This document shows, piece by piece, positions 1 through 44,952 of a stretch of DNA of 44,952 bases. A program made the translations under genes and the position numbers. The stretch's first letter is position 1, and each line of letters opens with the position of its first letter. This DNA comes from Planctomycetota bacterium (GTDB lineage Bacteria > Planctomycetota > Uabimicrobiia > Uabimicrobiales > JABWCH01). The stretch spans positions 1 through 44,952 of the forward strand of contig JAGVGO010000112.1 in NCBI GenBank assembly GCA_020057085.1, given 5' to 3'. Below the pieces are notes generated by a model. The model was given only the letters and a program-made list of their open reading frames with translations. It ran no database searches and had not been told where the DNA came from.

Positions 1-99
1 ACCCGCAAGCAGCTAAAGCTGTTTGCGACCTCTCCCGCCAGGGGAGAGGTTATACTCTACCCATAATTTTTCTATCCCCCCGAAGTGTTAGATACGCCC
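1..99. mobile_element. MITE-like element, copy 1 (partial, runs off window start)
   Basis: Positions 50-99 are identical to 16167-16216; contains hairpins CGCAAGCAGCTAAAGCTGTTTGCG (4-27) and CCTCTCCCGCCAGGGGAGAGG (29-49). Confidence 0.75.
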
Positions 100-151
100 A
101 TGCCAAACAAAACATAATTAGACATTCCAGAAGCGTTCTAAGTCATAGAGC

Positions 152-613
152 TTATTTACCCGCTAAAAATTCGCCTGGCTGCAACATCAGAGATGGCTGC
201 ATGTAATGTTCCGGCACCAGATGCCACATGGTGTCGTTGTCGTTACCGGTGATTTTTTGCGAAGTCAGATGTTGCGATGTCAGCCACCACCTGGTTGTGC
301 CACTTTGCGTTTCCGGCACTAGCGAGAAGAGATACTCAGTCGCTCCTGCTCTGGCTACGGGCAAGGTGCACATGCCGCCTAGAACGGCTTCGCGCGCAAG
401 GCCGTGCGCCATATTCCATGCCGCCCCTTTGCCCGACGACGGCCTGAATGACAGTTGCTCGCCGTCGTGGGGAAAAGCATTGACATACGGAATGCCGGGT
501 GTCCTATCTGTAGCTAACGGCTGCCGTTTAGCGGGAATTGCCGAGAGTGCCCACTCTTGGCAGCCACAGACGAAGAACATACACAACAACAGAATGTCTA
601 CACGCGACCACAT
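152..613 (-). CDS. Hypothetical lipoprotein
   Basis: N-terminal hydrophobic segment followed by a Cys (ILLLCMFFVCGC), lipobox-like; overlaps the 3' end of the upstream pepP-like gene by 16 bp on the same strand, suggesting translational coupling. Confidence 0.6.
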   Translation of the reverse strand: MWSRVDILLLCMFFVCGCQEWALSAIPAKRQPLATDRTPGIPYVNAFPHDGEQLSFRPSSGKGAAWNMAHGLAREAVLGGMCTLPVARAGATEYLFSLVPETQSGTTRWWLTSQHLTSQKITGNDNDTMWHLVPEHYMQPSLMLQPGEFLAGK

Positions 614-1893
614 GCCAGAAGCTCTTCAAGAGCCTCCACTTCTTTTGGAATTTTGTCGGTGAGTACTTCACAGCCCTCGGCCGTCACCAGAATGTCATCT
701 TCAATGCGCACGCCGATCCACGCAAATTGTGGCGGCACACCCTCAGTTCCCGGCCGGATATAGAGACCAGGTTCTACCGTCACCACCATGCCGGGTTCGA
801 ACCGCCGGGTGTTGCCTTGCAGGAAAAAACCGCCCAAATCGTGGACATCAATGCCTAAAAAATGGCCGGTTTTGTGCATGTAAAATTTTTCGTAAGCTTT
901 CTGTTCGATCAGCTCGTCCACTTTGCCCTGCAGCAGCCCCAACTCAACCAACGATGTTGTCAATAAGAAGATAGCCTGGTGATGGAATGCCTGCACTTCA
1001 ACGCCAGGCTTGATTTGTGCGATAACCGCCTTCTGGGCAGCCAACACCGCCTGATAGACCGCTTTCTGAGGTGGCGTGAATTTGCCCGACAATGGCCAGG
1101 TGCGGGTGACATCGGCGCAGTAGTTGTGGTACTTGGCGCCGACATCGAGCAGTAACAGGTCCCCCTGTGCCATGCGGCGATTGTTGTGTTTGTAATGTAG
1201 CACTGTGGCATTGGCGCCGGAGGCAACAATGGGCGGGAAACTTGATCCGAGGCAACCGGCGCGTCGAAACACATAAGAAACAAGGGCTTCAATCTCGTAT
1301 TCATACACCCCTGGCTTGGCCTCGCGCATCGCCCGTGCATACGCCTCGGCTGTAATATCCACAGCCTGACGGATGGCGGCGATTTCCTCTTTCTCCTTGT
1401 GGACGCGCAGTTTTTCCATGACGAGCCCTAACTCGCCGATAGTGGCTGGCGCTATCGTCGGCATGTACTTTTGCTTGAGCAACGAGTCGCGGCTTTGCAA
1501 TACCAGACGATCCAGGTTCTGATCGATGTTTAAGGTGTAATAGAGCGTTTCGGCACCTGTGAAATATTCGGCAAGTTGTTGTGTCAGTTTGTCGAGAGGA
1601 AAGACACGGTCGGCACCACTTGCCTCTTTGACCTCTTTGATCGTCATGCGGGCACCTTCCCATATCTTTTGCTTTTCGTCGCTTTCTTTCCAGAACAATA
1701 TGTATTGCGGTTTTTTCCTTGCCGTACTCAAGAGCGCCACGCAATCGAATTCTTCGAGTCCTGTCAGATAGATAAAATCACTGTTGGGATAGAGTCTGTT
1801 TTCTGCTGCGCTGCCGGCAGGTATGATAGCCACACCGTGCGGAATCTCGCAGAAAAACTGCTTGCGTCTGTTTTTGAACTGTGTAGTTTGCAT
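598..1893 (-). CDS. pepP: Xaa-Pro aminopeptidase-like, M24 metallopeptidase
   Basis: M24 motifs in the translation (LLLDVGAKYHNYCADVTRTWPLSGKF, HKTGHFLGIDVHD, VVTVEPGLYI, RIEDDILVT). ORF track starts at 1992 but MQTTQFKNRRKQFF at 1893 is the more likely start because the upstream gene ends at 1961. Confidence 0.9.
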   Translation of the reverse strand: MQTTQFKNRRKQFFCEIPHGVAIIPAGSAAENRLYPNSDFIYLTGLEEFDCVALLSTARKKPQYILFWKESDEKQKIWEGARMTIKEVKEASGADRVFPLDKLTQQLAEYFTGAETLYYTLNIDQNLDRLVLQSRDSLLKQKYMPTIAPATIGELGLVMEKLRVHKEKEEIAAIRQAVDITAEAYARAMREAKPGVYEYEIEALVSYVFRRAGCLGSSFPPIVASGANATVLHYKHNNRRMAQGDLLLLDVGAKYHNYCADVTRTWPLSGKFTPPQKAVYQAVLAAQKAVIAQIKPGVEVQAFHHQAIFLLTTSLVELGLLQGKVDELIEQKAYEKFYMHKTGHFLGIDVHDLGGFFLQGNTRRFEPGMVVTVEPGLYIRPGTEGVPPQFAWIGVRIEDDILVTAEGCEVLTDKIPKEVEALEELLACGRV

Positions 1894-1960
1894 ATATTTT
1901 CCATAACAAAAACACCACAGCACCACGGGCATTATGTGGTCACTGTGGTAAAACGACCGG

Positions 1961-3982
1961 CTATAATTTTTGCGTCTTTTCCTGTACCGCATACAGTTTG
2001 CCGATCAGTTCACGTAATTGTATTTTTGCGACTTCACTTAGATTGATAAACTGTACGCCGACACGAAACAACGCCTGCGCCGGAACAGGCAAACACCAAA
2101 CTGCCTTAGCGGGCAGCTCAACGCCGCTGTCGTTTTCACTGAATATTTTCACACGCATCGGTTCGCCGCGGCTCAAAGAAACGGCGCTGGTAAAACAGGC
2201 CCCTGCCTGACAGAGGTTATGAAGGGGATAATGGCGGCCGGCTATCTTACCGAGACTGCCTTTGGCAAAACACACTGCAAGGCTTGGTGTTTTGTACCGT
2301 TTGTCTTTACGTCGCTCCGGACCATCGTAGGCGACTTCCCGTTCGCCGCCTTTGACCGGCGCAGGTTCCCAATTGGAAACGCTGCCACGCGATTCGATAT
2401 GCACTGTCTCGAATTGTTTTTTGAGTATTTTATCGCTGAGGCGGTCTTTTTCCGAGGCTTCCTGAAGTTTCTTCATATCGACGCCGCCCTTCTTGGCTTG
2501 TTCGCGGTAGGCAGTCTTGCCGCTCACTTCCGGGCGGACGATCTCCAGCGGTAGCGCCCTGCCACGTCCGGAACGCTGGAAACTTTCCTCTAACTCCGGA
2601 CGAATGCGCAAAGTCACGCTGAGTCCGCGGCCCACCGCTTCGAGATAGGAAAGCATGAGCAGATTGACAGCCTGATCGCCAAGATCTTTCAAATGCGCAA
2701 TGTCAACCACCAATTGTTTGTGACCGGTGGCAAGCAGTTTTTTAAAGTGCTCTGAAAATTTTTCCATAAACAGTGTATTGTCTACATTGTAGAGTTCCAT
2801 GCGGCTGCCGACAATGAGAAATTTAGGCGTCGTATCTCGGTGTTTTTCTATTTCTTCCAAAACCGGCAGAAAGCTCGCCACTTGTTCTTTTTGTTCTTTC
2901 AGAATGCGGATACCAAGCCGCTTATTTTGTGCCATGGCCTCCCAATGTGCAATGATAACCCGTTTAATGACCTCTTCATCCAGATTTTCGTATTCACTCA
3001 AATCAATATACAACTGCTCACCACAGGGAAACAATTTTTCAAAATTTTCAGGAAATCCCTGGATAAATGTGTCATAGCTCATATTGCCCATACGCAAACA
3101 ATTGACTTCGATCTGCCATGGACTGCCGCTTTCTTGTTTTTCTGTCACCTCTGGTACCGGTGTTTTAACCTCTTTCTCTGGTATTTTGGCCGGAGTTTTG
3201 GCGGGCAAGACAGGCTTCACATCTTCATGAAAATCCAGGCTAAACGGCTGTGCCTGTAGTGCTGCCTCTTTTTTATCCGTTTCCACCTCTTTCGCTGCAG
3301 GCTGAACAGTAGTAGGCGCCGGTGTGGCCACTGTTTCGCTCACGGTTTGGACGTTGAGGATGACAGACTGCGGATCGCTTTGCAATACCTCTCGCATACT
3401 TTCCTGAATACGAATGCACAGAGAATTTCCCGAATTCAGCGTTTCGAGAAGCAACGTATGGATCACTGCAGGCACAAGTAAATATACATGTGTTAAATCT
3501 ACAACCACTTGCCGGTAGCCTTGACTCTGGATAGCGTTTACCGCCATCCCCAGGTAAGCGGGGATTTGCTCCATTTCTTCATCGCTGACGTGAATAATGT
3601 TTCCCTCAATGGTAAAACACGGCAAAACCGGCCTGGGTTTTTCTTCGGGTTGTGCCTGAGGCGAGGGGGTTTCGTCCTCCACCGTTTCGGCAATTTCCAT
3701 ATTGAAAAAAGCGGCATCGTCTGTGGGTTTAAGTACCGCATAATTTGCAGGCGTCAACATGATACTCACTTTGTAGCCATAAGATCGCAAAGATTTGGCG
3801 CCAAGAGCAAGGCTGGCTAAATAGTCTCTCGGCAGCGCAGGGGCGGCAGTCATATCAATGAAAATATTCTTTTTTTCCGCGCTGATTGCGTTACGGATGA
3901 TTTTCTGAAACTTGGCGATAGAATCTCGCTCTTTGTCAAAAAAGATTTCCAGCAAATCTCCCTGGTCTTTTTGTTTGGCCAT
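1961..3982 (-). CDS. Multi-module STAS-like protein with C-terminal PilZ-like domain
   Basis: C-terminus has RRKDKRYKTPSLAVCF..., typical of PilZ domains; four repeated segments of the form G.....VDL......V..L.......G..L.IRI resemble STAS folds. Confidence 0.65.
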   Translation of the reverse strand: MAKQKDQGDLLEIFFDKERDSIAKFQKIIRNAISAEKKNIFIDMTAAPALPRDYLASLALGAKSLRSYGYKVSIMLTPANYAVLKPTDDAAFFNMEIAETVEDETPSPQAQPEEKPRPVLPCFTIEGNIIHVSDEEMEQIPAYLGMAVNAIQSQGYRQVVVDLTHVYLLVPAVIHTLLLETLNSGNSLCIRIQESMREVLQSDPQSVILNVQTVSETVATPAPTTVQPAAKEVETDKKEAALQAQPFSLDFHEDVKPVLPAKTPAKIPEKEVKTPVPEVTEKQESGSPWQIEVNCLRMGNMSYDTFIQGFPENFEKLFPCGEQLYIDLSEYENLDEEVIKRVIIAHWEAMAQNKRLGIRILKEQKEQVASFLPVLEEIEKHRDTTPKFLIVGSRMELYNVDNTLFMEKFSEHFKKLLATGHKQLVVDIAHLKDLGDQAVNLLMLSYLEAVGRGLSVTLRIRPELEESFQRSGRGRALPLEIVRPEVSGKTAYREQAKKGGVDMKKLQEASEKDRLSDKILKKQFETVHIESRGSVSNWEPAPVKGGEREVAYDGPERRKDKRYKTPSLAVCFAKGSLGKIAGRHYPLHNLCQAGACFTSAVSLSRGEPMRVKIFSENDSGVELPAKAVWCLPVPAQALFRVGVQFINLSEVAKIQLRELIGKLYAVQEKTQKL

Positions 3983-4092
3983 CCTTGCACCTTTCTTACC
4001 TAAATTAAGAATTAAAAATTAGGAATTATTTGAGATTGCCACATCTCAATTTTGCTAACTTATTGCCATTATTGATGTTTTTGTAAAACGAA

Positions 4093-4120
4093 CTTAATTC
4101 TTAATTCTTAATTCTTAATT
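4093..4120. repeat. Heptanucleotide tandem repeat CTTAATT x4
   Basis: Four perfect CTTAATT units read directly; the last overlaps the TAA stop (4119-4121, minus strand) of the STAS gene; an inverted counterpart (aattaagaattaaaaattaggaatta) lies at about 4002-4027. Confidence 0.85.
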
Positions 4121-6491
4121 ATTTTTTCATCTGCTCCATGGTGAAAAATTTTTCGACGATTTCTGCCTCTTGAGGGCGATTGCGCAGGTAAAAGAAGACG
4201 CCCGTGCCGACGAACAACAGCATCAACACAAGCCCAACCAGCCACAGACCTATGGCGCCTTGCATCTGGCTGAACATGCTGCCCAACCCTTTCATATTCC
4301 ATTGCAAACCATCGAGAACGAGCGAGAGCACAGGGCTTAAGATAGCACCAGCGGCACCGATCTTGGCTATGGTCTGTTGTACGCTGCGCGTCGTAAGCAC
4401 AATTTTGTCAACGATTTTGCCCTGGTAAACAATGTCAACCCAGCCCGAGATATTACCTTCGATCACCGGTGTTACCCAGAACTCTGCTGTGGCCGTTTCC
4501 GGTGTCACATCAAGGGTGATACTCGACGGGCTTACCAGACACCCCGACAGACACGGAGCGATGGTGACATCTGTCTTCTCTCTGGCTACCTCGATCACTT
4601 TGCGGCCTTCGGTTTGGGCTACTTGTTCCAGTTTTACCTTTTTGATGCTCTCTTTGGACAACGCTACGGACAAAGGATAGGCTTTAAATGGGTTCATCTG
4701 GCTGTAATAACGCACCGTGCTCTTGCGTTTCAAAGTTTCCCCTGGAGTGGAAGCCGGCGTCGCCGGTGTCGTTGGTGTAGTAGCGGCAGATACAGCGGAT
4801 GGAACAGGGTAATGTACCAAGCCTGTTTTGCCTCTCTCGTGAGTAACCGGTTTGGAACTCTTGGGGGCATCTGTAATCGCCGCAGCGGAATCGCTGGTTT
4901 TGCGGTCGTCTTCCACTTTGTCTTTGGCCAAACCTGCCAAGTCTTCGTCTTCTTCGTCTTCTTTGTCTTTGGCCAAACCTGCCAAGTCTTCGTCTTCTTT
5001 CTTTTCCTCGTCGCCGGCTTCGGCAAGATCGCTTCCCATGTCTTTGATAGCGTCGATTTCATCTTGCTCCATAATATCCATTTTGTCCTCTGCTGCATCG
5101 AGCGACAATTCTTGAGGTTGGCTTGGCGTTTTATCGTCAAAAGAAAAAATATCCATTGCTTCACCGCCGGCGCCGGCAACAGATGTATCTTCACGGTTCG
5201 TGCCACTTGCGGGAGTACCGCCAGGAAGTTCAGATAACGGCGTTTCCATGATAGCATTGGTATCCGGCAATAATTCGCCGGCATTATCTTGGTCGTTTTC
5301 TTCCGTAATTTCTTCCATTTCTTCTTTGGCTGGTTCCTCCGTACATTCTGGTACTCCAGTGCCATCTTGCGCCAATGTATCGCCCACCGCGAGAGCATCC
5401 TGGAAAGTCATATCTATCTCGCCGCCAACTTCCTCGCCGTCTCCACCCGCCGATTTGTCTTCAATGCCTCCCATCAGTTCTTCGATCTCTTTTGGTGACA
5501 TGGGTTTGGCTGCAGGCAGTTGTCCTTTGTCGAAAGCCAAATCAATACCTCTGTCCAAACTTTCTCCTGATGCAGTCAGCGACGTATCTGGCATAGCGGT
5601 CAAATCAAAATCGCTGGCATTTTTGTCCGTTGCTATTTCTTGACCAAAATTAAGATCTATGCTGCTTTCTATGCTTGTTGCGGCTTTGTTGGCATTTTCC
5701 TGAGAACTCAGATCGAGTTCTTCAATGGCGCCTTCCTCTTCCGCCGCAGGACTAATCTTGGCAGCTTCCGGCTGGGGCGGTAGTTCGCGTTTCAAACTTC
5801 TTGTGGGCAAAGCTGCCGGGGCAGGGCTCGAAATTCTTGGCTGCGCTGATGCGATACCATCGTCGCTCAACTCTTCGGCATCTATGACGATACCCCCCAT
5901 ATCGTCATCGCTGGGAGCGGGTACCACCGGCTGCGGTTTGGGTTTACCTGCAGATACAAGGGGAGGTGGGGCAGAGACCGCCGTGTGCAGTCTCAATGGG
6001 GGCTGCGGGGCAGGAGGAGCTACAATCGCTTTACCTTTGCCTGTGGATGGTCCGGAAGAAATTGGCGATACTGTCGGACCAGCAGCAGACACCACTGGGG
6101 ATTCAGGAATCTCTGCTTTCGCCACTACCTTGGATGGCAATGAGTTGAGAGATTCCTGCATACTGTGATAGATGCTGAGGATTGAGGAAATACCTAGCAT
6201 GTCGAACAGATCCAAAACCTTCTTGGGTACCTGTACCAGTTTCATGTCACCATTTTTTTCCTGGTATTTATCGAGCACTTTTACCAGAATGCCCAGGCCA
6301 GTACTATTCATATAGCCGATTTCATGGAAATCCAGAATCAAATATTTAAAGCCTTTTTGTGCCAATGCCATCGTCTCTGCTTCAAATTTTTTAACGGTGG
6401 TTCCGTCTATCGAGCCTTTCATCTGGACGATAGCTACCGAAGAGCCATCCATCAGGTTTTCTATCTTAAACTTCAGTTCTAGGTTGCCCAT
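4119..6491 (-). CDS. STAS-domain (anti-sigma-factor antagonist-like) protein with long acidic/low-complexity linker, beta-sandwich-like region and C-terminal TM helix
   Basis: N-terminus VAIVQMKGSIDGTTVKKFEAE...YLILDFHEIGYMNSTGLGILVKVLDKY is a canonical STAS/SpoIIAA-type pattern; TM segment GLWLVGLVLMLLFVGTGVFFYL near the C-terminus. Confidence 0.8.
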   Translation of the reverse strand: MGNLELKFKIENLMDGSSVAIVQMKGSIDGTTVKKFEAETMALAQKGFKYLILDFHEIGYMNSTGLGILVKVLDKYQEKNGDMKLVQVPKKVLDLFDMLGISSILSIYHSMQESLNSLPSKVVAKAEIPESPVVSAAGPTVSPISSGPSTGKGKAIVAPPAPQPPLRLHTAVSAPPPLVSAGKPKPQPVVPAPSDDDMGGIVIDAEELSDDGIASAQPRISSPAPAALPTRSLKRELPPQPEAAKISPAAEEEGAIEELDLSSQENANKAATSIESSIDLNFGQEIATDKNASDFDLTAMPDTSLTASGESLDRGIDLAFDKGQLPAAKPMSPKEIEELMGGIEDKSAGGDGEEVGGEIDMTFQDALAVGDTLAQDGTGVPECTEEPAKEEMEEITEENDQDNAGELLPDTNAIMETPLSELPGGTPASGTNREDTSVAGAGGEAMDIFSFDDKTPSQPQELSLDAAEDKMDIMEQDEIDAIKDMGSDLAEAGDEEKKEDEDLAGLAKDKEDEEDEDLAGLAKDKVEDDRKTSDSAAAITDAPKSSKPVTHERGKTGLVHYPVPSAVSAATTPTTPATPASTPGETLKRKSTVRYYSQMNPFKAYPLSVALSKESIKKVKLEQVAQTEGRKVIEVAREKTDVTIAPCLSGCLVSPSSITLDVTPETATAEFWVTPVIEGNISGWVDIVYQGKIVDKIVLTTRSVQQTIAKIGAAGAILSPVLSLVLDGLQWNMKGLGSMFSQMQGAIGLWLVGLVLMLLFVGTGVFFYLRNRPQEAEIVEKFFTMEQMKK
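4916..4999. repeat. In-frame 45-bp tandem repeat (15 aa, EDEDLAGLAKDK-type) in the STAS gene
   Basis: ctttgtctttggccaaacctgccaagtcttcgtcttctt occurs at 4916 and again at 4961. Confidence 0.9.
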
Positions 6492-6529
6492 AAAAAGCCT
6501 TTCAAAAGGTCCCTGCCAACATCGTTCTT

Positions 6530-6565
6530 ATACTCTGTGTCACGGCTATACCGTGACACGGGTAT
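6530..6565. repeat. GTGTCACGGC hairpin repeat, copy a
   Basis: atactctgtgtcacggctataccgtgacacgggtat; inverted in flanking context relative to copies b and c. Confidence 0.85.
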
Positions 6566-6572
6566 TCGTCTT

Positions 6573-6600
6573 ATTATATCACATTTTAGTAAAAGGCAAA
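6573..6600 (-). promoter_or_regulatory. Candidate sigma70-type promoter for the STAS gene
   Basis: Minus strand reads TTTGCC-N16-TATAAT with TG extended -10 (AAATGTGATATAATA). Confidence 0.5.
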
Positions 6601-6615
6601 TATTTTTTGGCAGGC

Positions 6616-6694
6616 ATCTTGCACTCGTGTCACTGCTATGCCGTGACACAGAGTATCTTGTACTCGTGTCACGGCTAATGCCGTGACACAGAGT
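6616..6694. repeat. Tandem direct repeat of a hairpin unit (39 + 40 bp), copies b and c
   Basis: ATCTTG[C/T]ACTCGTGTCAC[T/G]GCTA(A)TGCCGTGACACAGAGT twice, then a partial third ATCTTGTGTCTC. Confidence 0.9.
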
Positions 6695-6704
6695 ATCTTG
6701 TGTC

Positions 6705-7211
6705 TCACAACTGGCGAAACGCCTCTTCACATGCCCAATAGTCAGCTTCGTCGTCCACAACCAACAACACTCTTTCTATGGGGCTCTCGGATTCCAGATG
6801 CCTCTTCACTTCGGCCAACATCAATTCGGCTGCACGGCGAATCGAGATACCCGAATTGCCGATCCCCATGAGTGGCATCGCCACCGATTTGAGCATTTTT
6901 GCCTTGGCCAGATTAAGAGCATTGCGAATAGCCAACATCATATCTTCTTCTTCTACCGTTTCCCCTATATTATGGGTGACTGTATGCAGTAAAAATTTGG
7001 CCGGTAATTTGCCCGCCGTAGTGGCTATCGCGCTGCCTTTTTGCTGGCTATCGAACTGATTGCACTCATCGCGAATATCTTGCTGGCCTTGTTCGATCAA
7101 TCTGGTGGTGATCTTGTCCTCCAGTTCCAGATCGGTATTGGCCTGGCAGATAATACCATCCACTCGGGCATTGCAAATATCGCCGAATACGATGTCAATA
7201 TTTGTCTTCAT
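6705..7211 (-). CDS. Macro-domain (ADP-ribose-binding) protein
   Basis: IDIVFGDICNARVDGIICQAN... and VAMPLMGIGNSGISIRRAAELMLAEV match the macro-domain pattern (GDI...VDaIV..AN; P.ig.G..G). Confidence 0.8.
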   Translation of the reverse strand: MKTNIDIVFGDICNARVDGIICQANTDLELEDKITTRLIEQGQQDIRDECNQFDSQQKGSAIATTAGKLPAKFLLHTVTHNIGETVEEEDMMLAIRNALNLAKAKMLKSVAMPLMGIGNSGISIRRAAELMLAEVKRHLESESPIERVLLVVDDEADYWACEEAFRQL

Positions 7212-7239
7212 GTCTTGTAATCTACCCTGGTAAAGAAGT

Positions 7240-10089
7240 CTACTCTTTTTGCAGATTTTTGTGCCGTTCCTTGAATTCTTCGAGGCGGGCGCGGTCGCGT
7301 TCTACCACCTCGGCTTTGGCCTTGCCAGTATAATTGGGATTGGCCAATTTGTTTTCGAGTTGTTTGATCTGTTCCTCGATTTTGGCGACATCTTTGGCAA
7401 TGCGGGTTTTCTCCGCATCGAGGTCAATGAGCCCGGTGAGCGGCAGATAGAGCGTAATGTTCTGCACCATGCGCACGGCACTGTGCGGCGGTTTGGCGAC
7501 ATCAGGCGTCGCCGCAATTTCTTCCACTTTGGTCAGTTTCTTGATGCCTTCGAACAAAGGTTGCAAAACGTCAAGTTGCTCGGCATTGGCGGCTGTCAGA
7601 ATCACCTTGGGAATCTTCTGCCCCTCGCGGATGCCTTTTTGCTCGGCGCGGATATTGTTGATGGCTGAAGTTACACCGCGCGCCAGCTCCATCACCGACA
7701 CAGCCTGCGCATCGCAGGCATAAGATTTTGCCTCGGGCCAGGCGGCGACAATGCAATTCTCGCTCTTTTCTTCAAGGCCTGCCGCGTTGAGAAGTGGCAG
7801 CAAGGTGTGCCACAACTCTTCGCTCAGGTGCGGCATGATCGGGTGGAGCAGCCGCAAAAACACATGCAAAGCTTTGAGTAACGTGGTCTGTGCATATTGT
7901 TTACTCTTTTTGCCATCGTTCTCCCACAGCCGCAGCTTGACTATTTCAAGATACCAGGAGCAGAGGTCATCCCAGAAGAAACGGTAAAGTATTTCGCAGG
8001 CCTCGCCGAGGCGATACGCATCGAGCATTTCGCTCACCCCTTTGACTGCGTGGTGCAAGCGGTCGGTGAGCCAGATGTCTTCGAGGTGCGGGCTATTTTT
8101 CTTGACGATCTTGGCCTCCTGGCAATTGGCGAAAATCACGCCATGACATGCCTGCCAGATCTTGTTGCAAAAACGTCTGCCTTCCTCCAGCACCGGCAGG
8201 CTCACATCGTATTCTTTGTCGGGCCGCAGGCTGCGCTGCACGATCAGACGGATGTCCTGGACATCTCCGGAAGCCATCGTCATAAGCCCGTAGCGCAAAG
8301 CATCACAGCCGTAGGATGGATAATGCTCAATGCGGTCGGCCGGAATGTCACCGAATGCATCCTTGCCCTGGATATGGTCACTGCCGCCGACGATCAACTT
8401 GAGCGGATCAACACCGTTGCCTCGCGTTTTCGACATGATATCGCCGCGTTCGTCCTGGACGGTGGGATTGATGAGTACATGGGCAAATGGTCTCAGACCA
8501 CGGAACTTCATGCCCATCATCACCATGCGCGCCACCCAAAGGGCAATGATGTCGCGGGCGGTCACGAGTACCTGCGTCGGATAGTAGTATTTGAGATCCT
8601 GCGTCTCTTCCGGCCAACCTAACGTGCTGAGCGGCCACAGTTGCGAAGAGAACCAGGTGTCGAGTACATCGGGGTCCTGCACCAGTTTTTTGTTGCCGCA
8701 CTGCGGACACGCTTCGGGGCAGGCGTTGCGACTGCTCGTCTGCGGCAGAATCGGCTGCGCCGTCTCCGGCACGAGATTCGGTTCGCCGCGTTCGTCGAGG
8801 ACGATGCCCGGATAGCATTTGGTACAGTACCAGATCGGGATGCGATGTCCCCACCAGATTTGGCGCGAAATGCACCAGTCGGGCGTCTGATCGAGCCAGC
8901 GCAGATAATCTTCGGCGCGTTTTTTTGGGAAAAACGTCACTTCGCCGTCCAAGACAGCTTTGCGTGCCAGCGCCACGAGCGGCTCCATCCTGACGAACCA
9001 CTGGTTCGACAGATATGGCTCGACAATGTCGTGACTGCGGTAGCAATGCGCCACATCATGCTGCAATTTGTGGGTCTTGCCGAGCAAATTTTGCGCCTTC
9101 AGGTCTGCCAGCACTTTGGCACGCGCCGCCGCCGCACTCATACCGCGGTATGGGCCGGCATTGTCGTTCAAACTGCCGTCGTCGTTCAGGATGTTGATCA
9201 TCGGCAGATGATTGCGCTGGCCGCAGGCATAGTCATTGGGATCGTGTGCCGGTGTCACCTTGACGGCGCCGGTCCCCTTCTTGGGGTCGGCCAGAATGTC
9301 GTCAGCGATGATGGGAATTGGACGGTTGAGTAACGGCAATAGGCAGCGTTTGCCGATCCACTTCTGGTAGCGCACATCTTGTGAATTCACAGCCACAGCA
9401 GTGTCGCCAAGCATCGTTTCCGGACGGGTGGTGGCCACAGTGATGAATTCGTCGCTTTGCCCTTCGAGCGGATAGCGGATTTCCCAGAAATTGGCGTCAA
9501 CCGTTTCATACACCAGCTCGTCGTTGGAAAGCGCGGTGCGGCAGCCCGGGCACCAATTGATGAGGCGTTTGCCACGGTAGACGAGTTTTTCCGCAAACAG
9601 CTCGAGAAAGACATAGCGCACCGCATACGACAGCCAATCGTCCATTGTGAAACGGGTACGCTGCCAGTCGCACGAGCAGCCAAGCCGCTTGAGCTGGCCG
9701 ATGATGCGATTGCCATAAAGCTCTTTCCATTGCCAGATTTTTGCGAGCAAGGCTTCACGGCCTATGTCATGGCGGCTCTTGCCTTCCTCCTGGCGCAACC
9801 TTTTTTCCACCACCGACTGGGTGGCAATGCCGGCATGGTCGGTGCCGGGAACCCAGCAAGCATTGTAGCCGCCCATGCGATGATAGCGGATGAGCACATC
9901 CTGGATCACGTTGTTCACCGCGTGCCCCATGTGCAGCGCACCCGTGACGTTGGGCGGCGGAATGACGATGGTGTAACTCGGCCGGTTGTCTGGCTCACTG
10001 TGAAAACATTGGTGTTCTTCCCAATACTGGTACCACTTGGCTTCGATCTCCAGCGCGGAGAACGCCTGTGGTTTCCTGGGTTCGGTCAT
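7240..10089 (-). CDS. valS: Valyl-tRNA synthetase
   Basis: HMGHAVNNVIQDVLIRYHRMGG, PGTDHAGIATQ, WCISRQIWWGHRIPIWYC, MSKTRGNGVDPL and C-terminal coiled coil (LEEFKERHKNLQ). Confidence 0.97.
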   Translation of the reverse strand: MTEPRKPQAFSALEIEAKWYQYWEEHQCFHSEPDNRPSYTIVIPPPNVTGALHMGHAVNNVIQDVLIRYHRMGGYNACWVPGTDHAGIATQSVVEKRLRQEEGKSRHDIGREALLAKIWQWKELYGNRIIGQLKRLGCSCDWQRTRFTMDDWLSYAVRYVFLELFAEKLVYRGKRLINWCPGCRTALSNDELVYETVDANFWEIRYPLEGQSDEFITVATTRPETMLGDTAVAVNSQDVRYQKWIGKRCLLPLLNRPIPIIADDILADPKKGTGAVKVTPAHDPNDYACGQRNHLPMINILNDDGSLNDNAGPYRGMSAAAARAKVLADLKAQNLLGKTHKLQHDVAHCYRSHDIVEPYLSNQWFVRMEPLVALARKAVLDGEVTFFPKKRAEDYLRWLDQTPDWCISRQIWWGHRIPIWYCTKCYPGIVLDERGEPNLVPETAQPILPQTSSRNACPEACPQCGNKKLVQDPDVLDTWFSSQLWPLSTLGWPEETQDLKYYYPTQVLVTARDIIALWVARMVMMGMKFRGLRPFAHVLINPTVQDERGDIMSKTRGNGVDPLKLIVGGSDHIQGKDAFGDIPADRIEHYPSYGCDALRYGLMTMASGDVQDIRLIVQRSLRPDKEYDVSLPVLEEGRRFCNKIWQACHGVIFANCQEAKIVKKNSPHLEDIWLTDRLHHAVKGVSEMLDAYRLGEACEILYRFFWDDLCSWYLEIVKLRLWENDGKKSKQYAQTTLLKALHVFLRLLHPIMPHLSEELWHTLLPLLNAAGLEEKSENCIVAAWPEAKSYACDAQAVSVMELARGVTSAINNIRAEQKGIREGQKIPKVILTAANAEQLDVLQPLFEGIKKLTKVEEIAATPDVAKPPHSAVRMVQNITLYLPLTGLIDLDAEKTRIAKDVAKIEEQIKQLENKLANPNYTGKAKAEVVERDRARLEEFKERHKNLQKE

Positions 10090-10205
10090 TGCATACTGCC
10101 TTTCAAAAGATGGACAAAAATCGAAATTTCGCCGAACTTGTGTAACAGCTCTGGTGACTTATTCTACAGCAAAGCCGTTGCCGAAGCAACAAGGAATATT
10201 GACAC

Positions 10206-12587
10206 TCATGACGAAAGCCGCCGTAAAACGATAACCGCCAACGCTGCACTCCAACTCATCAGCGAAATATACCAACCGATTTGGAACGATACTGGCTTAT
10301 AGAAAAATCGTACCTGGTGTTTGCCTGCCGGAATCTGGACCGCTCGAAAGAGAATGTTGGCCGGGTAGATTTTCGTTGCGTGCCCGCTGACTTCGCATTG
10401 CCAGCCAGGATAAAAAGCGTCGGTAAGTACCAGCCACCGTGCCTGTTGCGTCTGCGCTTCGATAATCACCTCTGCGGGACGATAGGCGATGATTTTCGCA
10501 CTGGTTTGGCTGGAAGAGGCATATTCCTGAAACGATGGCGGAAACCCTTCGATGTAGGCAGTGTTTTCAAAAAAGAGCGGATTTTGTATCTGGTTCATGC
10601 TTTCAGACAGGTCCGGAACATAGGCAACACAGGGCGGAAACCAGACCCGGTCCAAGCAATTGGGATTTTCGCATACTCGATATTCGTCGTAGCGCGAGAG
10701 TATTGGGTAGTTCATACCATATTGTTGATACAGTTGTTCATCGAAAACCATGTACCTGGTGCTGGAAAAATATAGCATGCGGAAAGGAAATCCCACCGTA
10801 TCCAACTGTTGCCACCGAGAAAGTATGGCAGCGTCGTAGCCGGAACTTTGGAAATAACCCAGAGCGGCAGTACGAGTACCAAATCCACTGTACAGAAACA
10901 AGTCTTGGTCATCTTGAACGAATCTTTCTTGCTCATTCACTTGGAACAAGCTGAAAACCGTATGATATCGCGTCAGAGGATCTGTAATTGTCTTTCCGAG
11001 CCAGGATGTTTCCAGATACCGTTTTTGTGGCATAGTAGGTGACAGATGCCACCCTTCCCGAATCATGGGAACTGCCAAAAATAAAATTGCTGTCATCCCC
11101 CAGATTTTTTTGGCATGGCAATAGTTCGAGGTGATACACCACCATAAAATCACGACCAGGAGTCCGGCAAGACCGCCATGCCAAACGATTCGCCACAGAG
11201 CGTCCGGGGCAAAAGAGACCGGAATCTGTACTTGATCTGCCGCCAAGCGTATAGAAATGAGTCGCGGATTTTTGGCTACCCATCCTGGCAATAAATAAAG
11301 TAAGAGATAGGCGAGTAACAAGATTCCTGATCCAATGAGTATCCGCCGGCGATATTGTCCAGCCGATCCCAAAAGTTGGGAAAAATTCCAAGCCGCCAGA
11401 GCGGACATCGCAAAAGCGGCCAAAATGAAATATTTCATGGGATAGCGAAATTTTTCCACAAGGGGCACATAGTTCCAAAGCCAGTAAAACAACGGTGTAT
11501 AGAAGCCCATTGCTATCAGAGTAAAGAACGTCACTACTGCGTATAAAAACCATTTTAACCGTGTCACGGGTAAAAACAGGCCGGCTGCGCATAACACCAA
11601 GATGACCGTACCTGAAAAAATACTGGGGAAAAAAGGGATGTCGGGGGCAGTAGGGTGATCTATTATGCTAGTCCCGGTTGCCGAAAAATGAATACTTCGG
11701 AGGGTATTGCCAATCCAGCCGTACCATCGTTCAGTGGGATACCCTTGTAATGCCGGACACAAAATCTGTAGCAACTGGACCGGAGAAAGACTCCAGGAGG
11801 AAGCTTCTGTGTAATCAATACGGGTGTGACGTGTAGATTCGCGCATGAGTTCCCAGGTAGGCAGTATCTGCACGGCAGTCAGCAAGGCCACCATACCTAC
11901 CAAAGTTCCTGACCATATGGCCGACCGCAGCCAAAGCTTGCTATTCTTCGGCAAACCGGTGGCGATAAAAAAATAAGGAATCAAGAGCACACTGGTACAG
12001 AGAAACGTGAGTGGATCACCACTAAATAGCTGACAGGCCAAAGTCATGGCGGAACCTAGAAGCCAGACCCAGGAGTGTCGAGTGACGGCGATGTGAAAAA
12101 CCGCGAAGACCGTGGGAATCCAGGTAAAAGATGTCAGATAAGGCAGATTGCTGATGTTCGAGATATACGTTCCCCCGAACATAAAGCCGATGCCACCCAC
12201 CAAGGCGGCGATTTTTTCTAGCTTCCACAGCCGCAGTAGCCAATACATGCTTGCTCCTGCCAGATAGACATGAGCCATGAGAAACATTTTCAATCCCAGA
12301 TGAAACGGCAGTACAAGAAATAGCAGATTGAGTGGATTGAAACTGGCCATAACGATGTTGGCCATATAGGGAACCCCACAATATTTGTAAGGGTTCCACA
12401 ATAAGAAATGGCCCTGTTGCAAAGCATCGACAAACAGCTTCTTATCACCATAATAAAACATGGAAAAATCGCGGTACCAATACATTTGGTCGGTAAAGAG
12501 TACTGGCGCGAAGAAGATCGATGCCAGGACGAATAACAGGTAATGAGGATAATAATTTTGCAGATGGTCGGTTATTTTTTTGTTCAT
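10206..12587 (-). CDS. YfhO-like multi-pass membrane protein
   Basis: 793 aa, many hydrophobic helices, C-terminal soluble region with AEVIIEAQTQQARWLVLTDAFYPGWQCEV typical of YfhO-family proteins. Confidence 0.75.
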   Translation of the reverse strand: MNKKITDHLQNYYPHYLLFVLASIFFAPVLFTDQMYWYRDFSMFYYGDKKLFVDALQQGHFLLWNPYKYCGVPYMANIVMASFNPLNLLFLVLPFHLGLKMFLMAHVYLAGASMYWLLRLWKLEKIAALVGGIGFMFGGTYISNISNLPYLTSFTWIPTVFAVFHIAVTRHSWVWLLGSAMTLACQLFSGDPLTFLCTSVLLIPYFFIATGLPKNSKLWLRSAIWSGTLVGMVALLTAVQILPTWELMRESTRHTRIDYTEASSWSLSPVQLLQILCPALQGYPTERWYGWIGNTLRSIHFSATGTSIIDHPTAPDIPFFPSIFSGTVILVLCAAGLFLPVTRLKWFLYAVVTFFTLIAMGFYTPLFYWLWNYVPLVEKFRYPMKYFILAAFAMSALAAWNFSQLLGSAGQYRRRILIGSGILLLAYLLLYLLPGWVAKNPRLISIRLAADQVQIPVSFAPDALWRIVWHGGLAGLLVVILWWCITSNYCHAKKIWGMTAILFLAVPMIREGWHLSPTMPQKRYLETSWLGKTITDPLTRYHTVFSLFQVNEQERFVQDDQDLFLYSGFGTRTAALGYFQSSGYDAAILSRWQQLDTVGFPFRMLYFSSTRYMVFDEQLYQQYGMNYPILSRYDEYRVCENPNCLDRVWFPPCVAYVPDLSESMNQIQNPLFFENTAYIEGFPPSFQEYASSSQTSAKIIAYRPAEVIIEAQTQQARWLVLTDAFYPGWQCEVSGHATKIYPANILFRAVQIPAGKHQVRFFYKPVSFQIGWYISLMSWSAALAVIVLRRLSS

Positions 12588-12706
12588 GGTTGTTTGCTAA
12601 AACGGTTGGGAAATTCGCTAGTCCCAAAGCAAGCGAATAGGGGAAAAAAGACCAAAGTTTGTAATACCCAAGGTTGTTTCAGCTACCGCCGCAATAGGCA
12701 CGGTAA

Positions 12707-13702
12707 TTATTTGCGCCGCAGTAAGATATACAATCTGAGATAAATGAGTTCCCACAACAGGCGTGGTGCAACATTGCAGGCGATCATAGCACGTGCCTGT
12801 TCGCTCAAAAATTCGATCAGTTGCCAGATGACAGTAGGATTGCACAGTTGTGCCAGACGGTCTATCTGTGCTGCCATGTCACTATGCAACACCAGCGGGT
12901 TATTGGCTGCCGGCAGATTGGCATGTTGGCGCAGTAGTATATCTCGCCAAAAAGAAGCGAGATAATCGAAGAACACGAGTGAACGCTGACGCGCTTCTTC
13001 ACCTTCACCCATGAGATCACTCAATTCCTGTGCCGCCTCGATAGGATCGTGGTTGTCCAGAAACAAACCAAACATCTTGTTACGCAGCTGCCAACGATTT
13101 TGAAGCATGTCGAGGGCCTCTTCGATACTGGCTCCGTACAAGGCAGCCGCCACTCTGGCTTGACCTGGCTCTGCCCGATGGTCGCTCACTAACTTAGCGG
13201 CAATGTCGCTCACTTGTTCGCCGATCGGAAAAATCTGGCAACGCGACAACACAGTAGGGAGCACCGCATGTTCGTTTTCGGCAGTAAGCAAGAAAACGAC
13301 ATACGCCGGCGGCTCTTCCAGCGTTTTGAGAAGCGCATTGGCAGCCTCTTCACGCATACGGTGTACGTCTTCCAGAATAAAGACCCGGTAATTACCTTCC
13401 CATGGTTTCTGGTGGGCATCGCATGCAACATCGCGGATTTGCTCAATCGTGATGCCTTTTTTATCGCCGGCGCTGATGAACGATACGTCAGGATGACTGA
13501 GGGAAGCCACCTTGACACAACTGGCACAGTGTCCGCACGGGCTTTCCTCGCCCTTGTGCTGGCACAACAAGAGCGATGCCAGCTTGCGCGCCAGAGCCGT
13601 TTTGCCCAATCCCTGTGGCCCCAGCAGCAAAAAAGCATGGTAGAGGGAAAAACGATTATGACGGAAAAAAGCAAGCAGCCTCTCCGGCGTGAAATAAATC
13701 AT
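12707..13702 (-). CDS. holB: DNA polymerase III delta' subunit-like clamp-loader ATPase
   Basis: GPQGLGKTALARKLA, Cys4 CGHCASCVKVASLSHPDV, VFILEDVHRMREEAANALLKTLEEPPAYVVFLL; start moved to MIYFTPERL at 13702. Confidence 0.9.
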   Translation of the reverse strand: MIYFTPERLLAFFRHNRFSLYHAFLLLGPQGLGKTALARKLASLLLCQHKGEESPCGHCASCVKVASLSHPDVSFISAGDKKGITIEQIRDVACDAHQKPWEGNYRVFILEDVHRMREEAANALLKTLEEPPAYVVFLLTAENEHAVLPTVLSRCQIFPIGEQVSDIAAKLVSDHRAEPGQARVAAALYGASIEEALDMLQNRWQLRNKMFGLFLDNHDPIEAAQELSDLMGEGEEARQRSLVFFDYLASFWRDILLRQHANLPAANNPLVLHSDMAAQIDRLAQLCNPTVIWQLIEFLSEQARAMIACNVAPRLLWELIYLRLYILLRRK

Positions 13703-13709
13703 ATGGGTC

Positions 13710-14735
13710 CTATTCGTGGCACGAATACATGAGGTGCAACATCGTATCCGACTGTGAGATCGCTTCCCCAAAAGCATGGTTGGCATCCGTTTCGTGCCGG
13801 CTTTCGCTGCCGATGTTTCTATTTTGTTGCCATGGAGCACTACGAATTTTTTCCAGCAGTTTGTTAAACATCTCTGTATCAATTTCCGGCGGCATCTTTT
13901 CTTCATAGAAATGCTGCGATATTTCGTCCTGCGGCAGCAAAGCGGCATCTATGGCAAAAGAAGAAATCAAATCTTTGTGAGCTTTCTCATAGAGTTCCGG
14001 TGAGACGAACAATTCCAGGCAGTGCATCAGCTTCATATTGCCCGACTTCCATTCGAAAGGATCGAGCATGATTACATAGAGGCCGAGCTGGTTCGGAATG
14101 TTTTTTACCCAATCTTGTATAATGGTCTGTGCCCGGCTACGGCTGCGCTCACGTACCTCATTGCCGTGTCGGTCGGTAGAAGTGAGCTGCGAGGTGGCAT
14201 GAGCCATTTCTTCACGATTGCCCACTAGTGTATCGGAAGCCACCGTATAATCGTCGGTGCAGGAGGTGGTGCCGCTCATCACTGAAGTTTCGTGGATCGT
14301 ATGCCAGGTTTCTTCCTGCGTTTTGCGGGAGAAACGCAAGCTGGACGAAGTGACATCGCCGGGTTTATTGGAAAAGCTCTTGGATTGGTGTGGATTCCAA
14401 CGGCCATGCTGGATGCATTGCACGGGAATATCCATGGAGACTCCTTTGGAGAGTACGAAGCTGTGCAGCAATTGCCGGTTTTGCCCACCGCCGCGAATGA
14501 CGCTGCCGCGATACCCTAAAAAATTTTCCGTCGAATGGTTGACAACGGTTACACTGGGCACGCTGACATTCTGCCGTTCTTTGATTTCGACGGATTTATC
14601 GGCTAACCCTTCCCACAGGAAGCGACGCACTTCCACATTTTGTTTGTTAGTGCCAAGGACGGGAATGATATGTATTCCCGGATACTGTTTGGCAGATTCG
14701 ATGTGAGGTTTGACATCCGGTAAAGCAAATCCCAT
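13710..14735 (-). CDS. ARPP-1/DUF6569-like domain protein
   Basis: Conserved-looking GGGQNR...PVQCIQHGRWNP pattern recalled for the ARPP-1 family; family recall rather than search. Confidence 0.5.
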   Translation of the reverse strand: MGFALPDVKPHIESAKQYPGIHIIPVLGTNKQNVEVRRFLWEGLADKSVEIKERQNVSVPSVTVVNHSTENFLGYRGSVIRGGGQNRQLLHSFVLSKGVSMDIPVQCIQHGRWNPHQSKSFSNKPGDVTSSSLRFSRKTQEETWHTIHETSVMSGTTSCTDDYTVASDTLVGNREEMAHATSQLTSTDRHGNEVRERSRSRAQTIIQDWVKNIPNQLGLYVIMLDPFEWKSGNMKLMHCLELFVSPELYEKAHKDLISSFAIDAALLPQDEISQHFYEEKMPPEIDTEMFNKLLEKIRSAPWQQNRNIGSESRHETDANHAFGEAISQSDTMLHLMYSCHE

Positions 14736-14779
14736 ATTTCTATCCTATCCTTTCTCGATAGCGAAAGCCATCTCGATTA

Positions 14780-15640
14780 CTAAGCTTCTTGCTGTTTTTT
14801 ATGCATCAAAGCCTTAATTAAACGGTTGTTCTGCTGTATGCTGAGATACCCTTTTTGTACCAATACTTCTCCTAAGCGTGGCATTTTGCCGCTTTCTTTG
14901 AGATACCTCTCCTGCAACGCCAGACACTCCTGTACTTTTGCCTCGCTGACCAGCTTTTGCTCGATCACCACTTTGCCGAATTGAATATCTTTGTGGCGGA
15001 CTTTATAGGCATTGTGTTCCTGTAACAACTTGTCTACTTGCTCCTGTTGCAACAGTTTTTGTGCCACTAAAATATCGGTGAGGCTGCACGGCTGGTGATG
15101 CTGGATCTTTTCTTTCTGCAGCTCCAGCATCTGGCGAATCTGTGACGATGTCACGAGACGATTTTTGAGTGCCAGCCGACAGATATTGAGATCTTGCGCC
15201 TTTTTAATCAGCCTGCCTAGCGGCAGATGCGTCCCACCGGTAACCACCGGCGCGATCTGGGCATCTTCCACATCATCATCGTGCAGGGAAATATTCACCT
15301 GCTCACCCGTAATGTAGACTTTTCCTTGCTTTTCTCCCATATATTCGGCAAATTCAAGCAAAGTCTTGCCTACGCGCAAACGGTCTCCCACATGCAGAGA
15401 GGCGCTGTCTACCACAGCCTCGTTTAGCAGCACACCATTTGCCGAAAGCAGGTCTTCGACAATAAAATTGTCTTGTTCATGGTACAGGTTGCAATGGAGC
15501 GAGGAAACCAGTGGGTCCAGCAGGCGGAAATGACAGACGCTGGAACGTCCGAGCAGACGCTCCCCTTTGTCGCTCCACAAAAATACCTGTTCCAGATGCA
15601 GAGTAGGCCCCTCGACTACAGTCAACTGTCCTGTCTTCAT
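14780..15640 (-). CDS. FHA-domain protein with C-terminal helical repeats
   Basis: LLGRSSVCHFRLLDPLVSSLHCNLYHEQDNFIVEDLLSANGVLLNE is an FHA motif set; C-terminus has repeated (L)..KLV...Q..(L)..Q modules. Confidence 0.85.
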   Translation of the reverse strand: MKTGQLTVVEGPTLHLEQVFLWSDKGERLLGRSSVCHFRLLDPLVSSLHCNLYHEQDNFIVEDLLSANGVLLNEAVVDSASLHVGDRLRVGKTLLEFAEYMGEKQGKVYITGEQVNISLHDDDVEDAQIAPVVTGGTHLPLGRLIKKAQDLNICRLALKNRLVTSSQIRQMLELQKEKIQHHQPCSLTDILVAQKLLQQEQVDKLLQEHNAYKVRHKDIQFGKVVIEQKLVSEAKVQECLALQERYLKESGKMPRLGEVLVQKGYLSIQQNNRLIKALMHKKQQEA

Positions 15641-15651
15641 ATCATTTCCCT

Positions 15652-16053
15652 TTATTGGCGGTCTGTTGGTGGAAAATTTGTTTTTGGTTGCGCATGCCTG
15701 CTATCGCGTTTTGCTTTGAGCGACGGACTTCTGGTGGTAATCGCCTGTTTGTCCTGGTCGTGCATAAAACCAAGATAGGTTTGCCCGACACGAAAAATAG
15801 CACGAGGCGGTAATGGCGTACGCTCATGGATTTGTTTGTCGTTTATCCATGTGCCGTTGCTACTCATCATATCTTCAATGAAATAATCATTGCCTTCCTG
15901 GATAATGCGACAATGAAAATTGGCAACACCGGCATCGGACGCCAGGCAGATATCTGCCTCCTGCTTGCGACCGATGACAGTCGGTGATTTGGTCAGGAAA
16001 AATTCCTGGCCTTGCATTGGACCATCAATAACAATCAATTTCAAGATTGGCAC
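15652..16053 (-). CDS. FHA-domain protein
   Basis: PTVIGRKQEADICLASDAGVANFHCRIIQEGNDYFIEDMMSSNGTWIND. Confidence 0.9.
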   Translation of the reverse strand: MPILKLIVIDGPMQGQEFFLTKSPTVIGRKQEADICLASDAGVANFHCRIIQEGNDYFIEDMMSSNGTWINDKQIHERTPLPPRAIFRVGQTYLGFMHDQDKQAITTRSPSLKAKRDSRHAQPKTNFPPTDRQ

Positions 16054-16077
16054 CTTTCCCTAAATGAACATAAGAAA

Positions 16078-16216
16078 GGGCGTATCCAATAATTAGGGGG
16101 CATAGTAACTTTTTTGAAATAAGTACAAGCTTATAACGCCTATAACCTCTCCCCTGGCGGGAGAGGTTATACTCTACCCATAATTTTTCTATCCCCCCGA
16201 AGTGTTAGATACGCCC
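16078..16216. mobile_element. MITE-like element, copy 2 (139 bp)
   Basis: Imperfect terminal inverted repeats GGGCGTATCCAATAATTAGGGGGCATAG / revcomp GGGCGTATCTAACACTTCGGGGGGATAG; 9-bp direct repeat CATAAGAAA at 16069-16077 and 16217-16225; no ORF encoding a transposase. Confidence 0.85.
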
Positions 16217-16367
16217 CATAAGAAAATCTCTGACACTCGGCCCTTGTATCATACGATATTTGCGACGAATTTTCAATAATGAAATGGCGCAGGCAAGGCG
16301 TCTAGCTTCGGGCGCTTTGTCTGAAACTTCAGGTTTGGCCGAGATGGGGCTCGGCGTTCCCAGGGCA

Positions 16368-17294
16368 TCATTCACATATCCGGAGCGCCTGCGGCATGAT
16401 GGAAACATCAAGCGGCAAGCGGCCCACCAGCTCGCCGTCCATATCTATCCACACATTTTCGCTGTTGTCGCAACTTTCCGCCCGGATGCGTCTGGCGCGA
16501 CAGGAAGAGACCTTGGGCTGTGACAGATGTTTGCCCTGGCGCAGGTTGGGCAGATTGGTAAAGGCTTCCATGCGGCTGAGGTCCCCGAGTCTCACCACAT
16601 CAAAGTAGCCATCGCCCAGTTCGGCGTTGGGTGCAGGTTTCAGCCCGCCGCCGAAGAATTTGCCATTAGCGACGATAAAATTGTTGAGTCGTTCTGTACA
16701 CACAGGGCCATCATCCACTTGAAACGATACAAGCTGATTGCGGTAGGTGAGCAGGGTCGCGGCAATAGCCAAAAAAAAGGAAACCCTGCCACCGAAAAAT
16801 TTTGTCGTGCGGTTGACGCGGGCAACGACGGCACCACCGATGCCGAAATCCAAGATGTTGATGAAATGGCGTGTAGCTTTTTCGCCTTTGCATCCGATAA
16901 ATTGTGCCTGACCAACATCAATGGCGCGTATTTTTGGTTGCCTGAGGCGTTGCAGAGCCGGCATGATCTGTGTCGGCCAGTTCAGGCTGCGGCCAAAATC
17001 GGCACCCGTACCGAGGCACAGGATGGCAACAGCCGCCTGCGGCTTTACCGGCTGACCCGCGCAAAAAAAACCGTTCACCACCTCGTGCAGGGTACCGTCG
17101 CCGCCTACCGCGACCACGATGTCGGCGCCAAGCCTCAGTTCTTCCTGGGTGAGGGCGGCTGCATGTCCAGGCGACGTGGTGTGCCTCACACGGTAAGCGC
17201 CTGCAAAGAGTTGTTTGATCTCTCTTTCGATGCCTGGCCACTGTTTCCCGACGCGGCCACCTCCGGCTTTGGGGTTGACGATAAAAACGATCAT
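16368..17294 (-). CDS. Diacylglycerol kinase/YegS-type lipid kinase family protein
   Basis: IVFIVNPKAGGGRVGKQWP and VAVGGDGTLHEVVNGFF; start at 17294 (MIVFIVNP). Confidence 0.9.
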   Translation of the reverse strand: MIVFIVNPKAGGGRVGKQWPGIEREIKQLFAGAYRVRHTTSPGHAAALTQEELRLGADIVVAVGGDGTLHEVVNGFFCAGQPVKPQAAVAILCLGTGADFGRSLNWPTQIMPALQRLRQPKIRAIDVGQAQFIGCKGEKATRHFINILDFGIGGAVVARVNRTTKFFGGRVSFFLAIAATLLTYRNQLVSFQVDDGPVCTERLNNFIVANGKFFGGGLKPAPNAELGDGYFDVVRLGDLSRMEAFTNLPNLRQGKHLSQPKVSSCRARRIRAESCDNSENVWIDMDGELVGRLPLDVSIMPQALRICE

Positions 17295-18982
17295 GGTCGG
17301 CTCCTTTCCTCGACATTCGCGATCAATTTTCCCGGATTCATGATACTGCACGGATCCACAATGCTTTTATAAGATTGCAAGAGAGTTGCAGCCAGCGTCC
17401 CCACTTGCTGTTCCAGCCAGGGAGCATGATCGAGGCCGATGCCATGGTGGTGGCTCAAAGCGCCGCCCGCGCACAAAATCGCCTCCGAGGCCACGCGCTT
17501 GATCTCGTGCCATTGCGCCAGCTCTTTTCCCAGCACCGGCTGCGCCAGGATGATAAAGTAGAGTGAGCTGCCGTTCGGGTAGACGTGCGAGATATGTGCC
17601 ATGACGAGTCCCGGCAGCCCCAGCTCTCTCAGGCAACGAATTATCTTCTCGCGCACAGTGTGGTAGAGCGGCAGCAAACAGTGCCATTCGCATGCCGTTT
17701 CCAGGGTATCGATGAGCAGCCCGCGATCAATGAGTTCGTCGCGCAGATAAGGATTGTCATAGCGATGGCGGTACCACATCTTGACCGGTTGAGTACCCAA
17801 GACAAAAGCGCGGGCCGACGCGCGGGCGATCTTGAGGTATCTTTGTTCTGCCGCCACCTCGATCTTGTTTCCTTCGGCGCCGAACAAGAACAGGCTGCGC
17901 TCATGTGCAAGAAAACCGCGGGCGGCCATACGGCCCAGCAGCATGTCGGCAAGCGACTTGAGCCATGGCGTCTTCGGCCATTTGGCTACAGCGAGAGCTA
18001 AATCGGTCTCCCCACCATCGAGCAGACGCACAAGCGTAGGTCTTGCCCCGTTCGTGACGAGTTGCCGTACGAGCCGCACGCCGTCCACAAAAGTCGGAAA
18101 AACATAGGCGCGGTAAAATTTCTTCTGCGCCAGCGGCCGGATACGTAAGCGCACGCGCGAGATGATGCCCAAAACGCCTTCGCTGCCGACCACCACTTGT
18201 TTGATGTCCGGCCCGGTGGCGCTGGCAGGGGTGGCCGGCGTCTCGATAATGCCGCGCGGCGTGATGAGACGCACGCTTTCCACCATGTCCTCGATCTTGC
18301 CGTAACGATTGGAAAATTGTCCGGCCGAGCGCGTTGCCACCCAGCCGCCGAGCGTCGAGTATGTAAAAGATTCAGGAAAATGCCCCAGGGTAAAACCGCG
18401 TTCCTCCAGATAACTCTCCAGGTCTGGGCCGAGAAGGCCAGCCTCGGCTTCCACCAGGAGCGACTCGGCGGTCAAGGCGATGATGCGGTTGAGTTTTTTG
18501 AGATCGAGGCTGAGTACCGCGCTGTGCCTCTTACCCGCTACCGCTTCCACACCGCCGACGACACTGGTGCCACCGCCGAAAGGAACGAGCGCCACCTTTT
18601 GTGCTTCGGCCCAACGCAAGAGTTCGATGATCTGGCTTTCTTGCTGCGGCCAGGCTACGGCGTCTGGGAAAGGCAGCTCCTGACGATAGCGCAGGCGGAT
18701 GAGATCGTGGTAGCTTTTGCCCACGGCATGTGTCAGGCGGTCCAGCCGAGAAGAAGATACTCCGTTCGTGCCCAAGAGTCCGGCCAAAAATTCCATGTGC
18801 TGCGGCGACAGGCGACTTGCGGGCATAGTAAAGTCGTCGAGCTTGGGCACAGGCAACACCATGGCTCCTTCCGGCAGGTTGAAGTGGTTGCGCAAAAAAG
18901 GCAGCAACTTGGGCCGTGCTTCCATAGCGAAGCGTTTTTCCGGGTCGCCCCATCCCCACCATTTCACTTGCGGCTCAGCCAT
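17291..18982 (-). CDS. FAD-binding oxidoreductase, alkyl-dihydroxyacetonephosphate synthase (AGPS)-like
   Basis: WWGWGDPEKRF N-terminus, PFGGGTSVVGG FAD-binding loop, GALSHHHGIGLDHAPWLEQQ C-terminal motif; start MAEPQVKWWGWGDP at 18982. Confidence 0.8.
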   Translation of the reverse strand: MAEPQVKWWGWGDPEKRFAMEARPKLLPFLRNHFNLPEGAMVLPVPKLDDFTMPASRLSPQHMEFLAGLLGTNGVSSSRLDRLTHAVGKSYHDLIRLRYRQELPFPDAVAWPQQESQIIELLRWAEAQKVALVPFGGGTSVVGGVEAVAGKRHSAVLSLDLKKLNRIIALTAESLLVEAEAGLLGPDLESYLEERGFTLGHFPESFTYSTLGGWVATRSAGQFSNRYGKIEDMVESVRLITPRGIIETPATPASATGPDIKQVVVGSEGVLGIISRVRLRIRPLAQKKFYRAYVFPTFVDGVRLVRQLVTNGARPTLVRLLDGGETDLALAVAKWPKTPWLKSLADMLLGRMAARGFLAHERSLFLFGAEGNKIEVAAEQRYLKIARASARAFVLGTQPVKMWYRHRYDNPYLRDELIDRGLLIDTLETACEWHCLLPLYHTVREKIIRCLRELGLPGLVMAHISHVYPNGSSLYFIILAQPVLGKELAQWHEIKRVASEAILCAGGALSHHHGIGLDHAPWLEQQVGTLAATLLQSYKSIVDPCSIMNPGKLIANVEERSRP

Positions 18983-19215
18983 AACTGGCACCTTTCTTCC
19001 CAGTGCAAAGCACGGGGAAAACGTGTTCAAACATTGCTAGATTTTTGAAAAAAAATTTGACTACCCCATAAACTCCAGCTATAATCCCATTTTTGAGGAT
19101 TGTTTTGATCTCTGGTTGGGTAAATTCCTGCCACAATTTTTCAACTCTAAGAGTCAAAATTCTATTGGTCGGCGTTTCTCCTCCACCACAACCAGTTGCT
19201 GTGGATTCCAGGAAT

Positions 19216-19431
19216 ATGGATGATGATTTACGGTCGGTGGGCCTTTTTTCCGCCCCAGAGCCAAGATGGTTGGGGGCATCTTTGATGTTGCTGGGTTTTC
19301 TTACTTTATTTGTGTGGCAAAACCTGTTGACGTTGCTGGTCTTCTTTTGGGCTCTGCCATATTGTCTATGGAATCCGTCTTTATACGCTGTACGGTGGTC
19401 AAAATGGATCCCAACGCCAATGTCGAATTAA
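19216..19431 (+). CDS. Possible small membrane protein
   Basis: MDDDLRSVGLFSAPEPRWLGASLMLLGFLTLFVWQNLLTLLVFFWALPYCLW; hydrophobic; overlaps the downstream HTH gene start by 28 bp. Confidence 0.35.
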   Translation: MDDDLRSVGLFSAPEPRWLGASLMLLGFLTLFVWQNLLTLLVFFWALPYCLWNPSLYAVRWSKWIPTPMSN

Positions 19432-19733
19432 ATAAATTGTTAGGTCTGGATAAGATTATCCACGAACGCCTACGCCTGGGGATTATGGTTGCTTTGAGCG
19501 TGTCCGAATCTCTGACTTTTCAAGAGTTGAAACAAACACTCAAAGCGACGGATGGAAATTTGAGTGTACACCTCAGGCTTTTGGAAAACCACGGATACAT
19601 TTCCGTCGAAAAAAAATTTATAGATAGAAAACCTTGCAGCACTTATCGACTGTCACCACAAGGCAAAAGTTTATTTCAAGAATATATCCGACAATTGGAA
19701 AAGCTGATTCAAGAAATACAACAACACGAATAA
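19404..19733 (+). CDS. Winged-helix transcriptional regulator (HTH_34/MarR-like)
   Basis: RLGIMVALSVSESLTFQELKQTLKATDGNLSVHLRLLENHGYISVEKKFIDRKPCSTYRLSPQGKSLFQEYI; start MDPNANVELNKLLGLD. Confidence 0.85.
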   Translation: MDPNANVELNKLLGLDKIIHERLRLGIMVALSVSESLTFQELKQTLKATDGNLSVHLRLLENHGYISVEKKFIDRKPCSTYRLSPQGKSLFQEYIRQLEKLIQEIQQHE

Positions 19734-19775
19734 TTTGACTTCGAAAAATCTGTTTCAAGGCTAAAATCAAACTTT

Positions 19776-19978
19776 TGTACTGGTCAAGAAGATGTTGTAC
19801 AAGGGAGCGTGATCCTAGTCCTGGAGCGCAGCGATGAGCGTCGGGCAACGACTGGACGCACCGACACGTGCAAACTTATCAATGTAAGCAATCCTAAACA
19901 GATCGCCGGCCTGCGCCATATCGCGTAAGGACTGGGATCAGCGCGACCGTACTGTTCAAGATGTTGTTGACCGGAACA
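19776..19978. mobile_element. 203-bp quasi-palindromic element
   Basis: Imperfect inverted repeat arms (19776-19821 vs 19929-19978); flanked by CTAAAATCAA[A/C]CTTT at 19761-19775 and 19979-19993. Confidence 0.65.
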
Positions 19979-20019
19979 CTAAAATCAACCTTTCTATTAT
20001 TCAATAAAAAGAAGGCGCT

Positions 20020-20931
20020 ATGGCTGACTTTACACAGAAGTTGGAGCAGATTCGATCCATTCTTGGCACACCATACTGTGCTGGAAACGGTTACTCCATT
20101 TACAACTGTGATTGCTTGGAGGCTATGAGATATCTCCCTTCCTCATTGATTGATCTGACGGTAACAAGTCCACCTTATAACATAGGAAAAGAATATGAGA
20201 GAGTTCTTCCTTTGGAAGAATACTTAACTTGGTGTGAACAATGGATCAAAGAAATTTACCGTCTAACATCTCCCAATGGTGCATTCTGGCTCAATGTAGG
20301 TTATATTTCAATCCCACAAAAGGCTAAGGCTATTCCTTTGCCTTATTTACTTTGGAACCGAATTCCTTTCTATCTTATTCAAGAAGTGGTCTGGAACTAC
20401 GGCGCCGGGATAGCTGGAAAGAAATTTTTGTCGCCTCGCAATGAGAAATTTCTATGGTATGTCAAGAACAAGGACTCCTACCTATTCAATTTAGACGACA
20501 TCCGCGACCCTGATGTAAAGTACCCCAACCAAAAGAAAAACGGGAAACTTCGCTGTAATACTATTGGCAAGAATCCTTCAGATGTGTGGGAGATAGCTAA
20601 AGTTACGTCTGGCCAAAATCGCTCTTCACCTGAACGTACTCCTCATCCAGCACAATTCCCACGAGACCTTATTGACCGAATTATCAAAGGTTTTTCCAAG
20701 CCGGGCGATTTGGTTATGGACCCTTTCATGGGATCTGGTACCACTGCAGAGGCTTCGGTAATGTGTGGTAGGTACACAATCGGTTTTGAAATCAATATTT
20801 CTTATTGCAAGTATATTGCCTACCGCCTTCAGAAATGTCGCTATAACTCGGTTAATCACTCATTGGAAATCGATAATAAACAATCTTCTCAATCTCAGAG
20901 TACCCAACTTTCTCTGTTTGAATCTTTATAA
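20020..20931 (+). CDS. Type II DNA methyltransferase (N4-cytosine/N6-adenine class)
   Basis: VTSPPYNIG catalytic motif, DLVMDPFMGSGTTAEASVMCGRYTIGFEI SAM-binding motif. Confidence 0.92.
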   Translation: MADFTQKLEQIRSILGTPYCAGNGYSIYNCDCLEAMRYLPSSLIDLTVTSPPYNIGKEYERVLPLEEYLTWCEQWIKEIYRLTSPNGAFWLNVGYISIPQKAKAIPLPYLLWNRIPFYLIQEVVWNYGAGIAGKKFLSPRNEKFLWYVKNKDSYLFNLDDIRDPDVKYPNQKKNGKLRCNTIGKNPSDVWEIAKVTSGQNRSSPERTPHPAQFPRDLIDRIIKGFSKPGDLVMDPFMGSGTTAEASVMCGRYTIGFEINISYCKYIAYRLQKCRYNSVNHSLEIDNKQSSQSQSTQLSLFESL

Positions 20932-21671
20932 GGTAGAGCTTTATTTTTAAAATTACATATCTTGGCATCATTACCGTTGTAGTTGAGCAACTCGCGGACT
21001 GTATAAATATCACATTGTTTAAGATATTCTGTATTTTGTGATCCGATCCCTGGCAAGAGCGATACAGGGGCATTCTGCCTATAGTTACCAGGCACTACCA
21101 AAAGCTTCGACTCATAAACATAGTCAGGTAATCCAGCCATTTGGCCAGTAGGAGCCTTTTGTGGCTGCCAGTCTGAGAAATCAATCCATCCAAAACGAAT
21201 TAAAGTTAAGATTTGTTGATAGAAATTTACCGTTATGTAATAGCCGGATTTGTCTTTGCACTCTTTATTTTTTTGCACTCCCTTCTGGCCAAAACTCCTG
21301 TTTCCAAATATCTTTGTTCCCAACTGTCCTGATGCCTTGATTTCAATTGAGAATCCATTGTCAGGTATGTAAACCAAGTCTTTCTCATCCTTTGCCGAGC
21401 CTCCTCTCCATTTTCCCCAACATCTCTTGCCTAGTTCATGAGCGAAAAGTTTCTCAAAGAAATACCCTACTACAGTAGCTGGTATATCAAGTTCTTGTAA
21501 TCGTAGACAAGTTTCTCCATAACCAATCTTGGTTTCCCAAAGTACTTGCCAGCAGAAGGTCGCAATTTTCTCTGTCTCATCAAGACTCAAAGGATGATTT
21601 CTGATTAGTTCTTTTGTCACAGCTTGATACAATGATTTGTCCTTCCCTTCGTAAGGAGACTGTAAGTTCAT
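20895..21671 (-). CDS. ScaI-like type II restriction endonuclease
   Basis: SPYEG.....ELIRNHPLS, KDLVYIPDNGFSIEIKASG (PD/D-ExK-like D...EIK), GNRSFGQ, KDKSGYYITVNF, IRFGWIDFSDW, TGQMAGL resemble the ScaI family from recall; convergent 37-bp overlap with the methyltransferase. Confidence 0.7.
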   Translation of the reverse strand: MNLQSPYEGKDKSLYQAVTKELIRNHPLSLDETEKIATFCWQVLWETKIGYGETCLRLQELDIPATVVGYFFEKLFAHELGKRCWGKWRGGSAKDEKDLVYIPDNGFSIEIKASGQLGTKIFGNRSFGQKGVQKNKECKDKSGYYITVNFYQQILTLIRFGWIDFSDWQPQKAPTGQMAGLPDYVYESKLLVVPGNYRQNAPVSLLPGIGSQNTEYLKQCDIYTVRELLNYNGNDAKICNFKNKALPYKDSNRESWVL

Positions 21672-21672
21672 T

Positions 21673-21900
21673 TTACCATTCCTTAAACATTTCTTCTAAT
21701 TTAATACCAAGAGCTTCGGCGAACCGTACAATGTTAATAAGAGACACATTTCTTTCTCCTCTTTCTACGCTTCCTACGTATGTCCGGTGGAGTCCGCTGC
21801 GGAAAGACAGTTGTTCTTGGCTCAGTTTTTGAGCAAGACGAAGTTCCCGAAGCCTAGCTCCAAAGCGATGAAGTATATCTTCTAATGTTTTTGTTTTCAT
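21673..21900 (-). CDS. XRE-family HTH, candidate restriction-modification controller (C) protein
   Basis: LRLAQKLSQEQLSFRSGLHRTYVGSVERGERNVSLINIVRFAEALGI, 75 aa, immediately upstream of the endonuclease on the same strand. Confidence 0.8.
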   Translation of the reverse strand: MKTKTLEDILHRFGARLRELRLAQKLSQEQLSFRSGLHRTYVGSVERGERNVSLINIVRFAEALGIKLEEMFKEW

Positions 21901-22002
21901 TGACTTACATCCTAAAGACGAAAGTTTATACCCGGCCCAGTGGAAATAAATACGGGGTTAAGTGAGATATTAGCGGCATATGATTCCAATTGGACATGGC
22001 AA

Positions 22003-22072
22003 TTGATGTCTGTGTAAAAAATAAAATTTTGTCTTGCCGCATCCGCGGCGGGGATTTTTACACACGCATCAA
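22003..22072. repeat. 70-bp hairpin element
   Basis: TTGATGTCTGTGTAAAAA ... TTTTTACACACGCATCAA (16/18 complementary) with internal GCCGC/GCGGC. Confidence 0.8.
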
Positions 22073-22500
22073 TACAATATTTTCTCGTTTTGCTATCTTT
22101 TTCTTTGGCTTATTTTGCTTTATTCCAGCGGAGCTATCATCTGTCTATTCCTAAAATACAAGGTCTTATGCCTGGGATAATTATTTTTTTCCAAAAGCCT
22201 TAGAATACAGGGCTTGAGATGGCTATTTGGGCATAACTATCAGAAACCACAATGGTTGGTAAATTGACGCGCTAATAAAAAATTAACCCAACCGAGAGCA
22301 TTTCTTTTGCATTTAGACATTGGTAACAAAATGATGACTTTATGTCTACAGACTATAAGTAGCATTTTATAATTCAATGCTCAAACGCGACGGCGAGCAG
22401 GGTGACAATCTTTTGCCGTTGGGAACATCATCTTGCCAAATAGATGTGCGTGTGGTACAGTAAGTAGGTGCAGTAGAGATTGCGTATCATGTACCTTTAG

Positions 22501-22656
22501 TCGCCGTCAAAAAATAAATGTCAATATTTGCGCCGAGATTTTGGGCAATGGCGAGAAGTGACCGAAGGCGCATAGCCATAGTTCTGTAACTGAGGGCACG
22601 ACGATGCCATTGCCCAAAAGATCAAGAAAAAAATTGACACTTATTTTTTGACGGCT
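22501..22656. mobile_element. Long-inverted-repeat (MITE-like) element, copy 1
   Basis: GCCGTCAAAAAATAAATGTCAAT ... ATTGACACTTATTTTTTGACGGC; internal GGGCAATGGC/GCCATTGCCC stem; CCTTTAG direct repeat at 22494-22500 and 22657-22663; homologous to 44802-44952 in reverse orientation. Confidence 0.85.
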
Positions 22657-22700
22657 CCTTTAGCGTATATCGTTTTGTCGAGAGAAATGGAAGTTAAGTT

Positions 22701-24113
22701 ATGGCGGAAAATAAGTTTTGGGAAAGATTGTTGCGCCACAAAGCCAAGGTGGTGAAGGCAGTGTTATTGGCGTTTGCCCGGCAGCTTCCGGTAATCGGCA
22801 ATGTGGTAGAGGCGTTCCGCGAAGTGGAAAAGGAACTCGATTTGCGCAGCATAGACAACAAGATGGTGCTACTCGCTCGCGGTATCAAACTCGACGAAAA
22901 CACTGCCAGACGTATTGAAGAGGCGGACGAGACATCTCTGAGCGAGGCGCTTGCTGAGGGGGTGCAGGCTGTACCGCACCCACAGCGGGCAGCTCTCGAA
23001 CAATTGGCTGGCCAACTGGCCAAAACGCAGAACCACGAGGAGCGGCGGGAACTCGTCGCGCGTGCAAGCGACAGCGCCATGACCTGGATGGCCGAAGTAG
23101 TGACTCAGACGCGCTCGTCGTTTCGCCGGTCGCTGCACGAGCGCAGGAGCCAGGAACGGCTGTTCAAGCCGGGTGAATTGATCGCCGAGCGTTTCCAGGT
23201 GCTGGAACTGGCCGGTTGGGGCGGCATGGGTACGGTGTATAAGGTGCAAGACCAGTTGCTTGGCGAATGGCGTGCCATCAAGACCATTGCCGAAAATCTC
23301 AACAGCGAAGAAAAGTTCCGCAAGCGTTTTCTCGGCGAAGTGAAAATCGCCACCCGTCTCGCCCACCCCAACATTGTCCGTGTTTACGACGTAGGTATTA
23401 GCAATGGCCTCTTATTCCTCAGTATGGAATGGATCGAGGGACAAAGCCTGCGTCAAATGTTGTGCGAACAAGGTGTCCTGGCCTGGACGCGCGTCCACAA
23501 TATACTTCTCGCCACCGGCGAAGCGGTGTCGTTTGCCCACAACCAGGGCATTTTGCATCTCGATATCAAGCCGGAAAACATTGTGATCGCTGAAGATGGT
23601 ACGGTGAAACTGGTTGACTTCGGCCTGGCGCAGGCGCTCGACCGTGACAATTTCGTGCAACTGTCGGCACGCGCCGGTACCTATGGCTACATGGCTCCCG
23701 AACAATACGAGGGCGGCGGACTCAGTACCGCGAGCGACATTTTTGCCCTGGGCGTGCTTGCCTACGAAATGGTGAGCGGCCAAATACCACTCGGCGTGTT
23801 CGAATCGCCCAGCCGTATGTGCGGCGATATACCACCGCGTGCTACGCAGGCGATCATGGCATCGCTGCAGCGTAATCCGGCAGAACGTCCGCAGAGCGTG
23901 GAAGAGTGGCGGCTGGGCTGGCTGGAGTCGCCTGGCAAAACAAAGAGTCGCGGGTTCGCATGGTCTCGTGCCTTGTTCGGCCTGGTCACCGGCGGTATCC
24001 TTGGCCTGTTGATCGGTTTTAGCGAGAGAAATCCTGGGCTGATGCTGGCCACGACCGCAGTGGGCGCATTTCTCGGCCTTATCGTCGCTAGCCTGTGGTT
24101 CAACAAAGAGTAA
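22701..24113 (+). CDS. Serine/threonine protein kinase with C-terminal TM helices
   Basis: AGWGGMGTVYKVQD, HLDIKPENIVI, VDFGLA, GTYGYMAPEQ. Confidence 0.95.
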   Translation: MAENKFWERLLRHKAKVVKAVLLAFARQLPVIGNVVEAFREVEKELDLRSIDNKMVLLARGIKLDENTARRIEEADETSLSEALAEGVQAVPHPQRAALEQLAGQLAKTQNHEERRELVARASDSAMTWMAEVVTQTRSSFRRSLHERRSQERLFKPGELIAERFQVLELAGWGGMGTVYKVQDQLLGEWRAIKTIAENLNSEEKFRKRFLGEVKIATRLAHPNIVRVYDVGISNGLLFLSMEWIEGQSLRQMLCEQGVLAWTRVHNILLATGEAVSFAHNQGILHLDIKPENIVIAEDGTVKLVDFGLAQALDRDNFVQLSARAGTYGYMAPEQYEGGGLSTASDIFALGVLAYEMVSGQIPLGVFESPSRMCGDIPPRATQAIMASLQRNPAERPQSVEEWRLGWLESPGKTKSRGFAWSRALFGLVTGGILGLLIGFSERNPGLMLATTAVGAFLGLIVASLWFNKE

Positions 24114-24126
24114 AAAGGAGCAAAGA

Positions 24127-26946
24127 ATGCGATTTAGTCAACTATGGCTGTTTTTGTGGATTTTCGTAGCGTTTGCCGTGAGTCAGGAGGCAACGGAATT
24201 ACTGGACAAAGGCAAAGAATCTCTCAACACCGGTGCTTATGACATGGCACAACAGCACCTCGAAAAAGCGGTGGAAAAAACGGAAGCCGCTCGCGTGCCC
24301 TTGCTGCATCTTTACCGCCTGATCGGCGAATATGACAAGGCACTCGCCATGAGCGACAAAATAGCTGAAGGCAAAGAGAAAGGGTACGGCAAGATGTTGC
24401 GCGGCGAAATTCTCATGGATCTGGGGCGCTACGATGAAGCCAGGGAGTCGTTTCTCGACGCTTACCAACTTCTGCCCGACAGCATTGCCGTACAGGGCAA
24501 CCTCGGTCTCTACTACTTTACCCGCGGCCAGCGGGATAAATATCTCTCCTATTTTTCCAGGCTATTCGACAAATATAAGGTGGCCAACAAATATACGCCG
24601 GAAGAACTGGTTCACCTGTCTCGCGCCAGTTATATCTATTGCATGAAAAGCGACGAAGTGGATCGCGACAACACTCTGGAGATTTTGGTGCAAAAGATGT
24701 TGCCACGCGCCATCCAAGAAGACAAATATTGCTTCGAGGCCTACCGTCTACAGGCCGACATTTTGCTCGATGCCTTCAATAGCAGTGGTGCCGGCAATGC
24801 CATCAAGGAAGCTATGGAACTCAACGCCCACCATCCGGCCTTGCTCGTGGCGCAGGCCATTTGCCAGACACAAAAGTTCGGCGACCGTTCGCAGGTGATC
24901 CCTACCCTGCAGCATGCCCTGCGTATCAACCCCAAGCTGATTGAGGCGCTAAACCTCGAGGCGGCGATCTATCTGTCGGACGAGGAATATGACAAAGCGG
25001 AGGCGGTTTTGGAAAGAACGCTTGCCAGCAATGCCAACCACCTGCCTACACTCTCGCTCATGGCCGCGTTCTATTACATGCGTGGCCGCAACACGGCTTA
25101 CGAAAGCACCTGCCAGAAGGTGCTTGCCATCAATCCCATTTACGGCGATCTTTATCTCACGCTGGCCAACATGATCATCTGCAAACGCCAGTTCAGCGAT
25201 GCCGCCGCTTTTAGCCGTCGCGCCATCGAACTCGACCCGTTTTTGTGGCACGCCTACATGGAACTGGGAGCCAATCTGATGCGGCTTGGCCAGGAGAAAG
25301 AGGCAGAGAAATACCTGCGCAAATTATGGGACGAATACAGCCTCCACACCCAGAGCAACAACACCCTAAAATTGCTCAACAAATACCAGGAATTCAAGGT
25401 GTTCGATATCCCCAATTTTAAAATCCGCCTGCACGTGAGCGAGGCGGAAACCATGCTGCCACTCGTGAGCGAGTTGTTGCAGCAAGCCTACACGACCCTT
25501 TCACAGAAATACCAGTTTAAGCCGGAAGGGACGATCTTGTTCGAGCTGTTCCCAGAACACAATGATTTCTCGGTGCGCACCATCGGACTCGAATCGCTCG
25601 GTGCAACGGGTGCCTGCTTTGGCCAGGTGGTGGTGGAGGTGTCGCCGCGTGCCGGCCTCAGAGAAATGAACTGGGCATCGGTGGCGTGGCACGAATTCAC
25701 CCACGTCATCACGCTCCAGCTTACCAATTATCAGGTTCCGCGTTGGTTCACCGAAGGACTGTCCGAATTCGCCGAACACGAACGCAATGCCTCCTGCCAC
25801 CGCGCGCTCGATCTCGAACTTTATTCCGCTTACTGCAGCGGCATGTTGCGCGGCATGGCAGATCTCAACGCTGGCTTCACACGTCCAAAGTATGGGCAGG
25901 AGATCGTTGTCTGCTACTACCAGGCCGGGCTTATCGTCCAGTTTATCGCCGAAACCAAAGGTTTTGACAAGATTCTCGAAATGCTCAAGCTCTACCGCCA
26001 GGAGAAAAAAGACAGCGAAGTGATCAAAACCGTGTTCGGCATGACCCTCAAAGAGTTCGACGACGTTTTTCTGGCCTGGCTCAAAGCGTCCGTATTCGAT
26101 CACATGGCCGTTTTCCCCGGCATTGATCCGCACGAGATCGCCGATTTGCAGGACCAACTGTTCGAGGATGCCAACAATGTCGAGGCATGCCGCAGATTGA
26201 GCCTAGGCTACTTGCAGCAGGGCCGCTACCGTGATAGCGAAATTTACGCCAGCAAATTGCTTACCCTTGCTCCACAAGACGCCGCCACCTACGACATTCT
26301 AGGGTATCTGGCTTTCCATCAGCACAATATGAAACAGGCGCAGAAAGTGCTGGAAAAGGCGGTAGAACTTGGTTCTCGCAACTTTTACACCCATTCGGTA
26401 CTAGGCGATCTCTACGCGCAGCAAAAGAAATTCGACAAGGCTGTGCGTGCCTACGAGACTGCCAAGACAAGTTTTCCGGCCTATGTGCGACCGGACAATC
26501 CGTATGAAAAGCTGGCCAAATTGTATGTGGCGTTAGGTCAACGGGAGAAGGCATGGGGCGAGATGGAGGCTTACCTCGCGCGTGAAGGCTACGACTTCCC
26601 CAACCGGCTCCGATTGGGTGAAGAGTTTGTCAAGCACAAGAAGTATGACAAGGCGCTCCGCCTATTACTCGAAGCGCGCGATATCAATCCTTTTGAAGTG
26701 AAATTGCACATGCTGCTCGCCCAGGCACAGCGCGCACGGAAGGAGTGGCAGAACGCGAAGTTTTCTTACTTGCTGGCGCTCACTCTGACACCGGTAAAAG
26801 AAAAACCTCCGCTCTATGTGGAAGTAGCGGAGATGTGCTTTGAGCTCAAGCAATTCGACGAAGCCAGGCAATATGTGGAAAAAGCTCTCACGCAAAGGCC
26901 CGACGACAAGCGTGCCCAAGATTTATTGCACAAACTGCCGAAATGA
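24127..26946 (+). CDS. TPR protein with peptidase MA-like (gluzincin) domain
   Basis: Multiple TPRs; AWHEFTHVITLQ (HExxH) followed by PRWFTEGLSEFAE; 13 bp downstream of the kinase. Confidence 0.85.
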   Translation: MRFSQLWLFLWIFVAFAVSQEATELLDKGKESLNTGAYDMAQQHLEKAVEKTEAARVPLLHLYRLIGEYDKALAMSDKIAEGKEKGYGKMLRGEILMDLGRYDEARESFLDAYQLLPDSIAVQGNLGLYYFTRGQRDKYLSYFSRLFDKYKVANKYTPEELVHLSRASYIYCMKSDEVDRDNTLEILVQKMLPRAIQEDKYCFEAYRLQADILLDAFNSSGAGNAIKEAMELNAHHPALLVAQAICQTQKFGDRSQVIPTLQHALRINPKLIEALNLEAAIYLSDEEYDKAEAVLERTLASNANHLPTLSLMAAFYYMRGRNTAYESTCQKVLAINPIYGDLYLTLANMIICKRQFSDAAAFSRRAIELDPFLWHAYMELGANLMRLGQEKEAEKYLRKLWDEYSLHTQSNNTLKLLNKYQEFKVFDIPNFKIRLHVSEAETMLPLVSELLQQAYTTLSQKYQFKPEGTILFELFPEHNDFSVRTIGLESLGATGACFGQVVVEVSPRAGLREMNWASVAWHEFTHVITLQLTNYQVPRWFTEGLSEFAEHERNASCHRALDLELYSAYCSGMLRGMADLNAGFTRPKYGQEIVVCYYQAGLIVQFIAETKGFDKILEMLKLYRQEKKDSEVIKTVFGMTLKEFDDVFLAWLKASVFDHMAVFPGIDPHEIADLQDQLFEDANNVEACRRLSLGYLQQGRYRDSEIYASKLLTLAPQDAATYDILGYLAFHQHNMKQAQKVLEKAVELGSRNFYTHSVLGDLYAQQKKFDKAVRAYETAKTSFPAYVRPDNPYEKLAKLYVALGQREKAWGEMEAYLAREGYDFPNRLRLGEEFVKHKKYDKALRLLLEARDINPFEVKLHMLLAQAQRARKEWQNAKFSYLLALTLTPVKEKPPLYVEVAEMCFELKQFDEARQYVEKALTQRPDDKRAQDLLHKLPK

Positions 26947-26955
26947 TGGGCTTTC

Positions 26956-28068
26956 CTATGACAAACTCTTCTTGAAGGTACGTATGCTCAACGCCATCAG
27001 CACCAACCAGAACAGACAGAGGATGACAGCTTCGTCCCACAGCTCTATAAATCCGGCACCGCGAATGATGATGCCACGCAGCACTTCAAGAAAATAGGTG
27101 ACAGGAATAAAAAAACTCAGGGCGTAGATGCCAAGCGGCATGGTTTCACGCGGGAAGATGAAGCCAGAGAGCAAGATGGACGGCATGGTCATGAGAAAAG
27201 CGAACTGCATGGCCTGGGTCTGATTTTCCGCTATCGCCGAAATGAGGATACCCATACTGAGAGCGCACAGCAAGAAGATGAGAGAAAGTCCCATGAGCAA
27301 CAAGAGCGAGCCACGAATGGGCACCTGGAAGATGAAGTACATGATGGCCAACACCGACAGCGTTTCGAGAAAACCGATAATGGCATAGGGAATGAGTTTG
27401 CCCATGATGAGTCCGGCGCGCGACACCGGCGACACCAGGAGTTGCTCCCAGGTACCTCGTTCTTTCTCTCGCACCAGGGCAAAAGCCGTGAGAAACAGAG
27501 TGACGATCTGCATGATGATGCCGACAAGCCCCGGCACCATGAAGTTGGCGCTCTTCATGTCCTGGTTGAACAGCATACGAATGCGCACGTCAACGGCAAA
27601 TACCTGCGGCGAATTGACTTCAATGCCATTGCGCATGAGCGATTCGCGCAGCCCTAGCGACTGTGCTACGTTGAGCGCGCGCATGCCGATGGTGGAATCG
27701 GAGCCGTCAACGAGTACCAGGACGGCAGCCTGTTCGCCCCGCTGTAAACAGTTTGAGTAATCGGGCGGAATCTTGATCCCCACCTTGGCGCGACCGCTCA
27801 CGAGCGCCTGCATCAAATCCTGATCCGAATGCGCTTCGGCAATCACCTGGAAAAACTGGCTGTTCTCGAAGTGCTCGACGAGTAGCCTGCTTTCGCGCCG
27901 CTGGTCGAGGTTGTAGACCACGGTGGCGAAATCTTTGACATCCATGTCAACGGCATAGCCGAAGATGGTGAGCTGGATGATGGGGATGAGAAACATCACG
28001 ATCAGCGTCGCCGGATCGCGGCGCAACTGGATCAGCTCTTTGTAAAAAATTGCGGAAAACCCTTTCAT
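26956..28068 (-). CDS. ABC-2 type transporter permease
   Basis: FYKELIQLRRDPATLIVMFLIPIIQLTIFGYAVD and membrane helices, LVREKERGTWEQLLVSPVSR. Confidence 0.93.
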   Translation of the reverse strand: MKGFSAIFYKELIQLRRDPATLIVMFLIPIIQLTIFGYAVDMDVKDFATVVYNLDQRRESRLLVEHFENSQFFQVIAEAHSDQDLMQALVSGRAKVGIKIPPDYSNCLQRGEQAAVLVLVDGSDSTIGMRALNVAQSLGLRESLMRNGIEVNSPQVFAVDVRIRMLFNQDMKSANFMVPGLVGIIMQIVTLFLTAFALVREKERGTWEQLLVSPVSRAGLIMGKLIPYAIIGFLETLSVLAIMYFIFQVPIRGSLLLLMGLSLIFLLCALSMGILISAIAENQTQAMQFAFLMTMPSILLSGFIFPRETMPLGIYALSFFIPVTYFLEVLRGIIIRGAGFIELWDEAVILCLFWLVLMALSIRTFKKSLS

Positions 28069-28244
28069 GCGCTAGTCCTTACTGCTTATTGCTACAAAGT
28101 CTCCCAACATCATAAACATCCTATTCCCTACAATATATCATTTCTCGTATGCAAGTCAATAGAGAAGCGCAGTAAAGCATGGCCTCCATAACGGAGGCGA
28201 AAGTAACACAAGAGAGCCAGTAAATGTGGCAGTCAAATTTTTTG

Positions 28245-28273
28245 TTGGCAATCGGCGAAAAATGTGTTGTAAT
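28245..28273 (+). promoter_or_regulatory. Candidate promoter for the tandem thioredoxin gene
   Basis: TTGGCA-N17-TGTAAT, with TG extended -10 (AATGTGTTGTAATA). Confidence 0.45.
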
Positions 28274-28315
28274 ATGGCAGTTATCTTGCGTTGTTTATTT
28301 TAAGGAGATATTTTC

Positions 28316-29068
28316 ATGTTACAAAAACTATCAGTGTTGGTATTGTCTTTGTGTCTGTTCAGCACTGTGGCTGCCGAGCCGTTGAACTGGTTTACCGAAC
28401 CTACCGCGGCATTTGCCAAGGCTCAGGCAACCGGTAAACCGATTTTTACCGATGTGTTCACTACCTGGTGCAGTTGGTGCAAAAAACTTGATGAGGAAAC
28501 CTTCAGTACGCCAGAATTCCAGGCCGAAGCAGCCCGCTTCGTCTTGCTCAAGGTGGACGGCGACAAGTACCCTACTTTCAAAACACAACATGGTGTGCCC
28601 GGTTACCCGACCATGCTGTTCCTGAACGCAGAGGACCAGGAAATCCATACCAAGGTCGTCGGCTTTAAGACAGCCGATAAACTGGTGCCGATCATGAAAG
28701 AAGTACCCGCTTCCGTCGCGCCGCAAATGACCAGCGATATTAGCTGGTACACCGTGCCGGAGAAGGCTTTTGAAGCGGCCAAGGCGCAGCGCAAACCGAT
28801 CTTCACCGATGTGTTCACCACCTGGTGCCATTGGTGCAAGAAACTCGATGAAGAAACCTTCAGCGCACCACAATTCCATGCCGAAGCAGCCCGCTTTATC
28901 CTGCTCAAGGTAGATGGCGACCAGTATAGCGAATTTGTGTTGAAATATAGCGTGTCCGGCTATCCTACTATGCTGTTCCTGAACGGCGATGGCCAGGAAA
29001 TCCATGCCAAGGCCGTCGGCTTTAAGACAGCCGATAAACTGGTGCCGATCATGAAGGAAGTGAAGTAA
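28316..29068 (+). CDS. Secreted tandem thioredoxin-like protein
   Basis: Signal peptide, then two modules with CSWCKK and CHWCKK active-site-like motifs. Confidence 0.88.
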   Translation: MLQKLSVLVLSLCLFSTVAAEPLNWFTEPTAAFAKAQATGKPIFTDVFTTWCSWCKKLDEETFSTPEFQAEAARFVLLKVDGDKYPTFKTQHGVPGYPTMLFLNAEDQEIHTKVVGFKTADKLVPIMKEVPASVAPQMTSDISWYTVPEKAFEAAKAQRKPIFTDVFTTWCHWCKKLDEETFSAPQFHAEAARFILLKVDGDQYSEFVLKYSVSGYPTMLFLNGDGQEIHAKAVGFKTADKLVPIMKEVK

Positions 29069-29092
29069 CTCTTCGTCCATTCTAAGTCAATG

Positions 29093-29139
29093 ACCCCGCC
29101 CACGAGGGGCTGCTTTGTACCCACAAGAGGCGGGGTTTT
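29093..29139 (+). terminator. Candidate rho-independent terminator
   Basis: ACCCCGCC ... GGCGGGGTTTT downstream of the thioredoxin gene. Confidence 0.6.
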
Positions 29140-29155
29140 CTGCAATGTTTTCTAT

Positions 29156-29187
29156 AAAAAAGGCAGACGTCGCGTCTGCCTTTTTTT
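29156..29187. terminator. Strong bidirectional rho-independent terminator
   Basis: AAAAAAGGCAGACG-TCG-CGTCTGCCTTTTTTT. Confidence 0.85.
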
Positions 29188-29317
29188 GTTTTAAGGCGAC
29201 TCCAAAAAATAAAAGAAACCGGCACCGCCGGATGGGTGGGGTAGAAAATCAGCTATTAAACCTAAACGTGACACGTTGACACCCATTTCCAGATTTGTCT
29301 AGGTTTGGGAGAGCGGC

Positions 29318-30265
29318 ATGCTACTCATTGTCAATCTCAACCCGTGCCTGGAACGCATCTACACCATGCGCGGTTTTCGCTTGAACGAAGTGCATCGCAC
29401 AGGAGAAGTGCTGGTGCAGGCCGGCGGCAAAGGGATCAACGTCGCGCGCGCCACGCGCACACTAGGCGGTACTTGCCTTGTTACCGGCGTACTGGGCGGC
29501 TATGCCGGACAACATGTCACCGCGGACCTGAAGCACGCAGGCATTGTCTACGATTTCTCTCCGATCAGCCAGGAAACACGCACTTGTATTGCAATTATCG
29601 ATCCTCTAGGCCAGACCCAGACGGTGGTGAATGAAAGCGGCCCCGCGGTGTCGGACGGTGAAGCCGCTCATTTTGTCGCCCAATTCGCACATCTCTTGCC
29701 AAGTGCCAGACTGGTGGTACTTGCCGGCAGTCTGCCGCAAGGTATTGTCCCCTGCATGTACGGCGATCTCATTCGCCTGGCGAGTGAAAAAAAACTGGCA
29801 TGTGTGGTGGACGCCAGCGGCGAAGCCCTGCGCGCGGGTATTGCCGCGCGGCCATTTATGGTCAAGGTAAACGTGCGGGAGATAAGCGAGATATGGCATG
29901 CACCTGAGCTGGTTCCTCAAGCTATGGCCGGCGATATGGCCAGTCTCATCGCCCGTTGCCGGCTGTTGCTTGATGATGGCGTCGCGCATGTAGTAGTCAC
30001 ACTGGGCGTGCTTGGTGCTCTGTGGGTGAGCAAGGAAGAGACATGGTGGGCCAAGCCCCCCCAAATAACAGTGGTAAACGCGATCGGGTCGGGAGATGCT
30101 TTTACCGCAGGCGTCACCCACGCATGGTTGCAAGGTAAACAGGTCGTTGACATGTTGACGGCGGGCGTGGCAGCGGGCACTGCCAACGCCACGCTAGGCG
30201 GGCTACGCTTTAGCCTGGAAATTTACCAGGCTTTAAGTTCGCAGATTGCAACTGTGCGCATGTAG
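29318..30265 (+). CDS. 1-phosphofructokinase/tagatose-6-P kinase family (PfkB) hexose kinase
   Basis: NLNPCLERIYTM, GGKGINVARATRTLGG, VVNAIGSGDAFTAGVTHAWLQG. Confidence 0.93.
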   Translation: MLLIVNLNPCLERIYTMRGFRLNEVHRTGEVLVQAGGKGINVARATRTLGGTCLVTGVLGGYAGQHVTADLKHAGIVYDFSPISQETRTCIAIIDPLGQTQTVVNESGPAVSDGEAAHFVAQFAHLLPSARLVVLAGSLPQGIVPCMYGDLIRLASEKKLACVVDASGEALRAGIAARPFMVKVNVREISEIWHAPELVPQAMAGDMASLIARCRLLLDDGVAHVVVTLGVLGALWVSKEETWWAKPPQITVVNAIGSGDAFTAGVTHAWLQGKQVVDMLTAGVAAGTANATLGGLRFSLEIYQALSSQIATVRM

Positions 30266-30373
30266 CTACAGCAACGAGTAGATTCCCATGCACACGACTT
30301 TACGCATCGCGGTTTTGCTAGCACTTTGCTCGTCGGCTACGGTGCCTCGCGCGTGCGTGAGCTCTCCCGCAAA

Positions 30374-30406
30374 TTGTTTGCATCTCCAGGCAAACGATTG
30401 TATACT
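30374..30406 (+). promoter_or_regulatory. Candidate promoter with overlapping dyad upstream of the giant kinase
   Basis: TTGCAT-N17-TATACT; dyad TTGTTTGC-N8-GCAAACGA overlaps the -35/spacer. Confidence 0.4.
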
Positions 30407-30447
30407 TGGGAAAAAGGCAACACACATAGGGAGTAACGAGGAATATT

Positions 30448-33400
30448 ATGTCGCAGGAAAAAGAAGCACAGCCGACAGCTAAAACGCCTATGGAAGAAAT
30501 TGTCGGCATCAATCAAGCGATAGCCGAACATGTCCATAAAGGCAGTTTGGTGCCGGAGGAAATTGCCAAACATCTTTTGACCAAATGCAACAGTTCGCAT
30601 CTGCATTTGGGGCAGACGCTCGTCAAAGAGGGTCACCTCAAGATGTCGCAATTGGTCAAAATCATGCAGACAATCGGCGCCCAAAGTAAGGCGGGGGTCA
30701 GCACTGCGGTTGCTTCCCTGCCACGCCAGGAAAAAAGTGGGCTGGTAGGAAGCACTTTCGGCAACTACGAAATCGTGAAAGAACTTGGACGCGGCGGTAT
30801 GGGCGTGGTCTACCAGGCGCGCCAGATCAACACCGGGCAGACCATGGCATTGAAGCTATTGTTGAGTGGGCCGGGGGCAGATGTGGTGCAGGTGCAGCGT
30901 TTCTTGCGTGAATCGAAAACCACGGCCAGTCTCGAACATCCCAATATCATTCGCATCTATGACATCGGCGAGGAAGCAGGCTACCATTATTTCACCATGC
31001 AATTCGTAGATGGCGGCACGTTCGAACATGTGCTGGAACGTCCCGATGTGGCACTCGAGCAGAAGCTCGACATTTTCAGCAAGATATGCTACGCCCTGCA
31101 ACATGCTCACGCGCACAAAATAATTCATCGAGATCTTAAACCGTCCAATATCCTTATGGACAAAAACGGCGTCCCTTTCTTGAGCGATTTCGGCCTGGCC
31201 AAGTCACTCGATAGCGATTCGCGTCTGACACAGACCGGCAGTGTCCTGGGTACACCGTTCTATATGTCACCGGAGCAGGTCAAAGGTGACAGGCGCAAGA
31301 TAGACTCACGCAGCGATGTTTACAGTCTGGGCATCATGCTTTACCAGATCATTACCGGCAAGGTACCGTTTGTCGCCGAAGTATTGCCGGAGCTTTATCG
31401 CAAAATCGCCGAAGAAGAGGCAGCGTTCCCTGATATTGCCCTGCCGCCTGCGCTCAAGGCTATCTGCAGCAAGGCTATCGAAAAAAAACCCGACCTCCGT
31501 TATACTTCGGCAGCCGAACTGGGCGACGATGTGAACCGTTTTGTTGCCGGCAAAAAAACTCTGGCACAAAAATTTGTGGCTAAAAGAGCATGGGGCAACG
31601 CCATCCGCCGTTACCGCCGACAGTTAATCGCTGCCGTGTGGGTGGCCGGCGTAAGTATGCTCGCGGCCATGGCCATGTTGATGTTCCACCAGCAGAAGAA
31701 TAAAGAGGCTGCCGCGCGCGCCGCCTACGCAGCACAGATACAGGCTATAACGGAAGAATTACAGGGATGCTACGATGAAGGCACGAGAAAACTCGGCGAC
31801 AATCCGGAGGAGGCATGCCTTTATTTCGAACATGGCCTGCAAATAGTCAGCAGGGAACAAGCCAAAGGGGATAAATCGCTCCTGGCCAGAAGTAAAGCTG
31901 AAGAGATGGCAGCTCGTTTGCACGTGGCTGCCGTAGATGCCTATTTCCGCGCCGGCCACTATCGTCAGAGTTATGAAATGGGCGACCGCTTGCTACACAG
32001 AGATTCTCTTGCCGAACGCGAACGCATCATGTGGCAAACCGCCTGCTCTGCTTACGCGGGTGAGTTGTTCCGTGAGGCCGAGGAATATTTTGGCAAACTG
32101 TCGCCAATGTATGAGACAAAAGCACGGCAGCAGAGTCTCAGCCTCGAAGAAGAAGAATATTACATCGGCAGCATTTACCACCTCGGGTTGATCAATTTTC
32201 AGCGGGAGCAATGGCCACAAGCGCAGCAGCACTTCAAACAAGCTCTCACGCTGCACGCCAGCAACAACAAGCCTTATTCGTTTGTACCGCTTTTGCAATT
32301 GCACTATTGCGCGACGCTGGTCGTTGATATCGAACAAAAATTGGGCCCGCAGACGGCGCAAGAAATACAGGCTTATTTACAGCCACAACAGGAGGCGCTC
32401 TCCCCGCAATTCTATCGCGAAGTAGAGGCCAGATATTGGCTGCTGCTGGCGCAATCCGGCGAGGGAGAAGAGGCCAAACGTTGGGCACGGCAGACGGTGG
32501 CGGTGATCGCCGAATGTCTGGCACAAGGCGCTGAAAAAGCGGAGTTCTATTACATCCGCGGCAGGGCAAATCATATTCTGGGCAGCTATCCACAGGCCAA
32601 AAGCGATTTTGTCACCGCCTCGGAATTCGAGGATAGCTCGAGCAAGTTCAACTATATGAGCGCCCAGCTTGAACTTTTCAACGACTACCTGGAACCGAAC
32701 GGTTTCCAGAATTACTACATGGAATTTTTGCGCGATGTGGAAAAAAATATCCGTGTGCGTCCCAATCTGTTTGCCCAGGAATATGCCAAATTGCGCCGTT
32801 ATTGCCTGGCCAGCCAGTTCGGTATGAGCAAGCGTATCGAATTTTCGCAGACTCGTTTGCAAGAGTTGTGTCAGTTGCTGGACAGCTCGTCACAGATTCG
32901 CCAGGTAGCGGAGGTCACGCTGTCGGCCATGTCTCCCACGGCACAAGTGGTAAGAGCTTTGCAGAACAAGATAGAAGAAGCGCCGAGCGACAATAAACGG
33001 CAACTGCTGCGCGAGCTGTGCCACAAGGTGGAAGAAACGGAGCGTAAACGCCTGATGCAGAGGCTTCTCGTCGAGCTTAGCCAACTGCAACCTTACGGCA
33101 GAATCTGGAAGCTCCGCCAGTTCTGCAACGCCGAGACAATAGAGTTTCTGCAAAGTGTATTTGCCGATCGTCAACAGTCTCTCTTTTTGCGTTTTCTTGC
33201 TGGCCGCGTGCTGGTCAACATACCTTTGCTCGAGACGCGCAAGTCCCTATGGCAAAAGTATGCGAAGGGCACAGACGACATAGTCACCACGGTTTTGGCT
33301 CTGCGTCTCTTGCAAGAGATTTCTTTTATCACCGTGTTGGAAGAGATCGAGCCGGTGCGTACATTGGTCAACATCATGGAAAAAGGTCAAATAGAGCAAC

Positions 33401-35388
33401 TGGGCTGGGGAGGCGAGGGAGGGGGGCTTGCTTGCAGCCGCGACGAAGAAAGAGAATTTTTCCAGACTCTTCTGGCCGAAACTTTGCCTGCCGACCTGGA
33501 AAACCTTGTGCCGGTATGGAAGTGGCTGTTGACAAGTAAGTCGGCACGCGTCAAGAGTATCGCCGCAATGCGTTTCCCGCTGCCTCCACACAAAGATCTT
33601 TTGCCGTTTCTGGTGGCTGCTATCCAGGAGGGCATTGCCCAGCCGCATCTGGATCTGCGACTGTGGAACGTCTCGCTTCTCGCCAATTACCTGAATACAG
33701 CGGAACCAGCAGTACGCAAAAATTGGCAGAAATTGTTCGATCAATATTTTTTCGACGAGAAACTTTACCGGCAATTTTGTGAAATGACGAAGAGTACCCT
33801 GCCGCAAGTACAAAAAACCATGCTCAACTTCTGGCGCGGCACCGCCAATGTGTTGTTTCAGGAAAAATATGCCGAGCGCAGACAAACAGTGGTGGATATG
33901 CTGCGCCAGTTCTGGAAAAACGCCGATTCGATCATCCGCTGCCATGCGGTGATGACCTCGGCTGAACTGTTCGACGTCGAAGTATTGAAAGCGGCCTTTG
34001 CGCGTCAGGAGTTCACCTTTCTGGAAAAATGGTCCATCTGTATCGGCGCCATGCTTTGCCAGGAGCATTCCAAGGTCGCCAAACAAGACAAACAGATTAC
34101 CAAACTGATGTTCTCTGCCTTGAAAAATCCGAGGGAATCACCTCATCTACGCGGCGGCCTTTTGTTTATGCTTACTCGCTACAGCCAGAACAATGCGGAA
34201 ACGGCGATGGAAAAGGCGGTTATAGAGTATACCTTGGTAGACGGTTTGAAGAGTCCCAGCACTGTACACAGGTTATGGGCTATCACCAGCATTAGCAATT
34301 TCACCCATGTTTCTGACAATTTGGTGGCGCTCCTGCAAAAGATGAAAAATGAGCACCCAAATCATAACATCAGGGCAGCCTGCCACGGAGTGTTGCTCGA
34401 TCTGGCAGTGCGCGGCGGGTCTTCCGCCAAACTGGACACGTTGCATGCGGAGGTCAAGCAGCAAAAGGGCAAGGAACGGGAGGATTATTTCTGGTCGGCA
34501 CTCTGGGGCTATACATTTGCCGTGGAAGAGGTCATGAACCCGAACTATGATGAAGGCTGCCGGATCGGCTGGGAGCCGGAAGCAACCTGGGAGTTCAAAT
34601 GCAAAGATTTGTGTAGGAAATGTATAGCAAAGCCCAGTCTACGCAAGGAGTTCATTCTGCGTCTGTCCAAGTCGCTAGATCTGCTTAGTGAGTTTACGAA
34701 TGAAGGTTTGTTTTTGCACTACACATACATGCTCGCTGTTCTATACCAAATGGAGGGCGATTACGCCAAAGCATTGCAAACATTGGAAAATGGCATCGCC
34801 AAACTGGGCGAGCGCGACTACCATCTTACCGACCTGTGGGGGCAACTGATGCTCGAACAAAAACGCCATGTGGAGGTACGGCAGCGGATGGAAAAAATTA
34901 TGGCTTCGTTGGGCAAAGCACCGGCCTGGGACCTTGACAAAATCGCTTATCGTGCCCGCTATGAAGCTCAGGTGCGACGCGCACTGTTGCAGGCTTATAT
35001 GGTAGATTACAAGAAGAGCGGTGACGCCAAAGAAAAAGAACGCCTGCATGCCTCAATCTACGCCCATCTCTACGACCAGGCTTTGCTGTGCCCCTTGCAG
35101 CCTATATCGTGGATAATGGTGAGCGACTATTATCTGCACCTGGCCGATGGCGACAAAGTCTTGCTCGTCTCCCAGCGAGTATTGCCAAGGATGCCAAAAA
35201 ATAGTCTGGCATTCTTGTGGCTGGCTCGTGGCTACGCGGCTGCAGGCGAATGGCAACAATCGCTTGACTTTTTGCAAAAAGCGGCAGAGGAACGAACCAT
35301 GGTTTTTCCGCTGCCGCTTGGTGACTACCCTGAATTTCGCTGCGCTCCAGCCTCGCTCAAAGAAAAATTCGAGCAACATGTCAGGTAA
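30448..35388 (+). CDS. Giant serine/threonine protein kinase with TM and long helical-repeat (TPR/HEAT-like) C-terminus
   Basis: GRGGMGVVYQARQ, HRDLKPSNIL, SDFGLA, GTPFYMSPEQ; about 1,200 aa of helical repeats after a TM segment. Confidence 0.95.
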   Translation: MSQEKEAQPTAKTPMEEIVGINQAIAEHVHKGSLVPEEIAKHLLTKCNSSHLHLGQTLVKEGHLKMSQLVKIMQTIGAQSKAGVSTAVASLPRQEKSGLVGSTFGNYEIVKELGRGGMGVVYQARQINTGQTMALKLLLSGPGADVVQVQRFLRESKTTASLEHPNIIRIYDIGEEAGYHYFTMQFVDGGTFEHVLERPDVALEQKLDIFSKICYALQHAHAHKIIHRDLKPSNILMDKNGVPFLSDFGLAKSLDSDSRLTQTGSVLGTPFYMSPEQVKGDRRKIDSRSDVYSLGIMLYQIITGKVPFVAEVLPELYRKIAEEEAAFPDIALPPALKAICSKAIEKKPDLRYTSAAELGDDVNRFVAGKKTLAQKFVAKRAWGNAIRRYRRQLIAAVWVAGVSMLAAMAMLMFHQQKNKEAAARAAYAAQIQAITEELQGCYDEGTRKLGDNPEEACLYFEHGLQIVSREQAKGDKSLLARSKAEEMAARLHVAAVDAYFRAGHYRQSYEMGDRLLHRDSLAERERIMWQTACSAYAGELFREAEEYFGKLSPMYETKARQQSLSLEEEEYYIGSIYHLGLINFQREQWPQAQQHFKQALTLHASNNKPYSFVPLLQLHYCATLVVDIEQKLGPQTAQEIQAYLQPQQEALSPQFYREVEARYWLLLAQSGEGEEAKRWARQTVAVIAECLAQGAEKAEFYYIRGRANHILGSYPQAKSDFVTASEFEDSSSKFNYMSAQLELFNDYLEPNGFQNYYMEFLRDVEKNIRVRPNLFAQEYAKLRRYCLASQFGMSKRIEFSQTRLQELCQLLDSSSQIRQVAEVTLSAMSPTAQVVRALQNKIEEAPSDNKRQLLRELCHKVEETERKRLMQRLLVELSQLQPYGRIWKLRQFCNAETIEFLQSVFADRQQSLFLRFLAGRVLVNIPLLETRKSLWQKYAKGTDDIVTTVLALRLLQEISFITVLEEIEPVRTLVNIMEKGQIEQLGWGGEGGGLACSRDEEREFFQTLLAETLPADLENLVPVWKWLLTSKSARVKSIAAMRFPLPPHKDLLPFLVAAIQEGIAQPHLDLRLWNVSLLANYLNTAEPAVRKNWQKLFDQYFFDEKLYRQFCEMTKSTLPQVQKTMLNFWRGTANVLFQEKYAERRQTVVDMLRQFWKNADSIIRCHAVMTSAELFDVEVLKAAFARQEFTFLEKWSICIGAMLCQEHSKVAKQDKQITKLMFSALKNPRESPHLRGGLLFMLTRYSQNNAETAMEKAVIEYTLVDGLKSPSTVHRLWAITSISNFTHVSDNLVALLQKMKNEHPNHNIRAACHGVLLDLAVRGGSSAKLDTLHAEVKQQKGKEREDYFWSALWGYTFAVEEVMNPNYDEGCRIGWEPEATWEFKCKDLCRKCIAKPSLRKEFILRLSKSLDLLSEFTNEGLFLHYTYMLAVLYQMEGDYAKALQTLENGIAKLGERDYHLTDLWGQLMLEQKRHVEVRQRMEKIMASLGKAPAWDLDKIAYRARYEAQVRRALLQAYMVDYKKSGDAKEKERLHASIYAHLYDQALLCPLQPISWIMVSDYYLHLADGDKVLLVSQRVLPRMPKNSLAFLWLARGYAAAGEWQQSLDFLQKAAEERTMVFPLPLGDYPEFRCAPASLKEKFEQHVR

Positions 35389-35408
35389 GACGCTGGTTTA
35401 CATTACTT

Positions 35409-36038
35409 TTACGGTTTCTTTTCGATGGTGTTCTTTTCCGCCTGATACTTCTTGTTCATCTCGGTAACGATGAGCGTCGTGATGTCGTATTTCTTGCCCC
35501 AGTAGAGCACGTCACGCGTGTTGATTTCCATGCGGAGAGCATCGGCCGACTGGGCACCGAAGAAATCGGCGTCGGCTACGCGCACGATCATGTAGAAATC
35601 GTTTTGCTTGGCGTATTGTTCGACTTCCTGGGTGATTTCCTGGTACACCTTTTCAATGCCCGCTTTCATCTTCTCGGCAAAGAAATAGTTGGCCTTGTCT
35701 TTTTTGAACTTGATCTCGAATAGTTTGTCGGTCAATTCCTGCTCTTTTCTCTTGCGGATAGCACTGCCCGGACGGTAGAGAGGAATTTCCTCGCGGAGCT
35801 GCTTGGTCTGCTCATCCAATTCCTTCATTTTGGAAAGCTCCACCTCAGTTTCTTTGTTGATGTCGTTTTCCATTTCTTTGATTTTCTTGTAATCGCGGAA
35901 GACGCTCTTGAGATTGAGAAAACCGATTTTAAGGCCTTCGTCCTTGTTGTCGGCAAAGGCTTTCTTGAAAAAATCGCTGACAACAAAAGAGAAAACGACG
36001 GTAAAAATGACAAAAAAAAGTCCAACCTGTTTTTTCAT
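35409..36038 (-). CDS. OmpH/Skp-like periplasmic chaperone family protein
   Basis: Signal peptide MKKQVGLFFVIFTVVFSFVV then KIGFLNLKSVFRDYKKIKEMENDI and coiled coil; start at 36038 rather than 36338. Confidence 0.75.
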   Translation of the reverse strand: MKKQVGLFFVIFTVVFSFVVSDFFKKAFADNKDEGLKIGFLNLKSVFRDYKKIKEMENDINKETEVELSKMKELDEQTKQLREEIPLYRPGSAIRKRKEQELTDKLFEIKFKKDKANYFFAEKMKAGIEKVYQEITQEVEQYAKQNDFYMIVRVADADFFGAQSADALRMEINTRDVLYWGKKYDITTLIVTEMNKKYQAEKNTIEKKP

Positions 36039-36051
36039 AAAAAATATCCTT

Positions 36052-38010
36052 CTAAGCTTTCTGTATTTCCTGCTTGCTGGCGGCAGCACCGTTGCCGGCG
36101 ATGAGCGAATGCAATAGCTGACGGAACTCTTCGCCCTCCATGCGCTCGCGTTCGAGCATGATTTCGGCCAATTTTTCCAGCACACTCTTGTGTTTGAGCA
36201 ACAAAGCGATGGTCTGCTGGTAGCAGCGCATGACAATCTCTCGCACTTCCTGGTCAATCTTGTCGAGTGTGCTGCCACTGAAGTAGCTCTTGCGATCGAA
36301 ATTTTTGCCGAGGAACACGTAGCCGTCGTCTTTTTCAAACGCCAGCGGTCCCAGCCGTTTGCTCATACCAAAGCGGGCAACCATCGAACGCGCCAGATCG
36401 GTGACGTGTTCGAGATCCTGCTGCGCGCCGGTAGTGATGCTGCCACAGCAAATTTCTTCCGCCACTCGCCCGGCGAGCGAGACACAGATTTTGGAGAGCA
36501 GCTCCTCGCGAGTCTGACTGTAGTTGTCCTCGTCCGGCATATGCAGCACGTAGCCGAGCGCGGCGCCACGCGGGATAATGGTGATCGTGTGCACATGGTC
36601 GCCGTTCGGGTGCAGTTCCGCCACCATGGCATGTCCTACTTCGTGAAAAGCGGTCATCCGTTTTTCTTTGAGAGAAATCAGGCGGCTCCTGCGCTCCGGC
36701 CCCATCACCACTCGCTCGATGGCCTCGGCAATATCGTCCTGGTCAATCTGTTTTTTGTTCTTGCGTGCTGCCAGGAGTGCCGCTTCGTTCATCACGTTGG
36801 CAAGATCGGCGCCGGAAAAACTGACGGTACGCTGTGCCAGTTGCTTCAGATCGATTTCCGGTGACAGCGGTTTGTTTTTGGAGTGGATTTGCAAAATTTC
36901 CTCGCGACCGCGGATGTCAGGCCGATCAATGACGATGCGCCTATCGAATCGTCCTGGACGCAGCAGTGCCGGATCGAGAATGTCAGGGCGATTGGTGGCG
37001 GCCAGCACGATGATGCCGCGATTGACTTCAAAGCCGTCCATTTCCGACAACAACTGGTTGAGAGTCTGTTCGCGTTCGTCGTGTCCGCCGCCCAGTCCGG
37101 CGCCGCGATGGCGGCCTACGGCATCAATTTCGTCAATGAAGACGATGCACGGCGGTTTGGACTTAGCCTGCTGAAAGAGGTCGCGCACACGCGAAGCGCC
37201 AACGCCGACAAACATCTCGACGAACTCCGAACCGGATATATGATAGAACGGTACGCCCGCTTCGCCGGCCACAGCACGCGCCAACAAAGTTTTTCCGGTG
37301 CCCGGCGGACCGACCAGGAGAGCGCCTCTGGGAATTTTACCACCCAGTTGCTCGAATTTTTGCGGCGATTTCAAAAATTCCACGATTTCTTGTAGTTCTT
37401 CCTTGGCCTCGTTGCAGCCAGCGACATCGGCAAAAGTAGTCTTGGTATCCTGCTCCACCGATATTTTTGCCCGGCTTTTGCCGAACGACATCACATCGCG
37501 GCCGTAGTTGTTCATGCGACGCATGAAAATGACCCATAGCACAATGATGAGCCCAATGGGCAGCAGCCACGACAGCAGCATGGTGAGCCAGTTACTGTCA
37601 ACTTCGCCCTGGAATGGGATATTGTTTTTTTCAAGCATCTTCACCAGATCAGGGTCGTCATGCACCCGCACTGTAACAAAACGGGTGCGACCTTTCTTTT
37701 CCTCGAACATGCCACTGAACGGAAAGACGCCTTCTTTTTCTTTGGGCGTGGCCTGTGCCGATCCTTGCTCCAGTTTCCTTTTTTTGACTTCATCCCAAAT
37801 CTTTTCATCGGAGATATAGACACCGGTGATATGTGTGGTACTCACCGTGCATTTTTCGATGCGATAAGGTTGTTCCGCCATCTCTTTGAATTTGGCGTAG
37901 CTAAGCTCGTCCACTTTCTGGCGAAAAAAAAGAGCATGGATCAATAGCAAGATCGAAAGCAACATCAAAAAATAGAGCAACGAAAAACGATTCTTGTTAT
38001 CAACCTGCAT
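36052..38010 (-). CDS. ftsH: ATP-dependent zinc metalloprotease FtsH
   Basis: [73 protein letters not shown] zinc motif. Confidence 0.98.
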
Positions 38011-38267
38011 AGATTTTCCTCATTTCTTGGTTTTGCTGCCCATAGATATTTCATGATTAGCGCAGGATAGGGAAACACCGGGCACGCAAATAAAAAGTCG
38101 TATGCTTGATTATAGAGTGCAATGACAAGGTTTGCAACCAAATTTTACGGGTGGCTAAATGAGATGAGGCGGATAGGCATGTTTTGACGTTGCCAGATAA
38201 AGCGGTATGGGCGGCGCATCATGTTGCCGCCCAGTTACCACCTAGATTACAAGCCCATAGATGCCCG

Positions 38268-38822
38268 TTACTCGATAATAAACACGGCAGCTGCCACTGC
38301 TGTGGTCCACCTGCCCTCGGGATCTCCCTTTGCGGTTTGCGTGATACTTTTTGTTTCGACGATCTTGCCGCTCATGCGATAAATTTCACGTCTTTCGTCG
38401 TAGCTTTCGTTGGGGTCAAAATCAACACCCAGCGTGCTGGCTAACATGGTAGCCGCCAGATCCTCCACATAATCCGAAGCTTCTTTAGCCGATATGCCGA
38501 AAGCCTCGTGTTCACTGATATAGCCATAATGAACACGATTACTTGGGATAGCGAGCCCTACCGAGGCACTCATCAGCCGGTAAGGTTCATCCGTGGCAAT
38601 ACGCCCCAGTACGCAATAAGTGATACCTCCAGGATGCAGCATGGTTAAGCCTTTGCCGCGTGGGACAATTTTACAGTGTGGAGGAAAGATACTGGATACG
38701 CGGACGATATTGCATTTTTCAATGCCAGCTTTGCGCAAGGCAAGCTCAAACGATTGGAGCTTTTCTCGATGAATACCCACACCACGGGTAAAGAAAACTG
38801 TTTTAGGTACTAAGTTTGCCAT
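38268..38822 (-). CDS. Pyruvoyl-dependent arginine decarboxylase
   Basis: VPKTVFFTRGVGIH, VRVSSIFPPHCKIVP (Ser-Ser self-cleavage region), YGYISEHEAFG; start MANLVPKT at 38822. Confidence 0.9.
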   Translation of the reverse strand: MANLVPKTVFFTRGVGIHREKLQSFELALRKAGIEKCNIVRVSSIFPPHCKIVPRGKGLTMLHPGGITYCVLGRIATDEPYRLMSASVGLAIPSNRVHYGYISEHEAFGISAKEASDYVEDLAATMLASTLGVDFDPNESYDERREIYRMSGKIVETKSITQTAKGDPEGRWTTAVAAAVFIIE

Positions 38823-38864
38823 TTGCCTCCTACCATTCAAAAAGCGGGGAAAGTTTTTCAAAAA

Positions 38865-40220
38865 TCAATGTCTCTCAGACACGACCAATCCTTCCGAGAG
38901 CCAATCCATACCAAAATTGCAAGCGACTACCACTTGCTCATCTCCGGTAAGACCTTCGGTAATTTCATAAAAATTCAGGTTACTCATGCCGATACGCACA
39001 GGTGCAGCGATCAGTTTATATTGGTGTTTATTTTGCGCTATTGCGCAAAACACAAGTGGTTGGTATTGAGATACTGCATGCCTCGGGAAGATCACACTTT
39101 CCCTCGGTACTTGCAGACAACGGTTTTTCTTGGGCAAAATAAATTTGATAGTGGTGCTTCTACCCAAGGGGATATTGTTGATTTCGCCAGAGCAGGCGAT
39201 CTTCACGCTATCGCTATATTCACTGATGGAAGGTGTAATTGCCACTACCTCTCCTAAAAATTTCTTTTGCTGTGGCGATAACAGTAATTCGACCGGAGTC
39301 CCTTTGGCAATATAAAAATTTAAAGGCGTCTGACGTATTTTGCAACCAATCTCTTTTTGCGCAAGATCGGCTAGAACCATTTTTCCTTCAACCACCAAGA
39401 GTGGTTCCAAATCATCTTGCTTGACATGGGCAAGTCGTACGAAGGTTTCCATGCTGCCAGCAGAGTGCCAGCTCAACAACAAATTGAGAAGCAAGAGACA
39501 GATGAACATGGTGATGACGCCCCAGAAATAAAAGGGCAAGCGATGGAGTAGATGAAGAATTTGCTCTTTGTAATCACCGCTGAAAAGACAACCTGCTCCC
39601 ATCTCCTCCGGCAACGATAAATGTCTTTCGAGTTGTCTCACTTTCGTCTTGCCTCTTGCCATAATAATTTCTTGTGGTTGATAAGTTTGCGGTACACCGC
39701 TCGGTTCATTTGCGCCTTCTTTGGCAGACATCTCCGGCAGCGGAATCGGCGACGTGCCACGTTTGCTCGTCGCCTCCACCGGGGCACTCGCCTGCTCAGG
39801 CATAGAGATCGGTTGGATGGCCTCATTCGCTATCGGGGCAGAAGACGGTGTTTTTTCCAGAGGCTTCTCTGTTTTTGGCTTATGCTTTTGGGGGTGATTT
39901 ATGGATGCCCCCATTCTGGTGGCAAACAAACTTTCATAATTTGCATCTGAACTTTTATACAGATCTTCATCTTCTATCGGATCTGCAGGCGACTCTTGTG
40001 TATCGGCGTCATCCGAAGAAATGGGTACCTGGCGCGAAAGGCGCAGTTGCTCGATTTCTTCGCCATCGAATTTTAACTCATTGTTCTCATAGACAGGATT
40101 GACTGTTCCCTTGTCTACCATCTTTTTGAGGTCTTCTTCGTTGAGCTTCAATTCTTGGAGCGCCCGGCGTACCGAGAGATATTTTGGCTTACGGTTTTTT
40201 TTGGCTTCATTGTCTGACAT
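38865..40220 (-). CDS. Excisionase/HTH-like N-terminal domain fused through a TM helix to an HlyD-like adaptor region
   Basis: KYLSVRRALQELKLNEEDLKKMVDKGTVNPVYENNELKFDGEEIEQL; single TM FYFWGVITMFICLLLLNLLLSW; beta-rich C-terminus. Confidence 0.6.
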   Translation of the reverse strand: MSDNEAKKNRKPKYLSVRRALQELKLNEEDLKKMVDKGTVNPVYENNELKFDGEEIEQLRLSRQVPISSDDADTQESPADPIEDEDLYKSSDANYESLFATRMGASINHPQKHKPKTEKPLEKTPSSAPIANEAIQPISMPEQASAPVEATSKRGTSPIPLPEMSAKEGANEPSGVPQTYQPQEIIMARGKTKVRQLERHLSLPEEMGAGCLFSGDYKEQILHLLHRLPFYFWGVITMFICLLLLNLLLSWHSAGSMETFVRLAHVKQDDLEPLLVVEGKMVLADLAQKEIGCKIRQTPLNFYIAKGTPVELLLSPQQKKFLGEVVAITPSISEYSDSVKIACSGEINNIPLGRSTTIKFILPKKNRCLQVPRESVIFPRHAVSQYQPLVFCAIAQNKHQYKLIAAPVRIGMSNLNFYEITEGLTGDEQVVVACNFGMDWLSEGLVVSERH

Positions 40221-40235
40221 GTGAGCTACTCTCCG

Positions 40236-41585
40236 CTATTCCTGTTGATCCGTTTTTTCCTCTCTTTCAGCCATCATCGCCAATGCCAGGCCTGCCCGTT
40301 GCCGTACTACCTGTTCCGGATCGTTCAAGGCCTTGGTCAGGATGGGCAAGATAGACCGGCTACCGATATTGACCATCGCCTGCAGTGCCGCGAATCTTAC
40401 AAGTGGCGCCTTATCTTCAAAAGCATACATGAGGTGGACTATGGCTCCTTCTCCCTGGATGCGGCCAAGAGCCAATACGGCTTTCTCACGCACACTGATA
40501 TCTTTGTCGTATAGAGCCTTAGTCAGGGCAGGGATAGCCTCTTCCGTGCCGATTTCGGCCAAAATACGCACGGCTATTTTGCGCACCACCAGGCTATCGT
40601 TTTCCAAGGCATTGGCTAAAGCTCTGGATGCCGGCTGGCCGAATTTAGCCATCGCCTCCACTGCCGCACGGCGTACCTCCCAACTGGGGTCTTCCAATAC
40701 TTTGAGGAGTGAGTGCAACACTTTGGGATATTCCAATTTGCCCAGCGCTCTCACGACCTCTAATCTGACAGAAGCATGTTTGTCGTTGAGAGCTTCTGTA
40801 AGACCGTCTGCGGCGCGTGCCGATCCTATTTCGCCAAGAGCTTCCGCTGCCGCTTTGCGTACACGCCAGGATGGATCATGGAAAGTATCTGCGAGCGCCG
40901 GCACCGCTTCCCTGGCTTTCATTTTTTTTAGCACACAGACAGCCGCATAGCGTACTTTTTCCTCCGGATAGTTGAGAGCCACGATGAGCGCGGGCACTGC
41001 CAGATACCCCATCTCTTTGAGAAGTTCGGGCAAATCGCCGTGTTTTTCACCTTCTTCCTGATAGAGAGAATGTACCAATGCCAGCACGACTGGTCTACCG
41101 ATTTGCTTTAAAAGCGCCACAATCACTTTCTTGATTGCCGTATGCTGACTGGGGTAAGATTCGATCAACTTTTGGATGATAGTTAAGGCGTCTTTGTTTT
41201 GGGCACTGGCGAGCATATTCTGCAACAATTCCAGTTGTGTGCCGACCATGGCAAGAGATGCTTTGGTCTGGGATGGCAAGCTGGCCTCGATATCTTTCAG
41301 TTGTTGAGCGATAATCGGTAGGACAGCCGCAAGGTAACCGAAACATATGGTGTCAGGTACTACCTCGGACACATCCAGTTTATGGCTATCGTGTCCCTGA
41401 AGAGCCTCAATGAAAGAGTGGACATCGTGGAGGCCGAATTTAATGAGAGCTTCGGCAATGGATCCTTTGTCACTGTATTCTTTGAATGCTTCTGCAATCT
41501 GTGCCTCATTTACACTGCCAGGTTGCTTACTTTGTACCAGCCGCATAATTTTAGTATAAAACTTTTTGAGTAGTTCTTCTGACAT
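40236..41585 (-). CDS. HEAT-repeat protein
   Basis: Tandem (A)VPAL.....D....VR.AA.EALGEIG repeats; start MSEELLKKFYTK at 41585. Confidence 0.92.
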   Translation of the reverse strand: MSEELLKKFYTKIMRLVQSKQPGSVNEAQIAEAFKEYSDKGSIAEALIKFGLHDVHSFIEALQGHDSHKLDVSEVVPDTICFGYLAAVLPIIAQQLKDIEASLPSQTKASLAMVGTQLELLQNMLASAQNKDALTIIQKLIESYPSQHTAIKKVIVALLKQIGRPVVLALVHSLYQEEGEKHGDLPELLKEMGYLAVPALIVALNYPEEKVRYAAVCVLKKMKAREAVPALADTFHDPSWRVRKAAAEALGEIGSARAADGLTEALNDKHASVRLEVVRALGKLEYPKVLHSLLKVLEDPSWEVRRAAVEAMAKFGQPASRALANALENDSLVVRKIAVRILAEIGTEEAIPALTKALYDKDISVREKAVLALGRIQGEGAIVHLMYAFEDKAPLVRFAALQAMVNIGSRSILPILTKALNDPEQVVRQRAGLALAMMAEREEKTDQQE

Positions 41586-41715
41586 CTTGAATCTCTCAGT
41601 GCAATGAAGGCGCAATGAAGGCCAGAAATTTTCAATGAAAGGAGGCCAGGGAGAATAAAATTTTATTGCGTTTTCGCTGGCTTGTCAAGTCATTTCTGAC
41701 AGTGTGCATTTTTTC

Positions 41716-41745
41716 TTGCCCGATGCGAAAAAAATGTGCTAAAAT
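41716..41745 (+). promoter_or_regulatory. Candidate promoter for the nucleotide-sugar dehydrogenase gene
   Basis: TTGCCC-N18-TAAAAT with TG extended -10 (AAATGTGCTAAAATA). Confidence 0.45.
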
Positions 41746-41796
41746 AGATTTCGCAATTGTACGAAATTTTACTCTCAAAATAAAAAAGAAAGATTT

Positions 41797-43098
41797 ATGA
41801 ACATCATTGAAAAAATACGCAGCAAACAGGCCACCATAGGCGTGATAGGTCTTGGTTATGTCGGTTTGCCATTGGTAATCGAATTTTGCCAGGCGGGATT
41901 TGCCGTCACCGGATTTGACATAGATGCGGATAAAATCGCTTCCCTGAAACAAGGGAAAAGTTACATCAAGCATATTGACATCTCCATGTTGCAGCCACCC
42001 CGGTGTTTCAATTTTACTACAGACATGTCGCTATTGGCGCACATGGACTGTATCGTCATCTGTGTGCCGACGCCGTTGAATCAGTACCGTGAACCGGACC
42101 CGTCGTTTATTTTCCAGACGGTACGTACCATTGCCCAGCATCTCAAACAAGATCAGTTGATCGTACTCGAATCCACTACCTATCCGGGGACCAGCGACGA
42201 AGACATGCGGGCGATTCTGGAAGAAACCGGCTTTAAGGCGGGCATAAACTTTTATCTTGCCTTTTCACCAGAACGACAAGATCCGAATAACAAAGAATTC
42301 ACTTTGCGCAATATTCCTAAAGTAGTAGGCGGCTATTCGCCACGATGCCTGGAGGTCGCGGCTGCATTATACAGCCAGATTGTAACACAAGTAATACCAG
42401 TCTCTTCGACCAAAGTTGCCGAGATGTGCAAACTGCTCGAAAACACCTACCGCGCTGTCAATATCGCCCTGGTCAATGAGCTGAAAATTTTATGCGACCG
42501 CATGGGTATTGATATCTGGGAAGTAATTGAAGCGGCCAAGACCAAACCTTTCGGTTACCAGGCATTTTATCCGGGGCCTGGCTTGGGCGGCCATTGTATC
42601 CCCATCGTCCCTTTTTATCTGACATGGAAAGCCAGAGAATACGATTTTACCACCAAGTTTATCGAGCTGGCCGGCGAAATAAATACCTCCATGCCTTACT
42701 ATGTCGTGCAGAAAGTCATGGAAGCCTTGAGCGAACAGGGGAAATGTATCGCCGGCGCCAAGATTTTGGTTTTGGGTGTCGCTTACAAAAAGGATGTGGA
42801 TGACATCAGGGAATCTCCTTCGTTCAAAATTATGAAGATTTTGCAGGAGAGAAATGCGGTCATCGCTTATAATGATCCCTATATCCCGGCTATTCCCAAG
42901 ACACGCAAATACAAATTTAATCTCTCCTCGATTCCGCTCACGACCGAAAATCTTGGCAATCACGACTGCGTATTGATCGCTACCGATCATTCATCATATG
43001 ATGCGGATTTTATTGCCGAGCACGCCAAATTGGTAGTAGATACACGTAATGTCATCAAGAATTATCGGCGGTATGGCAAAAAAATCAAGAGAGCATAA
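41797..43098 (+). CDS. UDP-N-acetyl-hexosamine dehydrogenase-type nucleotide-sugar dehydrogenase
   Basis: IGVIGLGYVGLPLVIEFCQAGF, ESTTYPGTSDE, KLLENTYRAVNIALVNEL, GPGLGGHCIPIVPFYL, GVAYKKDVDDIRESP. Confidence 0.95.
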   Translation: MNIIEKIRSKQATIGVIGLGYVGLPLVIEFCQAGFAVTGFDIDADKIASLKQGKSYIKHIDISMLQPPRCFNFTTDMSLLAHMDCIVICVPTPLNQYREPDPSFIFQTVRTIAQHLKQDQLIVLESTTYPGTSDEDMRAILEETGFKAGINFYLAFSPERQDPNNKEFTLRNIPKVVGGYSPRCLEVAAALYSQIVTQVIPVSSTKVAEMCKLLENTYRAVNIALVNELKILCDRMGIDIWEVIEAAKTKPFGYQAFYPGPGLGGHCIPIVPFYLTWKAREYDFTTKFIELAGEINTSMPYYVVQKVMEALSEQGKCIAGAKILVLGVAYKKDVDDIRESPSFKIMKILQERNAVIAYNDPYIPAIPKTRKYKFNLSSIPLTTENLGNHDCVLIATDHSSYDADFIAEHAKLVVDTRNVIKNYRRYGKKIKRA

Positions 43099-43135
43099 GC
43101 CACCGTCAACAAATAACGCAAGGAGGACGCTTGGC

Positions 43136-44800
43136 ATGAGTTGGTTCCACTATCTGCAAGATGCCGGGCAGCTCGGAGCGGCCCGCGAACTTGCCCGATT
43201 TATTTGTCAGAGTCTCGCACCAGAAGGCGACAATATTGACAAAGTTATTGCTATATATAATGAAATCAAAGACGCAAATGCTAAACAAAAAATAGACGCT
43301 TTGCTGCAGATCATTAGCACCAACGGACGTGAGATACTGGAAGACATGCAATATATCCAGGCCGAGAGCGACGCAATGAAACTGGAACTGTTGATAGCTA
43401 TGCCCGATCAGGAAGCTCGTTTTGCCGATCTCAGGACGAAAATCATCAATGAGATCGCAGAATTGGATGAGCTATGGCAAAAAACTTGGACAACCGAGCC
43501 GACAGGCGGCGAAAACGTCGAATCGTTAGCAGACTCGACCTGTACGCCGACGGGCGACGAAAACATCGAACCGATAGCAAACTCGGCCAGTGAAGCGACA
43601 GGCGAGGAAAATCTTTCATCTGCACCTATATGGACAAGCGAAATGGCGAACGCCGAAGACCCCTTAGCTGCACCCATATGGACAAGTGAGCCAGGGGAGG
43701 GCGAAGCGCCGTTGCCCACACCAACGGCAGGGACTCGTGAGCAAGGAGATCCAGGCACACTGATGCCTACGCAAAGAAGAAAGGTTTTGCATTTCAAGCG
43801 AAGCGATAGCCCATTGAAGAAAGGGGCAAGCGCCGCAATAACCAGAGCGATTTCGCCTGTAAAAACGAACGAAACCGGCGTACGCACGCCGGTGGCCGGC
43901 GCGGAAAAGCCAGTAGGCAGCGTAGTAAAAGAAGCACCGTCCAAGGACGCAGCCCCCTATCCCGAAATTGCCAAACCAGCGACGCCCAAGGAAACCAAGG
44001 TTAGGCCGGCGTGCCCTGAAATCAAAGGGTTTCGTTGCACAGGCGAGATGGCCTTCGCCTGCGGCGACGTCATCAACAAAGTGGTAGAGTACCAGCATGA
44101 ACAGACTGGCATGATGTTTACTCTGCTGCCAGGAGGCGCTTTCTTGATGGGAAGCCCTGATTCCGAGAAAGGCAGGATTGCCTGCGAAGGTCCGCAGCAC
44201 ACCGTCAACATCAAACCGTTTCTCATTGGCCAGCATGAAGTGACACAGGCTGTCTGGTTTAGAATCATGGCGAGTAAACCATGGCGATTGATGAAATGGT
44301 TTATCAAAGAACATGTGCGGGAAGGCGGTCTTTATCCGGCCATACATGTTTCGTGGCACGATGCCAAAGAATTTTGCAGAAAATTGGAATTCTCGCTGCC
44401 TAGCGAAGCCCAATGGGAATATGCCTGCCGCGCCGGCGCCAATACCAAATACTATTGGGGCAACGACATGGACAATGATTATTGCTGGCATTGGGACAAT
44501 GCCGGCGACAAGGAAGATGCCTATGCCCACGAGGTCGGACAGCGCGTGCCAAACTCCTTCAATTTGTACGACATGCTCGGCAATGTCTGGGAGTGGTGCG
44601 ACGATACCTTGCACGAAAATTATCAGAATGCGCCAAACGATGGCAGTGCCTGGATTGACTTCAAAAGCACTCTGCGCGTCATCCGTGGCGGTGCATGGAA
44701 CTCCTGGTCAGACCGCAGCCGTTGTGCCACCCGCAACCACAGCGACCCCAAAGTCAAGTTGGACACGATCGGCTTTCGCGTAGTAAAAACATTGGATTAA
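43136..44800 (+). CDS. SUMF1/formylglycine-generating-enzyme-like C-terminal domain protein with repeat-rich linker
   Basis: GGAFLMGSPDSEKGR, SLPSEAQWEYACRAG, NSFNLYDMLGNVWEWCDD, VIRGGAWNS, GFRVVKT; AAGGAGG Shine-Dalgarno upstream of the 43136 ATG. Confidence 0.9.
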   Translation: MSWFHYLQDAGQLGAARELARFICQSLAPEGDNIDKVIAIYNEIKDANAKQKIDALLQIISTNGREILEDMQYIQAESDAMKLELLIAMPDQEARFADLRTKIINEIAELDELWQKTWTTEPTGGENVESLADSTCTPTGDENIEPIANSASEATGEENLSSAPIWTSEMANAEDPLAAPIWTSEPGEGEAPLPTPTAGTREQGDPGTLMPTQRRKVLHFKRSDSPLKKGASAAITRAISPVKTNETGVRTPVAGAEKPVGSVVKEAPSKDAAPYPEIAKPATPKETKVRPACPEIKGFRCTGEMAFACGDVINKVVEYQHEQTGMMFTLLPGGAFLMGSPDSEKGRIACEGPQHTVNIKPFLIGQHEVTQAVWFRIMASKPWRLMKWFIKEHVREGGLYPAIHVSWHDAKEFCRKLEFSLPSEAQWEYACRAGANTKYYWGNDMDNDYCWHWDNAGDKEDAYAHEVGQRVPNSFNLYDMLGNVWEWCDDTLHENYQNAPNDGSAWIDFKSTLRVIRGGAWNSWSDRSRCATRNHSDPKVKLDTIGFRVVKTLD

Positions 44801-44801
44801 G

Positions 44802-44952
44802 TCGCTGTAAAAAAATAACCTTTACAACTTACTTGATCTTTTGACCAATGGCATCGTCGCGCCCTCAGTTACAGAGCTACGGCTATGCGCCTTCGGTCGC
44901 TTCTAGCCCTTGGCCAAAATCTCGGCGCAACTTGTAAAGGTTATTTATTTAC
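44802..44952. mobile_element. Long-inverted-repeat (MITE-like) element, copy 2 (runs to window end)
   Basis: Core near-identical to the reverse complement of 22501-22656; arms GTAAAAAAATAACCTTTACAA / TTGTAAAGGTTATTTATTTAC. Confidence 0.85.

Follow-up and report, generated by a model that had tools for sequence, protein, structure and literature searches.

Palindromic, MITE-like repeats dispersed through Planctomycetota carry a strand-specific fold that is probably under selection

The window analyzed here, a whole contig of 44,952 nucleotides from a Planctomycetota bacterium, contains two copies of a palindromic element of about 156 bp. A Ser/Thr kinase gene starts ~43 bp downstream of copy 1, whose structured strand is there the + strand of the window. 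Copy 2 immediately follows the TAA stop codon (44798-44800) of a gene with an FGE-sulfatase domain, its structured strand being antisense to this gene. Beside copy 1, at 20020-21671, convergent genes for a DNA methylase (PF01555) and a ScaI-like restriction endonuclease (PF09569) probably constitute a restriction-modification pair. Elsewhere in the window, two 357-bp direct repeats with 77-87% identity (28316-29068) lie within one ORF as an internal gene duplication, and short hairpin repeats of the TGTCACGGCTATACCGTGACA type are clustered between genes at 6530-6701. A second, unrelated MITE-like element of ~140 bp, with ends GGGCGTATC...GATACGCCC, is found at 16078-16217 and at about 28-99, its central hairpin loop being inverted between these two copies. 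It also occurs at the loci L018, L053, and L079, and in L018 it interrupts an arm of the ~156-bp element. The features of the latter in the window are as follows.

22500-22658, + strand (the strand with the apparently constrained fold): copy 1, whole element, from matches to the models R1 and R2, with boundaries from 48 copies of the home genome and strand from the mismatch and stability tests
22496-22499, no strand: target-site duplication TTTA, left of copy 1, placed by the register of the family
22659-22662, no strand: target-site duplication TTTA, right of copy 1, placed by the register of the family
22500-22536, + strand: outer arm (terminal inverted repeat), 5' side, inner limit approximate
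22622-22658, + strand: outer arm (terminal inverted repeat), 3' side, inner limit approximate
22539-22552, + strand: inner stem, 5' side, TTTTGGGCAATGGC, with significant covariation
22606-22619, + strand: inner stem, 3' side, GCCATTGCCCAAAA, with significant covariation
22553-22605, + strand: conserved core with apical hairpin, whose core-only profile matches members in other families
44801-44952, - strand (structured strand): copy 2, truncated by the contig end

A re-reading of the window bears out most of what the initial annotation had described for the two copies. Their cores are near-identical (~90% identity) and in opposite orientation, and their arms differ while each pair remains self-complementary, being AAATAAGTGTCAAT/ATTGACATTTATTT in copy 1 (with one G.T) and AAATAACCTTTACAA/TTGTAAAGGTTATTT in copy 2. 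Also, the swap of one G:C pair to C:G in the GGGCAATGGC stem is correct, the adjoining pair being A.C in copy 2, and the absence of a transposase ORF agrees with the lack of any long ORF within the element. The proposed target-site duplication CCTTTAG stands in part: TTTA is real, whereas the CC and G around it are either part of the element or coincidence. Copy 1 has a fold energy z of -9.0 relative to dinucleotide shuffles. Its outermost ends are swapped with respect to the core, with GGAGC and GCGAC on the sides opposite to those of most copies; thus, the interior of copy 1 is inverted relative to its ends, and the locus L038 has the same right end.

The home genome (G000) is a fragmented planctomycete assembly of 288 contigs and 59% completeness. 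In it, copy 1 as a query retrieves 49 matching pieces, and a covariance model (R1), built from an alignment of 28 full copies (A1), gives 103 matches, of which 16 are, by our count, opposite-strand readings of places already listed. This leaves ~87 places: ~55 full and clearly scored, 28 partial, and about four weak. A scan for the end motifs yields 117 sites, against five in the reversed control. The suggestion that the two copies belong to a larger dispersed family is therefore supported, since the home genome has ~83 clearly scored places and 31 further Planctomycetota genomes also give matches. The ~28 partial matches are mostly located at contig ends, including position 44952 of the window itself, and so the repeat fragments the assembly. 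The element is typically ~156 bp long (~155-208 bp), lacks an ORF, and is a near-perfect palindrome from end to end, 42-52 of the ~57 arm positions being paired. Longer copies with an extra apical hairpin (L040, L052, L053, and L060) and short forms consisting only of arms (L048, L054, and L066) are also present. Within subfamilies, the arms are near constant at unrelated sites.

Placement is almost always intergenic, with only three of 93 copies placed within an ORF by a simple ORF caller, and copies often immediately precede a gene or lie at a stop codon. At least 10 of them, copy 2 included, abut a stop codon because the target is TAA. No significant orientation bias relative to the neighboring genes is observed, which counts against the explanation preferred below. 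At L061, L062, and L075, the left end motif GTCGCTGTAAAAAAATAAG occurs by itself, a few bases before start codons, with the rest of the element absent; these solo motifs of the home genome are either solo ends or chance leader-like motifs.

Evidence for mobility comes from the flanks. The 3-bp sequences to the left and right are equal in 24 of 48 home-genome copies, against 7.2 expected (with a maximum of 15 among 2000 permutations), and in 13 of 34 copies of G004, a genome of the same order, against 7.9 expected (p about 0.01). For these counts, the boundaries were adjusted toward T.A flanks, each side separately, and the same adjusted flanks were used in the permutation. The target in the home genome is TNA, mostly TTA or TAA, and G170 shows the same 3-bp pattern (TGA/TGA and TAA/TAA pairs). 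In G005 and G154, on the other hand, the flanks are TA or CTAG, and the duplication of TA within CTAG expected of IS630-mobilized elements fits G154, G005, and G328 but not the 3-bp TNA of G000 and G170. This variation in the length of the duplication among genomes also counts against the preferred explanation. Moreover, a nested insertion was found in G154, where the copy L204 interrupts the core of another copy, is flanked by CTAG on either side, and carries its own arms along; intact copies of this genome show the uninterrupted insertion site.

Matches to R1 are found in G003, G004, and G005, all of the same order, the last one being a single contig of 9.50 Mb. A second model (R2), for which 29 diverse members were taken on the complementary strand, has matches in 30 genera, or 32 of the 392 Planctomycetota genomes. 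Reverse-strand self-matches reach 63 bits, and the weak R2 matches left unread are uncertain because any long palindrome earns some score. Outside the order, 36 matches from 17 genomes were read, most of them with the core motif GGCAAGGCGCGACGA ... GGAGGAGCAACGAAG or a variant of it. A profile of the 52-nt core, from which the arms were omitted, recovers members from several other families, with E values as low as 1.8e-6 in 119 kb, and these matches fall at the predicted place and strand. Therefore, at least part of the spread corresponds to sequence homology and not just to shared palindromes. In G154, 259 end-like sites were counted, against 32 in the control. Pattern matches in L186 (a record titled Akkermansia) and in three viral contigs were discarded as chance matches without a palindrome; another viral scan, with a different pattern, and a search of plasmids gave no matches. 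In G005, ends of the type GGGCGTGTCATCAATTAA also bound ~43-bp palindromes consisting only of arms and ~170-270-bp elements whose other interiors resemble paired REP/RPE hairpins (L167-L176, L178-L183), so that one end type serves several interiors.

A full-length insertion sequence with matching termini, proposed as a source of mobility in trans, was not found among the listed end pairs, the G154 sites, and the transposase family searches, the home genome being 59% complete. For example, no transposase with matching ends occurs among the listed end pairs in G005 or at the G154 sites examined. Searches with PF13586, PF01609, PF13340, and PF13359 gave one transposase in G000 and one weak match in G003, with no partner for the family; the former is flanked by other repeats and was rejected. 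Also rejected was L254 in G154, a pair of ends separated by 2 kb that match by chance within a coding ORF. In this genome, an element with a CTAG target sits in a copy of the family and encodes a transposase that we take to be of the IS630 type from reading the protein by eye rather than from a profile search. The ends of this element are GTGGGGCGAGTC, against GTGTCCTGGATC in the family.

Regarding the fold, RNAalifold predicts 41 pairs on A1, 23 of them changed on both sides. On the 82-member sequence alignment, it recovers mainly the inner stem because the arms of different subfamilies align poorly. The covariation expected from the initial annotation does exceed a phylogenetic null: the top five of all column pairs belong to the inner stem, four of them with E<0.05 and mainly Watson-Crick and the fifth at 0.067, under a self-written, tree-preserving null (FastTree tree, Fitch states, and substitutions reshuffled along branches) that is not the official R-scape. 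About 40 double Watson-Crick changes and ~29 single wobble-type changes were counted in the inner stem. The pairs of the outer arms rank high, yet they fail the all-pairs test, and this is counted against the preferred explanation. A kink-turn at the tandem G·A beside the inner stem was considered and dropped, since the bulge is not adjacent.

The nature of the mismatches distinguishes the two strands. Isolated mismatches, counted where two Watson-Crick pairs flank each side and de-duplicated by position, pair, and context, comprise 80 G.U against 16 A.C, and 66 purine-purine against 14 pyrimidine-pyrimidine, when read on the complement of the strand initially described; the G·U excess is absent from that initial strand. 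The direction is the same in the home order and in other families, and for each of the outer and inner stems taken alone. Since the members are related, the counts lack independence, but the 17 genomes outside the order agree. The same strand is also the more stable one in 81 of 82 and 36 of 36 elements (117/118), and the asymmetry persists with DNA energy parameters. In the home set, the core and not the pairing determined the strand assignment; for the other-family set, it came from the model, which may favor the G.U-rich strand, although the core motif has the same direction. Repair of a palindrome should by itself leave symmetric mismatches, and therefore a single-stranded form is probably under selection. 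A similar G.U excess could also arise from strand-biased mutation, such as might accompany transcription or transposition. Between selection and hairpin-templated repair, the two causes initially offered for the paired changes, the asymmetric mismatches favor selection, whereas the multi-base arm switches and inverted interiors suggest that repair contributes too.

Altogether, we consider it probable, with moderate confidence, that the repeats are Planctomycetota-wide, non-autonomous, MITE-like DNA transposons of ~156 bp, palindromic and moved in trans, in which a strand-specific hairpin is under selection. A transposase acting in trans would cut the ends and insert the element into TNA in some genomes and into TA or CTAG in others; IS5- or IS630-type enzymes insert at such targets. 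The element would persist because one strand is used folded and single-stranded, most likely as a transcript and less likely as ssDNA during transposition. The complementarity of the arms would be restored partly by selection on the fold, with G.U and G.A tolerated and A.C purged, and partly by hairpin-templated repair, which might also flip the interior as in copy 1; the arm sequence would thus drift while the fold and the core stay. RNA appears likelier than ssDNA as the single-stranded form because the target duplications suggest an enzyme acting on double strands (DDE-type) and because tolerance of G.U is a typical RNA trait. As a more tentative possibility, the selfish element itself may be a ~156-nt folded transcript with a fixed core and changeable terminal repeats, an RNA core that would ride different transposases (TNA- and TA/CTAG-targeting) across the phylum.

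Other explanations were weighed against this selected-fold MITE. The repeats could be ordinary MITEs with an unselected fold, whose palindromes are kept by template switching and copying from master elements and whose core is conserved by descent after a recent spread. Template switching can yield multi-base compensatory changes and loop inversions (PMC8794818), and the multi-base arm differences, inverted interiors, and arms-only short forms observed here are in line with it, so that this process probably contributes to the changes in the family. However, the strand asymmetry of the mismatches and the conservation of the core between families, arms excluded, make it somewhat unlikely that the fold is unselected. 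The asymmetry, which holds with DNA parameters, would equally suit a hairpin moved as ssDNA by a Y1/HUH enzyme (REP/TnpA-REP or IS200/IS605-like) that recognizes the folded strand, with no need for RNA. Such enzymes do recognize irregular hairpins, but their chemistry makes no target duplications, and the repeats have duplications instead of the insertion without duplication of the IS200/IS605 type. Movement of this kind is therefore unlikely, even if REP dimers inside long palindromes are reported (PMC3733652), since the GTAG or CGTC tag with a short stem is also absent.

The intergenic placement, frequently at stop codons or a short way upstream of genes, together with the strand-specific fold, would also be compatible with an amplified RNA or regulatory element of the host, such as a terminator, a leader, or an sRNA gene. 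Nonetheless, copy number is hugely variable, many genomes lack the element, the subfamilies are lineage-specific, target duplications are present, the gene-orientation bias is not significant, and the TAA target accounts for the placement at stop codons, all of which renders a host function very unlikely. Finally, the wide variation of the arms, the enclosure of other interiors by the same arm ends in G005, and the similar placement reported for REP dimers (PMC3733652) could indicate that the core alone is mobile and was inserted into older, unrelated palindromes. However, the target duplications lie outside the arms and the arms are near constant at unrelated sites within subfamilies, and the nested L204, which carries its arms, leaves the proposal close to refuted.

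With respect to known systems, the favored explanation, a MITE with a selected hairpin, belongs to a general kind already described. Prokaryotic MITEs, such as the Correia elements of Neisseria, are shorter than 500 bp, with inverted ends, target duplication, no transposase, intergenic location, and stable hairpin transcripts, and Correia elements can invert (PMC10969869). The family shares the small size, inverted ends, target duplication, lack of transposase, intergenic placement, and inversion. Similarly, RUP and BOX of Streptococcus pneumoniae are short repeats that have inverted ends, duplicate their target, and are predicted to give structured transcripts, and the ends of RUP resemble IS630-Spn1 (PMC3049150); these were described in one species and are likened to the family by description and not by sequence. 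The IS630-like element of G154 shares the CTAG target but differs from the family in its ends. The GTAG/CGTC REPs and BIMEs are dispersed extragenic palindromes, with some REP dimers within longer palindromes, and REPs are known from deep phyla, including Planctomycetes (GTAG, PVC) (PMC3733652). However, REPs are 20-40-bp palindromes with an unpaired GTAG or CGTC tag, whereas the family has ~156 bp and a target duplication and lacks the tag architecture. At the gathering score, Rfam gives no match for the window, E-value searches of related loci give sub-threshold matches only, and no description in Planctomycetota was found in the open-access literature, which is weak evidence.

With the middle and the one-strand fold kept as the ends diverge, it becomes directly testable whether a bacterial mini-transposon can be selected as a folded single strand and whether this strand is RNA. 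Moreover, the comparison of G·U with A·C is an inexpensive test for other repeats, separating a selected fold from palindrome repair that is symmetric between strands. As a general kind, MITEs are known, and the family shows most of the features that define them: short length, no transposase ORF, terminal inverted repeats, and target duplication. MITEs are usually described by their ends because the transposase must recognize them, and they are normally traced by conserved ends common to an insertion sequence. Here, by contrast, the ends diverge, no insertion sequence with matching ends was found among the end pairs, sites, and transposase families searched, and it is the interior core and the one-strand fold that are conserved across the phylum. 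What sets the family apart is this conserved core and one-strand fold, with ends that change freely over a phylum.
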